NCBI GenBank assembly: GCA_017504655.1
Contig: JAFVQT010000045.1
Span: 1-61,692 of the forward strand
Direction: 5' to 3'
DNA length: 61,692 bases
Source of the DNA: Clostridia bacterium
GTDB lineage: Bacteria; Bacillota; Clostridia; Christensenellales; Borkfalkiaceae
Below are positions 1 to 61,692 of the stretch, piece by piece (within the stretch, counting starts at the first letter, position 1; the number at the start of each line of letters is the position of its first letter). Under the pieces are notes generated by a model. The model saw only the letters and a list, made by a program, of their open reading frames with translations. It searched no databases and was not told where the DNA came from. The position numbers were made by a program, and so were the translations under genes.

Positions 1-131
1 CGCAGCCTCAGGGTACGGCTTCGGCCAACCTGCAGGCCGCTGCAGACGACCTTCCCCAGACCTATACCATCTGGATTCAAACGCCCCAGAACTGGTATGT
101 GAGCGTGAGAAAAGTGGATACCGCTGTATTC
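1..131. other. GC-rich sequence foreign to the adjoining helicase gene
   Basis: The first 60 bases hold about 68 percent G+C (41 of 60 counted), far above the AT-rich DNA that follows. On the minus strand this stretch extends the pcrA reading frame without a stop, but the residues after DEFQ (EYSGIHFSH...) bear no resemblance to the DTN-type continuation expected in every UvrD/PcrA protein. On the plus strand, frame 3 reads as a plausible protein C-terminus rich in A, Q, T and V, using GC-ending codons, and runs until a stop at about 168. The simplest reading is a contig-end chimera; a real rearrangement or insertion is possible. I do not recognise the protein. Confidence 0.65.
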
Positions 132-794
132 CTGAAACTCGTCTACGTGGACGTACATAAATCTTCTTGAATATTTAAGCAAAACGTCTTTAAATTCGGC
201 TAACAAGTGATAAGCTTTTATGAGCAAATCATCAAAGTCAAGTGAGTTTGATTTACGAAGTTCGAGTTCATATTCTTCTATAATTTTAACGTAATCTTTT
301 ATATCTCTGTCCCAAGAGTAATCTTTTTGAAACTCTTCTATTGACATGTCTTTATTTTTAATTGCAGAGATATAATTTTTTGTTTTTTTGAGATATTTGT
401 CTGCTTCAAAACCTAATGAAACGATTATTCTCTTTAAAACCTTTTCCTTATCGGTTTCAGAATAAATAGAAAAGTTACGGTTATATCCAAGTTTGTCCGC
501 ATCGCTACGTAAAATTTTGACGCACATAGAGTGAATTGTACAAACCCACATATCGTCGATTTCGCCAACCATTTTTTCGAGCCTTTCTTTCATCTCGTTT
601 GCGGCTTTATTGGTAAATGTTATTGCCAAAATATTGAACGGCGAAACGCCCATATCCTTTACGAGATGGGCTATACGGCTTGTTAATACTCTTGTTTTTC
701 CACTGCCTGCGCCTGCAATTACAAGCACAGGGCCTTCGGTCTGTCTTACGGGAAGAATTTGTTCGTTGTTTAAGCTTTGCATAACGTCTTGCAT
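132..794 (-). CDS. pcrA: UvrD/PcrA-family ATP-dependent DNA helicase, N-terminal part only
   Basis: Superfamily 1A 3'-to-5' DNA helicase used in repair and in clearing replication forks. About 221 codons are recognisable. The N-terminal LNNEQ motif is followed by Walker A GAGSGKT at residues 28-34, an AITFTNKAANEMKER motif Ia region, a TIHSMCVKILR motif, a SLDFDDLL motif, and finally VHVDEFQ, the Walker B (motif II) at residues 215-221. The expected continuation after DEFQ is missing, because the sequence changes to unrelated GC-rich DNA at about position 131. The ATG at 794 has a GAGGT ribosome site about seven bases upstream. Motifs III-VI and the 2A/2B domains are absent, so as it stands the gene could not encode an active helicase. 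Whether this reflects the genome or the assembly cannot be told from the sequence. Confidence 0.9.
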
Positions 795-928
795 AATAAT
801 ACCTCATTTTATATTCTATCACTTATCCCTATTTTTTTCAAGCCATTTGACGTCTTTAAATAATGTATTATTTAATTTTATACCGATTAGCTTTTAACTG
901 TGTTTACAGCGTTACTCTTCTTCATTGA

Positions 929-952
929 AAAACCCCGCATTTTTGCGGGGCT
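929..952 (-). terminator. Intrinsic terminator after the APH-like gene
   Basis: Seven-base-pair GC-rich stem (CCCCGCA / TGCGGGG, 933-950) with a tetraloop. On the minus strand it is followed by TTTTTCAAT. It separates the APH-family gene from pcrA. Confidence 0.85.
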
Positions 953-970
953 TTTATGTTGAATATTTGC

Positions 971-992
971 AATAATCGACTTATTGCCAGAC
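971..992 (+). repeat. Degenerate copy of the AATCRACYTATAGRCYGAC motif
   Basis: Reads AATCGACTTATTGCCAGAC (974-992), a variant of the oriented 19-bp motif found at six other places in this window (see findings). Confidence 0.35.
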
Positions 993-995
993 TTA

Positions 996-1841
996 TTACT
1001 TGCACAGCTCCTTAAACACTTCTCTGACGTAATACGTGTATTCCTCACTCTTAATACCTATTTGATAGAAATACGAATAAACTAATACCATGTAATATTT
1101 AACGTATTCTGTATTGTAGCTTGACAATGATGAATAACCGTTTAAAAACAGCTGAACCTCTTCACGCTCTACCAAAAAGCTTTGCCCGGGTCTGCGAATT
1201 ATAGCCCACGCAATATCAAACTCCTTATTACCAAGTCCTGCAAGCTCAAAATCAAGTATAGCAGAAATATGCTTATTCTCCCATAGAACGTTTGCATAAT
1301 GAAAATCGCCGTGACAGAAGCATTTGTTTTCAACTATCGGCTTATTTTCAACCAAATAATTATATACAAATACTAAGTCGTTTTCCTCAAAAAAGCTTTT
1401 GCTTGGAACGTGAAAAAACCTTCTGTCCTTTACACTATTAAAATCACCGCTAATCGAGTGTATTTTAGCAAGCGTCTGCCCGTATTCAAACAGATATTCA
1501 AGTGATGACTTATCCTCGTTGCTTTTAAGGATGGTTGAAAGCCTCTCGCCGCTTTTTGCAAGCAGGACGACGAAAGAGTTATTGCCAAAATTATAATCAA
1601 TTACCTTTGGTGCCATCTCCAAATTGATTTGAGCTATAACTTGAACCTCATTTTCAAGATCTGCGCCAACTTGCCTTGCGACCTTTATATAAACCTCAAC
1701 CTCTTCACCCTGATGAACCCCTACTGCGTGGAAAACGTCGTTTCCTGCATGCGGATATCCAAGCACTTTTATAAGCTTAAAATTTTTGTAAGGCAAACCA
1801 AACGGATCAACCGTTTCCCTCCATTTTTCAGGATGCTTCAT
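996..1841 (-). CDS. Aminoglycoside phosphotransferase (APH)-family kinase-like protein
   Basis: 281-residue protein of the APH / choline kinase fold, which transfers the gamma-phosphate of ATP to a small-molecule hydroxyl. The diagnostic catalytic loop HGDFHYAN is at residues 177-184 (catalytic Asp within HGD, metal-binding Asn), and the metal-binding DFE follows at 197-199. The N-lobe contains a KVARQVG strand with a candidate ATP-binding lysine. The family covers antibiotic kinases, sugar kinases and spore-coat CotS-like proteins, and nothing here fixes the substrate. There is no resistance-gene context, so an antibiotic-resistance role should not be assumed. The ATG at 1841 is preceded by AGAGGAAG. 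The gene appears to be transcribed alone, with a strong terminator downstream. Confidence 0.8.
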   Translation of the reverse strand: MKHPEKWRETVDPFGLPYKNFKLIKVLGYPHAGNDVFHAVGVHQGEEVEVYIKVARQVGADLENEVQVIAQINLEMAPKVIDYNFGNNSFVVLLAKSGERLSTILKSNEDKSSLEYLFEYGQTLAKIHSISGDFNSVKDRRFFHVPSKSFFEENDLVFVYNYLVENKPIVENKCFCHGDFHYANVLWENKHISAILDFELAGLGNKEFDIAWAIIRRPGQSFLVEREEVQLFLNGYSSLSSYNTEYVKYYMVLVYSYFYQIGIKSEEYTYYVREVFKELCK

Positions 1842-1868
1842 AACTTCCTCTTAACTCATTTAATAACC

Positions 1869-1906
1869 AAAGTGCAAGAATATACGTTAGTATTTTCTTG
1901 CACTTT
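1869..1906 (-). terminator. Probable terminator after gyrA
   Basis: Perfect 12-bp stem, AAAGTGCAAGAA (1869-1880) with TTCTTGCACTTT (1895-1906), and a 14-nt loop. It lies just downstream of gyrA on the minus strand; the T-run that follows is weak. Confidence 0.6.
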
Positions 1907-1925
1907 ACATTGCTTATATTGTTTT

Positions 1926-1943
1926 ATCGACTTATAGGCTGAC
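1926..1943 (+). repeat. Copy of the AATCRACYTATAGRCYGAC motif
   Basis: Reads ATCGACTTATAGGCTGAC in the gap between gyrA and its terminator hairpin. Confidence 0.45.
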
Positions 1944-1945
1944 TT

Positions 1946-4618
1946 TTATTCTTGAGCAGGAGCTTCTTCAGCTATTTCCTGGCTATCGGCATTTTCTACG
2001 ATATTGCCCTCTTCGTCGCGAATAATGAGATTGCCGTCTTCATCAAACTCTTCCTCTTCTTCGTCTTCGTGAGGTGCAATTGCGATAGTAGCAATAGACG
2101 CACCGTTTAATTTCATAACTCTTACACCTTGAGTATCACGACCAATGAGTGAAATTTCGTTAACCTGAGTTCTTATAGCAACGCCTTGGTCAGATATCAT
2201 CATAATATCTTGGTCTTCGTTTACAGGCTTAATACCAACTAAGAAACCTGTCTTTTCGTTAAATACGCCTGCTTTAATACCCTTACCGGCTCTTGACTGG
2301 AGTCTATATTCATCAATAGAACTACGTTTTCCATAACCGTTTGAAGAAATAGTAATTACCGTATCGGTTGGGCGAATTACTTGCATGTCGATTACGTAGT
2401 CGCCGTCATTTAAGTCGATTGACCTTACACCTTGAGTATCTCTACCCATCGCTCTTACGTCATGTTCGCTAAATCTAATACACTTACCCTCGTGCGAGCC
2501 GATTAAGATTTCGTTTTCGCCGTCGGTGAGTTGAACGGAAATAAGCTCGTCACCCGGAAGAAGGCTTATTGCAATTTTACCGCCCTTTCTTATAGAATTA
2601 AACTCCTTAAGAGCAGTTTTCTTGATAAGACCGAACTTGGTAGCCATCATAATATAACCTACGTCAACTGTTTCTACTTCAGCATTTTCGTTATTTTCAA
2701 CGATTTCAACTTCTACGGTTTCAATTTCTTCATCAGTTTCAGGCTTTTCGTTTTCAATCTCTTTTCTAGGAATTACTGCAGTAATTCTTTCTTCTTTATC
2801 AACTTGAATAAGGTTTACGATTGCTCTACCTCTTGCAACTCTTTGAGCCTCGGGTACTTCATAGCCTTTTATTCTATAAACCTTACCGAACGAACTGAAG
2901 AACAACAAATCATCGTGAGTGGAGCAAACGAACATTGTTTCAACAAAGTCTTCGTCTTTAGTCTTGTGAGCCGTAAGACCTCTTCCGCCGCGGCGTTGAG
3001 ATTTCCACTCTTTTACGGGAATTCTCTTGATGTAGCCTTGGTGAGTCATAGAAATTATGATATCCTCTCTTTCAATGAGGTCTGCCTCGTCAATGTTAGC
3101 ATAATCCATTGAAATTTCAGTTTTTCTTGGAGTTGGGAATCTGTTTTTAACGTCCTCTAAATCATTTCTTACGATTGCTTTAACTCTTTCGGGCTTTTCT
3201 AAGATGTCCGTAAGGTCTGCAATAGTCGCCTCTAACTGACGAAGCTCCTCGTTGAGCTTGTCAACCTCCATAGAGGTAAGCCTTTGAAGACGCATTTCAA
3301 GTATTGCGTGCGCTTGCTTTTCGTCTAACAAAAAGCTTGAGCAAAGCTGATTTGTAGCATCTTCCCTATCTTTACTGCGCTTGATTATTGCAATTACCTC
3401 GTCGATTTTTGCAAGCGCTACGACTAAGCCTCTTACGATATGCTCTCTCTCTTTAGTCTTTGCAAGGTCGTATTTGGTTCTTCTTTCGATTACGTCCATC
3501 TGGTGCGCAACGTAATGGTCGAGAATTTCTTTGAGGTTTAAGACCTTTGGATCAGTGCCTACGAGTGCAAGTAAAATTATGCCGCCCGAGGTCTGAAGAT
3601 TTGTTTGCTTGTATAAGGTATTTAAAACTACCTGAGCGTTTGCATCCTTTTTAACCTCGATAACCACTCTCATACCGTGTCTGTCAGACTCGTCGTTTAC
3701 GTTTGAAATACCTTCAATCCTCTTATTTCTAACGTGCTCTGCAATGGTTTCGATAAGCTTTTGCTTGTTTACTTGATATGGAAGTTCAGTTACGATAATT
3801 CTCTCTCTCGTACCGTTGTTAAATTCTTCAATTTCGCATTTAGCTCTAAGTACGATATTACCTCTACCCGTTCTGTAAGCGTTTCTTATACCGCTTCTTC
3901 CCATTATTATACCGCCTGTCGGGAAATCGGGCGCGGGGATAAACTTTAAAAGCTCGTCTACCGTAATTTCGGGATTATCCAAAACTGCTATAGCACCGTC
4001 TATTACCTCGCCTAAGTTGTGAGGTGGAATATTCGTTGCCATACCAACCGCAATACCGTCCGCTCCGTTTACCAAAAGGTTTGGATATCTTGCAGGAAGA
4101 ACGACGGGTTGCATTCTCGTATCGTCGAAGTTAGGATAAAAATCTACCGTTTCCTTGTCGATTTCTCTGAGCATTTCAAGAGCCATTTTGCTCATTCTTG
4201 CCTCGGTATATCTGTACGCTGCAGCGGGGTCGCCGTCTACAGAGCCAAAGTTACCGTGACCGTCAACAAGTGGCATGTTTATTGAGAAATCCTGTGCTAA
4301 ACGAACGAGAGCATCGTAAACCGAGCTGTCGCCGTGTGGGTGATATTTACCGAGAACGTCACCGACGATGGTAGCACACTTTTTGTATGCTTTATCCGGG
4401 GTTAAGCCAAGCTCGTTCATAGAATAAAGTATTCTTCTGTGAACGGGCTTTAAGCCGTCTCTTACGTCGGGGATTGCTCTTGAACGGTTTACGCACATTG
4501 CGTAGTCTATAAAGCTTTGCTTTAACTCCTTTTCAACCTCGATATTGATAACCTTGGTCATTTCGAGAGTCTTTTTAAACTCAGCGGTAAGCGCTTGATC
4601 AAATTCTTTCTTTGCCAT
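1946..4618 (-). CDS. gyrA: DNA gyrase subunit A
   Basis: 890-residue A subunit of DNA gyrase (A2B2), which cuts, passes and reseals duplex DNA to introduce negative supercoils. The catalytic tyrosine is Y137 in [10 protein letters not shown]. The GyrA box QRRGGRG, which marks gyrase rather than topoisomerase IV, lies near residue 540. At the positions matching E. coli 83 and 87 (here S98 and D102 in [10 protein letters not shown]), the residues are the fluoroquinolone-susceptible ones. Compared with typical GyrA of 820-850 residues it is long: there is an acidic insertion between C-terminal blades (near residue 625-650) and a very acidic tail of about 40 residues. The start at 4618 gives about 20 residues more than usual before the conserved [14 protein letters not shown] segment. 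gyrB ends 14 bp upstream, so the two form one gyrBA operon. Confidence 0.97.
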
Positions 4619-4632
4619 CTGTCCTTTCTCCC

Positions 4633-6620
<1,988 letters not shown>

Positions 6621-6640
6621 GCGTTTTATGAAAAAAAATT

Positions 6641-6667
6641 ACCGACGAAATTAAATTTTTCGTCGGT
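6641..6667 (-). terminator. Intrinsic terminator after the M50 protease gene
   Basis: Ten-base-pair stem ACCGACGAAA (6641-6650) / TTTCGTCGGT (6658-6667). On the minus strand it is followed by AATTTTTTTT. It ends the yabP-to-protease gene run and isolates it from the gyrB promoter. Confidence 0.9.
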
Positions 6668-6716
6668 TTTAAAAATTATATAATTTTTAAATTAAATAGC
6701 TTAAATCCTATGCCGT

Positions 6717-7775
6717 TTACAGCCTTTTTATCAGCTTTAAGTTATATAACGCATCGCCCTTGCAAAGCTTTTCTTCTCTGCAGAGCTTTATTGCAGTAGG
6801 CGTTGCAACCTTAACGTAATTTTCATCTCCGCGATACCTTGCAAAGGCAATCATACCTCTAAACACAGTCAGATTATCCGTTGAGCCGTTAAAAGAAAGT
6901 ATCGACGAGTATTCTTCAATCTTTTGCCCATCGTTTTTTAAAACGTACCAATATAAAAGCTCACAGCAAATTTCGTCGTCGCTGTGATTTTGACCGTCCA
7001 AAACACTCGCCAAGGCTTCGGCAGATTCTTCATCTTCAGTCTCTACAGCCCTTCTGAACGAATATAAGGTAAGAAACGTTTTTAACTCCTCAGACACGCT
7101 TTTGCCGACACTGAAATACCCTTTGGGTATTTCTTGGTAGGTTTTACCGTCAAAAAGACACTTTTGAATAGCGTATAAATTGTCTACTGCCTGCCTTTCC
7201 TCTTCATTTTCTTTAAGGCGTTTTATCTGCGCTCCGTCGCTTAGCGGATGAAACCAAGGAATGGCATTTATTATATAAGCGTAAACCGCGTAGGGCGAAA
7301 AAGCAAGCGATATAACAAAATACGGACTTGCCGTTTTCCCAAATACACCGAGCAATGCTAAAATTAAGCAGACGTTTAGAATAAAAGCAATCAGCAAATT
7401 ACCTATAAGTCCGCCTCTTAACGACTTTTCAAGATTTTTACTGTATCTACCCTCTGCCTTAGGATAAAACCTCATCTCTCCCAAATGCTTGTTAAAAAGT
7501 GAGATTTTAAACTTTTTTCTACCGTATTTATCAACGGTAAAGCACGAAAATTTAAAATAATAAACCTCAAACCCACTGTTTTTTGTTGCAATATAATGCC
7601 CGAATTCATGAAACAGCGCAGTCAATTGAACTGTGAGAAAAACAGAAGCGACCAATATAAAGTAGTAAATTGGCTTTACACCGCTTAAATATGCTACAGC
7701 CCCACACGTTGCGCCGACAACTGCCAGCAAAACAAAGCTCAGCAGCAGCTGGGGGGTCAGTTTTTTAGTTTTCAT
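6717..7775 (-). CDS. M50-family (site-2-protease-like) membrane metalloprotease
   Basis: About 352 residues from the ATG at 7775, chosen because GGAGA precedes it and because the longer frame would run far into the upstream gene. An HEFGH zinc motif (residues 56-60, HExxH) sits in the second hydrophobic segment, and NAIPWFHPLSDG (170-181) provides the likely third zinc ligand D180, matching the M50 pattern of an N-P-x-D-G-like second motif. About four membrane segments occupy residues 10-170; the last 180 residues look soluble and are unrecognised. The gene overlaps the end of ppx by 11 bp. Its position after yabP-yabQ-divIC invites comparison with SpoIVFB, but it lacks a recognisable CBS domain, and a sporulation role is only inference. 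Confidence 0.75.
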   Translation of the reverse strand: MKTKKLTPQLLLSFVLLAVVGATCGAVAYLSGVKPIYYFILVASVFLTVQLTALFHEFGHYIATKNSGFEVYYFKFSCFTVDKYGRKKFKISLFNKHLGEMRFYPKAEGRYSKNLEKSLRGGLIGNLLIAFILNVCLILALLGVFGKTASPYFVISLAFSPYAVYAYIINAIPWFHPLSDGAQIKRLKENEEERQAVDNLYAIQKCLFDGKTYQEIPKGYFSVGKSVSEELKTFLTLYSFRRAVETEDEESAEALASVLDGQNHSDDEICCELLYWYVLKNDGQKIEEYSSILSFNGSTDNLTVFRGMIAFARYRGDENYVKVATPTAIKLCREEKLCKGDALYNLKLIKRL

Positions 7776-8651
7776 AAGATTCTCCGTAAACCTTTTTCTT
7801 AACGTACCCGAGCAAATTATCACCCTCGCTTACCACGATTTTAGGTATGCCGTACCTCTCGAGAATTTTCTTCAAAAGATATACTCCACCCACGATTATC
7901 TCTGCTCTTTTGGGGTTTATGTGTAATTTTTCAATCCTGTCTGAAACGCTGCAGGATTTTAATTTTAAATATATTTCATTGACCCTATCTACAGTCAATG
8001 CTCTTCCGTCAACGGCGTTTTCATCGTATTTTCAAGACCGCTATCTATAAAGCCCAACGTTGTTGCCGTTCCGCCAATTGCATAATAATCGACATATTGG
8101 GGCACTTCTCCGTATTCGACAAGCCTTTTTTCTATCATTTCGTCCAGCTTTTGCTCATCTTCTCCGCAACTGTCGTAAAGCCGTACCGCTCCAAGCGGCA
8201 AAGAATGCGAATACACCCTTTTACCGCCCTTTGCAACGACGATTTCAGCGCTTGCACCACCAATATCGATAATTCCTCCGTCACCGCCGTTTAAAGCCCC
8301 TAAAAGCCCCAATTCACCCTCGATGTCACCGCTTACCACGTCGACGTCAAGCCCAACCGAGTCCCTTACCGCCCTTTTAAAATCCTCTCCGTTTTTTGCA
8401 CTTCTGACGGCCTCGGTTGCAAACGGAAGAATTTCTTCGGCTCCGTTTAATATCAAATGCCCGACCAAGGATTTAATTGCGCTTACGGTTCTATCCTGCG
8501 CCTCCGCGCTGATAACGCCGGTTTTTGAAAGCCCCTCTCCAAGACGTGTTGTAATTATTCTTTTATATAAAATTTTTCCGTCCGAGTATAAAATCGCGCG
8601 GACGGAATTAGACCCGATGTCTAAGACACCGTATTTTTTATTTGTCATCAT
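7765..8651 (-). pseudogene. Ppx/GppA-family exopolyphosphatase / pppGpp phosphatase, broken by a one-base frameshift
   Basis: Acetate-kinase-fold phosphatase family. The first reading frame (start 8651 or 8648, to 7995) has GVLDIGSNSVRA, LPFATEAVR, DIGGASAEI and PLGAVRLYD, then reaches AIGGTATTLGFIDSGLEN and goes out of frame to stop at 7995. The remaining part is in the next frame from about 8028 to 7765 (YDENAVDGRALTVDRV..., INPKRAEIIVGGVYLL, IVVSEGDNLLGY), exactly the expected continuation. Restoring one A in the A4 tract (plus-strand T4 at 8029-8032) gives LEKYDENAVDGRA and a single frame of about 295 residues. It could be a true pseudogene, a homopolymer sequencing error, or recoding. 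The start overlaps divIC by about 11-14 bp, as expected for a coupled operon. The family normally lies in this yabPQ-divIC neighbourhood in Clostridia. Confidence 0.8.
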
Positions 8652-8913
8652 CTTTATCTTTTTTGTAAACGTAATCGAGCTGACGTGCGCGCTCTTCAAT
8701 CTTCCATTCCTGTTGCCAGAGTTCAACGTCGTCCTTAGCATTGGCAATTTCTTGCTCAAGCCTTGCTTTTTCTGCAACGAGGGCGTTTTTCTGCTTTGTT
8801 TTTACACCGATGGCGATGAGCTGATATGCCAAAACGACGATTAAAACGAACAGCATTATCACCGATATTGCCGTACCTGCTGCTATTAACCTCTGTTTTT
8901 TTTCTTCCGTCAC
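8638..8913 (-). CDS. divIC: Septum formation initiator, DivIC/FtsB family
   Basis: 91-residue bitopic cell-division protein. A short cytoplasmic N-terminus is followed by one membrane segment (about residues 12-34) and an extracytoplasmic heptad-rich coiled coil (about 38-62: KTKQKNALVAEKARLEQEIA) that pairs with FtsL-type partners in the divisome. The start is GTG at 8913 with a strong GGAGG seven bases upstream. It follows yabP and yabQ, the classic Bacillota order, and its 5' third overlaps the out-of-frame tail of the yabQ frame. Confidence 0.88.
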   Translation of the reverse strand: MTEEKKQRLIAAGTAISVIMLFVLIVVLAYQLIAIGVKTKQKNALVAEKARLEQEIANAKDDVELWQQEWKIEERARQLDYVYKKDKDDDK

Positions 8914-9244
8914 GGTTTTTCCTCCGAATAAAACTTATAGTTTTATTATACACTACCGAATAAACTTTTGCAAGCGTTTTGTGAAAACTTTTATACACCA
9001 AGTAAAAGCCTAAAACAATGCCAAAAAACATATAGAGCCTAAAGCTTGGAAAGCAAAATCTCAAGCTTAAATCAAGATAAAGCATAAAAGGCACTAAAAA
9101 GAAGGCAAAATCAACGACTTGCCTTATAATTTTGTTTTTTATGAAGGCTTTAAAAAAGCATATAGGCTCATAAAGCAATGCAGTTAACACGCCCATAAAA
9201 GCCGACTGCAAAAAATAGAAAAACTGATTTGACGAAACGAACAT
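8756..9244 (-). CDS. yabQ: Spore cortex biosynthesis protein YabQ
   Basis: Mother-cell membrane protein needed for spore cortex formation. The first 110 residues fit the family: QFFYFLQSAFMGVLTALLYEP, a hydrophobic segment with VVDFAFFLVPFMLYL, then RLYMFFGIVLGFYLVYKSF. From about residue 108 onward the frame crosses the divIC ribosome site and the first 158 bp of divIC, giving a basic, low-quality tail (RRKNRDGRKK...SKA). Such a long same-strand overlap is unusual, and the family normally ends soon after the last membrane segment, so the stop may have been lost or a small indel may be present near 8920-8945. The start ATG overlaps the yabP stop (ATGA). Confidence 0.8.
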   Translation of the reverse strand: MFVSSNQFFYFLQSAFMGVLTALLYEPICFFKAFIKNKIIRQVVDFAFFLVPFMLYLDLSLRFCFPSFRLYMFFGIVLGFYLVYKSFHKTLAKVYSVVYNKTISFIRRKNRDGRKKTEVNSSRYGNIGDNAVRFNRRFGISAHRHRCKNKAEKRPRCRKSKA

Positions 9245-9504
9245 CAGCCGAATAATTTTTTAAATTTTTGCCTTGTTGAAGAGCTGTATTTAACCGAGGA
9301 AACCTCGCCTACAACCCTGAGCTCTCCCGTCTGCTTATTAAAGCCGTTTATCCTTAATTTATCACCAAAAATATACACCTTTTCGCCTGAAAAAACGCTT
9401 ATTTTCATCTCTTTTTCGTTAAACGAAAGCACCTCCTCGGTTGCCGTCGACACAAAGCCCTGTCCGTGCTCTATTAAAATTGTATGCTTTTTATTTTGTT
9501 CCAT
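9244..9504 (-). CDS. yabP: Sporulation protein YabP
   Basis: 86-residue member of the YabP/YqfC family, a small beta-rich protein expressed in the mother cell and needed with YabQ for cortex or coat assembly. The pattern is clear: HTILIEHGQGFVSTATEEVLSF, a strand with SVFSGEKVYIFGDKLRI, then GELRVVGEVSSVKYS. The ATG at 9504 is separated from its GGAG ribosome site by seven T residues. That GGAG is also part of the 3' arm of a terminator-like hairpin, so translation or transcription of this cluster may be controlled there (see findings). Confidence 0.85.
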   Translation of the reverse strand: MEQNKKHTILIEHGQGFVSTATEEVLSFNEKEMKISVFSGEKVYIFGDKLRINGFNKQTGELRVVGEVSSVKYSSSTRQKFKKLFG

Positions 9505-9509
9505 AAAAA

Positions 9510-9539
9510 AACGCTCCGCTATAAACTATGCGAAGCGTT
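9510..9539 (-). terminator. Terminator-like hairpin that includes the yabP Shine-Dalgarno
   Basis: Stem AACGCT (9510-9515) / AGCGTT (9534-9539), continued after one mismatch by CGC/GCG. On the minus strand the 3' arm is followed by seven T residues and then directly by the yabP ATG. It ends the EIIC gene and contains the GGAG (9514-9517) that yabP needs. Confidence 0.75.
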
Positions 9540-9554
9540 AATTTTTTATTACAC

Positions 9555-10733
9555 TTACAATTTTTGGTCACCCTCTTTTATCCAACCGATTTTTCTGAAA
9601 ATTTCAGACAAGGTAAAGCATATTACTGCGGGGAGAACAAACATCAGCAAAACAATACCAAGCACCGTAACCCACGGCTGTAAGGTCGCACTCGCGTCTA
9701 TAACGCCAAAAACACCAACCAAGCCACTCGTACCCATACCTCCGCCCGTTGCCGTGCATTTAAGCTTAAATAAGCAGGTTGATACAGGACCTAAGATTGC
9801 GCTTGCAATAATTTCTGGCAACATAATTATTGGCTTTTTCATAATGTTAGGAATCTGCAACATACTAGTTCCCACACCTTGAGAAACAAGCCCCGAAACT
9901 CCGTTTTCTCTAAACGATGCAACGGCAAAGCCTATCATATGGCAAGAACAACCCACTACTGCCGCACCGCCGGCAAGAAGCATTGCATCGCTCGTAACAC
10001 CGCTTGCAATCGATATCCATATTGCCGCAGACGAGGTTGGCATTGTAAGCAACACCCCCATTACTACGGAAATAATAATCCCCATAAAAAACGGAGCAAT
10101 ATCGGTTGCCTTTTCAATTAAAATACCAAGCTCCTTGATAAGCCAGATAAAAGGATATGCAAGGTACATACCCACAAAAACCAGCAAAAGTGTACCGAGA
10201 GGAACTATTAAAATATCCAATTTGGTTTTGCCCGCGTACAAGGAAACTATTTCTATAGCGAGCAAGGAAACGACGTACGCGCCAATCGGATTGCCGGGAA
10301 GCCCAAAACCAACGCTTGACACGTTACCCAGGATAAGCTTGTCGGCAAACGCACCCGCAAAGCCTGCAACCGCTGCAGAAAACATGGTAAGCTTGTTCGC
10401 TCCGAGAGCGTGCGCAATACCGACGCCTATCCCTGCGCCCATAAGCATCTTTGCCATTGCAGCTATTGAAACCAATGTTTGTCCGATAAATCCGAGAGCG
10501 TGCGCAATACCGACGCATATCTCTGCGCCCATATGCGTCTTTGCCTTTGCAGCTATTGAAACCAATGATTGTCCGATAAAATTATTACCTATCCATTTGC
10601 CTATCTGTTCTAAAATAGTGCCTGCGATAAGCGTACAGAAAAGACCCTGTGCCATACCGGAGAAGGCATCGATAAACCAGCGCTTACTCAAACTTTTTGC
10701 AACGGTTTTAAAAGAACGTTTTTCTTCAGTCAT
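9555..10733 (-). CDS. PTS EIIC-like sugar permease (PTS_EIIC_2-type) with tandem internal duplication
   Basis: 392-residue polytopic membrane protein very rich in G, A, I and V. ALSGMA/GTILEQIG-type N-terminus (here FSGMAQGLFCTLIAGTILEQIG), then LILGNVSSVGFGLPGNPIGAYV, a TMPTSSAAIWISIA segment, GCSCHMIGFAVASFRENG and a GTSGLVG loop fit the family of putative fructose-type EIIC proteins that occur alone, without EIIA or EIIB. The substrate is unknown. Residues around 50-110 contain a 30-residue unit twice in a row, GQSLVSIAAKAK...AHALG and GQTLVSIAAMAK...AHALG, from a 90-bp DNA duplication. The start overlaps the preceding phosphoesterase gene by 8 bp and has GGAGA upstream. Confidence 0.78.
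   Translation of the reverse strand: MTEEKRSFKTVAKSLSKRWFIDAFSGMAQGLFCTLIAGTILEQIGKWIGNNFIGQSLVSIAAKAKTHMGAEICVGIAHALGFIGQTLVSIAAMAKMLMGAGIGVGIAHALGANKLTMFSAAVAGFAGAFADKLILGNVSSVGFGLPGNPIGAYVVSLLAIEIVSLYAGKTKLDILIVPLGTLLLVFVGMYLAYPFIWLIKELGILIEKATDIAPFFMGIIISVVMGVLLTMPTSSAAIWISIASGVTSDAMLLAGGAAVVGCSCHMIGFAVASFRENGVSGLVSQGVGTSMLQIPNIMKKPIIMLPEIIASAILGPVSTCLFKLKCTATGGGMGTSGLVGVFGVIDASATLQPWVTVLGIVLLMFVLPAVICFTLSEIFRKIGWIKEGDQKL
10401..10580 (+). repeat. 90-bp direct tandem duplication inside the EIIC gene
   Basis: Two adjacent 90-base units, 10401-10490 and 10491-10580, both beginning TCCGAGAGCG and differing at 6 positions by my count (about 93 percent identical). The length is a multiple of three, so the frame is kept and 30 residues are added. 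Confidence 0.93.
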
Positions 10734-11439
10734 TTTTTATATTCTCCGAAATAAAAATTAGCTTATTATCAACTAGGTCACAAGACGTTAGATAATATTC
10801 TATACCGTTTTTGACCACTTTTAAATCTGCCCTGCTGTCTTTACCGTGCAGATGCCCGTATATTACCTTTTTAACGCCAAAGCTTTCAAAAAGCTCTGTA
10901 AAAAGAGAATTCTCCCTCTTTACGTTAAACGGCGGATAGTGTATAAGACAGTAAATTTCATCATTTTCATCTTTGATTTTTTCTGCGCTTTTAAGTGCGA
11001 GGCGGAGCCTTTCAACCTCACGCAGATAAATCTTTCTGTCCTGCTCCTTAAAATCGGGAGAGCCCTCCACACACCAGGCTCTTGAACCGCAAATTATAAC
11101 GTTTCCAAGCTTGATGCTATCGTTTTGAAGAGCAAAGAAGCCCTCGGGCAGGCTTGCCCTCACCCTTGAAATACTCTTCCACCAATAATCGTGGTTACCC
11201 CTTACAAAAACCTTTTTACCCTTGAGAGGAATAAGCGTGTTGATATCGTTTACAGCCTCAGTCAAATCCATAGCCCAGCTGATATCACCACCTATTAAAA
11301 CGACGTCGTCATCAGTTACCTTTTCTTGCCAATCAGCATGAATTTTAGCAAGATAGTCAACCCATTTTGCGCCAAAGATATCCATTGGCTTTGAGTTGCC
11401 CGTGCTCATATGCAAATCGCTGATAGCAAAAATCTTCAT
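10726..11439 (-). CDS. Calcineurin-like metallophosphoesterase
   Basis: 237-residue two-metal phosphoesterase. The five family signatures are visible: DLHMS near residue 8, GGDISWAMD near 50, GNHDYWW near 80, an IHYPPF segment, and YGHLHG near 195. Close relatives are uncharacterised cytosolic phosphohydrolases; there is no signal peptide. The substrate cannot be predicted. The ATG at 11439 follows AAGGTG. The downstream EIIC gene overlaps by 8 bp, so they are probably co-transcribed. Confidence 0.85.
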   Translation of the reverse strand: MKIFAISDLHMSTGNSKPMDIFGAKWVDYLAKIHADWQEKVTDDDVVLIGGDISWAMDLTEAVNDINTLIPLKGKKVFVRGNHDYWWKSISRVRASLPEGFFALQNDSIKLGNVIICGSRAWCVEGSPDFKEQDRKIYLREVERLRLALKSAEKIKDENDEIYCLIHYPPFNVKRENSLFTELFESFGVKKVIYGHLHGKDSRADLKVVKNGIEYYLTSCDLVDNKLIFISENIKND

Positions 11440-11495
11440 TACGTCACCTTAAAAGTTTTTTTTATTTTATCACATATTTTATGCTTTTTCAAGTG

Positions 11496-11517
11496 TTTTT
11501 ACTATTAATAGTAAAAA
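11496..11517. promoter_or_regulatory. Perfect 22-bp AT palindrome upstream of the phosphoesterase gene
   Basis: TTTTTACTATT followed by its exact reverse complement AATAGTAAAAA, about 60 bp before the phosphoesterase start. It could be an operator or a weak hairpin; there is no direct evidence for function. Confidence 0.4.
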
Positions 11518-11578
11518 ACCGTAAATTTTTGATACACCTTAAAATTTATCGTTTTTGCGTATTTTCTTGCATAAAAAT

Positions 11579-11612
11579 AGCCAAAAATCAACCTATAGGC
11601 TAACTTTTGGCT
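11579..11612 (-). terminator. Intrinsic terminator after the putative spore-surface gene
   Basis: Stem AGCCAAAA (11579-11586) / TTTTGGCT (11605-11612). On the minus strand it is followed by ATTTTTAT. The loop is one copy of the 19-bp repeat motif. Confidence 0.8.
11587..11604 (+). repeat. Copy of the AATCRACYTATAGRCYGAC motif in a terminator loop
   Basis: Reads ATCAACCTATAGGCTAAC and fills the loop of the terminator at 11579-11612 exactly. Confidence 0.45.
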
Positions 11613-11629
11613 GTTTTTATATGTAATAT

Positions 11630-12274
11630 TTAGCCGTTACCCGGATATATCGGCAAATCGAAAAAGCCCGAGCAAACGTCCTGTGCGTATTCCTGACACT
11701 GAGGAATAAGCGGATATCCGTAAGACGGAACTAAAAGCTCAACCGTCATAATAACCTTCATTATTATTGTGACACATCCCGAAACTGTAAACGAGGGCAC
11801 ATCGCCGTCCACGTAAACGCCGTCGGGTGCAACGACAGATACTACTGCAACAACGTCAAACGGTATTATAGACGGCTCCGGCACGTACATAATAATATCC
11901 TGGTTAAACGTCATCGTTGACGTAGCACTGCCGGCAACGCCGTTTGCATCGGTGTATAATACCTCTACGGGCACGGTGACTGTTGCTTGCACTCTTGCAA
12001 AGCATCTTCTATCCGGCAATCTGTCTACTTGAAGATTTGTTACTGTTCCAACTGAAGACGTGCTTTTTGCACTGACGAACGTAAGAGGAAGAGCAGGATT
12101 TGCAGGTGTGAAATTGGTCAGCGGTAAGCTGATACCGTCCACCTGCGTTTGTCTGATACACGCATCAAATACCTTTTGCGCTTGAATACAAACCTTTTCA
12201 CACAGTCCGTTTACGGGATTACCGGTAATTCTGCCCGGCGCCCTTTCCGAAGGACCGTTTGTAAAGAAAGACAT
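11630..12274 (-). CDS. Uncharacterised protein, possible spore-surface component
   Basis: 214 residues. I do not recognise a named domain. The N-terminus NPVNGLCEKVCIQAQKVFDACIRQ has spaced cysteines and resembles the start of small Clostridia proteins thought to be spore-associated. The rest is a beta-rich, valine- and threonine-rich segment (residues 55-180, alternating V/T strands such as RVQATVTVPVEVLYT) and a cysteine-containing tail CQEYAQDVCSGFFDLP. There is no signal peptide and no membrane segment. It has a strong GGAGG ribosome site and its own terminator, so it is a single-gene unit. A mother-cell-type promoter may lie upstream (12304-12333). The spore-surface role is inference. 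Confidence 0.6.
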   Translation of the reverse strand: MSFFTNGPSERAPGRITGNPVNGLCEKVCIQAQKVFDACIRQTQVDGISLPLTNFTPANPALPLTFVSAKSTSSVGTVTNLQVDRLPDRRCFARVQATVTVPVEVLYTDANGVAGSATSTMTFNQDIIMYVPEPSIIPFDVVAVVSVVAPDGVYVDGDVPSFTVSGCVTIIMKVIMTVELLVPSYGYPLIPQCQEYAQDVCSGFFDLPIYPGNG

Positions 12275-12303
12275 ATTTTAAACCTCCTTATATTTCTCAC
12301 TTC

Positions 12304-12333
12304 AATATATGCAAGAGGTAGGTTAAAATGTAC
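12304..12333 (-). promoter_or_regulatory. Possible sigma-E/K-type (mother cell) promoter
   Basis: On the minus strand, GTACATT (12327-12333), a 15-nt spacer and CATATATT (12304-12311) resemble the sigma-E family -35 and -10 boxes and lie about 30 bp before the start at 12274. No good sigma-A match is seen there. Match by eye only. Confidence 0.3.
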
Positions 12334-12358
12334 GAAAACAATTTCAGAGAATAAAAAA

Positions 12359-12395
12359 AGACTTTATTTGCAGATTTTTATCGCAATAAAGTCTT
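12359..12395 (-). terminator. Intrinsic terminator after rsmA
   Basis: Stem AAGACTTTATT(T)GC / GC(A)ATAAAGTCTT spanning 12359-12395. On the minus strand it ends in a run of T residues. Confidence 0.85.
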
Positions 12396-12402
12396 ATTTT
12401 GG

Positions 12403-13242
12403 TTAAAATTTTAAATTTTTTAACAGTATTTGGTTGCTTAAAGCAACAAAATCCTCGGTAGTGAGAGTTTCACCTCTTACCATAACGTCACCCTTAACTG
12501 CTGTTACGATATCCTCAGCAGTGCTTCTGTCAACCTTAAAGGACATCATCAGGTTGTTTACGAGGGTTTTTCTTCTGCTCAAAAAGGCGCATCGTACTCC
12601 CGCCCTGTAAGCCTTTAAATCCTCTATTAGATGTTTGTTTTTGTTAAGTGCAATCTTCACCACGGCAGAGTCTACGTTAGGCGCAGGATAAAACATTCGC
12701 CTGTCTATTCTCATTATCTTTTCCGCATCGCCTACCGCGTCGACAGACGCCGTAATTGCGCCGTATTCGCTACTGCCTGCCTTTGCGCAAAGCCTGTCGG
12801 CAACCTCCTCCTGCACTGTTACGGTTATACCGTCTACCATATCGCTTTCCTCAATAAACTTCATGAGTATAGGGGTCGTGATATAGTAAGGAAGATTTGC
12901 GACGACGGAAAATCTGCCGCCGACAATTTGCTCAATTTCTTCGGTAGGCATTTTCATTACGTCTTTGAAAATTATTTCAACGTTTTCAAGTCCGGAAAGC
13001 GTCTCGCTTAAAACAGGCTGCAGATTACGGTCAATTTCAAAGCCTATAACCCTTTTTGCCTTTTCCGCAATAGCCCTCGTTAAAGTTCCACCGCCAACAC
13101 CTATTTCTATAACGGTATCCTCACTTGTAATACCCGCCCTGTCAACTATAGAGCGCAAAAGATTTGTATCCGTCAAAAAGTTTTGACCGTAACGCTTGTT
13201 AAAATGAAATCCGTTTTTTATAAGTACGTCTTTAAGTTGCAT
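12403..13242 (-). CDS. rsmA: 16S rRNA dimethyladenosine transferase (KsgA)
   Basis: 279-residue SAM-dependent enzyme that dimethylates the two adjacent adenines of the helix 45 loop of 16S rRNA late in 30S assembly. It has YGQNFLTD at the N-terminus, EIGVGGGTLTRAIA (SAM motif I), a GFEIDRNL motif II, and the catalytic motif NLPYYITTPI near residue 115, plus the C-terminal small helical domain with AFLSRRKTL. Length is normal. The start overlaps the stop of the upstream radical SAM gene by 11 bp. It is the last gene of the metG-tatD-radical SAM-rsmA operon, a common Bacillota order. Confidence 0.96.
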   Translation of the reverse strand: MQLKDVLIKNGFHFNKRYGQNFLTDTNLLRSIVDRAGITSEDTVIEIGVGGGTLTRAIAEKAKRVIGFEIDRNLQPVLSETLSGLENVEIIFKDVMKMPTEEIEQIVGGRFSVVANLPYYITTPILMKFIEESDMVDGITVTVQEEVADRLCAKAGSSEYGAITASVDAVGDAEKIMRIDRRMFYPAPNVDSAVVKIALNKNKHLIEDLKAYRAGVRCAFLSRRKTLVNNLMMSFKVDRSTAEDIVTAVKGDVMVRGETLTTEDFVALSNQILLKNLKF

Positions 13243-13837
13243 CAGAATCCTCTATCATCTTTCTAACTCTTAAGGGAACGCCAACCTCTTTTGCAAGCCT
13301 TTTGCATTTTGCAACCTTTTTTTCGCCAATGCAGTCTACAACGGAAAAATTAACGTCTATACCCAAATTTTTACACTTAACGGCAAAATCAATGAGAGCC
13401 GAAAAAGCGTTTTCACCAAAAACGGGACGGCAAACATCAAAATACTCATTTTCATCGGGAGCATTTAAGCTTACGTTTACCCTATCTATTACACCTTGCA
13501 ATCTGACGGTTATATCCTCGCCGTTTATCAAATTGCCGTGCCCATTTGTATTTAACCTTGTTTTATAGCCTTTTTCCTTTAAGATTCGGGCTATTTCAAC
13601 CATTTCCTTAACCCTGAACGTAGGCTCACCGAAACCGCAAAAAACTACCTCGTTGTACTCTTTGTGCTTTATTGATTTTAACACCTGCTCGACAGTCGGC
13701 TCTGCGCTAAGCCAAAGCTTATGCCCGTAATAGGACTCCTTGCCGTTTCTTACGCAAAACTTACAGTCGTTTGAACAGCGATTTGTTAAATTTACGTATA
13801 AATTGCCGTCTAACTCATAAACATAAGTATCTTTCAT
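13232..13837 (-). CDS. TatD-associated radical SAM protein
   Basis: 201-residue small radical SAM protein. The [4Fe-4S] motif is NRCSNDCKFC near residues 18-27, with three cysteines spaced CxxxCxxC. GFGEPTFR is the GGE-like SAM-binding motif and RLNTNGHGN follows. It corresponds to the family repeatedly found next to TatD DNases in Clostridia. The substrate is unknown. The ATG overlaps the tatD stop (ATGA). The barrel is short, so it probably acts on, or with, a partner protein or nucleic acid; this is inference. Confidence 0.85.
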   Translation of the reverse strand: MKDTYVYELDGNLYVNLTNRCSNDCKFCVRNGKESYYGHKLWLSAEPTVEQVLKSIKHKEYNEVVFCGFGEPTFRVKEMVEIARILKEKGYKTRLNTNGHGNLINGEDITVRLQGVIDRVNVSLNAPDENEYFDVCRPVFGENAFSALIDFAVKCKNLGIDVNFSVVDCIGEKKVAKCKRLAKEVGVPLRVRKMIEDSDAT

Positions 13838-14598
13838 ATACCAAATAATCTCCTAGTATTTTCCCTAATTAAAGCTTCAGCCTCTTCAACGTCTTTATTT
13901 AAAACCTCAGCCATTTTTTTAGTCACATACACAACCTTTGAGGAGTCGTTTATCTGACCTCTGAAGGGATGAGGAGTAAGATAAGGACAGTCTGTTTCCG
14001 TCAGCAATCTTTCGGGAGAAATCGCCTTTATAACGTCATCTTTTTTTGCGTTTTTAAAGGTAATAACTCCGCCAAAGGAAAAATAACCGCCCAAGCCCTC
14101 GTATAGCCTTGCCATCTCCGCGCTTTCGCTATAGCAATGCATTAAAAAGCCCTTATTTATAAGACTCTTTCTATCCTTTAAAAAGGCGTACGTCTTTGCG
14201 CTTGCATCTCTTGAATGCACTACAAACGGAAGCCCCAAATGATCGGCTAATTCCATCTGCTTTTCAAAGGCGAAAATCTGCTCTTCTTCGGTGGATTTAT
14301 TCCAATAAAAATCAAAGCCAATCTCACCCAATGCAACGCACTTTTTATCCTTTAAAATGGCGGTTAAACGCTCTATAGCGCGACTATCTAAAGTTTTCGC
14401 CTCGTCGGGATGAACGCCTGCCGAAAAGTACATCGAATCAAATTTTTGACTTTGCTCCATTACCCTTTCTGAGGACGGGACGTCATAGCCGGAGTTTATA
14501 ACGATGCCAACACCAGCCTCCTCGTAAGCCCTTACGAGAGAATCTATCCCACCGCCGTATTTACTGTCGCAAAGATGAGCATGTACGTCTACAAACAT
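13834..14598 (-). CDS. tatD: TatD-family metal-dependent hydrolase (putative DNase)
   Basis: TIM-barrel amidohydrolase-superfamily enzyme, about 254 residues. Metal ligands are visible in VDVHAHLCD (HxH), GEIGFDFYW (Glu), FVVHSRDA (His), MHCYSES (His) and TETDCPYLTPHPFRG (Asp). The family includes 3'-5' DNases and D-aminoacyl-tRNA-type hydrolases. I chose the ATG at 14598, which begins MFVDVHAHL as in the family; an in-frame ATG at 14619 inside the end of metG would add seven residues. It overlaps metG by a few bases either way, so translation is coupled. Confidence 0.93.
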   Translation of the reverse strand: MFVDVHAHLCDSKYGGGIDSLVRAYEEAGVGIVINSGYDVPSSERVMEQSQKFDSMYFSAGVHPDEAKTLDSRAIERLTAILKDKKCVALGEIGFDFYWNKSTEEEQIFAFEKQMELADHLGLPFVVHSRDASAKTYAFLKDRKSLINKGFLMHCYSESAEMARLYEGLGGYFSFGGVITFKNAKKDDVIKAISPERLLTETDCPYLTPHPFRGQINDSSKVVYVTKKMAEVLNKDVEEAEALIRENTRRLFGI

Positions 14599-14599
14599 A

Positions 14600-16534
14600 T
14601 TATCTGACCGTTGCTCCATCGGGAAGAGTTGGGTCTTCAGGTGATACTACCTTTACTCTGCCGTCTGCCTCAGCGCATAAAATCATACCTTGGCTTTCTA
14701 CACCGCAAAGCTTAGCCGGCTTTAAGTTGTAAACGAGTACAACCTTTTTACCAACCATTTCTTCGGGAGTATAATAGTCGGCTATACCGCTTGCAACAGT
14801 TCTCGTTTCGTCGCCAACCTTTAAAGAGAGCTTTAAAAGCTTTTTAGACTTTTCAACCTTTTCGCATGCAGTTACAAGCGCAGTTTTAAATTGAATTTTA
14901 GCAAAATCGTCAATAGTTATTTCAGGTAATTTCTCCACCTTTTTCTCCTCTTTTACCGTGTATTTTGCAGCTATTTCCTCTGCCTTTTTCTCAACCTCTG
15001 CAATGTCCAATCTTGCAAAGATAACCTTTGGGTCCTCGGTAACCTTATTTCCGTCGGGATATAAACCGAATTTATCCAAATCACCAAATTCTCTTATTTG
15101 AGTATTAAGCTCACTTAAAACCTCTTCGCTTGTTCTTGGCATAAACGGCTCTAAAAGGCTTGCGCAAATAACGATGACCTCGGTGAGGTTATACATAACC
15201 TCTTTAAGCCTTGGCATTGTAGCCTTGTCCTTTGCAAGCACCCAGGGCGCAGTTTCGTCTATATACTTGTTTGCTCTTCTGAGCAAGGTGAACACGTTTG
15301 CAATTGCATCTGAAATTCTGCAATCGTCCATATCCTTAGCAACCTTTGCATAAACCGATGTTGCCATAGACTTAAGCTCGTCGTCAAGAGGCTCGGTTAC
15401 ACCGCTTCTTTCAACCGTTCCGCCAAAATACTTGTTGGTCATAGAAATAGTTCTCTTTACAAGATTTCCGTATACGTTTGCAAGCTCAGCGTTAATTTTT
15501 TCGGTCATTAAGCCCCAAGAAACCAGACCGTCGTTATCAAACGGCATACCGTCTAAAACGTAATATCTGACTGCATCTACGCCAAATACCGACGTTAAAT
15601 CGTCTGCGTATAAAACGTTGCCCTTAGATTTAGACATCTTTCCATCCTCTTGCAAAAGCCATGGGTGACCGAAAACCTGCTTGGGAAGAGGCTCGCCCAT
15701 CGCCATGAGGAAAATCGGCCAATAAATTGTGTGGAATCTTATAATATCCTTACCTATTACGTGACAGTTTGCAGGCCAATATTTTTTATAAAGGTCACCG
15801 TGATTACCGTCAACGTCAAAGCCAATGCCCGTAATATAGTTAGTAAGAGCATCAAGCCACACGTAAACAACGTGACGGTCGTCAAAATCAACGGGAATAC
15901 CCCATTTGAAAGACGTTCTCGACACGCATAAATCCTGAAGACCGGGAAGGAGGAAATTGTTCATCATTTCGTTTCTTCTTGATACGGGAACGATAAAGTC
16001 GGGATTCGCGTTGATGTGGTCGATAAGCCTTTGAGCGTACTTGCTCATCTTGAAGAAATACGCCTCCTCGTGAGCCTTTTTAACCTCTCTGCCACAGTCA
16101 GGGCACTTGCCATCCACAAGCTGACTCTCCGTCCAAAAGGATTCGCACGGAGTACAGTACCAGCCCTCGTAAGAGCCCTTGTAAATATCCCCTTGCTCGT
16201 AGAATTTTTTAAATATTTTCTGAACCTGCTTTTCGTGGTCAGCGTCAGTCGTACGAATAAATTTATCGTAAGAAACGTCCATCGTCCTCCAGATTTCCTT
16301 GATAACGTCAGACACCTCGTCTACGTACTGCTTTGGGGTTTTACCCGCAAGCTTTGCTTTTTCCTCTATCTTTTGACCGTGCTCATCAGTACCCGTTTGA
16401 AAAAACACGTCGTAGCCCTGTCTTCTTTTAAATCTTGCCATAGCGTCTGCCAAAATAGCCTCGTAGGTGTTACCGATATGAGGCTTTGAAGAGGTATATG
16501 CAATTGCAGTAGTAATATAATATTTTTCCTTCAT
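14600..16534 (-). CDS. metG: Methionyl-tRNA synthetase with C-terminal tRNA-binding domain
   Basis: About 644 residues. Class I synthetase: HIGH-type motif PHIGNTYE, KMSKS within DGKMSKSKGN, and a one-zinc CP domain with CTPCESFW and CPDCGREV. The C-terminal 110 residues (from DFAKIQFKTALV to LCAEADG) are the EMAP/Trbp111-type OB fold used for dimerisation and tRNA binding. The ATG at 16534 with a GGGAGGAG ribosome site begins MKEKYYITTAIAYTSS, the family start; an upstream in-frame extension of 25 hydrophobic residues is AT-rich leader and is not translated in my view. It is the first gene of its operon. Confidence 0.96.
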   Translation of the reverse strand: MKEKYYITTAIAYTSSKPHIGNTYEAILADAMARFKRRQGYDVFFQTGTDEHGQKIEEKAKLAGKTPKQYVDEVSDVIKEIWRTMDVSYDKFIRTTDADHEKQVQKIFKKFYEQGDIYKGSYEGWYCTPCESFWTESQLVDGKCPDCGREVKKAHEEAYFFKMSKYAQRLIDHINANPDFIVPVSRRNEMMNNFLLPGLQDLCVSRTSFKWGIPVDFDDRHVVYVWLDALTNYITGIGFDVDGNHGDLYKKYWPANCHVIGKDIIRFHTIYWPIFLMAMGEPLPKQVFGHPWLLQEDGKMSKSKGNVLYADDLTSVFGVDAVRYYVLDGMPFDNDGLVSWGLMTEKINAELANVYGNLVKRTISMTNKYFGGTVERSGVTEPLDDELKSMATSVYAKVAKDMDDCRISDAIANVFTLLRRANKYIDETAPWVLAKDKATMPRLKEVMYNLTEVIVICASLLEPFMPRTSEEVLSELNTQIREFGDLDKFGLYPDGNKVTEDPKVIFARLDIAEVEKKAEEIAAKYTVKEEKKVEKLPEITIDDFAKIQFKTALVTACEKVEKSKKLLKLSLKVGDETRTVASGIADYYTPEEMVGKKVVLVYNLKPAKLCGVESQGMILCAEADGRVKVVSPEDPTLPDGATVR

Positions 16535-16576
16535 AATCTCCTCCCTGAGAGTAAGAATGTAAAATTTATTGTATTT

Positions 16577-16605
16577 ATTATACAATAAAACTAAAAAAAA
16601 GTAAA
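16577..16605 (-). promoter_or_regulatory. Sigma-A promoter for metG
   Basis: On the minus strand, -35 TTTACT (16600-16605), a 17-nt spacer and -10 TATAAT (16577-16582), about 43 bp before the ATG. No T-box structure fits the short leader. Confidence 0.75.
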
Positions 16606-16639
16606 ACATAAATAAGCCGTTTTATGCATAAGTTGAAAT

Positions 16640-17191
16640 ATGAACGTAATTTTTAGCTTAATTTTTATATTTTCTGCAATTGCAATATCCATTCATAGCC
16701 CCGACGCCCTTTTAAAATCCTTGACAGACGGCGCAAGCAAAAGCGTAAATTTATGTTTAAGCCTCGTTGCTGTGTATACGGTATGGTCGGGAATTTTGCA
16801 AATTGCAGAGGTTTCCGGCTTGCTGAATAAGATTTCTAAGCTACTGAAGCCTATTATAAATAGGCTTTTTAAAAATGCAGACCAAAAAACCAAAGAAAAC
16901 ATAAGCGTTAACGTGAGCGCAAACCTTTTGGGAATGGGAAGTATTGCTACCCCTCCCGGCATAGAAGCAACTACTGCGATGACCGAAAATGGCGATCACG
17001 ACGGAGCCTGCCTTTTGTTTATTTTAGCCTCGACAAGCCTGCAAATATTACCCACTACTATAGTTTCTATAAGGCAATCGTTTAACAGCGTTAGCCCATT
17101 TGACATCTTTTTACCCTCGCTGATATCAACGGCAATATCAACTTCGGTAGGAATATTGCTGTATTTTGTGACTAAAAGGAGTAAAAAATGA
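16640..17191 (+). CDS. spmA: Spore maturation protein A
   Basis: 183-residue polytopic membrane protein with the nucleoside-recognition (Gate) fold. SpmA and SpmB are needed for full dehydration of the spore core in Bacillus and Clostridium. The family signature NLLGMGSIATPPGIEA appears near residue 93-108, and the N-terminal segment with DGASKSVNLCLSLVAVYTVWSGILQIAE is typical. The ribosome site is weak, and the ATG at 16640 is the first in frame after an upstream stop. It overlaps spmB by 4 bp (ATGA) and is transcribed divergently from metG. Confidence 0.93.
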   Translation: MNVIFSLIFIFSAIAISIHSPDALLKSLTDGASKSVNLCLSLVAVYTVWSGILQIAEVSGLLNKISKLLKPIINRLFKNADQKTKENISVNVSANLLGMGSIATPPGIEATTAMTENGDHDGACLLFILASTSLQILPTTIVSIRQSFNSVSPFDIFLPSLISTAISTSVGILLYFVTKRSKK

Positions 17192-17700
17192 GATATCTGT
17201 CATTTATATTGCCGACTTGCATACTTTCCGTCTGCATATACGCAGGCTTTAAAAGGGTGAAGCTGTACGACGAATTTGTAAAGGGCGCAAAAAACGGAAT
17301 TGATACGGTGCTTTCAATTTTGCCCTACCTTATCGTCGTTTTTATTATGACCGAGCTGTTTACCGTAAGCGGTCTTTCGGACAAGCTCATAAAGCTTTTA
17401 AGTCCTGTTTTCAAGTTCTTGGGAATACCTCGGGAAATAACCCCTTTAGTTATTTTAAAGCCCTTTTCGGGTAGCGGTAGCCTTGCGCTTTTAACGGAAA
17501 TTTTTACTGAAAACGGTGTGGACAGCTACGTTTCAAGGTGTGCTTGCGCCGTTTACGGCTCTTCTGAAACTGTATTTTACGTATCTGCCGTATATTTTTC
17601 AAAATCAAAAGAAAAAAGGCTGACGCGACCTATTCTGATATGTCTTGCATCAACCTTATTTTCAACTGTTATAGCTTGTTTTTTATGTAAATTTTTATAA
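17188..17700 (+). CDS. spmB: Spore maturation protein B
   Basis: 170-residue partner of SpmA with the same Gate fold. Recognisable segments are FVKGAKNGIDTVLSILPYLIVVF near residue 30, LGIPREITPLVILKPFSGSGSLALLTEIF near 88-116, and VSRCACAVYGSSETVFYVSAVYF near 127-150. At least four membrane segments are present. Translation is coupled to spmA. Its last 6 bp overlap the 3' end of the convergent MFS gene. Confidence 0.94.
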   Translation: MRYLSFILPTCILSVCIYAGFKRVKLYDEFVKGAKNGIDTVLSILPYLIVVFIMTELFTVSGLSDKLIKLLSPVFKFLGIPREITPLVILKPFSGSGSLALLTEIFTENGVDSYVSRCACAVYGSSETVFYVSAVYFSKSKEKRLTRPILICLASTLFSTVIACFLCKFL

Positions 17701-19404
17701 TGCCTTAGTTTGTTTTTGCTCCTTTTCACTATCGCCGTGTCTTACAAACAGCATAGTAACAAGAGCAAGAGCGGAAAATACCGTTGCATAGTAGAAAAGC
17801 GGTCTCATATTACCCACCAAATCCATTATAAGACCGGACAAAATGGGCGTTAAAATCTGTGCCGACATGCTTGCAGTATAGTAATATCCCGTATATTTGC
17901 CAACGTTAGAACCGCTTGCAAGCTCAACTACCATTGGGAATGAGTTTACGTTTATTGTTGCCCAACCAAGACCTGCTAAGATAAACAGAGCGTTCACGAT
18001 AACCGTAGGGGAATTTGCATTCATAAAGGTTGCGCCGGCAAACGCTGCTGTAAGCATTATTACGCCTGCCAAAATACTCTTTTTCCTGCCAATCCTTTTT
18101 GCGAGCATGCCCACGGGCACGTAAGCAACTATAGCAGCCGCTTGAGCTAAAAGTAAGGTGGTATTATAATCCTTATGCAAAACGTTGGTTGCATAAAGCG
18201 AATATTTTGAGGTCACTGCATTATAAGCTATGTACCAAAGCGCAACTGATGCAAGCACTAAGATAAGACTTGTAAGCTCAGACTTAGTAAGCCTTCTGTC
18301 ACCCGATTTCTCCTCATCGTCATCCTTGTGGATAATCAGCTTGGATTGCTCTTCCATTTCTGCCGCCCAAGTCTTTTCCTTTACCGTGAAGATAAAAATC
18401 AAAAGCCCCACGACCATTAAAAGACAAACTGCACCCACAAATCCGGTGTAGCTCATTCGCTGATTGTATGCCTTGCCCGTACCGAATACTATGCCTAAGA
18501 CAAGCACGAGCATTCCTCCTGCCGTACCCAGGAGATTTATTATTGCATTTGCCTGAGAACGCAAAGGCTTTACCGTGACGTCCGGCATAAGCGCAACCGC
18601 AGGCGAGCGGAAAAGCGCCATTGCGAGCAATGTAACCAATAAAAGCGCGATAAAAAGCACGAGCGCAGTTGGATTTTCTACCGTTTTGCGCAATGCGTAA
18701 CTGCTTATTGCGGGTGTTACGAGGTTTGTATGAGCGTTGCGGGTATTCACCTTTGCAAGTTTGCTTCCGTCACTGTCGCATATATACTCACCGTCGCTTG
18801 TAACTGTAACAGTCGTATACACGCCGTTTACGTATGCGTATACCGTTTCAGGAGAGGTGTGGTCATTTAAATATTGCTCGTTAATCGACTTATACCACGA
18901 CTTAACCTCTATTTTCTCTGCCTCGTTAAGATCATCCCAGCCCTTGTTTTTAACAACGTGGGAAGCATAATTTTTGACAGTATACTTTTCGGGCACACCT
19001 GTTTTTGTAAACGAGCTGTACTCTGCGTTTACTATCTCGTAGTTATCTTCAAAAAGCTGTTCGTAAAAGGTCGCCCCCTCTTTTGCCTGCATTCTTGCAA
19101 GCTGAGCGTTGTCTGCAAAGGTAAGCCCGAAAAAGGCTATCACCGCTACTACAGTACCGACTACTATGTAAGGCGTTCTCCTTCCGAATTTGCTTTTGGA
19201 TTTATCTGAAAGCGCGCCGAACAGAGGTAATAAAAATACTGCGATTACGTTATCTATCGACATTATTACGCCTGACAGAGATTGGCTTAATCCAAACTTG
19301 TTGACGAGCATCATAGGCACGATGCTGTCATATGCCTGCCAAAATGCGCATATCAGAAAAAACGCAAACCCTACGAGTATTGTTCTTTTGTAATTAAGTT
19401 TCAT
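17695..19404 (-). CDS. MFS transporter, SLC45/GPH-like, with a large extracytoplasmic insertion
   Basis: 569-residue major facilitator protein. The N-terminal half has FWQAYDSIVPMMLVNKFGLSQ and LFGALSDKSKSKFGRRTPYI, the MFS motif A loop found in cation-coupled sugar carriers. Between helix 3 and helix 4 lies an unusual hydrophilic insertion of about 135 residues (from AQLARMQAKEGATFYEQLF to TPAISSYALRK), rich in Y, N and E and presumably outside the membrane. The C-terminal half has another motif A-like VPVGMLAKRIGRKKSILAG. Sugar or organic-anion substrates are possible; none can be named. The ribosome site is GAGGGG. A close neighbour runs in the same direction, but the gap is short, so co-transcription is uncertain. 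Confidence 0.8.
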   Translation of the reverse strand: MKLNYKRTILVGFAFFLICAFWQAYDSIVPMMLVNKFGLSQSLSGVIMSIDNVIAVFLLPLFGALSDKSKSKFGRRTPYIVVGTVVAVIAFFGLTFADNAQLARMQAKEGATFYEQLFEDNYEIVNAEYSSFTKTGVPEKYTVKNYASHVVKNKGWDDLNEAEKIEVKSWYKSINEQYLNDHTSPETVYAYVNGVYTTVTVTSDGEYICDSDGSKLAKVNTRNAHTNLVTPAISSYALRKTVENPTALVLFIALLLVTLLAMALFRSPAVALMPDVTVKPLRSQANAIINLLGTAGGMLVLVLGIVFGTGKAYNQRMSYTGFVGAVCLLMVVGLLIFIFTVKEKTWAAEMEEQSKLIIHKDDDEEKSGDRRLTKSELTSLILVLASVALWYIAYNAVTSKYSLYATNVLHKDYNTTLLLAQAAAIVAYVPVGMLAKRIGRKKSILAGVIMLTAAFAGATFMNANSPTVIVNALFILAGLGWATINVNSFPMVVELASGSNVGKYTGYYYTASMSAQILTPILSGLIMDLVGNMRPLFYYATVFSALALVTMLFVRHGDSEKEQKQTKAL

Positions 19405-19421
19405 TTTCCCCTCTTAAAGCT

Positions 19422-20126
19422 TTAGGTTTTGCTTAAATATAAAAGTCTGTGACAGCTATCGCATTCGACGATATTTCCGTTTTTCAAGTTGCCGTAATCT
19501 GTAAGCGAGAGCTCTGTACCGCACCTGCAGTAGGCGTGCTTTGACATCTCTTTTGCCTCGTTTAAAACGGGGAATATCCTGTCGTTTCTCCTTTGCTTAT
19601 ATTTTTCCAGAATCTCCGCGTCAATGCCGGCCTCCAATTTTTTAAGACGAGCCTTAATCTTGTTCATCTCGTCCTCCTTAGATGCCTTGAGCTCGTTATA
19701 TTTAGGGCCGTACTCACTGTATTGAGCCTTTGCCTTTTTGATATCCGATTTAAGCTGTGCGAACTCCTTTAAAACAGATTCTATCTCCTTTGAAAGACTG
19801 TCTACCGCGCTTGCTAAATTGGAAATCTCTTCATTAAGAGCCTGAGCCTTCTTCTTTACGTAAGAAAGCTGATTCTCGTCCATTTCGTCTATGCCCTCAT
19901 ACTCCTTTGCTTGCTCTTCAAGCTGAGATAAAAGCTTTACGGACGCATTGAACTTGCCTACCAAATCCTCTGCTCTTTGATCAAGCTTAGCAACACTCTC
20001 ATTTGCACCTGTTAAAAAGCTTTTGGCTGAACTTGCCTTCTTTCTCTCTTCACTTTGCTTTAAAGATGTTTCTATATCTCTAAGCTCAGTATCTACGTTT
20101 TGGTACTCAAGTAAACTCTTTATCAT
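19422..20126 (-). CDS. Coiled-coil protein with C-terminal zinc ribbon
   Basis: 234 residues. Residues 1-180 are an almost continuous alpha-helical coiled coil rich in K, E, L and A. The C-terminus contains CRCGTELSLTDYGNLKN...VECDSCHRLLY, two CxxC-like pairs that form a C4 zinc ribbon. This architecture belongs to the conserved family found beside Nif3-like genes and thought to bind nucleic acid or ribosomes. There is a GGAG ribosome site at the start. It lies just downstream of the nif3-like gene, and the two probably share a transcript. Confidence 0.85.
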   Translation of the reverse strand: MIKSLLEYQNVDTELRDIETSLKQSEERKKASSAKSFLTGANESVAKLDQRAEDLVGKFNASVKLLSQLEEQAKEYEGIDEMDENQLSYVKKKAQALNEEISNLASAVDSLSKEIESVLKEFAQLKSDIKKAKAQYSEYGPKYNELKASKEDEMNKIKARLKKLEAGIDAEILEKYKQRRNDRIFPVLNEAKEMSKHAYCRCGTELSLTDYGNLKNGNIVECDSCHRLLYLSKT

Positions 20127-20145
20127 ATTACACTCCTTTCTTCAA

Positions 20146-20916
20146 TTAAACGAACCTTTCGTCGTCGAAGAAAAATATTTTTTCTTTTAAACTCTTTTCA
20201 AAAAACTCAAAAAACTTCTTCATACCGTAATTTTCTGTTGAATAATGGGTGCAGGAAAGAACTAAAAGCCCTCTCTCTGTTGCCGTTAATAAAACGTGAT
20301 GTGGAATATCTGCAGAAATTACCATTTGCGCTCCGTTTTTTAAAGCGAGCTCAATCTCCTTATATCCAAGCCCCGCACCGCAAAATGATGCAATTTTAGT
20401 AATTTTTTGACCTTCTGCACCGTAAAGCCATGCTTTTTCGGTGCAAAATTCCCTTTTATAGCGATCAAGAATATCCCCTGCCGTTGCATCTACACTTGCA
20501 ATCCTACCGTAGCCAACGCCCTCGCCAAGCTCCGTCAACACCTCAACACATCTGCCGCCTAAGCCCTTAGAAAGATAATAATCAATACCCTCCCTTGCGC
20601 AATCCAAATTAAGATGCATGGAAATTACCGAGATTCCGCTCACAGCGCATCTTAAAATTGGGTCTTGCTCGTTTAAGCTTTTTATCGGTCTGTAAATTGC
20701 AGGATGATGCGTAACGATTATTCCGCATTCCTTTCCTATTGCATAGTCAACGCTTTCATGCGTTAAATCAAGGCAAAACAACACTCTTTTCGCATCTAAA
20801 TCGCAATCGAGAATTATTCCGCTGTTATCGTAGCCGTCTTCTATAGCAACGAGCTTGTCGGAAAGCTCTATAGGCGCGTATTCACAAAGCCTTGCAAAAA
20901 GTTCCTTTGCGTTCAT
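20146..20916 (-). CDS. Nif3-like dinuclear metal centre protein (YqfO family)
   Basis: 256-residue cytosolic protein of the Nif3/NGG1p family, with a conserved two-metal site. Metal ligands are visible in IIVTHHPAIYRP near residue 66-78 (HH), in ISMHLNLDCAREGIDYYLS near 99-117 (H and D), and in SCTHYSTENYGMKKFFE near 222-238 (H and E). It lacks the YqfO middle insertion. Exact biochemical function is unsettled. It starts 4 bp inside the end of trmK (ATGA), so it is translationally coupled. Confidence 0.92.
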   Translation of the reverse strand: MNAKELFARLCEYAPIELSDKLVAIEDGYDNSGIILDCDLDAKRVLFCLDLTHESVDYAIGKECGIIVTHHPAIYRPIKSLNEQDPILRCAVSGISVISMHLNLDCAREGIDYYLSKGLGGRCVEVLTELGEGVGYGRIASVDATAGDILDRYKREFCTEKAWLYGAEGQKITKIASFCGAGLGYKEIELALKNGAQMVISADIPHHVLLTATERGLLVLSCTHYSTENYGMKKFFEFFEKSLKEKIFFFDDERFV

Positions 20917-21554
20917 AAAATTATTTCCTCGTATTTTTTCTTGAGCTTTTCAAGCTTTTGTTTTTCATCCTCTCCGGCAATTTTTAAGGCTTCACTTATT
21001 ATGGCGAGCTTTTTGGATATAACCTCTTTAAAAGCCTCGCCTTTTTCCTTTAAATTGTCTCTTCCGAACTCTATTTCGTCTGCTAAATAGCTTTCCTCAC
21101 CCTTTTCACAGACGATAAGGTCATAATATTTTACGTCTTTAAACGTATAGTCCTTTATCATTTTATAGCCTAACTCGATTGCGGTTTTGCGTACTTTATC
21201 AGCATTTTTCATTGGCTGAAGTACTAATCTTTGGGGTAAAAAATCGGCGTTTTTCAATATGTCGCATATAAGCTCACCACCCATACCGGCAATTAACACC
21301 TGGTCTACCCTCGGTACGTTTTTAAGCCCGTCGGTAACGATTGCTTCAAAGCTTCCTGCGTGATTTTCCTTAAGCAGCTTCTCAGCCTTTTTTAAGCATA
21401 CCGCGGAAACGTCGGTCACGTAGGCAAAATTGCACTTTTTCGCATCTAACATTGCCTCTGCCACATACCCGTGATCGCAACCCACGTCTGCAAACGTATC
21501 GCACCCTGAAAGGGCATTTACAATCGTATTAAGCCTTAAAGTAAGCTTATTCAA
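20913..21554 (-). CDS. trmK: tRNA (adenine(22)-N1)-methyltransferase
   Basis: 213-residue Rossmann-fold SAM enzyme of the TrmK/YqfN family that methylates A22 in the D-loop of some tRNAs. It shows [16 protein letters not shown] (motif I), [23 protein letters not shown] (catalytic region) and [16 protein letters not shown]-terminal coiled coil follows from about residue 165 to the end. The start at 21554 lies 8 bp inside rpoD. The order dnaG-rpoD-trmK-nif3-like is conserved in Bacillota. Confidence 0.94.
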
Positions 21555-22602
21555 TGAAATCCTTTAACCTCTTGCTTCTTGAAGGGTGACGAAGCTTTCT
21601 GAGTGCCTTTGCCTCGATTTGACGAATACGCTCTCTCGTAACATTAAACTCCTTACCAACCTCTTCCAAAGTTCTTGGTCTGCCGTCGTAAAGACCGTAG
21701 CGAAGTATTAAAACCTTTTCCTCTCTTGGAGTTAAGGTGTCTAAAACGTTTATAAGCTGTTCTTTGAGCATGTTGGTAGCAACCACGTCTGTAGGTGCGG
21801 CATTTTTATCGTCCTCGATAAAATCGCCTAAGTGACTGTCCTCTTCCTCACCGATAGGCGTTTCTAAAGAAACAGGGTCTTGTGCAATCTTCTGAATTTC
21901 AACTACCCTTGACTCGGGAATACCCATTTCTTTTGCTATTTCCTCGGGTGTCGGCTCTCTGCCAAGCTGTTGAAGAAGATTTCTCGATACTCTGGTTACC
22001 TTGTTAATGGTTTCTACCATATGAACGGGTATTCTTATCGTTCTCGCCTGATCAGCGATTGCCCTCGTGATTGCCTGACGAATCCACCACGTTGCATAGG
22101 TTGAAAACTTAAAGCCCTTTTGATAGTCAAACTTTTCAACAGCCTTCATAAGACCGAGATTTCCCTCTTGAATAAGGTCTAAAAATTGCATACCTCTGCC
22201 AACGTATCTTTTAGCAATTGATACGACTAAACGAAGGTTTGCCTCGGAAAGGCTCTTTCTTGCCTCCTCGCTACCGTCCATCATCTGTTTAGCAAGCTCT
22301 ATCTCGTCGTCGGCAGAAAGAAGCGGAACCTTACCGATGTCCTTAAGGTACATCTTTACAGGGTCGTCCATGCTGATTTCCTTTAAAAGCTGCTCGTAAA
22401 GCTCCTTATCCTTTTCGTAGTCGTCGATAATTTTAATATTATTGGCTTCCATAGCCCTGTAAATTGCGTCAACCTGCTCTGCATCGGTGTCGTATTTCTC
22501 AATTTTATCGCAAAGAGCGTCTGAGCCGATTGAGCCTTTCTTTGAATATTCGTTTACAAGACTTTGAATGATTTGTTGTAATAAATCTTCAGCAATTGCC
22601 AT
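21547..22602 (-). CDS. rpoD: Primary sigma factor SigA/RpoD
   Basis: 351-residue vegetative sigma factor. A short region 1.1 (residues 1-65) precedes [17 protein letters not shown] (region 1.2). Region 2 has [60 protein letters not shown], the core-binding and -10 recognition segment. Region 3 has the [12 protein letters not shown] helix. Region 4 ends in [33 protein letters not shown], the -35 recognition helix-turn-helix. Length is usual for Clostridia. The gene follows dnaG by 13 bp, the macromolecular synthesis operon arrangement. Confidence 0.97.
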
Positions 22603-22615
22603 AATTTTTCCTCCG

Positions 22616-24415
22616 TTATTTTGAAAGCTTTGCAGTTATTTCTGCAATCATTTTTACTATTTGTTTTCTTTTTTCAACGTCTGTTTCCTGCGAAAAGATA
22701 ACGTTCAATTCCTTTAGGTCTGCAGTCAGACTGTCCTTTTTTATCCTTGCAAGACAGTCCTCAAAAAACCTTTCCTCCGACTTAAATCCGAAGATATTAT
22801 CTCCCGATGCTAAAACGGCGTTATATTCAACAAGCTCCTCCTCACTGAAAAGCTTGGCAACCGTAGAGGGGAAAACCTCTTTTCCGTCCTCTCTGTACTC
22901 GGTAACTATATCGCAAATACGTATATGTACGGGGTCTTTAAAATTGATTGTGTAAGGATTAAAGGATTTTGAATAGCTCTTGTTAAACAGCATTGCGCAA
23001 AGCACAAACCTCTCTGCATTTTTAAGCCCGTCACTAACCTGAATCGGAGACTCTGCTTTTTTTGCAGGAGCAACATCTACCCCTTCTGACTTGTCCAAAT
23101 CGCGTTTGAGCGATTCAAAGGTCGTGCCCGTGTCCTTGCCGAGCTTTCTTAACAAATCCTCCCTCTCGCTCTCTGACGAAACGGCAGATATCACCTTTAA
23201 CGCCTCGGCTATATACTTCCTTTTGCTTTGCGTGTCTTTTAAATTATATTTGTTTTTAAGATTATAAATCTTAAAATCCACGAGTGGCATCGCTTCCTGC
23301 AAAAGCTCGGTATATTTTTCCGCACCGTATTTTTTGACAACATCGTCCGGGTCAAGCCCTTCGGGAAGACGGACGACCTTGACGTTTAAACCTTCCTTTT
23401 GGAAGATTTCAAGACCTCGTATAGTTGCCGATTGCCCTGCGCCGTCACCGTCGTAGCTGACGATCACAGTGTCCGCGTATCTCTTTACCGTACGCGCCTG
23501 CTCAACAGTAAGCGACGTGCCCATTGATGCAACTACGTTTTTAAAGCCCGCCTGATAGAGAGAAATGGTATCCATATACCCCTCTACCATAATAACCTCG
23601 GAGATTCCCTCGGTATGCTTTAATTTCTTAAGGTTATTGATATTGTATAAGGTTCTGTTTTTAACAAAAATTGACGTTTCTTGCGTGTTGTTATATTTGC
23701 CGAAATGAGGCTTTGGCTCTAAAAGTCTACCGCCAAAGGCTATTACATTGCCCAAATTATTTATAATCGGCACTATGAGTCTGCCCCACTGATCATCGTA
23801 GATATAACCGGTATCCTTACCGCTTTCATCTACCCTTTGCTTTTTCTTACAAACACCGCACTTAAGCATCTCTTCGTCGCGATAGCCCTTCGACCTTAAA
23901 TGATTGACAAGCTCAAACCTATCGAGCGACGCTCCCATTCCGAAAGCAGTTACCGTCTTGCGGTCGAATCCTCTTTTCGCCAGATAATCGTTAAACTGCT
24001 GCGCCTCGGGACGCGCTAAATTTCTTACGTAAAAAAGAGCTGTATCCTTTAAAAGTGCCAAAAGCCTATCTCTGTCAGACCTTTCCTTTACTATTTCTTT
24101 ATAATCTCTATCGTCATCGGGAAGCGCAAGCCCTGCCCATTCGGCAAGAAGCCTTACCGCCCCGAGATAATCGAGATTCTCCATAAGCATAATGAAAGTT
24201 ATTACGTCGCCACCTCTACCGCAACCAAAGCACTTGAAAAATTGCCCCGGCTCGTTTACTGTAAACGAGGGAGTTTTTTCGGAATGCCCCGGAAGAGGAC
24301 AACACGCCCAATGGTTGACGCTACCGCGTCTTTTTAGAACGCAGTATTTGCCAACGACGTCGACGATATTATTCTTTTGTTTTAGCTCGTCTAAAAACTT
24401 TTCGTCAAATGCCAT
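22616..24415 (-). CDS. dnaG: DNA primase
   Basis: 599-residue primase that makes RNA primers at the replication fork. The N-terminal CHC2 zinc finger reads [16 protein letters not shown]...[11 protein letters not shown] near residues 38-69. The TOPRIM catalytic core has [15 protein letters not shown] near 275 and [11 protein letters not shown] near 318. The C-terminal helicase-binding domain, from about residue 450, is less conserved, as is usual. It sits between dgt and rpoD. Confidence 0.96.
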
Positions 24416-24438
24416 TTGTTTTCTCTACTGAATATTTT

Positions 24439-25449
24439 TTACTGTTTGGGTTGATAAAGTAAAAAGTTTTTGGGTATAAATATCCCCTCGAATACGTAAA
24501 CCGCATATTTGTCGGTCATACTCGATATATAATCGGAAACAACCGTATCTATATCGTAAGCATCAAGTAAACGCTTGTTAAAATCGGGAAGCCTGTCCTT
24601 ATGCTCCTTGAAATAACTGTACATAGCCGTAAGCATTTCAGTCGCTCTGGTTTCCTCTTCCTTTGCTGCTAAATCCATATAAACTCTGTCGAATAAAAAG
24701 GCTCTCAGCTCCTTTGATGCTTTTTCAACCTCTTTATCCATTAAAACGTCGTTTTTACCCTTAGAATAGGAATAAATCGACGAAATCATAGTGTTTATAC
24801 GCCCACTTGTGGTCGTACCTAAGGTTTCTATAACGCTTTTAGGCAAATCACTTTCTTTAAAAATACCTGCCCTTATCGCATCGTCTATATCGTGATTCAT
24901 ATAAGCGATTCTATCCGCAAGAGAAACGACCTTACCCTCTAAAGTATGTGGATTGCCGGATTTTCTATGTTCTAAAATACCGTCGCGCACCTCATAGGTT
25001 AAATTTAAGCCCGCACCGTCGTTTTCCAAGACCTCAACGACCCTTATGGACTGCTCGTTGTGAGCAAATCCGTTTGGGTTAAGCTTTTCTAAAACTCTCT
25101 CACCCGTATGGCCGAAAGGCGTATGCCCCAAATCGTGACCGAGAGCAATAGCCTCGCATAAATCCTCGTTTAAATCAAGACTTCTTGCAATAGATCTTGC
25201 AACCTGTGCAACGTCTAAGGTATGCGTAAGTCTTGTCATATAATGGTCCCCTTCGGGAGAAAAGAATACCTGCGTTTTGTTTTTTAGCCTTCTAAACGCT
25301 TTAGAGTAAAGAATTCTATCCCTGTCGCGCTGAAATTCAGTACGCATCGGACAAGGCTCTTCATACCTTGCTCTACCCTTCGTTTCGTCAGACTTGCAGG
25401 CATAAGGGGAAAAAAATTGTTTTTCTTTATTTAAGGTTATTTCTCTCAT
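24439..25449 (-). CDS. dgt: Deoxyguanosinetriphosphate triphosphohydrolase-like protein
   Basis: 336-residue HD-domain dNTPase of the dGTPase-like family. The HD metal site is visible as RLTHTLDVAQVARSIA (His) and ALGHDLGHTPFGHTGE (HD), with the further metal-binding Asp in DRIAYMNHDIDDAIRAG. It removes triphosphate from dNTPs and helps control pools; many Bacillota members have broad or regulated specificity, so dGTP preference is inferred. The start has AAAAAGGTGG. It is the first gene of the dgt-dnaG-rpoD-trmK block. Confidence 0.9.
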   Translation of the reverse strand: MREITLNKEKQFFSPYACKSDETKGRARYEEPCPMRTEFQRDRDRILYSKAFRRLKNKTQVFFSPEGDHYMTRLTHTLDVAQVARSIARSLDLNEDLCEAIALGHDLGHTPFGHTGERVLEKLNPNGFAHNEQSIRVVEVLENDGAGLNLTYEVRDGILEHRKSGNPHTLEGKVVSLADRIAYMNHDIDDAIRAGIFKESDLPKSVIETLGTTTSGRINTMISSIYSYSKGKNDVLMDKEVEKASKELRAFLFDRVYMDLAAKEEETRATEMLTAMYSYFKEHKDRLPDFNKRLLDAYDIDTVVSDYISSMTDKYAVYVFEGIFIPKNFLLYQPKQ

Positions 25450-25479
25450 AAAACCACCTTTTTAAGTATAACTGAGCTT

Positions 25480-26196
25480 TTAAGCTATTACGTTTCCGCC
25501 GGAAACGTTGATAACCTCACCCGTTATAAATGTTCCCTCTTCACACAAAAAGACAACTGCCCTTGCAACCTCCTCGGCAAGACCTATCCTGCCTAAAGGA
25601 ATTTCTTCTATCGCAAGTGCTTTGTCCTCTTTTGATAAGCATTCGTTCATCCTCGTGTCGATAAGACCCGGGGCAACGGCGTTTACTCTGATACCCGCGC
25701 TTGCGTATTCCTTTGCAAGCGATTTTGTAAACGCAAGTATCGCGCCCTTTGATGCAGAATACACGCTTTCGCATGATGCACCCACAAGACCCCACATGGA
25801 AGAAACGTTTACTATACTTCCCCCGTTGTTTAACATGTGTGGCAGGGCAAACTTTGTAGCGCCGAAAACACCCTTTACGTTAGCAGAAAAAACCTCGTCG
25901 AACTCTTCCTCCGAGGTATCTATCAAGGGCTTTATCTTTTGGGCTACGCCCGCGCAGTTTATCAAGGCGTTTAAACCGCCTGCTTTTTTTACAAATTCAT
26001 CGATAGCCGTTTTAGCTTGCTCTAAATTCCTCAAATCAAAACCGAGAGCAACACCGTCAATCTCACTTGCTAAAGCCTCTGCCTTAGACGGGTTTGAATT
26101 GTAATGGACACCGACAAAATACCCACGGGATGCAAATTCTCTGCAAATTGCACAGCCTATTCCACCCGAACCGCCTGTTACCAATACACTTTTCAT
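25480..26196 (-). CDS. SDR-family oxidoreductase, FabG/YmfI-like
   Basis: 238-residue short-chain dehydrogenase. NAD(P)-binding TGGSGGIGCAICREF is at residues 7-21; NCAGVA near 85; the catalytic Ser is in VNVSSMWG and the YxxxK pair in YSASKGAILAF; the tail INVSGGNVIA is typical. It resembles 3-oxoacyl-ACP reductases, but without fatty-acid synthesis neighbours the substrate is open. The start lacks a good ribosome site and is preceded by a GGGCA/TGCCC hairpin 10-26 bp upstream. It is separated from efp by a terminator. Confidence 0.88.
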   Translation of the reverse strand: MKSVLVTGGSGGIGCAICREFASRGYFVGVHYNSNPSKAEALASEIDGVALGFDLRNLEQAKTAIDEFVKKAGGLNALINCAGVAQKIKPLIDTSEEEFDEVFSANVKGVFGATKFALPHMLNNGGSIVNVSSMWGLVGASCESVYSASKGAILAFTKSLAKEYASAGIRVNAVAPGLIDTRMNECLSKEDKALAIEEIPLGRIGLAEEVARAVVFLCEEGTFITGEVINVSGGNVIA

Positions 26197-26206
26197 AATT
26201 TTATAT

Positions 26207-26262
26207 GGGCAAAGCTATGCCCTTAATACAGCCTTTTGCAGTAAAAAATGCGTAAAAAGGCT
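26207..26262. other. Two adjacent hairpins in the efp-SDR gap
   Basis: GGGCA/TGCCC (26207-26222) and AGCCTTTT (26230-26237) / AAAAGGCT (26255-26262). The second is followed by a T-run on the plus strand, although no plus-strand gene precedes it. They may be part of the SDR leader on the minus strand. Confidence 0.4.
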
Positions 26263-26301
26263 TTTTTACGGGATAGCGGTAACTATCCTAAAAATAACAA
26301 T

Positions 26302-26333
26302 AAGCGGCGTTAATATTAAAATTCGCGCCGCTT
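26302..26333 (-). terminator. Hairpin terminator after efp
   Basis: Stem AAGCGGCG (26302-26309) / CGCCGCTT (26326-26333), just after the efp stop on the minus strand. Only a poor T-run follows. Confidence 0.65.
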
Positions 26334-26345
26334 AGAATTTACTGA

Positions 26346-26906
26346 TTATTTCTTAACTCTTTCCATATATTCGCCGGTTCTGGTGTCAACCCTTACGGTT
26401 TCACCCTCGTTTACGAACATAGGTACTTGAATTTCAACGCCTGTTTCGAGAACAGCTCTCTTGGTAGCGTTTGTTGCGGTGTTACCGGCAACGCCCGGCT
26501 CAGACTCGGTTACGAGAAGCTCAACGAAGTTTTCGCACTCAACGAGGAATGCCTTACCCTTGTAGAATTTAACTACAACGGGATCGTTTTCTCTAATCCA
26601 CTTAAGAGCATCCTCCACTTGATCCTTCATTAAAGGCTCCATATTAAATTCTTCATCCATGAAGTAATATAATTCCTCGTCATTGTAAGAATAGGTCATT
26701 CTCTTAGTTTCGATAATAGCGTTTTCAAACTTTTCGTTAGGCTGGAAGGTTTGCTGTAAAACCTTGCCGTCAACTACATTTTTAAGCGTAGTTCTAACGA
26801 ATGCTGCGCCCTTACCGGGTTTAACGTGAAGGAAATCGACAACTGTCCATACCTTACCTTCCCATTCAACGGTTACGCCTTTTCTTAAATCGCCTGCTTG
26901 TACCAT
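26346..26906 (-). CDS. efp: Translation elongation factor P
   Basis: 186-residue EF-P that rescues ribosomes stalled on polyproline. Domain I carries the modifiable loop [13 protein letters not shown] with the lysine at about residue 32, matching the Bacillus type rather than the E. coli EpmA type. Domain III ends [17 protein letters not shown]. The upstream AAGGAG and the M24 peptidase gene 21 bp before it fit the frequent yqhT-efp operon. Confidence 0.97.
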
Positions 26907-26927
26907 AAATAATTTACTCCTTAATGT

Positions 26928-27995
26928 TTATCTTATTAATTTTTTTCTTGTAATTTTGCCGTCGTTTATTATTACGAGTGACTTGTCGTCCTTCATAAAC
27001 GACGCGTACTTTCCGTCAGCCATATACGCGCTGTCTTCTATTCTTATACCGAACTTGCCGTCGAAATAAACTCCCGGCTCGTTGGAAAATACCATGTTGT
27101 TCTTAAGCTCTGCCTCGCCCTTTACCGAAAGGCTTGGAAATTCGTGTATGTTAACGCCTATTCCGTGACCTAACGAGTGAGTGAAATATTTGCCGTATCC
27201 AAGACTCTGTAAATGCTCTCTCGCAATAGCATCTGCCTCTTTACCCGTCATACCTGCAACTATACCCTCTGCGCATTTTACGTGAGCTGTAAGCGTTGCA
27301 AGATATGCTTTTAAAAACCTTTCGTCCGGCTCACCGTAAAAAAGCGTTCTGGTCATATCCGAGCAATAGCCCTTGTAGACACAACCGAAATCCATCAGCA
27401 CGCATTGATTCCTTTTAAGCCTTGTATCGCCCGTTTCATGATGAGGAACGGCTGCGTTTTTGCCAAACGCAATTATCGTGTCAAATGACTTGCCCGATGC
27501 CCCAAACTTTTTAAATCTGTATTCAAGCTCGTTTGCAAGCTCTCTTTCGGTTATGCCCTCTTTAATTAAGGGGATTACGTCAAGCCAAGCCTTTTCAGCA
27601 ATTTGACAAGCCTTTTTTATGTAGCTGAGCTCTTCCTCGGTTTTGATTGCCATAAGCTCGACAATCTCAGCCGAAATGTCAACAAACTCAAAGCCCGTGC
27701 TGTTTTTTAAATAGTCAAACATAGAAACGGTCGTATTGGTAAAATCTATACCCACCGTCTTTACGCCCAGCTCCTCTGCCTTTTTCTTTAAAGGCTCGAA
27801 GCCTGCGCCGAGAATAACCTCTATGCCCTTTGGCTCCAAAGCCTTTCTCGCAGCGAAAATATATCTGCTGTCAACGACAAAGGTAGTGCCCTTTGGCGTT
27901 AACATTACGTAGCCCGCAGTGCTATGAAAGCCAAGGAAATACTGCCTTTGCTTTTCATCTGTTATAAGTGCTAAATCGTATCCTTTAAAATTCAT
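26928..27995 (-). CDS. Xaa-Pro aminopeptidase-type M24 metallopeptidase
   Basis: About 355 residues. It has a creatinase-like N-domain and a pita-bread catalytic domain. Metal ligands appear in VLMDFGCVYKGYCSDMTRT (two Asp), HSLGHGIGVNIHE (His), NEPGVYF (Glu) and GIRIEDS (Glu); the substrate-binding His is in VPHHET. I chose the ATG at 27995 because GAGGCAG lies at the right distance; an ATG at 28007 overlaps that ribosome site. It removes N-terminal residues before proline. The gene is upstream of, and probably co-transcribed with, efp. Confidence 0.93.
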   Translation of the reverse strand: MNFKGYDLALITDEKQRQYFLGFHSTAGYVMLTPKGTTFVVDSRYIFAARKALEPKGIEVILGAGFEPLKKKAEELGVKTVGIDFTNTTVSMFDYLKNSTGFEFVDISAEIVELMAIKTEEELSYIKKACQIAEKAWLDVIPLIKEGITERELANELEYRFKKFGASGKSFDTIIAFGKNAAVPHHETGDTRLKRNQCVLMDFGCVYKGYCSDMTRTLFYGEPDERFLKAYLATLTAHVKCAEGIVAGMTGKEADAIAREHLQSLGYGKYFTHSLGHGIGVNIHEFPSLSVKGEAELKNNMVFSNEPGVYFDGKFGIRIEDSAYMADGKYASFMKDDKSLVIINDGKITRKKLIR

Positions 27996-28123
27996 AATCT
28001 GCCTCATTATTACTTGATAAATAATATCATATTACGCGCACGCAAGTCAATTGATTTAAGCAAATTTTATCGCTTTATCGTTAAATTTCGTCAAAGTCCG
28101 CCGTTTTTTCAGCAAAGATTTGC

Positions 28124-28612
28124 TTATTTGCCGTTTTCCTCTGCTATTTTTTCGATTTTTTCCTTTTCTGAGCGGTGAATCTCCACCTGCTGTTTTTTAT
28201 AGCTTTCACCGTAAAGCGCGTAGGTTGCCGCCGCCTTTGACAGAGTTTTTGCATTTATTCTTTCCAGCTCGTGCTTACAGTCCTCTATAGCCTTTGCAAC
28301 TCTTGGCTTAAATATTACGTACCACATAAAAGTGCCTGCAGCACACACGCCGAACACACACGACCATACTATAAATTTCCAAAGCTCAAACTCGTGCTCC
28401 ATACCTTGAGATAAAATAAATGCGAGCAAGACGATGGCGTAGGCTATTCCCATTATAACGGTAGTTATAATCAACGAAACACCCAAGCTCTTTTTTAAAT
28501 CCTGCAGGCGGTTTATCCTTTTTGAATAATAATTTCTCTCACCGAGTGCAGCCTTTTTTCTTGCTTCTCTTGTTGTGACCTTTTTTACGTCCTTAAACTG
28601 ATCTCTTATCAT
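28124..28612 (-). CDS. Uncharacterised two-helix membrane protein
   Basis: 162 residues. The N-terminus is basic and helical (residues 1-45), followed by two membrane segments (about 46-70 and 82-104), a short loop between them, and a charged C-terminal coiled coil of about 55 residues. I recognise no domain. It begins 3 bp after the uvrA stop with a GAGG ribosome site, so it is probably the last gene of the uvrBA transcript. A membrane-anchored cytoplasmic coiled coil is all that can be said. Confidence 0.7.
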   Translation of the reverse strand: MIRDQFKDVKKVTTREARKKAALGERNYYSKRINRLQDLKKSLGVSLIITTVIMGIAYAIVLLAFILSQGMEHEFELWKFIVWSCVFGVCAAGTFMWYVIFKPRVAKAIEDCKHELERINAKTLSKAAATYALYGESYKKQQVEIHRSEKEKIEKIAEENGK

Positions 28613-28615
28613 GTT

Positions 28616-31438
28616 TTACCTCTTTTGTAAAATCTTTTTTAAAAATTGACCCGTGTAGCTATGCTCTGCCTTGGCTACGTCTTCGGGCGAGCCTTCTGCA
28701 ACGACGGTTCCGCCTCCGTCGCCACCTTCGGGTCCTAAGTCTACGATATAATCCGCAACCTTTATAACGTCTAAGTTATGCTCTATGACGACTACCGTGT
28801 TGCCTGCCTGGGTAAGCCTGTTTAAAATGCCTACCAGTTTTTCCACGTCGTAGCTGTGAAGACCGGTGGTCGGCTCGTCCAAAATATAGAGAGTTCTGCC
28901 CGTAGACCTTTTTGAAAGCTCAGTTGCAAGCTTGACTCTCTGAGCCTCGCCACCTGAAAGCGTCGTTGCGGGCTGACCGAGCTTTATATAGCCAAGACCT
29001 ACGTCCTGCATAGTCTTAATTTTGTTGTAAATCCTTGGAATATTTTCAAAATATTCAACGCCCTCGTCGACGGTCATATCAAGCACGTCGGCAATACTTT
29101 TGCCCTTATACTTAACTTCTAAGGTTTCGTGGTTATACCTCTTTCCCTTACAAACCTCGCAAGGAACGAATACGTCGGGCAAAAAGTGCATTTCTATTTT
29201 TATTATGCCGTCGCCCTGGCATCTTTCACATCTTCCGCCTGCAACGTTAAACGAAAATCTGCCAGCCTTGTAGCCCCTTTCTTTAGCATCGTTAGATGAA
29301 GCAAAAATCTCCCTCACCGCAGTAAAAGCCCCCGTATAAGTCGCAGGATTGCTCCTCGGTGTTCTTCCTATCGGTGATTGGTCGATAGCTATTACGTTGT
29401 CAAAATAGTCCATTCCCTCTATTTTATCGCACGCGCCCATTCTTATTTTAGAGCCGTTTTTAACGTTGGAAATTATGGGAAGAAGCACCTCGTTTACAAG
29501 CGAGCTTTTACCGCTGCCCGATACGCCCGTAACTGCCGTGAATAAACCTACAGGGAATTTTACGTCTATATTTTTCAAGTTGTTCTGCTTTGCGCCAAGC
29601 ACTGAAAGCCATCTTCCGTCAGGCACTCTTCTTATATCGGGAACATCAATCCTTCTTCTTCCCGACAGATAATCACCGGTTATGGATTTAGGCTCATTGC
29701 AAATGTCATCCACAGTACCGCTTGCAACAATTTCACCGCCGTGAATACCCGCCCTCGGGCCGATATCCACGATAAAATCCGCTGCGCGCATAGTATCCTC
29801 GTCGTGCTCGACGACTATAAGCGTATTGCCTAAATCTCTCAGCTTTGTAAGCGTGTGAATAAGCTTTTCATTGTCACGCTGATGTAAGCCGATGCTTGGC
29901 TCGTCCAAAATATACAAAACGCCTGTAAGCCCACTGCCTATTTGGGTTGCAAGTCTTATTCGCTGAGCCTCACCACCCGACAGAGTTCCTGCCGTTCTTG
30001 AAAGCGTTAAGTAGCCAAGCCCCACATCCTCTAAAAACTTAAGCCTTGCATTGATTTCTTTTAAAATAGCCTTTGAAATTATCGCTTGGGTAACGGTTAG
30101 CGTAAGCCCCGCAATAAACTCCTTCATCTTAATTATTGAAAGGTCACAAAGCTCAATTATATTTAAACCGCCTATCTCTACTGCCAAAGCCTCTTTTTTA
30201 AGCCTTTTTCCACCGCAACAGGGACACGGCGCGCTTACCATATACTTTTCAATCTCACTCTTGGTGTAATCGCTTGTCGTTTCTTTATATCTTCTTTCGA
30301 GGTTGTTTATAACACCCTCGTAGCGGGCTAAAAAGCTACCCGAAGATGTGCTCGTGCGGTAGGACATATTTATCCTTTCGCCGTTGGTACCGTAAAGCAA
30401 AATATCCAAAACCTCTCTTGGCAAATCCTTTACAGGCACGTCCATACTAAAGCCGTAATGCTTTGATAAAGCATTAAAGTACATTTGCACCATCTTCCCA
30501 CTGTCTAAATTCCAGCCGGTTACCGCCAAAGCTCCCTCTCTTAAGCTTCTGTTGGGGTCGCCTATAACGAGCGACTCGTCCACTCTGGTCGTAAAGCCCA
30601 AGCCCTTACACTCGGGACATGCGCCAAACGGATTGTTAAACGAGAAGAGTCGCGGTTCAATCTCCTCTATGGAAATACCGCAGTCGGGACAGCTGTAGTT
30701 GGTTGAATACAAGGTATCATTGCCGTCACATTGAATAACAACTAACCCCTCTGCCAATTTGAGGGCGGTTTCTAAGCTGTCGGTAAGTCTTTTTCTTATA
30801 CCGTCCTTTACTACAAGCCTGTCTACGATGACCGAAATACTGTGCTTTACGTTTTTATCAAGCTTTATATCCTCGGAAAGCTCAAATATTGAGCCGTCTA
30901 CCTCTACTCTTGCAAAACCGCTCTTTCTATATCCCTCCAGCTGCTTGGTATACTCACCCTTTCTTCCCCTTACCACGGGAGCGTTTACGTAAATTTTACT
31001 GCCCTGAGGCATCGCAAGAACCTGCTCTGCAATTTGGTCTACCGTAATTTTTTCTATCACTCTTCCGCATTTTGGACAGTGCGGAGTACCTACTCTTGCA
31101 TATAAAAGCCTCAAATAGTCGTAAATTTCGGTAACAGTACCAACGGTTGACCTCGGGTTGTTGGAGGTTGTTTTTTGATCTATTGATATTGCGGGAGAAA
31201 GCCCCTCTATACTTTCCACGTCGGGCTTTTCCATCTGTCCTAAAAACATTCTTGCATAGCTGGATAAGCTCTCCATATACTTTCTTTGTCCCTCGGCAAA
31301 GATAGTATCGAATGCAAGCGTGGATTTTCCACTGCCCGAAAGCCCGGTAAAAACGACGAGCTTATCGCGTGGGATATCTATACTGACATCCTTTAAATTA
31401 TTCTCTTTTGCGCCTTTTACCTTAATGTAATTAATCAT
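28616..31438 (-). CDS. uvrA: Excinuclease ABC subunit A
   Basis: 940-residue DNA damage sensor of nucleotide excision repair, with two ABC ATPase modules. Walker A motifs are [12 protein letters not shown] near residue 34 and [12 protein letters not shown] near 640; ABC signatures [14 protein letters not shown] and [14 protein letters not shown] are present. The zinc finger for damage recognition is CERCQGDG...[10 protein letters not shown]; a further CPKCG/CPDCG zinc finger lies in the first half. Length is normal. It lies 10 bp downstream of uvrB; both work with UvrC, which is not in this window. Confidence 0.97.
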
Positions 31439-31448
31439 TTATTCCTCT

Positions 31449-33413
31449 CTATTTAGCGCGCATTTTCTTCTTAAGCCGTGCTATGGTATCTCTTATTTCT
31501 ATACATTTCTCAAAATCAAGATTTTGAGATGCTATCTTCATAAGAGCCTTTAACTTTTCAATTTCCTCCGGAATATCCGCCATCTTGATATCCCTTACGG
31601 AATCTTCCTTCTTGGTAATTTCCAAGGTGTTAACAATCTTTTTAATAATCGTTTTAGGCACTATTCCGTGAGCCTCGTTATATCTTGACTGAATAGCTCT
31701 TCTCCTTGCCGTTTCGTCAATAGCCCTTTTCATACTGCCCGTAACGGTATCCGCGTACATTATTACCCTGCCCTCTGCATTTCGGGCAGTTCTGCCTATC
31801 GTTTGAATAAGAGCAGTATCACTTCTCAAAAATCCCTCTTTATCGGCGTCCAATATCGCAACGAGCTTAACCTCGGGGAGATCTAAGCCCTCTCTCAGCA
31901 GGTTTATACCTACTAATACGTCGATATCCCCTCGCCTTAGCTCCTGAACAATATCTATTCTCTCCAAGGTATCGATATCGCTGTGCATGTATCTTACCTT
32001 TACCGACTGCTCCTTCAAGTAGTCTGTAAGGCTTTCAGCCATCCTTTTTGTCAAGGTTGTAACAAGCACTCTTCCACCGCTTTTTACAACGGCATTTATT
32101 TCAGACTGCAAATCGTCAATTTGCCCCTTAGTCGGTCTGACCTCAACTATCGGGTCTAACAGCCCCGTAGGACGTATAACCTGCTCTGCATTGTTGTCCG
32201 AAAGGGATAATTCGTACTCTGCCGGGGTTGCGGATATAAATACGGTCTGACCGATACGCGAATTAAATTCGCTAAAGGTAAGCGGTCTGTTATCGTATGC
32301 GGAATTTAAACGGAAGCCGTAATCAACAAGATTGTTCTTCCTCGACCTGTCGCCGTTGTACATGGCTCTTATTTGAGGTATGGTCATATGGCTTTCGTCT
32401 ATAAAAACTATAAAGTCCTTTGGAAAATAGTCTAAAAGAGTGAACGGTGGCTCGCCGGGGTTTCTTCCGTCAAAATACCTGCTGTAATTTTCTATTCCGC
32501 TACAATATCCTATCTCTCGCATCATCTCTAAGTCGTAGCTGGTTCTTTGAAGTAATCTTTGCGCCTCTAACAGCTTGTCCTTTTGCTTGTGTGCATCTAC
32601 TTCCCTACGCATATCATCTTCAATTCGCTTTAGCGAGTCTTCCATCTTCTCGTCGCCAACGGCGTAGTGACTTGCGGGGAAAATAGCCACGTGACTTATT
32701 CTGTTTATTACCTTGCCGGTTACGAAATCACACTCACAAATACGGTCTACCTCGTCACCGAAAAATTCTACTCTGATATAAATTTCGTCGTTTGATGCAG
32801 GAAAAATTTCAACCACGTCACCCCTGACCCTGAACGACGCACGCGAAAAGTCGATATCCTTTCTCTCATACTGACGGGTAACCAAGGTGCGCATCAGTTC
32901 ATCTCTGTCTAAGGTCATACCCTCTCGAATTGAAATTGCAAGGGCAAAATATTCCTCGGGCGCGCCTAAGCCGTAAATACACGAAACGGATGCAACGACT
33001 ATAACGTCATTTCTTTCGGCAAGCGAGCACGTTGCGCTATGGCGGAGCTTATCTATCTCGTCGTTTATGGACAAGTCCTTTTCAATATACGTGTCCGTTG
33101 ACGGAATATACGACTCGGGTTGATAGTAATCGTAGTAAGAAACGAAATATTCCACTCTGTTTTCGGGGAAAAACTCCCTGAGCTCGTTACATAGCTGAGC
33201 TGCAAGCGTTTTATTGTGAGCAATAACCAAGGCAGGGCGTTGAACGTTTGCAATGACGTTTGCCATAGTAAACGTTTTACCCGAGCCTGTTACCCCCACG
33301 AGCACTTGACTTTTAAGCCCATCCTCAATGCCCTCGCTCAGACTTCTTATAGCCTCCGGCTGGTCTCCCGTAGGTAAATATTCAGAATGTAAAATAAATT
33401 TCTTCTTTTCCAT
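31449..33413 (-). CDS. uvrB: Excinuclease ABC subunit B
   Basis: 654-residue damage-verification helicase of nucleotide excision repair. Walker A is [12 protein letters not shown] near residue 40, and the damage-probing beta-hairpin is [20 protein letters not shown]. Motif II is FIDESHMT. The C-terminal UVR domain (about 615-650, [21 protein letters not shown]) contacts UvrC. The ribosome site at 33413 is weak; the preceding stop lies 3 bp upstream, suggesting translational coupling to the small membrane-protein gene. Confidence 0.97.
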
Positions 33414-33416
33414 AAA

Positions 33417-33770
33417 TTAAAACAACCCGTATAAAAGCTTTGTAACTATAAACGCTGTAACCGAGCCAAGCACGGCAAATATGACCTTTATCGCTAAATT
33501 GCCATATAGCTGTTTTCTCTCCCTTTGATAACATTTGCCCTTAAGCTTTGGAAAGATGCAAAGCATCTTTTCCTTTCCTTTATAGCACCGTATAACCTCA
33601 AAGTACCCCTCTACCTGTAGGGAATTTACGGTAACCTCTAAATCCTGCTCGGTAAATTTTTTAATTTTTAACTGTGAAAGCAATTTTTCCTGTGAAAAAA
33701 GCGCGCTTTCTCTATCTCCGCACTGAGCCATTACCGCCTTTAAAACACTCAGCTCCTTTGCCGTCAGCAT
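33417..33770 (-). CDS. Small protein: predicted winged-helix N-terminus and one C-terminal membrane anchor (member B)
   Basis: About 118 residues from the ATG at 33770, preceded by GGGTGG. Residues 1-70 (LTAKELSVLKAVMAQCGDRE...DLEVTVNSLQVEGYFEV) look like a helix-helix-wing DNA-binding fold, and one strong membrane segment fills residues 90-115. It overlaps the previous gene by 4 or more bp, and the two proteins have the same layout, so they may be diverged paralogues. No named family is recognised. It probably shares the uvrBA transcript. Confidence 0.6.
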   Translation of the reverse strand: MLTAKELSVLKAVMAQCGDRESALFSQEKLLSQLKIKKFTEQDLEVTVNSLQVEGYFEVIRCYKGKEKMLCIFPKLKGKCYQRERKQLYGNLAIKVIFAVLGSVTAFIVTKLLYGLF

Positions 33771-34135
33771 AATATTCCACCCAGCAACGCACCTATAAAC
33801 GAGCATAAAAAGCTAAGCGCGAGAAAAAGCAAATCCCGACCCTGCTTAGGGGCTTTTATACGCTCATTCTCACCTTCTTTTCCCTCTTTTTCAACCAAAA
33901 AGCTTTTCCCTGACGGCTTTAATAAAACAACCTCTTCATCCATGTATTTAAGGTCGATATATCCGTCGCTATAAAGCTCCCTGACCATCAGCCTAAGCCC
34001 GTCTGCGGTAATTGGCTGACAGTCAAAATACGCACGGTTTAAAAGGTCTGCCGTGTCCGATATACCAAAGAGCTTGTATTCCCTTTCACACTCCGATTTT
34101 AAGTACTGTAATACCTTTAAATATCTGTCCCTCAT
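33764..34135 (-). CDS. Small protein: predicted winged-helix N-terminus and one C-terminal membrane anchor (member A)
   Basis: About 123 residues. The ATG at 34135 is preferred; a TTG three bases upstream also fits the frame, and the ribosome site is weak. Residues 1-65 (YLKVLQYLKSECEREYKLFGISDTADLL...LRLMVRELYSDGYIDLKY) resemble a winged-helix unit; a charged linker with KEGKEGENERIKAPKQGR follows, then one membrane segment to the C-terminus. The arrangement is that of a one-component membrane-anchored DNA-binding protein, which is inference. Confidence 0.6.
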   Translation of the reverse strand: MRDRYLKVLQYLKSECEREYKLFGISDTADLLNRAYFDCQPITADGLRLMVRELYSDGYIDLKYMDEEVVLLKPSGKSFLVEKEGKEGENERIKAPKQGRDLLFLALSFLCSFIGALLGGILC

Positions 34136-34170
34136 CAATGATAATTATCTGCAAGTTTAAGGGGTTTATT

Positions 34171-34563
34171 CTATAATAGGCTTTCGGTCGTGGAATAAAT
34201 CTCCAAAGCACCCAAAATAAATGCGTAGAACAGACAAAAAACATAGATAACGCATATAAAAACGGTAATGAGAGATATTACGATTGCCCATCTTAACGGC
34301 TTAGACGGAGCCTTGCGATATCTTTTGAACGCCATAATAAGCCCTATTACCGCAAAGACAGCCCCAATACCAAAGACGAAGGTAAGCAAAAGCCCTATTA
34401 AAGAAAATATGAGAGGAAGCCTGTTATACCTTCTCTTTTGCATATACTGTCTTCTCTTTTCCTGTTCAAGACCAATCTTTAAATAATCGTCTTGAGTTAA
34501 CTGTTGAGTAGTACTGTTTCGGTTATTCAATTGGTTAGTATCCATCTCGTTAAAACTTTCCAT
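34171..34563 (-). CDS. Uncharacterised small membrane protein
   Basis: 130 residues. The first 45 residues are hydrophilic and rich in N, Q and R (QLNNRNSTTQQLTQDDYLK), followed by two long membrane segments (about 50-75 and 90-120). It resembles DUF4190-type small membrane proteins in layout, but no signature is clear. It is the first gene of the run leading into uvrB. Confidence 0.5.
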   Translation of the reverse strand: MESFNEMDTNQLNNRNSTTQQLTQDDYLKIGLEQEKRRQYMQKRRYNRLPLIFSLIGLLLTFVFGIGAVFAVIGLIMAFKRYRKAPSKPLRWAIVISLITVFICVIYVFCLFYAFILGALEIYSTTESLL

Positions 34564-34692
34564 ATTATCATTTTACCATAAATTCATTTTATTTACAAGT
34601 AAATAAAAAGAAAACTCTTGCTATTTGAAATTTTTTATATTTCTTTCACAATATACCTTATACCAATTTTGCGTCATCTTCAGCAAAAATCC

Positions 34693-34707
34693 CTCTATAG
34701 GTCGATT
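34693..34707 (-). repeat. Reverse-oriented partial copy of the AATCRACYTATAGRCYGAC motif
   Basis: On the minus strand it reads AATCGACCTATAGAG, in the divergent gap between the small membrane-protein gene and the phosphatase gene. Confidence 0.4.
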
Positions 34708-34776
34708 TTCTCGCAATTACACATCTCAACAGTCTGATATAAGCAAGAAATGTTGCAACTAAATTAATTTTTATTA

Positions 34777-34805
34777 TTGACTCTCTTACGCAGTTATGTT
34801 ACAAT
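34777..34805 (+). promoter_or_regulatory. Sigma-A promoter for the phosphatase / surface-protein genes
   Basis: -35 TTGACT (34777-34782), a 17-nt spacer and -10 TACAAT (34800-34805). The transcript would start about 18 bp before the ATG, giving a very short leader that is almost entirely the dyad described next. Confidence 0.75.
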
Positions 34806-34807
34806 AA

Positions 34808-34830
34808 TAACATTAAGGAGGTTAATGTTA
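34808..34830 (+). promoter_or_regulatory. Perfect dyad with the Shine-Dalgarno in its loop
   Basis: TAACATTAA (34808-34816), loop GGAGG (34817-34821), TTAATGTTA (34822-34830). The last A of the dyad is the A of the start codon. It could be an operator overlapping the transcription start, or an RNA hairpin that displays or masks the ribosome site. Confidence 0.7.
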
Positions 34831-36014
34831 TGTTTAAATCAAAACTCATCAAGTTACTTATGTCGGCTTTGTTAGCCTGCATTGCCATTACACCCGCAGG
34901 ATGCTCATCTACTGGCGATGCAAATGACGAAGACGGCTTCTTCACAAAGGTTGTAATAGCTAAGGCTGACGGAAGCGAAGCTTACACCCCAACCATCAAC
35001 GCAGACCCGTCGGAAGACATTGAGGTTGCCCTTTTATCAGGGGAAATTTACGAGGTTTGTAAAAACTATCGCTATTATATAACCGACAGCTATAACGCAG
35101 ACGGTGTAGACGTTTTTGCTCCCACCCCTCTTACCGTTTCATGGGAAAGTCAGGATACTCCGCTTTATTACATTTTTGAAATATCCACAAACGAAGATAT
35201 GTCCGACGCGGAAAGCTTTGTCACCTTTGACACGAGCATAACCTTTAACTATTTATTCATGGGCTATAAATACTACTATCGCATTCAAGCTAAGTTTGAG
35301 GACAGAATCGTAAAATCAAGAATTTTTAAATTCTCCACCTCTTATCTTCCACGTACAGTTTTCATTGACAACAATGTTTCCAACACCCGTGACTGGGGCG
35401 GATTCCTTTGCTCGGGCGGTACTCAGAGAGTTAAGCAAGGTATTGTTTACAGAGGCGGCAAGCTTGAAAACATAACCGAAAGCGGCATAAAGGTAATGCT
35501 TGACGATTTAAAAATCAAAACCGACCTCGACGTCAGAGGCGACGGCACTGCAGGCACAGATATTTCTCCACTTGGAAGTGGCGTAAACTATATCGAAACC
35601 ACCGGGCCTTACTATCTCGGCACAAACGGTATTGATAGTCCAAACTACAGAGAGGCTTTGCTGACAGAAATCAGAGCCTTTGCAAATGCAGACAATTTCC
35701 CAATTTACGTTCACTGCTCTTTAGGCAGAGACAGAACGGGTACATTATGCTTCCTCATCAACGCACTTTTGGGCGTTAACGAAAAGGACTTATACATTGA
35801 TTACGAAATTTCAATGATGTCTGCGATGGGACACGCTGACGGACAGTCTGCCACAAATATGGTTGGTTCCGCTTTCAGAGGCCTACTCAACTACATTAAA
35901 TATTACAGCTACGGCAGTTTAGCTGCAAACACCGAAAAGTTTATGCTTGATATCGGTATTACCGAAGCGGAAATCGCCGCTATCAAAGAAAATATGCTTG
36001 AGGAGGTAAAATAA
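34830..36014 (+). CDS. Secreted lipoprotein tyrosine-type protein phosphatase
   Basis: 394 residues. The N-terminal signal is followed by TPAGC at residues 21-25, a lipobox-like end (Pro at -3 is unusual). Residues about 80-170 look like a beta-sandwich resembling a fibronectin type III unit (WESQDTPLYYIFEISTNEDMS, YYYRIQAKFE). The catalytic domain has a DLDVRG start and the PTP signature HCSLGRDRTGT with nucleophile C296 and Arg302, as in the Y_phosphatase3 family of secreted phosphatases. It probably acts outside the membrane on phosphotyrosine, phosphoserine or phosphoinositide substrates. It is followed after 1 bp by a surface-protein gene, so both are made together. Confidence 0.8.
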   Translation: MFKSKLIKLLMSALLACIAITPAGCSSTGDANDEDGFFTKVVIAKADGSEAYTPTINADPSEDIEVALLSGEIYEVCKNYRYYITDSYNADGVDVFAPTPLTVSWESQDTPLYYIFEISTNEDMSDAESFVTFDTSITFNYLFMGYKYYYRIQAKFEDRIVKSRIFKFSTSYLPRTVFIDNNVSNTRDWGGFLCSGGTQRVKQGIVYRGGKLENITESGIKVMLDDLKIKTDLDVRGDGTAGTDISPLGSGVNYIETTGPYYLGTNGIDSPNYREALLTEIRAFANADNFPIYVHCSLGRDRTGTLCFLINALLGVNEKDLYIDYEISMMSAMGHADGQSATNMVGSAFRGLLNYIKYYSYGSLAANTEKFMLDIGITEAEIAAIKENMLEEVK

Positions 36015-36015
36015 T

Positions 36016-37458
36016 ATGTTACGTAAAATTTTATCCCTTGTTGCTGTTATCGCTTTAGCTATCGGCATATTCAGCCCAATCGGCAAAGCTGCGGAGGTCA
36101 GGGCTGACTCAACTGATTTTGACTGTGTTTATAGCGCAGGCGACCTTGACCGTGTACACAACTTGAGATATTACGGCTCAAGCGAAATTATCCACTACAC
36201 TGAGGAAGAGGCAATCGCCGCAGGTGTTCCCGCAGGCTTTACGGGTGACGTTTTACAGGTAATAGAGCTTCCGGGCTGCAACAGCAAGGGCGTTATGTTA
36301 GACTTTTCGGATCTTCAAATACCTGCTTTTACAATTGATTCTATTTCCTTTAGAATTTACGTAGGCAAAGACAATAATCCATCCGACGGATACCCCGAGG
36401 TGAGAATTCCAACACCCGGAATGGTTGATGCCTGGTGCATGAGATATCCTGCAAACAATTTGACCGAGCAGTGGATAGACGTAGTATTTGACGAATCGAC
36501 CTACCATCAATCATTTTCTATTGACAACTTGTGTACAGACGGTTACCTTGACACGTTTGAGTTAGCAGTAAGACACAATGTTGAAGGATTTAAATTCTAT
36601 GTTGACAGTATCAAGGTTAACATTGTTGAAGACGACGGCGTACCACCTACACTTACCTATAACGGTGAAAGCTCAATAACGATTGCGCAAGGCCAGGAGA
36701 TTAACCTCGACGTTACAGCAACTGACAAATTCAATCAACCGCTCGACGTTGTACTTACCTGGGGCGACCCTTCAAGATTAGACGCTGATGGCAACCCCTT
36801 GGCAGGCGAGCACGTTTTAACCTTATCTGCAACCGATTATTTTGGCAACGTCGCCTCGGTTACTATCGACGTCACTGTAATACAGCCCGATTTGATAGCA
36901 CCCGAAATGACTGTTCCAACCGATGCAATATACGTTAAAGTCGGCACTACTCCACTTATAAACGTATCTGCAACAGACGATAACGACGGTGAAATTGCCG
37001 TAACTCAATCATGGTCTGAAAATGCTTTGGATAAAGACGGAAAGCTCACCGAGGGCGAACACGTTTTAACTCTTACCGCAAGAGACTCCAGCAATAACGT
37101 AACCGTTAAAACTATAACCTTCTACGTTACTGAAAACGGCGATGACTTCGACGTTATCGTTGACGAGGAAGAGCTTTGCTCGGATGAGGAAAGCGAATCG
37201 GAATCTGAAAGTGAATCGGAATCTGAAAGCGAATCTGAAAGCCAAGAAGAATCTACCGACGGAGAGGAATCTCAAAAAGAAAGCGTAATAGAATCTGAGG
37301 ATGAGCAACCGGACAGTCAGGAAAGCTTAACAGAAAGTGAAGAGTCATCTGAGGGCTCTGCATCATCTTTTAGCTGTACGGGCGCACTCGCATCTCTTCC
37401 TTTCCTCTCTTTAATCGTTTTAGCCGGCTCTGTTGCTATAATCAGAAAGAAGAGATAA
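36016..37458 (+). CDS. Secreted multidomain surface protein with Ser/Glu repeat stalk and C-terminal membrane anchor
   Basis: 480 residues. A signal peptide (residues about 1-30) is followed by a non-recognised beta-rich domain (35-205). Two bacterial Ig-like / HYR-type units (about 210-292 and 295-375, both with AGEHVLTL or EGEHVLTL and DV or NV strands) come next. Then a long acidic stalk with (SE)n dipeptide repeats at about 392-410 and more E/S-rich sequence to about 450 leads to SFSCTGALASLPFL, a membrane segment and KKR. There is no LPxTG; the SCTG-hydrophobic-KKR tail resembles other Clostridia cell-surface anchors. Its ribosome site GGAGG lies in the end of the phosphatase gene. Function unknown; surface display or glycan adhesion is a guess. 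Confidence 0.8.
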   Translation: MLRKILSLVAVIALAIGIFSPIGKAAEVRADSTDFDCVYSAGDLDRVHNLRYYGSSEIIHYTEEEAIAAGVPAGFTGDVLQVIELPGCNSKGVMLDFSDLQIPAFTIDSISFRIYVGKDNNPSDGYPEVRIPTPGMVDAWCMRYPANNLTEQWIDVVFDESTYHQSFSIDNLCTDGYLDTFELAVRHNVEGFKFYVDSIKVNIVEDDGVPPTLTYNGESSITIAQGQEINLDVTATDKFNQPLDVVLTWGDPSRLDADGNPLAGEHVLTLSATDYFGNVASVTIDVTVIQPDLIAPEMTVPTDAIYVKVGTTPLINVSATDDNDGEIAVTQSWSENALDKDGKLTEGEHVLTLTARDSSNNVTVKTITFYVTENGDDFDVIVDEEELCSDEESESESESESESESESESQEESTDGEESQKESVIESEDEQPDSQESLTESEESSEGSASSFSCTGALASLPFLSLIVLAGSVAIIRKKR

Positions 37459-37535
37459 TCACGAAATTGGCAAACGCTATTAATTAAAGGTTATGCCACA
37501 TCGTTGGCAAAGCCTCTTCGCAAAAGGAGATTTTT

Positions 37536-37853
37536 ATGGAAAAATATGCATGGAGCGCCAAAATTAAAGAGGGCACTGAAGCAGAATACGTTAAAAGACA
37601 TAATGAAATTTGGCCTGAAATGGTCGAGCTTTTAAAGGCTTCGGGTATAAAAAACTATACTATTTGGCTAAGCGGTACTACCCTTTTCGGATATTACGAG
37701 TGTGAGCACGGTGTAGAATTTGCCACAAAAACTCAAGCAAACAGCCCTATAGTTGACAAATGGAACGAATATATGAAGGATATTCTTCTTATGGAAATGG
37801 ACCCTGAAACAGGCGCACAGCCACAGCTTAAAAAGGTTTTTGAGTTAGACTAA
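37536..37853 (+). CDS. rhaM: L-rhamnose mutarotase
   Basis: 105-residue dimeric alpha/beta-barrel protein that interconverts the alpha and beta anomers of L-rhamnose. YVKRHNEIWPEMVELLKASGIKNYTIWL carries the catalytic His (residue about 21) and conserved W/Y. The ending WNEYMKDILLME is characteristic. The other rha genes are not in this window, so it may serve a broader deoxysugar role. It has a strong AAAGGAGA ribosome site and a terminator after it. Confidence 0.93.
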   Translation: MEKYAWSAKIKEGTEAEYVKRHNEIWPEMVELLKASGIKNYTIWLSGTTLFGYYECEHGVEFATKTQANSPIVDKWNEYMKDILLMEMDPETGAQPQLKKVFELD

Positions 37854-37863
37854 AAGACAATAA

Positions 37864-37897
37864 AAAACGAGGCGGTTAAACTAAACCGCCCCGTTTT
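37864..37897 (+). terminator. Intrinsic terminator after rhaM
   Basis: AAAACG/CGTTTT outer and GGCGGTT (37871-37877) / AACCGCC (37884-37890) inner stem, followed by GTTTTTG on the plus strand. It also serves as a barrier to galM on the other strand. Confidence 0.88.
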
Positions 37898-37964
37898 GTT
37901 TTTGTTGAATTTCCATTGATTTTCTATACGGATATGCTTTTATCTATAGCTATATGACATAGCC

Positions 37965-38978
37965 TTATTTATTAAAATCCTCAAATCTGTATTCGGTAAC
38001 CGACCTGAACGTTTCACCGCTTTTTAAAATGCAGGACGGAAAGCTCGGTTCATTTACAGCATTGGGGAACGCTTGCGTTTCTAAGCATACACCGTATCTT
38101 TTAAAGTATAAGGTCTTGCCCTTTCCTCTATCTCTACGAAGGAAATTACCGCTGTAAAGCTGCATTGCAGGACAATCGGTAAAGCACCTCATTACAATAT
38201 TTTTTCTTGCACTGGACAAAACTGCAGCCTCACGGAAGCCCTCACCTCTCAACACGAAATTATGATCGTAGCCGTGCGCTAAATCCAATTGCTCATCCTT
38301 TTCATAAATATCTTTACCTATAAACTTAGCCCAAGTAAAATCCATTGGAGTGCCCTTTACAGGTCTTATTTCACCGGTTGGAATCAAGTTTTTGTCTATC
38401 GGCGTAAAATAATCAGCATTGATTGATAAAAACATATTCTCTGCAGATTCGCCCCTGTTAAAGTTAAAATAAGTGTGGTTGGTAAGGCTTATCGGAGTGT
38501 CCTTATCCGAAACAGCAACGTACTCTATACCAAGTGCGTCGTTTTCGATGTAATATCTGACGCCAACCAGCATATTGCCGGGAAAGCCCTCTTCACCGTC
38601 AGGAGAAAGTCTTTTAAATTTTATTTCCTGCATAGTACATTCTTCAACTTCCCAAATATGTCTGTCAAAGCCATACTGACCGCCGTGAAGTGTGTTATTT
38701 CCGTCATTTTTCGATAAGCTGTAGTTGTTTTTATCAATAGAAAACTTACCGCCCTTGATACGGTTTGCCACTCTGCCTACCGTTGCGCCGAAATGACGCG
38801 TACCCTTTTCGTACTCCTCTGCGGTATCGTAGCCTAAAACGACGTCGACTCCACGGTATTTTACCGACTGAACAGTTGCGCCGTAATCTAAGACCAAAAC
38901 CTCTAAATTACCGCTTTTTAAAAGGTATGCGCCCACCTCTGCGCCATTTGAAAGCTTGCCAAATAAAATTTTGTGCAT
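37965..38978 (-). CDS. galM: Aldose 1-epimerase (galactose mutarotase)
   Basis: About 337 residues. I chose the ATG at 38978 with GAGG upstream, giving MHKILFGKLSNGAEV; a 21-residue upstream extension is not family-like. Signatures are NRIKGGKFSI, NTLHGGQYGFDRHIW (catalytic His), LTNHTYFNF (catalytic His), and the C-terminal GVCLETQAFPNAVNEPSFP, which holds the catalytic Glu. It converts alpha- and beta-galactose or glucose. A promoter is visible upstream. Confidence 0.93.
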   Translation of the reverse strand: MHKILFGKLSNGAEVGAYLLKSGNLEVLVLDYGATVQSVKYRGVDVVLGYDTAEEYEKGTRHFGATVGRVANRIKGGKFSIDKNNYSLSKNDGNNTLHGGQYGFDRHIWEVEECTMQEIKFKRLSPDGEEGFPGNMLVGVRYYIENDALGIEYVAVSDKDTPISLTNHTYFNFNRGESAENMFLSINADYFTPIDKNLIPTGEIRPVKGTPMDFTWAKFIGKDIYEKDEQLDLAHGYDHNFVLRGEGFREAAVLSSARKNIVMRCFTDCPAMQLYSGNFLRRDRGKGKTLYFKRYGVCLETQAFPNAVNEPSFPSCILKSGETFRSVTEYRFEDFNK

Positions 38979-39012
38979 AAAAACCTCTTTACTTAAATAC
39001 TGTATCACGTAT

Positions 39013-39041
39013 ATATTATCATTTATTTTTATTTTCTTCAA
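39013..39041 (-). promoter_or_regulatory. Candidate sigma-A promoter for galM
   Basis: On the minus strand, -35 TTGAAG (39036-39041), a 17-nt spacer and -10 TAATAT (39013-39018). Confidence 0.6.
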
Positions 39042-39058
39042 GGATTTTTTTAAAATTC

Positions 39059-39087
39059 TTGCACTTTTTCTCTTTTTATGCTAAAAT
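39059..39087 (+). promoter_or_regulatory. Sigma-A promoter for mgtE
   Basis: -35 TTGCAC (39059-39064), a 17-nt spacer and -10 TAAAAT (39082-39087), 30 bp before the ATG. The leader is too short for an M-box riboswitch. Confidence 0.65.
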
Positions 39088-39117
39088 TATTCTAAATTAT
39101 AATAAGGGAGGTACTCT

Positions 39118-40572
39118 ATGCGCGAAGAAGAAAAAATTCCATTTGAAGAAGACGCTGCGTCGCTACCGGAAAAGCGTGATTATGAAGAAGAGCTCCTCCT
39201 TATCGCATCCGAAAATCACTCTTTAAAAGAGCTGAAGGAAATCCTTTTCGACTACCACGAAAACGACATCGCATCGGTTATTCCAAAGCTTAACAGGGAA
39301 ACGCGTTCAAGATTTTATAAGGCCCTTGGAATTGATAGAGTTTCTGACGTTTTCGCTTACCTTGACGACGTTGAAGAGTATATAGAAGAGCTTGACAGCG
39401 AAAAGGCTGCAGACATTATCGAAAGCATGGACGCAGACGATGCTATCGACGTTTTAGAGGAGCTTGAGGAAGATAAAAAGGAAGAAATTATAAGCCTTAT
39501 GGAAGAGGAATCGGTTGCTGATATTCAGCTTATCGATTCTTATGAAGAGGACGAAATAGGTAGTAAAATGACTACCAATTACATCGCTTTTCCAAAGACA
39601 TTTTCCGTAAAGCAAGCTATGCGCACCGTCATCAAGGAGGCTGAGGAAAACGACAACATTTCTACCCTTTACGCGGTAAACGACGACGGGACGTTTTACG
39701 GCGCTATACAGCTAAAAGAGCTCATAAGAGCAAGAGACACCACTCCGTTAGAGGATATTATCACAACCTCTTACCCATACGTATACGCTAAGGAAACCGT
39801 TTCTAACTGCTTAGAGCAACTCAAAGAATACTCTGAAGATTCTATCCCCGTATTAAACGCAAACAACATTTTAATTGGCGTTATCACCTCACTCGACATA
39901 GTTGAGGTTGTTGACGAAGAGCTTGGAGAGGACTATGCTAAGCTTGCAGGTCTTGCCGAAGAGGAGGACGTTAACGAGCCTATTTTTAAGAGTGTGAGAA
40001 AGCGTATTCCATGGCTTTTGATTTTACTTGCACTCGGCCTATTGGTTTCAAGCGTAATAAGCAAATTTCAAGAGAGTATTCCTATAGGGCTTTTAGTCCT
40101 CTACTCCTTCCAAAGCCTTATACTGGGCATGAGCGGTAATACCGGCACCCAATCACTCGGTGTAACGATAAGAGTTTTAAGCGACGAGGATTTTTCAAGA
40201 AAAGCAAAGTTGAAATTTATATTTAAAGAGCTTAGAGTCGGCTTGCTTAACGGCTTGATAATGGGCATAATTTCCTTTGTTTTTATAGGTCTTTACGTTA
40301 CGTTTTTAACAGACTACCCCACCGCTTACGGCATACCGTACTACGGCTTTTCTATATCGGCTTGCATAGGCTTTTCACTTGTCGCAACTACAGTTATAGC
40401 AAGCCTCGTCGGCACGGTAGTTCCTATGACCTTTAAAAAGATTGGCGTTGACCCCGCAGTTGCTTCAGGACCGCTCATCACAACGATAAACGACCTTATT
40501 TCCGTTCTTACCTATTACGGATTATCTCTTCTTTTATTCGTTCAAATCGGGCTGTTTTCATACCCGATGTAG
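39118..40572 (+). CDS. mgtE: Magnesium transporter MgtE
   Basis: 484-residue Mg2+ channel. Residues 20-130 form the acidic N domain that gates by Mg2+ binding, with two CBS repeats at about 145-275 (FSVKQAMRTVIKEAEENDNI, SIPVLNANNILIGVIT). Five membrane segments fill the C-terminus. The pore signature GNTGTQSLGVTIR is near residue 341, and GVDPAVASGPLITTINDL near 441-458 holds the conserved Mg-site Asp. It has a GGGAGG ribosome site and its own promoter and terminator. No sensor RNA is seen upstream. Confidence 0.96.
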   Translation: MREEEKIPFEEDAASLPEKRDYEEELLLIASENHSLKELKEILFDYHENDIASVIPKLNRETRSRFYKALGIDRVSDVFAYLDDVEEYIEELDSEKAADIIESMDADDAIDVLEELEEDKKEEIISLMEEESVADIQLIDSYEEDEIGSKMTTNYIAFPKTFSVKQAMRTVIKEAEENDNISTLYAVNDDGTFYGAIQLKELIRARDTTPLEDIITTSYPYVYAKETVSNCLEQLKEYSEDSIPVLNANNILIGVITSLDIVEVVDEELGEDYAKLAGLAEEEDVNEPIFKSVRKRIPWLLILLALGLLVSSVISKFQESIPIGLLVLYSFQSLILGMSGNTGTQSLGVTIRVLSDEDFSRKAKLKFIFKELRVGLLNGLIMGIISFVFIGLYVTFLTDYPTAYGIPYYGFSISACIGFSLVATTVIASLVGTVVPMTFKKIGVDPAVASGPLITTINDLISVLTYYGLSLLLFVQIGLFSYPM

Positions 40573-40608
40573 AAGAAATTTCACACTGACACAATACAAA
40601 ACAAGCAA

Positions 40609-40638
40609 AAAACCTTTCACCGAAAAGTGAAAGGTTTT
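40609..40638. terminator. Bidirectional terminator between mgtE and the MATE gene
   Basis: Twelve-base-pair stem AAAACCTTTCAC (40609-40620) / GTGAAAGGTTTT (40627-40638), flanked by T-run on the plus strand and by A-rich sequence (T on minus), so it can stop both convergent genes. Confidence 0.9.
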
Positions 40639-40676
40639 CTTTTTATACTAAACTGCATTTTTAATTAACTTCTTAT

Positions 40677-42053
40677 TCACGACTGCACTAAAAGAGATTT
40701 TCTCTCCTCAACCTGCCTTCGTACCCTTATCATAGTAGGTATATACGCAATGACAAACATACAGATACTAATCACGTAGCTGATCGGATAAATTGCATAC
40801 AAGGTATAGAGCGACTTAAACCATGTAAAGAAGGTCTTTAAATAAATTATTCTGAGCAGGCATGTGCCTATAAGCGTGAGCGCCATAGCAAGTGAAGACC
40901 TGCCCAAGCCCCTGAGGGAATTACTTAAAACATCCATTATTCCGCATAGGAAGTAGGTCGAGGATATGACGACTATTCTGACGAACGCAAGCTCTGCTAC
41001 TATCGCCTCCTCAGCCATAACAGAGAAGACAAGCGGAGCTATTAAAATAACTATTCCGCCCACCGCAATACCAACTGCAACCACTACGCCTACCGCAATG
41101 AAAATAGTCTTTTTTATACGCTCGTAATTGTTTGCACCTAAATTTTGACTTACGAAAGCAAGGGCGGACAGGCTTATGGCGTTCATTGAATTGTAAATAA
41201 ATCCGTCAAGCTGGGCAGCAATGGCGTTTGCAGCCATTACCTGATCGCCAAAGCTGTTTATGCTGGATTGAATTAGTACGTTTGAAAGGGCAAACAAGCA
41301 GCCTTGCAGCCCTGCGGGCAACCCAATTTTTATCATTAAAAGAAGCTCTTTGGGGTAAATTTTTATTCTTCTAAGCTCAAGCTTTGCAAATCCCTTGCCC
41401 CTTAAAAGAGTAATTACAGATAATGTAGCCGAAATAGCTTGCGAGGTTATAGTTGCTATTGCTACACCCTCTACATCCTTATCAAAAACTGTTACGAACA
41501 AAATGTTGAGCCCTACGTTTACAACACCGCTTATAAGAAGAAAAATAAGAGGTCGCAGAGTATCTCCCACAGCCCTTAAAATAGATGCGCAAAAGTTATA
41601 AAGCAGGACTATCGGCATGCCTAAAAAGTATATTTGCAAATAGGTTGTTGCCATACCTATAACGTCCCGGTCGCACCCCATCCACGTTAAAAAGGTCTCC
41701 GCAAAAACAATACCTATAACTGACAAAAACGAACCTATAGCCACACTTATGAGCATAGACATACCGACTATTCGCCTTGCGCGTTTTTCGTTATTTTCGC
41801 CTACGCATCTTGCAATTAAAACGTTTGCTCCAACAGAAAGTCCGATAAAAAGACCTACGATTAAATTTACCAGCGCACCAGTTGAGCCTACCGCAGCAAC
41901 GGGCTTATCACCCTTAAAAATACCGAGGATTGCAACATCGGCAGCATTAAATAAAAGCTGTAAAACGTTTGTTGCCATAAGCGGTAAGGCGTAAATTATT
42001 AATTTTTTAAGCAGTGCCCCCTCGCACATGTTCATCTCTTTGTTTTTGAACAT
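40677..42053 (-). CDS. MATE-family multidrug/toxin efflux protein
   Basis: 458 residues and 12 predicted membrane segments of the MATE fold, Na+ or H+ coupled. The typical start LLKKLIIYALPLMATNVLQLLFNAADVAILGIFKG and the repeat in the second half, IGLPAGLQGCLFALSNVLIQSSINSFGD, match the DinF/NorM-like subgroup common in Clostridia. The substrate is unknown. The ribosome site is ambiguous; an in-frame ATG 18 bases downstream also has a purine-rich leader. It could be co-transcribed with the pyridoxamine kinase gene 24 bp upstream. Confidence 0.9.
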   Translation of the reverse strand: MFKNKEMNMCEGALLKKLIIYALPLMATNVLQLLFNAADVAILGIFKGDKPVAAVGSTGALVNLIVGLFIGLSVGANVLIARCVGENNEKRARRIVGMSMLISVAIGSFLSVIGIVFAETFLTWMGCDRDVIGMATTYLQIYFLGMPIVLLYNFCASILRAVGDTLRPLIFLLISGVVNVGLNILFVTVFDKDVEGVAIATITSQAISATLSVITLLRGKGFAKLELRRIKIYPKELLLMIKIGLPAGLQGCLFALSNVLIQSSINSFGDQVMAANAIAAQLDGFIYNSMNAISLSALAFVSQNLGANNYERIKKTIFIAVGVVVAVGIAVGGIVILIAPLVFSVMAEEAIVAELAFVRIVVISSTYFLCGIMDVLSNSLRGLGRSSLAMALTLIGTCLLRIIYLKTFFTWFKSLYTLYAIYPISYVISICMFVIAYIPTMIRVRRQVEERKSLLVQS

Positions 42054-42077
42054 TTGTAAAGCCGTTACCCCTACTTT

Positions 42078-42908
42078 TTATTTAAGACTGTCCATTAAGC
42101 TGTCTAAAGCAGTTTCAAATTTTACACCGTACCAATGGTCTTTATCCCCATACGTATTCTCTATACATTTTAAAGTGTAATCAGCGGCGATTTTAGCGCT
42201 TTCAAAAAGAGATTTACCTCTAATATAAGAGCCTACGAATGCTGAAGAATATACGTCACCCGTGCCGTGACAACCCTTTTCGAATTTTTTGTGCTTATAA
42301 TACTGTTTTTTACCGCCTTCATATACGACAACACCCGTGCTTTGACTGTCATATCCAATACCGGTTAAAACTACTGTTTTTACTCCCGTTTTTTCAAGCG
42401 CTTTTAAAACGGCATCAACGTAAGCCTCGTCGTAAATTTCTCTATACTCAATACCCGTCATAAAGCAAGCCTCGGTGATATTGGGTATAATTACGTCGGC
42501 AACACTGCAAAGTCTTGACATTTCGTCTGCATAAGCTTGGTCAAAAATAGAATACAGCTTACCGTTGTCGCCCATTGCAGGGTCAACTATAAGTTTTGCC
42601 CCGTCCTTTAAAAGCTCCCTTTGCATTCGTTTCACGTATTCAATTTGGTCAATACTGCCTAAATAACCCGTATAAATACAGTCAAATGAAATGCCCTCGG
42701 CTTTCCAATGGTCAATAATTTTTGGCATATCTCCCGTCAAATCTCTGAACGTAAAGCCCTTAAAGCCCGCCGTATGAGTCGACAAAACAGCTGAGGGCAT
42801 AATGCACGTTTCGATTTTACAAGCGGATAAAATAGGAAGAGCGACGGTAAGCGAGCACTGACCGAAGCACGATACGTCTTGAACTGTTAAAACCCTTTTG
42901 TAATTCAT
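42078..42908 (-). CDS. Pyridoxamine/pyridoxal kinase (PdxK/PdxY-like)
   Basis: About 276-residue ribokinase-fold kinase in vitamin B6 salvage. QDVSCFGQCSLTVALPIL, ALSTHTAGF (here SAVLSTHTAGF) and the anion-hole KGCHGTGDVYSSAF motif with catalytic Asp are visible. The C-terminal NTYGDKDHWYGVKFE is typical of the Firmicute members that act on pyridoxamine. I chose the ATG at 42908, with GAGG six bases upstream. It may be read together with the MATE gene. Confidence 0.88.
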   Translation of the reverse strand: MNYKRVLTVQDVSCFGQCSLTVALPILSACKIETCIMPSAVLSTHTAGFKGFTFRDLTGDMPKIIDHWKAEGISFDCIYTGYLGSIDQIEYVKRMQRELLKDGAKLIVDPAMGDNGKLYSIFDQAYADEMSRLCSVADVIIPNITEACFMTGIEYREIYDEAYVDAVLKALEKTGVKTVVLTGIGYDSQSTGVVVYEGGKKQYYKHKKFEKGCHGTGDVYSSAFVGSYIRGKSLFESAKIAADYTLKCIENTYGDKDHWYGVKFETALDSLMDSLK

Positions 42909-43439
42909 AATAAACCTCACTAAATCAGCAATATTTTACTACTTTAAAATGTACGTGTCAATTTAATTATTATGCAAATAAAAAATATAAATATTTTTCA
43001 TAATTTAAACATATTTTATATTCAGCAGACAGCCGTAAAAAAGCGCAGCGACAGTTCGCTCTTCCCGTAGGGAATAGCGACAACTAAATAAATCCTTACG
43101 GATTTGTGATATTCGTCAAGGGCGAGTGATATTGCCTACGGCAGTGTAGCCGAGCAAACTTGTTTGCGAACGCCAACTGCCTTTGCAGTTATATTCGCCT
43201 ACGGCGAGTTATGGATTTATTTAATATAACTTTGGCGTAGCCAAAATAAAACTGCTTGTAGAACAAGCAATATAACTTTTAGCCACAAGGCTAAAAATAT
43301 CACTTATTTACCTTAATCTTTTGTGGTAAAGATAAAGCCCACCATATTTCGCTTTTTGCGAGGTATAGTGGGCTATACTTTTGTTATGGACTAAAATCCC
43401 TAATAGAAGAGCGCATATTCGCTGCGCTTTTGCTTTTAG
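42909..43439. other. Gene-free region with hairpin array and two large hairpins
   Basis: No credible coding frame. 42940-43020 is AT-rich and is probably the promoter region of the pyridoxamine kinase gene. 43047-43296 is an array of about ten hairpins (listed separately). 43336-43376 is a 17-bp stem of AGCCCAC... with GTGGGCT and a five-T loop; 43410-43427 is an AGCGCA/TGCGCT hairpin before the uppP stop. The last could serve as its terminator only weakly, because the T-run is on the plus strand. Confidence 0.8.
43047..43296 (+). repeat. Array of about ten short hairpins spaced by ATATAAC / GTGATATT linkers
   Basis: In order: AGCG-CGCT (43047-43060), TTCCC-gta-GGGAA (43062-43074), AAATCC-ttac-GGATTT (43090-43105), ATTCGTC-GGCGAGT (43110-43126), ATTGCC-tac-GGCAGT (43131-43145), GCAAAC-tt-GTTTGC (43154-43167), AACTGC-cttt-GCAGTT (43175-43190), ATTCGCC-tac-GGCGAGT (43193-43209), TTTGGC-gta-GCCAAA (43231-43245), TGCTTGT-aga-ACAAGCA (43253-43269), TTTTAGCC-acaa-GGCTAAAA (43277-43296). 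The stems differ in sequence but share tri- or tetraloops and linkers. An AAATAAATCC / GGATTTATTT pair (about 43085-43095, 43212-43221) brackets the inner part. Confidence 0.85.
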
Positions 43440-44327
43440 TTACGGAATAAGAAAAATTATAAGCAGAATTACGCCAAGCGCAATTCTATACCAGCCAAAG
43501 ATTTTAAAATCGTGCTTTCTGACGAAATTCATAAGCATCTTTATTGCAAGCATAGACACGACGAACGCAACGAGCATTCCAAGGAGTAACGCCCAGATTT
43601 CAACAGCTGCAAACGTACCTCCGTCTAAAATAAATTTCAAAATCTTAAATCCGCTTGCGCCTACCATGGTTGGAATTGCAAGGAAAAAGGTAAATTCGGC
43701 AGCAGACGTACGCGACACACCGAGTATTAGCGCGCCAATTATGGTAATTCCCGAGCGCGACGTGCCGGGAATTGCTGCTAAAACCTGAAAGCATCCTATT
43801 AAAAATGCAGTTTTATAAGAAAGCTCTGCAACGTTTTGCGTTTTGGGTGTCTTGTTTTTATTGAATACCTCAATTACTATAAATACTACACCGTATAAAA
43901 TTAAGGTTGATGCAATAATCACGGTTTCAACGGTTGCGTTTAACCCGTCGAAAAGCTCGTCTATAAAAATTGCAAGCAATGCAGGAACACATGCAACTAT
44001 TACCTTGCACCACATAGAAAGAACGTCTTTTTTGAAAACGATTTTCCTCTTTTCAATTTGACTTCCCTCTTCCGACGCTGCTAAGCCAAGTGGGAAAATT
44101 CTTTTAAAGAATACAACGACTACGGCAAGTATTGCGCCAAACTGTATTACGTAATCAAATACTGCAGGGAAACCCTCTGAAAATTTATCCGACCAAAAAA
44201 CCCCGCCAAACTTTTCCCAAAGGTTTTCAAAAACCATCATATGTCCCGTGCTGGATACGGGAAGCCACTCCGTTATACCCTCGATAATACCGATAAGCAC
44301 GATTTTTAATACGTCTAAAAATTCCAT
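43440..44327 (-). CDS. uppP: Undecaprenyl-diphosphatase
   Basis: 295-residue membrane enzyme of the BacA/UppP family that recycles the lipid carrier for peptidoglycan and other wall polymers. GIIEGITEWLPVSSTGHMM at residues 12-30 holds the conserved Glu pair, and PGTSRSGITI near 177-186 the second active-site motif. About eight hydrophobic segments are present. Resistance to bacitracin follows from high dosage in some species. It is a single-gene unit here. Confidence 0.96.
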   Translation of the reverse strand: MEFLDVLKIVLIGIIEGITEWLPVSSTGHMMVFENLWEKFGGVFWSDKFSEGFPAVFDYVIQFGAILAVVVVFFKRIFPLGLAASEEGSQIEKRKIVFKKDVLSMWCKVIVACVPALLAIFIDELFDGLNATVETVIIASTLILYGVVFIVIEVFNKNKTPKTQNVAELSYKTAFLIGCFQVLAAIPGTSRSGITIIGALILGVSRTSAAEFTFFLAIPTMVGASGFKILKFILDGGTFAAVEIWALLLGMLVAFVVSMLAIKMLMNFVRKHDFKIFGWYRIALGVILLIIFLIP

Positions 44328-44348
44328 AATACCTATTTTACTGTCGAT

Positions 44349-44366
44349 AATCGACTTATAGACCTG
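44349..44366 (+). repeat. Copy of the AATCRACYTATAGRCYGAC motif
   Basis: Reads AATCGACTTATAGACCTG, in the pnp-uppP gap. It overlaps a GTCGAT/ATCGAC dyad at 44343-44355. Confidence 0.45.
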
Positions 44367-44388
44367 TTTTTTTCTTTTTAAATATCAT

Positions 44389-44412
44389 AACCCACTGCAA
44401 ACTCAGTGGGTT
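44389..44412 (-). terminator. Hairpin terminator after pnp
   Basis: Stem AACCCACTG (44389-44397) / CAGTGGGTT (44404-44412) just downstream of pnp. The T-run on the minus strand is only moderate. Confidence 0.6.
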
Positions 44413-44441
44413 ATTCTGTCTGTTAAATTTTAAACTTAATA

Positions 44442-46541
44442 TTAACCCTCAATCTTTTCTAAAAGCTTAAGGTCAATACCCTTTTCTCCGATTTTAATAA
44501 TTTCAACCTTAACGGTATCACCGATAGCAAGAACCTCGTCAACTGAATTGATTCTCTTTTCGCTCATCTTTGAAATATGAATCATGCCGTCTTTTCCCGG
44601 AGCAAGCTCACAGAAAGCACCAACCTTTGGAAGAATTCTTACAACGGTAGAAATAAACATATCTCCAACCTCAGGATCTCTTGCAATTGACATAACCATT
44701 GCCTTAGCCTTTTCAGCCATAGAAAGATCCTCACCGTAGGTTGCTATGCAAACCTTTCCTTCGTCGTTGATATCAATCTTAACGCCGGTTTCATCGATAA
44801 TCTTATTGATTGTCTTACCGCCGCTACCGATAACGTCCTTAATCTTGTCGGTAGAAATAACGAAAGAAATAATCTTAGGAGCATATTTACTAACAGTTGC
44901 GTTAGGCTCAGGAATACATTCAAGCATCTTGCCGAGAATAAAATGTCTGCCCTCGTTTGCTTGCTTGATAGCCGTTCTTAAAATATGCTCGTCAATGCCT
45001 TTAATTTTTATATCCATTTGGATAGCGGTAATACCCTTAACGGTACCTGCTACCTTAAAGTCCATATCACCGAGGAAGTCCTCAAGACCTTGAATATCGG
45101 AAAGAACTGCAACGTTGCCTGTTTCCACGTCTTTGATAAGACCCATAGCTATACCTGCAACCGGTCTCTTAATTGGAACACCTGCATCCATAAGAGCCAT
45201 GGTTGAACCGCAAACTGAAGCCTGAGAGGTTGAACCGTTAGAAGAAAGAACCTCAGATACGAGTCTGATTGCATATGGAAATTCCTCTTCGGAAGGAATA
45301 ACAGGCTCTAAAGATCTTTCTGCCAAAGCACCGTGACCGATTTCACGTCTGCCGGGGCTCTTAAGACCTCTTGCTTCTCCGGATGCGTAACCGGGCATGT
45401 TATAGTGGTGCATATATCTCTTATACTCTTCGTTGTCAAGACCTTCAAGCTTTTGAACCTCAGAGATCGTGCCGAGCGTACAAGTAGTCATAACTTGAGT
45501 CTGACCTCTGGTGAACACACCGCTACCGTGTACTCTTGGCAAAATGCCGTGCTCACACCAAATAGGTCTGATCTCGGTAAGGCTTCTTCCGTCAGGTCTA
45601 ACGCCTGCGTTAGTGATTTTTGCTCTTACCTTTTCTTTAGTGATGTAGTAGAGAGAATCTTTAATTTCTCTTGCCATTTCGGGATAAATCTCAGCAAAAT
45701 GCTCTAATGTTTCAGCCTCGACAGCATCTTGGCGAGCTTGTCTTTCCTGTCTGTCAAACGTATCGAGAGCATAGTCAAGCTTTTCGCTTGCAAATGCTCT
45801 TACAGCGTCGTCAAGGTCTTGCGGAATGTGGTAAAGATCCATTTCTCTCTTTGGCTTACCAACCTTTTCTACGATGGTTTCGATAAACGCGCATTGCTTT
45901 TTAATCTCTTCGTGACCGAATAAGATTGCACCTACCATTTGCTCGTCGTCAATTTCCTTTGCTCCTGCCTCAACCATCATGATAGCATCCTTCGTGCCTG
46001 AAAGGTTAAGTGCCAAAACGCTTCTTTCCTTTTGCTCAACGGTTGGGTTGATAACGTATTCACCGTCAACGATACCAACAACTACAGAGCCCGTAGGTCC
46101 TGCCCAAGGAATATCGGAGATTGAAAGTGCGATAGAGCTACCGAGCATTGCAAACGGCTCCGGAGCGATATCGGGATCAACCGATAAGGTTGTAGCTATT
46201 ACCGTTACATCATTGAAAAGACCCTTTGGGAAAAGAGGTCTGATTGGTCTGTCGATAAGTCTTGAAGTAAGTATTGCCTTATCGCTTGCTCTACCCTCTC
46301 TCTTTTTAAATCCACCGGGAATTTTACCTACTGAATACATTTTTTCTTCGTAATCAACCGAAAGTGGGAAAAAGTCCATTCCGTCTCTCGGCTTGTCTGC
46401 CATTGCAACGTTTACCATTACTACCGTTTCACCGCATCTTATGATACAGGAACCGTTAGCCTGCTGAGCGTACTTGCCAACGTCAACAGTTACTTCTCTA
46501 CCGCCTACTACGGTTTTGAAAATGTTGTGATTTTCTAACAT
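44442..46541 (-). CDS. pnp: Polyribonucleotide nucleotidyltransferase (PNPase)
   Basis: About 699 residues from the ATG at 46541, which has a clear GGAG ribosome site. It is a phosphorolytic 3'-to-5' exoribonuclease of the degradosome. Two RNase PH domains (QANGSCIIRCGETVV...; GVRPDGRSLTEIRPI, SSNGSTSQASVCGSTM) flank an alpha-helical linker. The KH domain has IGSGGKTINKIIDETGVKIDI near 558-578, and an S1 domain ends the protein. The arrangement rpsO-pnp is conserved. The leader contains overlapping GCCCG/CGGGC and GTACG/CGTAC pairs (46611-46637), a place for autoregulation. Confidence 0.97.
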   Translation of the reverse strand: MLENHNIFKTVVGGREVTVDVGKYAQQANGSCIIRCGETVVMVNVAMADKPRDGMDFFPLSVDYEEKMYSVGKIPGGFKKREGRASDKAILTSRLIDRPIRPLFPKGLFNDVTVIATTLSVDPDIAPEPFAMLGSSIALSISDIPWAGPTGSVVVGIVDGEYVINPTVEQKERSVLALNLSGTKDAIMMVEAGAKEIDDEQMVGAILFGHEEIKKQCAFIETIVEKVGKPKREMDLYHIPQDLDDAVRAFASEKLDYALDTFDRQERQARQDAVEAETLEHFAEIYPEMAREIKDSLYYITKEKVRAKITNAGVRPDGRSLTEIRPIWCEHGILPRVHGSGVFTRGQTQVMTTCTLGTISEVQKLEGLDNEEYKRYMHHYNMPGYASGEARGLKSPGRREIGHGALAERSLEPVIPSEEEFPYAIRLVSEVLSSNGSTSQASVCGSTMALMDAGVPIKRPVAGIAMGLIKDVETGNVAVLSDIQGLEDFLGDMDFKVAGTVKGITAIQMDIKIKGIDEHILRTAIKQANEGRHFILGKMLECIPEPNATVSKYAPKIISFVISTDKIKDVIGSGGKTINKIIDETGVKIDINDEGKVCIATYGEDLSMAEKAKAMVMSIARDPEVGDMFISTVVRILPKVGAFCELAPGKDGMIHISKMSEKRINSVDEVLAIGDTVKVEIIKIGEKGIDLKLLEKIEG

Positions 46542-46658
46542 AATTTTCTCCTTTTTCTGACTCTTTGTGTAATTTATAGAACACGCATCTCTGCGTTTAC
46601 TTGCGTTTTTGCCCGAAAACCGTACGGGCAATCGTACCGCGCGTCAGCACAGTAAAAC

Positions 46659-46681
46659 GGGGAGTATAGACAATACTCCCC
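46659..46681 (-). terminator. Terminator after rpsO
   Basis: Stem GGGGAGTAT / ATACTCCCC spanning 46659-46681 on the minus strand, followed by GTTTTACTG. The T-run is only four bases, so partial read-through into pnp is expected. Confidence 0.7.
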
Positions 46682-46688
46682 ATAACAA

Positions 46689-46946
46689 TTACTTTCTCAA
46701 GCCAAGCTGTGCAATAAGCGTTCTGTATCTTTCGATATCAACAGACTTAAGGTAATCGAGCATACCCTTTCTGCGACCTACCATTTTTAAAAGACCGCGA
46801 CGGGAGTGCTTGTCGTTTTTGTTCACCTTAAGGTGCTCGTTAAGATGATTGATTCTTGCAGTTAAAAGTGCAATTTGTACCTCTGCTGAACCGGTATCAC
46901 CTTCATGTCTTGCGTATTGGTTAATGAGTTCGGTTTTGTTTTCCAT
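46689..46946 (-). CDS. rpsO: Ribosomal protein S15
   Basis: 85-residue 30S protein that binds 16S rRNA early in assembly. [24 protein letters not shown] and [22 protein letters not shown] are family-diagnostic. There is a strong AGGAGG ribosome site. A promoter lies at 47034-47062. The leader of about 85 bases may hold an S15 feedback site, but no clear fold is identified. Confidence 0.98.
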
Positions 46947-47033
46947 TTTGTTTATCCTCCTGTATGGAAATATTCACTTAAAACGAAGTTAAAGCGTCGA
47001 GTATTCGCAATACCTCGCAATAAGCACGATATT

Positions 47034-47062
47034 ATATTAACATATATAATGCAAAAATGCAA
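47034..47062 (-). promoter_or_regulatory. Sigma-A promoter for rpsO-pnp
   Basis: On the minus strand, -35 TTGCAT (47057-47062), a 17-nt spacer and -10 TAATAT (47034-47039). The leader downstream holds two TATTGCGA copies (near 47008-47022). Confidence 0.6.
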
Positions 47063-47067
47063 ACGTT

Positions 47068-48435
47068 TTACAAAGAGTTATCTAAAAAGAATTTATTTTT
47101 TTCTTCTATTATTTTGTCTATCTTGTCTATATACGTCTTTATGTCCTTAGGCGCACCGTAACGCTCTATTCTGTTTTCGCTTACAATCAGCTTTTTTGTA
47201 ACTGCGTTTGCACCGCAGGCAAGGTTGTCGCTGATCTCCTCCATAACGTCTACGTTATAGTAGCACGCCTTACCCTTTTTTGTATAACCCGTATTTTCCA
47301 AATTGCCTGCCATATACTTTTGACGGTACATATAATAAGGGTTAAAACCGCTATTAATCAACCTATAGACCGAGTAATCTATCATTTTTGCTATCTCCCC
47401 CTCAGCGAGTCTATCTGTTGTTTCCTTGAGCTTACTGCCCCTTTTAAGGGATAATGTGTGTACTGTGATATTGTCAGGGCTAAGCTCTATAGCCTTGTCA
47501 ACGCTAAACTTAAAATCCTCAAAGCTCTCGCCCGTGAGTCCTGCAATCAGGTCCATATTGACAATAAATCCAAACTCTTTTGCAAGCTCGTATTTTTTAT
47601 AAATATCCTCAGCCGTGTGGCGTCTTCCAATAACCTTTAAGGTTTTATCGTTGAAGGTTTGAGGATTTATGCAAATTCTCGTTACCCCGTATTTTTTCAA
47701 AAGCTCAAGGGTTTCCCTTTCGATTACGTCGGGTCTTCCCGCCTCTACGGTATATTCGCAGTCCACCCTTCCTATAGCCTTTAGCACCCTCTCAAGCATA
47801 GGGAGAGGCAATGAAACGGGCGTGCCACCGCCAACGTAAACAGACCTTAAATTCTTAATCAACGGCTTGGCACTTTCTATCTCCTTTACCAAAGCGTCGA
47901 TATATCCGTCAAGATGTTTTTCCTTGCCTATCTCGTTTGATAAAAACGAGCAGTACATGCATCTTGACGGGCAAAAGGGAATGCTCACAAAAAAGTCGCA
48001 ATTATTTTCCTTGAGCTCATATATGCCCTTTTGCTCCTCAATTATTCTGCCTACTATATCAAGCTTGCTTTCATCAACCATCATTTCATCAGCCATTTTT
48101 TCACGCCAATTCTCGCCTATTGAGTAGGCATACTTAACAGGTCTTATACCTGTTAGCGCTCCCCACACAAGCCTTTGACCAAGATAATCAGACAGCGATT
48201 TATATAACGAAAGCTTGGCATATCTTTTTACATAACGCTTTTTTTCCAAGTCGTCGGTTTCGCCAATATCCTTTGAGTATTCGTACCTTTTATCGGCGAT
48301 GCAAACGCTGTCAAACATAACAGTGCCGTCCTCGCAATGGCTGTGGGTAACATCTAACTCTTCGGTATTTTGGAAAAATTTGGAGGCCTCGATAAAATCA
48401 GCCTCCATCCATTGTAAATTAGTAGTTATCTTCAT
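47068..48435 (-). CDS. hemZ: Coproporphyrinogen dehydrogenase HemZ
   Basis: 455-residue HemN-related radical SAM protein of anaerobic coproporphyrinogen metabolism. CPSRCMYCSF near residues 155-164 is the [4Fe-4S] motif, followed by YVGGGTPVSL. The N-terminal 140 residues, typical of HemZ, precede it. HemZ in Clostridia is often not shown to have full oxidase activity. The coding sequence overlaps the MBL hydrolase by 17 bp. A copy of the 19-bp motif lies inside it at 47356-47374. Confidence 0.9.
   Translation of the reverse strand: MKITTNLQWMEADFIEASKFFQNTEELDVTHSHCEDGTVMFDSVCIADKRYEYSKDIGETDDLEKKRYVKRYAKLSLYKSLSDYLGQRLVWGALTGIRPVKYAYSIGENWREKMADEMMVDESKLDIVGRIIEEQKGIYELKENNCDFFVSIPFCPSRCMYCSFLSNEIGKEKHLDGYIDALVKEIESAKPLIKNLRSVYVGGGTPVSLPLPMLERVLKAIGRVDCEYTVEAGRPDVIERETLELLKKYGVTRICINPQTFNDKTLKVIGRRHTAEDIYKKYELAKEFGFIVNMDLIAGLTGESFEDFKFSVDKAIELSPDNITVHTLSLKRGSKLKETTDRLAEGEIAKMIDYSVYRLINSGFNPYYMYRQKYMAGNLENTGYTKKGKACYYNVDVMEEISDNLACGANAVTKKLIVSENRIERYGAPKDIKTYIDKIDKIIEEKNKFFLDNSL
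47356..47374 (+). repeat. Copy of the AATCRACYTATAGRCYGAC motif inside hemZ
   Basis: Reads AATCAACCTATAGACCGAG on the plus strand, encoding SVYRLIN on the minus strand. Confidence 0.45.
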
Positions 48436-49042
48436 TTATAGGATTATACTTCCTTTCGTGATTTATAGTAGTTTTTCCGCCGTGACCGGGTAAAACCTCA
48501 ATTTCACCGCTCAAGGTGAAAATCTTGTTTAAAAGAGAATTCTTAAGCTCTGTAAAATCGCCCGTGGGCAAATCACACCTTCCGTAAGACAAGGCAAAAA
48601 GCGTATCTCCGCTAAAGAGCTTGTCCTCTATCAAAATGCAGACAGAGCCTGCCGTATGACCGGGTGTTTTTATAACCTCAAGCATTATACCGCCTATTTC
48701 GTTTTTACCCTCACGCAAAAAGCAATCAGCCGTAAAGCTCAATCTGCCAAACCCAAAATACTCTGACATGTTTGTCATTGAGCATAGCATTTTGCCGTCC
48801 TCTTGCGATACGTAAACGGGTATGTTTTTCTCTTTACAGCTTACAGCACCTGCGCAGTGGTCAAAGTGACCGTGAGTTAAAACAACCCCCAAAACGCGCA
48901 AGCCTAAGTCACCTGCTTGCTTTAAAATTTTATAAAAGTCCCCGCCGAGGTCGATTATTAAACAATTTTTAGTTTGTGTGTCATAAACCGTATAACAGTT
49001 TGCTCCAAGTGGCGGAACTTGATTTACCAAATATTTTATCAT
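48419..49042 (-). CDS. MBL-fold hydrolase (glyoxalase II-like)
   Basis: 207-residue metallo-beta-lactamase fold protein. The metal motif is LTHGHFDHCAGA near residues 57-68 (HxHxDH), with further ligands in TPGHTAGSV near 128 and a terminal PGHGGKTT near 190. The Firmicute members of this small group are generally annotated as thioesterase-like hydrolases; the substrate is not known. It starts 4 bp inside the rel stop (ATGA) in the rel-MBL-hemZ operon. Confidence 0.92.
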   Translation of the reverse strand: MIKYLVNQVPPLGANCYTVYDTQTKNCLIIDLGGDFYKILKQAGDLGLRVLGVVLTHGHFDHCAGAVSCKEKNIPVYVSQEDGKMLCSMTNMSEYFGFGRLSFTADCFLREGKNEIGGIMLEVIKTPGHTAGSVCILIEDKLFSGDTLFALSYGRCDLPTGDFTELKNSLLNKIFTLSGEIEVLPGHGGKTTINHERKYNPINEDNY

Positions 49043-51177
49043 GCTTGCGGTCTGTAAATATCAATGATACCCTTGTTCTGGCTCACCTTTGCAAAGAGAG
49101 CCTCTATATCGTCTTTTTTGTTAATCCGTATGGTAAAATCTACGATTGACTGTCTGTTTTTAGAGTCAATTCTACCGTTTACCGATGCTATAAATAGCCC
49201 AAGCGAGGTGCAGGCGTTTGATACGTAAACGAGTATTGGCGTGCTTTCGCCACCGATAACTCTGACGGATATATTATAGCTACCTACAACGTCAGTCCAC
49301 TCTGCATCCAAAAATCTTGCAGGGTCTTCGTTTTTCATATTAGGACAGTCGCGCCTATGGACGGTTACGCCTCTGCCCCTTGAGATATAACCGATTATAT
49401 CATCGCCCGGAACAGGCGCACAGCAGCCTGCAAATCTGACAAGAAAATTGTCACATCCCTTTATCTTTACACCACCGACGTGGTTAGTTGCCTTTTTGTA
49501 TTTGTTCTCAACGATTTTAAGTGGCGTTGGATTTTCTTTTTTATGGTAATCAATAAGCTTTAAAAGAACTTGATTTACCGAAACAGCGCCACAGCCAACC
49601 GCCGCAAACATTTCTTCCTCTGTTGAAAAAGAAAGCTTTTGGCTTATAATCTCAAAGCTGACAGGATTTAAAAGCTCGCCAAAAACGTAGCCCTTGCTTT
49701 TTGCCTCAAGCTCAAGCATGGTTTTACCCTTCTTTTCATTCTCGGAAGAGTCGGCCTTTTTGAAAAACGCCTTTATCTTTGCTCTTGCGCCGGGAGATTT
49801 TGCAATTCTTAACCAGTCCCATGAAGGGCCTCTTGAAGCCTTGGACGTGATAATTTCAACTATATCGCCAACGTTTAACGTGGTGTTGATTGGCACCATT
49901 TTGCCATTAACCTTTGCTCCGACACACCTGTGACCTACCTCGGTATGAATTCTGTAGGCAAAGTCGATGGGTGTAGCGTCCTTAACCAAGCTTAAAACCT
50001 CGCCCCTTGGCGTGAATACCAAAACCTCGGTGCTGTAAACGTCACCCTTTAAGCTTTCCAAAAACTCAGTTGAGTTGCTAAGTCCGCCCTGCCATTCCAT
50101 AACCTCTCTTATCCAAGAAAGCTTTTGGTCAAAGTTGTCTGAATTATCTTTATTTTCTTTATATTTCCAATGCGCCGCTATACCGAATTCAGCAGTGTGA
50201 TTCATCTCCCACGTTCTGATTTGAATTTCAAAAATCTTACCTACGCTTGTTACTACAGTAGTATGCAAGCTTTGATAAAGGTTTTCCTTTGGCATTGCAA
50301 TGTAGTCTTTAATTCTTCCGGGAATCGGCTTCCACTTTTTATGAATTTTACCTAAAAGCTCATAGCATTCGTCAACAGTTTTTACAATAACTCTAACTGC
50401 TGTTAAGTCGTAAATTTGATCGAGCGACTTGCCCTGCTTTTTCATCTTTTTATATATACTGTAAAAATGCTTGGGTCTACCGAAAACCTCACCCTCGATT
50501 GAAGATTCCTCAAGAATATTTTTAAGCTCATTTACTACGAAATTAACAAATTCTTGCCTTTCGTGAATCTCGTCGTTGATATTTACAGATAAAAACTCGT
50601 AGCCCTCGGGGTCAATGTATTTAAGACATAAATCCTCAAGCTCGCATTTAATTTGCGATATACCCAGTCTACCGGCAAGCGGAGCGTATATATCTAACGT
50701 TTCATGCGCCATTCTGAGCTGTCTTTCGTGCGAGAGGAAATTGAGAGAGCTCATATTATGAAGCCTGTCCGCAAGCTTTATAATAATTACTCTTATATCC
50801 TTTGCCATTGAAACGAAAATCTTTTTAAAGTTTTCGGCTTGTTCCTCTTCTTTAGAACGGAATTCGATTTTATCAAGCTTTGTAACACCTTGTACAAGCT
50901 GCAGCACCTCGTCACCGAAAAGCTCCTTTATATCGCCATCTGAAACGGACGTATCCTCAATTACGTCATGCAAAAACGAGGCTGCAACCGTATCGCAGTC
51001 CATACCAAGCCCCATAAGTATTTTTGCAACCGCAACGGGGTGTGTAAAATATTCTTCGCCGGAAGCTCGCTTTTGTCCGCTGTGCGCTTCCTTTGCATAA
51101 TAAAAGGCACGCTCTAAAACCTCGCGCTCGGCATCAATATAATTTTCTTGTATGCTTTTTAAAATCTCTTCGTACAT
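49039..51177 (-). CDS. rel: Bifunctional (p)ppGpp synthase/hydrolase
   Basis: About 712 residues. Start: a TTG at 51183 would add two residues, but the ATG at 51177 is preferred. The hydrolase HD domain has YFTHPVAVAKIL and FLHDVIEDT, both intact. The synthetase domain has RIKDYIAMPK, the RxKD loop of bifunctional Rel enzymes, plus NLYQSLHTTVV. Then follow TGS (TPRGEVLSLVKDATPIDFAYRIHT), a helical stretch with conserved Cys (RFAGCCAPVPGD), and an ACT domain at the end. It governs the stringent response. It overlaps recJ by several bases, and no apt gene sits between. Confidence 0.96.
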   Translation of the reverse strand: MYEEILKSIQENYIDAEREVLERAFYYAKEAHSGQKRASGEEYFTHPVAVAKILMGLGMDCDTVAASFLHDVIEDTSVSDGDIKELFGDEVLQLVQGVTKLDKIEFRSKEEEQAENFKKIFVSMAKDIRVIIIKLADRLHNMSSLNFLSHERQLRMAHETLDIYAPLAGRLGISQIKCELEDLCLKYIDPEGYEFLSVNINDEIHERQEFVNFVVNELKNILEESSIEGEVFGRPKHFYSIYKKMKKQGKSLDQIYDLTAVRVIVKTVDECYELLGKIHKKWKPIPGRIKDYIAMPKENLYQSLHTTVVTSVGKIFEIQIRTWEMNHTAEFGIAAHWKYKENKDNSDNFDQKLSWIREVMEWQGGLSNSTEFLESLKGDVYSTEVLVFTPRGEVLSLVKDATPIDFAYRIHTEVGHRCVGAKVNGKMVPINTTLNVGDIVEIITSKASRGPSWDWLRIAKSPGARAKIKAFFKKADSSENEKKGKTMLELEAKSKGYVFGELLNPVSFEIISQKLSFSTEEEMFAAVGCGAVSVNQVLLKLIDYHKKENPTPLKIVENKYKKATNHVGGVKIKGCDNFLVRFAGCCAPVPGDDIIGYISRGRGVTVHRRDCPNMKNEDPARFLDAEWTDVVGSYNISVRVIGGESTPILVYVSNACTSLGLFIASVNGRIDSKNRQSIVDFTIRINKKDDIEALFAKVSQNKGIIDIYRPQA

Positions 51178-51179
51178 AA

Positions 51180-53453
51180 TCAACCTAAAACACGTTTAAT
51201 CGACCTATAGACCGACGAATCAGCCAAATCTCGCTTAATTCCAAGCACCGCCTTATATCTTCCTCCCTGAGGAATTATAAGCCCTAATTCAATAAATACC
51301 CTTAACGCAAAGACAACCTGTCTTACGTTTACACCCGTATCCTCAGAAATCTCTGATGCGCTCAAATATCCTTGAGGGCGGTTTCTTACTGCCAGATAAA
51401 TCTTTCCAAGCTCTGCTCTGTCAGCACTTAAGCCAACCTTGCTGAACCCATCGATTTCCTCGTTCACGTAGACGGTTGCATGCGTTTTCACAACTGACAA
51501 GGGCTTATCAAGATATACTACAGTTTCGTAGCCTTGAGGTATGAAGCCGTCTGTTCCTAAGGTTACCAAATTAATATTTCCCTTTTTGCTTGCAACCAAT
51601 ACACTTTTATTAAAGCTTTGAGTAAGCTTAAATTTATCAAAGGTTTGGAAATCACTTACAATAAATAACGTTCCGTAAATATCTTTTTTCGCTTTTTCCA
51701 AAAGGCATTCTGCTTGAGCTGAATTTATCGGCTGATAGCTTCCGTTATCGTTAATCGCATCAAGCTGTGCGCTTAAAACAGCAGATTCAACGCTTTTGTT
51801 GTCTGTGCACACGGTCACAATTTCCTTTACGTAGCCCTTTAACGATTCTCTTCCGTTAAAAATAGAAATGTTAGGCTCAAAAACTATAAGCTTTGTCATT
51901 TCAGAATTCAAAACACTTAAGCTTTCAACACCGTTAAACATTAATAGCTCTAAGTAATCGGTTTTAAACGCCACGTGTGGAGAACCGATTTTAAGCGGAC
52001 TTGCATATGCTCTATCACACTTTAAAGCAAAAACAGGCTTTTTGTTACCAACGCCAAACGGCTCTAAAAGTGAAATTTCTTTTGCAAATTCAACTGTAAA
52101 CCTTTCGTCAATAAGCTCCTCGACCTCAGTTTCCTGAATAAAATCACTGACGTCGCAATTGTTTACCAAATATTCATTTAGGGCATTTTCGAATAGCTCA
52201 AACCTATCTGCAGTAAGCGTCACACCCGCTGCTTGAGCGTGTCCGCCATAATCGTCAACAAGACTCTTTACACTGCTGAGAGCCTTAAATATGTTTACGC
52301 CCGCAACAGATCTCGCACTGCCGTGAAGGACGCCGTCTTTCTCCGCAAACAGAATAACAGGCTTTGAATATTCTTCAACGAGCTTTGCAGCAACAATACC
52401 GATAAGTCCGGCCTTCCATTCACTGCTATATAGGGCTATAACTCGATTATTGGGACTTTTTGAGGAAAGCATTGCCTTTGCGGTTTTATACAAGCCCTCG
52501 CACTCCGATTGCCTTTTTACGTTGAAATCGTTAAGTACCTTTGCAAGAGCCTCAATCTCCTGGATATCGTCACTAATAAAGGCTCTGAGAGCTAAATTTG
52601 CATTGTCCATCCTGCCGGCTGCATTTATTCTTGGAGCTATTGTATAGGCAAGTGACGTAGAGGTGACCTCTTTAAGCCCCGAAATAGCTGATAATGCTTT
52701 TATAATTTTACAGCACTTGCCGTTTTTTATCCTTTCTAAGCCTTCATTTACAAGTATTCTGTTTTCCGAAACAAGAGGCATACTGTCTGCAACGGTTGCT
52801 ACGGCAACCAAATCTAAAAAGTCGTTTGCCTTATCGCCTATAAGTGCCTTAGAAAGCTTGTAGGCAACCCCTGCACCGCATAACCCATCAAACGGATATC
52901 CGTTTAACTTGCAGTTAATAACCGTGCAGTCGGGGATTTGGTCGGGTATTTCATGGTGGTCGGTAACTATTACGTCTACACCTAAGTCCTTCAATTGTTC
53001 AACCTCTTTAACTGCTGAAATACCACAGTCAACGGTAATTAACAGATCCGGGAAATACTCTTCTAAAAAAGGCGATAAAACGCCGTCTGAAAGTCCGTAG
53101 CCGTCTTCTCGCTCGGGGATAACCGTGATTGCATCAATACCGAAAATTTTAAGACTTCTGTAAAGTATGCTTACCGCGCTTATTCCGTCAGCATCATAGT
53201 CGCCGTAAATTACGACGGTTTCATTATTTTGCTTTGCAAGTGAAATTCTCTCTACAGCATCATGCATTCCGCCAAGAGCAAAAGGGTCGTATATGTCGTT
53301 TAACGAAGGATTTAAAAAGCTTTGTGCCTTTTCCGTCGAATCGTAACCACGGCAAAACAGCATTTCGGCAAGTCTATGCGAAACGTTTAGAGTGTGGGCT
53401 ATATCCGATATTAAATTTTTGTCGGCTATATGCCTTTCTCTGATGCGAATCAT
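51180..53453 (-). CDS. recJ: Single-stranded-DNA-specific exonuclease RecJ
   Basis: 757 residues, longer than the roughly 560-residue core. The DHH phosphoesterase motifs are DYDADGISAVSIL near residue 79, VDCGIS, and TDHHEIPD near 164; the DHHA1 part has YGGHAQAAG near 400. The C-terminal 180 residues carry an additional domain ending in a winged-helix-like SASEISEDTGVNVRQVVFALRVFIELGL, as in several Clostridia. It is a 5'-3' exonuclease for recombination and mismatch repair. Its 3' end contains a copy of the 19-bp motif. Confidence 0.95.
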   Translation of the reverse strand: MIRIRERHIADKNLISDIAHTLNVSHRLAEMLFCRGYDSTEKAQSFLNPSLNDIYDPFALGGMHDAVERISLAKQNNETVVIYGDYDADGISAVSILYRSLKIFGIDAITVIPEREDGYGLSDGVLSPFLEEYFPDLLITVDCGISAVKEVEQLKDLGVDVIVTDHHEIPDQIPDCTVINCKLNGYPFDGLCGAGVAYKLSKALIGDKANDFLDLVAVATVADSMPLVSENRILVNEGLERIKNGKCCKIIKALSAISGLKEVTSTSLAYTIAPRINAAGRMDNANLALRAFISDDIQEIEALAKVLNDFNVKRQSECEGLYKTAKAMLSSKSPNNRVIALYSSEWKAGLIGIVAAKLVEEYSKPVILFAEKDGVLHGSARSVAGVNIFKALSSVKSLVDDYGGHAQAAGVTLTADRFELFENALNEYLVNNCDVSDFIQETEVEELIDERFTVEFAKEISLLEPFGVGNKKPVFALKCDRAYASPLKIGSPHVAFKTDYLELLMFNGVESLSVLNSEMTKLIVFEPNISIFNGRESLKGYVKEIVTVCTDNKSVESAVLSAQLDAINDNGSYQPINSAQAECLLEKAKKDIYGTLFIVSDFQTFDKFKLTQSFNKSVLVASKKGNINLVTLGTDGFIPQGYETVVYLDKPLSVVKTHATVYVNEEIDGFSKVGLSADRAELGKIYLAVRNRPQGYLSASEISEDTGVNVRQVVFALRVFIELGLIIPQGGRYKAVLGIKRDLADSSVYRSIKRVLG
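51198..51216 (+). repeat. Best copy of the AATCRACYTATAGRCYGAC motif, in the recJ 3' end
   Basis: Reads AATCGACCTATAGACCGAC. On the coding strand it encodes SVYRSI, the last residues of RecJ before KRVLG. Confidence 0.5.
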
Positions 53454-53705
53454 ATAAATTTACCGATTGTTAATTTATTTTTGCCTTATCTTTTGGGATT
53501 ATGCACAACGTGATGTTTGAGCATGACGGCAACGTGACGTTGGGAGCATGATGCTCCACCCGTGTTGCACTTGAACTTATATTTGGAGAAACAAGCTATC
53601 CAAGGCTCGCAAGAAATTTACGGGTGTGATAGACCTCGTTGGTCATCTCTGTCGGAAATTATCTTGAGTAACGTAGGATAGCGAAGTATATACGCCTTTA
53701 AAAAT
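53454..53705. ncRNA. Structured spacer between secF and recJ; candidate non-coding RNA or recJ leader
   Basis: No coding frame. AGCTATCC (53594-53601) and GGATAGC (53676-53682) close an extended irregular hairpin. Inside it, CTC/GAG, AAGA/TCTT and ATTT/AAAT helices surround an internal bubble, and GACC-tcgtt-GGTC (53632-53644) caps it. Two imperfect tandem units of about 24 bases, each beginning CAACGTGA, lie at 53506-53553, with GGAGCAtgaTGCTCC (53543-53557). The overall shape, a long closing helix with a bubble, recalls 6S RNA, but no conserved primary motif could be matched. Strand cannot be fixed. Confidence 0.35.
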
Positions 53706-53734
53706 GGGCGGAAAGCCATACAGCCCTTCCGCCC
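53706..53734 (-). terminator. Intrinsic terminator after secF
   Basis: Stem GGGCGGAA (53706-53713) / TTCCGCCC (53727-53734). On the minus strand it is followed by ATTTTTAAA. Confidence 0.9.
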
Positions 53735-53756
53735 ACCTATTGATATTTTAAAATGA

Positions 53757-54758
53757 TTAAGCCTTTGCTTGCTCTTTAATCTTTTTGATTTTTTTAGTTG
53801 GCTTTTTGTTTTCTTGCTTGAAAAGCTTTCTTAAGTTTACCCACGTTGATGCAGATAATAAAACTGAAGAATATAAGCCCGCAACTAAACCGAAGATGAT
53901 TGGGAATGCAAAATCTCTGATTGATGCGTTACCGAAGATTGCAAGACAAACTATCATTACAAGAGTTGTCAAGGTTGTAAGAATAGATCTTGACATAGTA
54001 CCCTTTACAGCATCCTCTGCAATTTCAGCATCGGTTTTGTCAATATAAGAGGGAAGAGCAATAAGCTCTCTTACTCTATCAAATACAACTATCGTAGCGT
54101 TGATTGAGTAACCGATAATGGTAATAACAGCCGCTATGAAGGTAGTATTTACAGGAATCTGGAATAAGGTTGTAAGCGCAAACATTATCAAAACGTCGTG
54201 TACAAGAGCTATAATTGCAGCAACACCTGCTAAGAGGTTGAATCTTATAGCGATATACACCAAGATAACAACTACTGCAACTGCAACTGCTATAACCGCG
54301 CTTCTGACGATACGGTTTTTAACGTCGTTACTGATAGTGTGCGAAGAAACCTCTATTTCATCAAATCTCTCGTCGCCAAGCTCAGTAGCCTTTTCTCCGA
54401 AAGCTTTTGTAAGGTCTCCTTCAATCTGACTACCCTCAGAGCCCTTAACCTCAACCTTTAAACGGTAGGTTAAGGTTCTTTCGCCACCTGCAACCGAATG
54501 CTGTGGCTCGCCGTCTACCTTATAGCTTGTGGTAGCGAAATATTTGTCTACTACATCGTTAACCTTAGACTCGTCAAGGCTTGCATCGTAAGTAACCTCT
54601 ACGCTCATACCGCCACTGAATTCAACACCGTAGTTCATATGACGAATGAATAACATATCGACAAGACCTGCTAAAATGATTACAGCACTTACGATAACGA
54701 AAATCCAAAACTTTTTAACGATACCTAAATTTTTGTTCTTAAAATCAAGGTTTAACAT
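53757..54758 (-). CDS. secF: Protein translocase subunit SecF
   Basis: 333-residue inner subunit of the SecDF complex, which uses the proton motive force to pull exported proteins outward. MNYGVEFSGGMSVEV near residue 36 is the D-R-like signature, followed by a periplasmic domain of about 85 residues and five more membrane segments with TIIGYSINATIVVFDRVRE near 213-231. The C-terminus is basic (KKPTKKIKKIKEQ). The start shares its A with the secD stop, so the two are tightly coupled. Confidence 0.96.
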   Translation of the reverse strand: MLNLDFKNKNLGIVKKFWIFVIVSAVIILAGLVDMLFIRHMNYGVEFSGGMSVEVTYDASLDESKVNDVVDKYFATTSYKVDGEPQHSVAGGERTLTYRLKVEVKGSEGSQIEGDLTKAFGEKATELGDERFDEIEVSSHTISNDVKNRIVRSAVIAVAVAVVVILVYIAIRFNLLAGVAAIIALVHDVLIMFALTTLFQIPVNTTFIAAVITIIGYSINATIVVFDRVRELIALPSYIDKTDAEIAEDAVKGTMSRSILTTLTTLVMIVCLAIFGNASIRDFAFPIIFGLVAGLYSSVLLSASTWVNLRKLFKQENKKPTKKIKKIKEQAKA

Positions 54759-56008
54759 TATGCATCCCTCCTTTTAAGACCTAAGAATCTCTCTTCGTTT
54801 TTAGCAAGAGGTCTTATAACCTTAGTAAGCCATCTTGTAATAACAACAGCTGTAAACATAGAAACGATTACACCGAGGAAAAGAGTTATTGCAAAGCCCT
54901 TTATCGAACCGGAACACAAAATCCAAAGGACGATTGCTGCTAATATCGTAGTAATGTTAGAGTCTAAAACTGTAATAACTGCTCTCTTGTAACCCGCCTT
55001 GATAGCCGCGGTAACAGTCTTGCCGTTTTCATACTCTTCCTTGATACGGTCAAAGATAATAACGTTTGCGTCAACCGCCATACCCATTGAAAGAACGATA
55101 CCTGCAATACCCGGGAAGGTAAGCTGTACCCATGGGAAGATTGCGAGCACGCAAGTATATAAAATAACGTATATCATAAGAGCTATAGATGCTGCAATAC
55201 CGAATCCACCGTAGAAGGCAATTAAGATTGCCATTACGATTAAAAGAGCGATAGCAGTAGCAAGCATAGCCTTAGGAAGAACGTTTTTACCCATTGATGC
55301 GCTCATCTTTTGAGTTGCGCCGACCTCGAACTCTATCTCAAGAGCACCGCTCTTGATAACGGATGCTATGGTTTGAGCTTCTTCTATAGAACCGATACCT
55401 GTGATTTCAGCGTTAGGGCTGTCAATCTTTTGCTGTACGGTAGGTGCAGAAACAACGCTGTCGCCAAGATAAATGCTAAGGCGGTTATCCTCGTAGCCTG
55501 CAACCTTTTCGGTAGCGGCAGCAAACTGATCCTGTCCCTCTGCAGTAAACTCTAATACAACGATAGGATTGCCGTCGTTGTCGTAGCCTGCTTTTGCATC
55601 TTTGATAGCGTCACCGGTAATTAAAATAGTGTTGTCGTGAGCTCTAAATGTAAGCTCGCCTTGGTCACCGATAATATTTAATACCTCTTCCGCATTGTCA
55701 ACCTCGGGAATTTCAACCCTGAGGTTTTTATCTTCTTTGGTGATAGTAGCTTCGGTATAGCCCTTATCATCAAGTCTCTTTCTCAACGTGTCGATAGCGG
55801 CGTCTAACTCTGCCTCGCTTACGTCGCTCTTAGGCTCTAATACCGCATAATATCCGCCGTTAAGGTCAATACCCTTGCCGATTACACCGAAAATACCCTT
55901 GTAGTTACGAATGCCTACAGGTACGTCAGATGCAAAACAAGCAAAACCCATAAATGCGATAAGTATTGCCAAAACAACAAGTATTGCTATTGATTTGCGC
56001 TTACTCAT
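54758..56008 (-). CDS. secD: Protein translocase subunit SecD
   Basis: About 416 residues. The ATG at 56008 with AGGAGG upstream begins MSKRKSIAILVVLAIL; 8 more in-frame residues upstream are unlikely. GIDLNGGYYAVLEPK is the DLxGG signature near residue 48. The periplasmic P1 head is shorter than in E. coli, as expected for Clostridia. The membrane part has AGIVLSMGMAVDANVIIFDRIKEE near 310-333. It has its own strong promoter and works with SecF and YajC around SecYEG. Confidence 0.96.
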   Translation of the reverse strand: MSKRKSIAILVVLAILIAFMGFACFASDVPVGIRNYKGIFGVIGKGIDLNGGYYAVLEPKSDVSEAELDAAIDTLRKRLDDKGYTEATITKEDKNLRVEIPEVDNAEEVLNIIGDQGELTFRAHDNTILITGDAIKDAKAGYDNDGNPIVVLEFTAEGQDQFAAATEKVAGYEDNRLSIYLGDSVVSAPTVQQKIDSPNAEITGIGSIEEAQTIASVIKSGALEIEFEVGATQKMSASMGKNVLPKAMLATAIALLIVMAILIAFYGGFGIAASIALMIYVILYTCVLAIFPWVQLTFPGIAGIVLSMGMAVDANVIIFDRIKEEYENGKTVTAAIKAGYKRAVITVLDSNITTILAAIVLWILCSGSIKGFAITLFLGVIVSMFTAVVITRWLTKVIRPLAKNEERFLGLKRRDA

Positions 56009-56105
56009 TCTTGCCTCCTGCAAAATCTGCATTTTGTCTTGTTAATTAATCGCTACAGCGAAGGCTACACGCACGTGCCCACGCTTAAGCATAATACACT
56101 GTTAT

Positions 56106-56134
56106 ATTATATAATATAACAAAGCTTTAGTCAA
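56106..56134 (-). promoter_or_regulatory. Strong sigma-A promoter for secDF within a perfect palindrome
   Basis: On the minus strand, -35 TTGACT (56129-56134), a 17-nt spacer and -10 TATAAT (56106-56111). The -10 lies inside a perfect 22-bp AT palindrome (56100-56121, TGTTATATTAT and complement), which could be an operator. A divergent sense on the plus strand is not used by any gene. Confidence 0.75.
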
Positions 56135-56214
56135 TAAAAATGAGGTGATTTTTGCAAGATTGTTAAAAATTTTTTACGTTTTGATACGGTATGTTATCAA
56201 ATTCAAGTCTGTTT

Positions 56215-56598
56215 TCAGCAATTGGCAATCTTGCCGACGATAAGCCCAGACAATGCTCCCATTAAAAGCCCGAAAGCAACGTCGATAAAAACGGTAAGCC
56301 ACGAGGTTACCGCACCTGCAATTAAAGCGAACAGCAAAGCTGACAAAATTGCCGATAAAAAGCCTATAAGCCCACCTTTTAGTAAAAAACGCTCTCTTTT
56401 TACGGATACAAAACAGCTTAAAAGTATTGAAATTAGTTTTATGAATTGGTTTACAGGCTTAATTACCTTATCCGACAAATTACAGACGTTCAGAATAAAA
56501 GCAAAAATCAAAACGCTGATTAAGGTTATAATCAGCGCTGTGATTACACCCTTTAAAATCTGCATTAAAAATCCGTTTTCGCTATTTATGATACGCAT
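56215..56598 (-). CDS. TIGR04086/YrzE-like small membrane protein
   Basis: 127 residues and four hydrophobic segments. The pattern GVITALIITLISVLIFAFIL, a polar turn, then VSVKRERFLLKGGLIGFLSAILSALLFAL and a glycine-rich last helix GLLMGALSGLIVGKIA fits the TIGR04086 family found near yajC in Clostridia. Function unknown. The start ATG lies seven T residues after GGAGG, which is at the same time part of a terminator stem. Confidence 0.75.
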   Translation of the reverse strand: MRIINSENGFLMQILKGVITALIITLISVLIFAFILNVCNLSDKVIKPVNQFIKLISILLSCFVSVKRERFLLKGGLIGFLSAILSALLFALIAGAVTSWLTVFIDVAFGLLMGALSGLIVGKIANC

Positions 56599-56605
56599 AA
56601 AAAAA

Positions 56606-56631
56606 CCTCCACACGTTAATTTATGCGGAGG
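56606..56631 (-). terminator. Terminator-like hairpin that includes the Shine-Dalgarno of the next gene
   Basis: Stem CCTCC (56606-56610) / GGAGG (56627-56631), followed past one mismatch by CA/TG. On the minus strand the 3' arm GGAGG is followed by seven T residues and then the ATG at 56598. It follows yajC and contains the only ribosome site of the small membrane-protein gene. Confidence 0.7.
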
Positions 56632-56657
56632 CTTTATTTTTAATTACTGTTCTTTTA

Positions 56658-57158
56658 TCAGTCTTCTTTAACTTCTTCAGCATCGGCAGGCTCTTTTTCA
56701 GCTCCGTCAACAGTTTCTTCAGCTTCTGACATATCTTCAGCAGCTTCGGAAGTTTGCTCAAAGAGGTCGTCAGAATGCTCGTTTTCAGGCTCTTGTGCAG
56801 GAGCGTTTGGATCTTCCGAATTGTAGATTGCAACCTTATCAAACTTCAAAAAGCACGGATTCTCTTCTGTGCCGGTTTGTAAAACAAAGCTGTTTGCCTC
56901 ATCGTCAACCTCAACGACAGTACCCAATATACCGCCGATAGTAGTAACCTTAAAGCCGGGCTTAATTGCATTTCTCTTTTCTCTTTCAGCCTCCATTTGC
57001 GCTCTTCTCTTTTTATTGTTCATAGCATTGCTTATGATAATAAAAACGAGAAGTACGCCGAGAACTACCCAAAACCATGGGAAATTTCCACCTTTTCCGC
57101 CTGCGCCTGCGCTTGTCGACTCCTGAACACTGGTGCTTGTCAATAAATTTAATAACAT
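56658..57158 (-). CDS. yajC: Preprotein translocase subunit YajC
   Basis: 166 residues with one N-terminal membrane helix (about 28-45) and a cytosolic beta domain, KPGFKVTTIGGILGTVVEVDDEANSFVLQTG. The tail of about 55 residues is extended and highly acidic (E/A/D), longer than the usual YajC C-terminus. It acts with SecDF, which lies downstream. A GGAG ribosome site precedes the ATG. Confidence 0.93.
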   Translation of the reverse strand: MLLNLLTSTSVQESTSAGAGGKGGNFPWFWVVLGVLLVFIIISNAMNNKKRRAQMEAEREKRNAIKPGFKVTTIGGILGTVVEVDDEANSFVLQTGTEENPCFLKFDKVAIYNSEDPNAPAQEPENEHSDDLFEQTSEAAEDMSEAEETVDGAEKEPADAEEVKED

Positions 57159-57199
57159 AATTATCTCCTTTAAAATCGAGTTGTTTAAAACACTCTTAT

Positions 57200-57228
57200 A
57201 TAATATCTTTTTTTCTGCTTTTATGCAA
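57200..57228 (-). promoter_or_regulatory. Sigma-A promoter for yajC
   Basis: On the minus strand, -35 TTGCAT (57223-57228), a 17-nt spacer and -10 TATTAT (57200-57205). The -35 overlaps a small CAAGGC/GCCTTG hairpin (57226-57241) that may serve as a poor tgt terminator. Confidence 0.6.
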
Positions 57229-57285
57229 GGCTTTTGCCTTGATAAAATAAAATTTTACCTTTTTTACACAAAATTAGACAGTTTT

Positions 57286-59438
<2,153 letters not shown>

Positions 59439-59439
59439 G

Positions 59440-60513
59440 TTATTCTTCGTCGAATATAGAAATTTGATCTCTTATTTTTGTTGGAACAGGCTTACCCAAA
59501 TGCTCATATGCCTTTTTCATGGCAATTCTTCCTCTCGGACTTCTTGAAATAAAGCCAAGCTGTAAAAGATACGGCTCGTAAACGTCTTCTATGGTATTGC
59601 TGTCCTCATTGATAGTCGCAGCTAAGGTGTCAAGACCAACAGGCCCACCGCCAAACTTTTCTATCATAGACGTCAAAAGCCTTATATCGATATTATCGAG
59701 CCCAAGCTCGTCGATTTCAAGCATATCAAGCGCGTGCTTCGTATCAGCAAGCGTAACGCTACCGTGCTTTAAAACCGCAGAAAAATCCCTGACTCTTCTG
59801 AGCAATCTGTTGGCAATTCTTGGCGTACCGCGACTTCTCTTTGCAACCTCGACAGACGCATCAGTATCAATTTCGGTACCGAGCTTTACGGCAGACCTGC
59901 GCACTATTTCCGCAAGCTCGTCCACAGAATACATTTCAAGTCTTGACAAAACGCCAAATCTATCGCGAAGAGGTGAGCTGAGCATTCCCGCTTTCGTTGT
60001 TGCACCAACTAACGTAAACTTCTTTAAGGGTATTTGAACAGACCTTGCCGACGGACCTTTACCGATAATAAAATCGAGAGAAAAGTCCTCCATGGCAGGA
60101 TATAAAATCTCTTCTACGTTATGATTCAAGCGGTGTATCTCGTCTATAAATAAAACGTCGCCCTCATTAAGATTTGTAAGAATCGCAGCTAAATCACCCG
60201 ATTTTTCAATAGAAGGGCCTGACGTAACCTTAATTTGCACACCCATTTCCGCCGCAATAATATGCGCGAGTGTAGTTTTACCGAGCCCCGGAGGTCCGTA
60301 GAGTAAAACGTGGTCGAGCGCCTCGCCCCTTAATTTGGCAGCCTGCATAAAAATAGCAAGATTTGTCTTGACCTTTTCTTGCCCCACGTATCCGTCCATA
60401 GACTTGGGTCTTAAAACGTTTTCTATCTCGTCGTATTCGGTTTTAGTGCTGACGATTAGGCTTTCTTCATCCTCGTAAAGCCCGTCGTTTTCAAAAAATT
60501 CACCATCTAACAT
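59440..60513 (-). CDS. ruvB: Holliday junction branch migration ATPase RuvB
   Basis: 357-residue AAA+ hexamer motor. Walker [15 protein letters not shown] near residue 67, Walker [12 protein letters not shown] near 118, sensor 1 region [11 protein letters not shown], and a winged-helix C-terminal domain (from about 275). The N-terminal extension before [15 protein letters not shown] is short. It lies between ruvA (5 bp gap) and queA. Confidence 0.97.
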
Positions 60514-60518
60514 AACAT

Positions 60519-61115
60519 TTACCTATTTAAGCTTTGAAGCGCAAACGAAATTGTCTGCTCAATTGTGCAAGCGCCTTGTTCGCGAGCAAATTTAACGGCG
60601 TTTTTAGCTTGAGTTCCGTTAAATCCAAGCCCCATAAGCGCAACGATAGCATCTTCTTCATCCTTTGAAAGTGGCGCAACCGTAGGCTCAAGCTTTTTAA
60701 CCTCACCGATATCGCCTGCCGAAACGCTTTCTCTAAGCTCTAAAATAATTCTTTCGGCAGATTTTTTACCAAGACCTTTTACTTTAGAAAGAGTTTTTAC
60801 GTCGTTGGTTGCAATGGCAGTAGCCAAATCGCAAACGCGCATTCCCGAAAGAATACCTATACCTATCTTAGGACCTATACCCGATACGGATATAAGCTTT
60901 AAAAACATATTTTTTTCCTCTTTGGTATCAAAGCCGAAAAGGGCTACTCCATCCTCTCTGACCTGAAAATAGGTGTGAATACCCCCCTCTCCGCTTTCGC
61001 AAAGCCTTTGAAAGGCGGCAGAGGAACAAAAAATCTCGTAGCCTATTCCGTTATTTTCCAAAACGACGCCACCGTCGAATCTGTCTATTACTTTTCCTTT
61101 AATATACGCTATCAT
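60519..61115 (-). CDS. ruvA: Holliday junction branch migration protein RuvA
   Basis: 198-residue tetrameric junction binder. An OB-fold N-domain starts [10 protein letters not shown]. HhH motifs are [14 protein letters not shown] and [15 protein letters not shown], and a C-terminal UBA-like domain that contacts RuvB ends the protein ([23 protein letters not shown]). Length is normal. A dyad, TATCGC/GCGATA (61126-61150), lies between it and ruvC. Confidence 0.97.
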
Positions 61116-61125
61116 ATTTTACCTG

Positions 61126-61150
61126 TATCGCAACGCGTTTTAACGCGATA
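61126..61150. other. Small dyad between ruvC and ruvA
   Basis: TATCGC (61126-61131) and GCGATA (61145-61150) with a CG-rich centre. It falls inside an operon, so an RNA-processing or translational role is more likely than termination. Confidence 0.35.
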
Positions 61151-61156
61151 AATTTA

Positions 61157-61651
61157 CTATTTGATGCCAAAGGGACTTTTAAACCTACTCGTTTGGCTGT
61201 GAGTTAAAGCAACTGCCAAGGCGTCTGCCGCATCGTCCGGCTTTGGCACCTTTTCAAGCCTTAAAAAGGTTTTTACCATTGCTTGAATTTGTCTTTTTTC
61301 TGCCCTGCCGTAGCCCGTTAACGCCTGCTTTATTTGAAGTGGCGTGTACTCATACAGTCTGCCGCACTCCTTTACGCAGGTTAAAAGTATTACTCCTCTT
61401 GCTTGCGCAACGTTTATGCCCGTGGTTATGTTGGTGTTAAAAAACAGCTCTTCTAAAGCAATCTCGTCCGGTTTAAACCTTTCGATAAGCTTTTTTATGC
61501 CTACCTCAAGCATTGCAAGGCGGGTTGGCAGGCTTTCCTCTTTAGGCGTTGTAATAACGCCGTAATCGACCACCGTCGAGTTGCCTCTTTCACTTTTTAT
61601 AACACCCCAGCCTACGGTTGCAAAACCGGGGTCTATACCAAGAATAATCAT
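61157..61651 (-). CDS. ruvC: Crossover junction endodeoxyribonuclease RuvC
   Basis: About 164-residue resolvase. The ATG at 61651 begins MIILGIDPGF. The four catalytic acids are visible: D in GIDPG, E in ALEELFFNTN, and the Asp pair in KPDDAADALAVAL. A TTG start at 61663 would add four residues and place the ribosome site inside the gene. It lies just inside the end of the window. It works with RuvAB, encoded next. Confidence 0.95.
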   Translation of the reverse strand: MIILGIDPGFATVGWGVIKSERGNSTVVDYGVITTPKEESLPTRLAMLEVGIKKLIERFKPDEIALEELFFNTNITTGINVAQARGVILLTCVKECGRLYEYTPLQIKQALTGYGRAEKRQIQAMVKTFLRLEKVPKPDDAADALAVALTHSQTSRFKSPFGIK

Positions 61652-61692
61652 AATAACCCACAATAATTTTATATTTTATATTATAATATAAA

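What the first reader, a model, noticed from the sequence alone, without database searches (positions are those of the whole stretch)
43047..43296. Ten or more different mini-hairpins in a row with common linkers
Over about 250 bp, stems of 4-8 bp with three- or four-base loops (tac, gta, aga, cttt, acaa) follow each other. They are separated by linkers of the ATATAAC and GTGATATT type. Stems do not share sequence, so it is not a simple tandem repeat; the rule appears to be structural. An outer AAATAAATCC/GGATTTATTT pair and GTGATATT/AATATCAC pair bracket parts of it. It is neither a CRISPR nor a known terminator cluster. It could be a repeat nursery, a nucleoid or recombination site, or a structured RNA.
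Basis: seen in the sequence. Interest (0 to 1): 0.6.

Follow-up and report, generated by a model that had tools for sequence, protein, structure and literature searches.

The report
Hairpin-array mobile element in terminator loop
The run of mini-hairpins is the signature part of a small jumping DNA element, dozens of copies of which sit in or behind gene terminators of gut Clostridia, and whose complete relatives carry a gene for a 'four-helix bundle' protein of unknown function; one piece of it had been catalogued as an RNA (Gut-1) without this context.

Summary
In detail: 11 perfect hairpins in 250 bp against a shuffled mean of 3.4 (maximum 8). It is not unique. The array is Rfam Gut-1 (RF01706) plus its 3' half, repeated about 20 times in this genome and 1-23 times in 56 of 151 genomes of the family. 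Linkers are uniform within an element (left GTKATATT, right its reverse complement). Stems are interchangeable modules. Other elements obey the same rule with other linkers.

The element is mobile. At the window locus four relatives have an empty site, and one has an element in the opposite orientation. A related 670-bp element lies beside an unfilled duplicate of its own site: insertion at TA in a terminator loop, TA duplicated. Terminator-arm flanks occur in 57% of ORF-less copies against 2.6% of swapped controls.

Complete copies encode an S23/23S_rRNA_IVP four-helix-bundle protein (dN/dS about 0.06) directly 3' of the array. The window copy lacks it and is best read as a non-autonomous derivative. 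Stems hold 0.6% G-T pairs against 7.9% in tRNAs of the same loci, and the S23 promoter lies 3' of the array. I therefore favour a DNA-level role over a Gut-1 RNA gene. How it transposes is unknown.

The parts
43039..43051 (.). left arm of the host terminator (AAAAGCGCAGCGA), pairs with 43419-43431; the element sits in its loop
   Evidence: 13-nt perfect complement; relatives have a plain terminator with a 4-nt loop
43052..43418 (+). whole element as inserted, ORF-less copy; exact TA duplication not preserved here
   Evidence: no element in the orthologous spacers of G001, G003, G004, G006; occupied in opposite orientation in G002
43055..43081 (+). left-end hairpin (hairpin 0, TTCGCTCTTCCCGTAGGGAATAGCGAC), holds the left terminal inverted repeat
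   Evidence: same position in family-1 copies
43081..43152 (+). match to Rfam RF01706 Gut-1 (51.3 bits, gathering cut-off 50)
43086..43095 (+). AAATAAATCC, 5' partner of both the local GGATTT (43100-43105) and the distal GGATTTATTT; replaced by ATATTTGCC/GGCAAATAT in sister elements
43090..43105 (+). hairpin 1 (AAATCC-TTAC-GGATTT)
43106..43113 (+). left linker GTGATATT
43126..43133 (+). left linker GTGATATT
43133..43143 (+). hairpin 3 (TGCC-TAC-GGCA)
43144..43187 (+). extra nested palindromic module (GTGTAGCCGAGC...GCGAACGCCAACTGC), present in this copy and in C12, absent in the other copies compared
43188..43195 (+). left linker GTTATATT
43195..43207 (+). hairpin 4 (TCGCC-TAC-GGCGA)
43213..43222 (+). 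GGATTTATTT, distal partner of 43086-43095; centre of the array, where linker orientation flips
43223..43230 (-). right linker AATATAAC (reverse complement of GTTATATT)
43231..43245 (+). hairpin R1 (TTTGGC-GTA-GCCAAA)
43245..43252 (-). right linker AATAAAAC (variant)
43253..43269 (+). hairpin R2 (TGCTTGT-AGA-ACAAGCA)
43269..43276 (-). right linker AATATAAC
43277..43296 (+). hairpin R3 (TTTTAGCC-ACAA-GGCTAAAA)
43296..43303 (-). right linker AATATCAC
43336..43384 (+). conserved 3' hairpin with T-run (AGCCCACCATATTTCGC...GCGAGGTATAGTGGGCT ATACTTTT); occupies the place of the S23 ORF in ORF-less copies
   Evidence: present in ORF-less copies; sequence reading
43396..43413 (-). right terminal inverted repeat (ATCCCTAATAGAAGAGCG)
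   Evidence: sequence reading; similar end in the S23-carrying element of G004 (...AAATCCCTATGGGAAACGCCCT)
43419..43431 (.). right arm of the host (uppP) terminator (TCGCTGCGCTTTT)

Best explanation
It is a non-autonomous (ORF-less) copy of a mobile element whose complete relatives carry an S23/23S_rRNA_IVP four-helix-bundle gene, inserted in the loop of the uppP terminator. SHOWN: dispersed copies; empty sites in relatives; insertion at TA with TA duplication in a terminator loop, for an S23-carrying copy beside its own unfilled duplicate; terminator-arm flanks for most ORF-less copies; one anatomy (hairpin 0 - left linkers with hairpins - centre - reverse-complement linkers with hairpins); S23 ORF 3' of the array under strong purifying selection. 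INFERRED: the element moves by cut-out or copy-in at TA in hairpin loops, helped by S23 plus a recombinase or polymerase not yet identified. Also inferred: the array works as DNA, its linkers being repeated, oppositely oriented protein-binding sites (S23 the first candidate) held apart by arbitrary palindromes that can extrude when single-stranded. The palindromes may be kept perfect by template-switch copying within the hairpin rather than by RNA selection. Inserting in terminator loops and bringing a 3' terminator-like hairpin would keep transcription termination intact, which makes the insertion tolerable.
For: Copies: own genome; 22 RF01706 matches at E <= 0.005 in 1.78 Mb; 56/151 genomes, 1-23 copies; exact centre motifs in 22 and 16 of 151; 72/396 genomes of the order, many families. 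Empty and filled sites; S23-carrying element with unfilled paralogous site AAAAAAGGTAGCCGTT-TA-AGACTACCTTTTTT, 670 bp, in G004. Terminator targeting: flank complementarity >=8 nt in 57% of 21 ORF-less copies versus 2.6% of swapped flanks, 0/1000 permutations. S23 link: PF05635 loci with arrays directly 5' (strict automatic test 11/21 versus 1/51 downstream control); eight or more family-1 copies carry S23; dN/dS median 0.06 over 28 pairs. DNA-level: G-T 3 versus Watson-Crick 499 in array stems, 111 versus 1294 in tRNAs, p = 6e-12; covariation score 0.79 versus 0.22 shuffled, 0/500; 9/17 S23 promoters lie 3' of the array, several with the -35 box against the last linker; left and right linkers show no one-to-one pairing pattern (by eye).
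Against: No S23 gene, IS630-type transposase (DDE_3) or reverse transcriptase was found in the window's own genome, so the agent that moved its copies is unknown, or lost in assembly gaps, which fall in these repeats. The window copy does not keep an intact TA duplication. Outer mismatches in extended stems lean to G-T over A-C (14 versus 4), which would favour RNA. In other genera arrays sit behind tRNA terminators, and I did not establish the ends of that form. Only 6 of 59 Gut-1 loci in mixed genera have S23 within 700 bp, so most copies are ORF-less or differently arranged. S23 was never shown to bind the array.
Confidence: 0.8

Rival explanations
1. It is a non-coding RNA gene (Gut-1, as published): the hairpins act as a trans-acting or scaffold RNA and its many copies are ordinary paralogues.
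For: Rfam match above cut-off; strong covariation; outer mismatches lean to G-T over A-C, 14 versus 4.
Against: Copies polymorphic at orthologous sites and in both orientations; TA duplication; almost no G-T pairs inside stems compared with tRNAs; no promoter above chance 5' of the window array; S23 promoter lies 3' of the array.
Confidence: 0.12
2. It is a mobile element, but the array acts as RNA: a transcript of the element (own or read-through) folds, binds S23 and is copied back into DNA by a reverse transcriptase supplied in trans, as in diversity-generating retroelements where the S23-like Avd partners the RT.
For: S23/Avd relationship (PMC10053308); 4 versus 0 and 14 versus 4 bias for G-T over A-C; arrays behind tRNA terminators lie on the tRNA strand.
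Against: RVT_1 found in only 4 of 17 array-rich genomes versus 3 of 17 without Gut-1 matches, and not in the window's genome; scarcity of G-T pairs; S23 promoter 3' of the array.
Confidence: 0.2
3. It is a plain miniature inverted-repeat element of an IS630/Tc1-like transposon (TA target); the S23 array is only cargo.
For: TA duplication and terminal inverted repeats.
Against: No DDE_3 domain in 34 genomes including 17 array-rich ones; S23 strongly conserved inside the element; arrays with S23 also occur behind tRNA genes without these terminal repeats being apparent.
Confidence: 0.15
4. It is a dispersed terminator or nucleoid-binding repeat kept by selection for transcription termination or chromosome organisation.
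For: Often in or directly behind terminators; terminator-like hairpins inside.
Against: Empty sites keep plain terminators; patchy presence across close relatives.
Confidence: 0.05

Closest known systems
Gut-1 RNA, Rfam RF01706 (Weinberg et al. 2010, PMC2864571)
   Same: Same sequence: the model covers hairpins 1-3 and the linkers between them; the window copy is above the cut-off.
   Different: Published as a non-coding RNA found only in human-gut metagenomes. Here it is the left half of a longer array, multi-copy, in or behind terminators, adjacent to S23 genes in complete copies, in many families of the order.
23S rRNA intervening sequences (IVS) with S23/IVP ORF (Coxiella, Leptospira, Salmonella; PMC4990558)
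   Same: Encodes the same protein family (PF05635/TIGR02436), inserted in hairpin loops, sporadic distribution; mobility long suspected.
   Different: Sits in loops of terminators or behind them, not in rRNA helices; complementary words are packed with hairpins 5' of the ORF instead of flanking it; the window copy has no ORF.
Bacterial MITEs and modular repeats (BOX, Correia/NEMIS, ERIC; from general knowledge)
   Same: Short, non-coding, dispersed, terminal inverted repeats, TA target, module gain and loss.
   Different: Array of arbitrary perfect palindromes with one linker word per element; autonomous relative carries S23, not a known transposase.
Avd of diversity-generating retroelements (PMC10053308)
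   Same: S23-type relationship reported in the literature.
   Different: No reverse transcriptase in the own genome and no correlation of RT with arrays.
Group IIC introns (from general knowledge)
   Same: Target terminator hairpins.
   Different: No RT domain found in the own genome; insertion is at TA inside the loop, not after the stem.

Membership tests
Gut-1 RNA (RF01706) | Covariance-model score at or above the gathering cut-off | tested here: met
   51.3 bits versus 50
Gut-1 RNA (RF01706) | Expressed as a structured RNA | tested here: inconclusive
   No expression data; G-T wobble almost absent in stems, no promoter above chance 5' of the array, but outer-mismatch bias 14 versus 4
S23/IVP element (IVS-like) | Encodes PF05635 four-helix-bundle protein | tested here: not met
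   Absent from the window copy and the own genome; present in complete relatives with the same array and similar ends
S23/IVP element (IVS-like) | Located in 23S rRNA helix loops | tested here: not met
   Located in a uppP terminator loop; other copies in terminators
S23/IVP element (IVS-like) | Excised by RNase III | not testable with these tools
   needs biochemistry
MITE (non-autonomous mobile element) | Multi-copy, short, non-coding, polymorphic insertion | tested here: met
MITE (non-autonomous mobile element) | Terminal inverted repeats and target-site duplication | tested here: met
   Family level: TA duplication shown at G004 against its unfilled paralogue and readable at G002, C12, L237. 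At the window itself terminal repeats yes, TA not intact
IS630/Tc1-mariner derivative | Cognate DDE transposase in array-bearing genomes | tested here: not met
   0 of 34 genomes with PF13358
Diversity-generating retroelement | Reverse transcriptase with template/variable repeats | tested here: not met
   No RVT_1 in the own genome, no correlation in 34 genomes
CRISPR / REP-RAYT | Identical repeat units, or a Y1 transposase with GTAG-type hairpins | not tested
   Units share linkers, not stems, which excludes CRISPR by inspection; Y1 domain not searched

The most novel reading that the evidence does not exclude
A new kind of mobile DNA in which the information is written in structure. Each element carries one private linker word, repeated on the left half and reverse-complemented on the right half, separating arbitrary perfect palindromes that act as DNA, not RNA. 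It uses a small S23 protein rather than a classical transposase to enter hairpin loops of terminators, the same trick by which S23 elements enter rRNA helices. Gut-1 and rRNA intervening sequences would then be faces of one class of hairpin-loop-targeting elements.
Probability: 0.35. Interest if true: 0.9.

Novelty: new variant of a known kind. Interest (0 to 1): 0.72.

Why it matters
It gives a published orphan RNA (Gut-1) and a very common orphan protein family (S23/IVP, 'four helix bundle protein', relative of Avd) a shared context: an element caught inserting at TA in terminator loops. The long-standing question whether S23-bearing intervening sequences are mobile becomes directly testable, because filled and empty sites, boundaries, a 670-bp complete element and a structural rule are now in hand. 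It also warns that covariation alone does not prove RNA function: here stems covary almost without wobble pairs.

Tried and rejected
Chance hairpins: rejected by shuffles. CRISPR or simple tandem repeat: units share no stem sequence. tRNA/tmRNA in the window: none. One-to-one pairing of left and right linkers: not supported on inspection, the G/T and C/A variants do not match up. Promoter driving the window array: none above chance on the + strand. IS630-type helper: absent. Reverse-transcriptase helper: no correlation. Phage carriage: no S23 relative of this type in IMG/VR. Generality of the array beyond the order: at phylum level only 3/30 S23 loci passed the array test, and by eye these are low-complexity word repeats, not hairpin arrays; those loci instead have complementary word arms flanking the ORF (21/30 versus 5% control). 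Stable UNCG/GNRA tetraloop excess: not found; the commonest loops are pyrimidine-type loops closed by C-G, such as C(TTC)G and C(TTAC)G. Literature searches for S23 plus terminator or MITE found nothing linking them; the library lacks most subscription papers and preprints, so prior description cannot be excluded.

Full report
1. The observation. Reading 43047-43296 gives 11 non-overlapping perfect hairpins against a mean of 3.35 and maximum of 8 in 500 dinucleotide shuffles, and the stretch is the most hairpin-rich 250 bp of the window. Linkers and the two bracketing pairs are as described. The feature is larger than stated: it runs from about 43052 to 43418 and lies in the spacer between a Phos_pyr_kin/PfkB-type kinase gene (42078-42920, -) and uppP/bacA (43440-44327, -).

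2. It is a repeat. BLAST of the 264-bp stretch against the own genome returns many partial copies, several at contig ends, where assemblers break on repeats. Rfam names one part: Gut-1, RF01706, 43081-43152. The Gut-1 model finds 22 matches at E <= 0.005 in this 1.78-Mb genome, 1-23 per genome in 56 of 151 genomes of the family and matches in 72 of 396 genomes of the order. Exact 19-23-mers of the array centre occur in 22 and 16 of 151 genomes. Presence is patchy even inside the genus.

3. Anatomy. In family-1 elements (52 copies) the order is: hairpin 0; C-AACTAAATAAATCC (or AACTATATTTGCC); hairpin 1; three left linkers GTKATATT with a hairpin after each; centre GGATTTATTT (or GGCAAATAT); then right linkers AATATMAC with hairpins R1-R3 between them. 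Each slot holds interchangeable hairpins with unrelated stems (R2: TTTTAGACTTGCTCTAAA, GCAAAACTTGTTTTG or TGCTTGTAAAACAAGC). The window copy and C12 carry an additional nested module that a G002 copy lacks. The same genome holds elements with linkers GTGAAGTT/AACTTCAC and GTATATCATC/GATGATATAC; relatives use GTGAAAT, TGATAT, AATGATGT, GAATTG and others. The rule is one word per element, repeated left and reverse-complemented right, with arbitrary palindromes between. An alignment of 49 arrays shows near-invariant linkers and freely covarying stems.

4. It moves. At the window locus G001, G003, G004 and G006 have no element in the spacer, with a plain uppP terminator readable in G001 and G003; G002 has an element in the opposite orientation. 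Whether G002 is an independent insertion or an inversion is open. In the window the element is bounded by AAAAGCGCAGCGA and TCGCTGCGCTTTT, the arms of a terminator. Across 21 ORF-less copies with both ends, flanks are complementary over >=8 nt in 57% against 2.6% for swapped flanks (0/1000 permutations). The clearest case is G004: a 670-bp element lies in AAAAAAGGTAGCCGTT-TA...TA-AGACTACCTTTTTT, and about 180 bp further on the same contig has the unfilled duplicate AAAAAAGGTAGCCGTTTAAGACTACCTTTTTT. Hence insertion at TA in the terminator loop with TA duplicated. TA duplications can also be read at C12, G002 and L237. In the window itself the TA pair is no longer intact.

5. Complete copies encode S23. 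The G004 element carries, 3' of the array, a 117-residue protein matching PF05635 (23S_rRNA_IVP), TIGR02436 (four helix bundle protein) and PDB 2rld. At least eight family-1 copies carry it; their pairwise dN/dS has a median of 0.06. Conversely, of 21 PF05635 loci in the family and order, 11 pass a strict automatic array test in the 420 bp upstream, against 1 of 51 downstream controls; by eye about 18 have an array. In many of these loci the array starts right behind the terminator hairpin of a tRNA gene; among 59 Gut-1 loci, 30 have a perfect >=7-bp hairpin directly 5' (5% at random positions) and 16 follow a tRNA gene. The window copy has instead a conserved terminator-like hairpin where the ORF would be. 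The own assembly has no S23, but its contigs end in these repeats, so loss in assembly is possible.

6. DNA or RNA? Gut-1 was described as a non-coding RNA (PMC2864571). Three facts argue for DNA. (a) In 11 well-aligned stem pairs over 49 arrays there are 499 Watson-Crick and 3 G-T pairs (0.6%); in tRNAs from the same loci 1294 and 111 (7.9%), p = 6e-12. In distinct family-1 hairpins 467 Watson-Crick, 4 G-T, 0 A-C. (b) In 9 of 17 S23 loci with arrays a strong sigma-70-type promoter lies 3' of the array, in several with its -35 box abutting the last linker, so the array is not the S23 leader there. (c) Family-1 copies lie in both orientations relative to the host gene (window versus G002). Against: outer mismatches lean to G-T (14 versus 4). 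Perfect palindromes without wobble intermediates can also arise by template-switch correction of hairpins during replication (general knowledge), which would need no RNA selection. Linkers showed no one-to-one pairing between halves on inspection, so they look like repeated, oppositely oriented sites rather than helix strands.

7. Mechanism, with what is shown and inferred. Shown: mobility, target, boundaries, S23 linkage, structural rule. Inferred: S23 or a partner recognises linkers; hairpins extrude when the DNA is single-stranded; insertion uses hairpin loops as targets; an unknown enzyme does the strand chemistry. No DDE_3 domain was found in 34 genomes, and reverse transcriptases do not track with arrays. 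S23 relatives of this type were not found in viral contigs.

8. Comparison. Intervening sequences of 23S rRNA carry S23, have complementary ends and replace loops of rRNA helices; mobility has been suspected (PMC4990558). S23 loci elsewhere in the phylum show complementary word arms flanking the ORF in 21 of 30 cases against 5% in swapped controls, one of them (L345) inside a 23S rRNA gene by reading of its flanks. The window-type elements share protein and hairpin-loop habit but differ in site, in packing both word sets into a hairpin array 5' of the ORF, and in abundance. I therefore call it a new variant of a known kind, and do not file the window copy as an IVS.

9. Verdict. Observation confirmed; published RNA label covers only part and probably misnames its nature; best reading is an ORF-less S23-family mobile element in a terminator loop (0.8), with the DNA-level role of the array as the less certain part.

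Noticed in passing
G000:C37:33327 (L064), C37:20150 (L065), C49, C14, C1, C24:26994, C62, C66, C7: Second family in the same genome with linkers GTGAAGTT/AACTTCAC and its own terminal repeats (core CTTAACGGAGAA); the two C37 copies also lie in terminator loops with TA on both sides.
   Followed up: partly
G000:C5:31310-31385 (L082): Third family with linkers GTATATCATC/GATGATATAC, same rule; its S23-carrying relatives are at L257 and L262.
   Followed up: partly
window 43144-43187; G000:C35:6876-6905 (L045): A separate palindromic module (GGCGTTCGC...GCTCGGCTA) is nested in the window array and also occurs next to a hairpin in C35: repeats inside repeats.
   Followed up: partly
L345 (23S rRNA), L327-L336, L346: S23 genes elsewhere in the phylum are flanked by arms made of short repeated words and their reverse complements (e.g. 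GTTGGAAA...TTTCCAAC).
   Followed up: partly
G642:C12:24-613; G044:C17:51991-52276: Gut-1 arrays in tandem or in alternating orientation within a few hundred bases.
   Followed up: no
L271 (G086:C18): A copy without the right terminal repeat, flanked by a direct duplication of roughly 45 bp that includes one terminator arm: a possible second insertion route or later rearrangement.
   Followed up: no
L215, L241, L082 right flanks: T-arm-like tRNA fragments (GGTTCAAATCC) follow some arrays, as if the tRNA-associated form carries or splits a tRNA 3' end.
   Followed up: no
G159:C52:387 (L263) and C46:395 (L264): Two rRNA operons of one genome end in the same tRNA-Asn but carry different S23 arrays in front of the same downstream terminator.
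   Followed up: no
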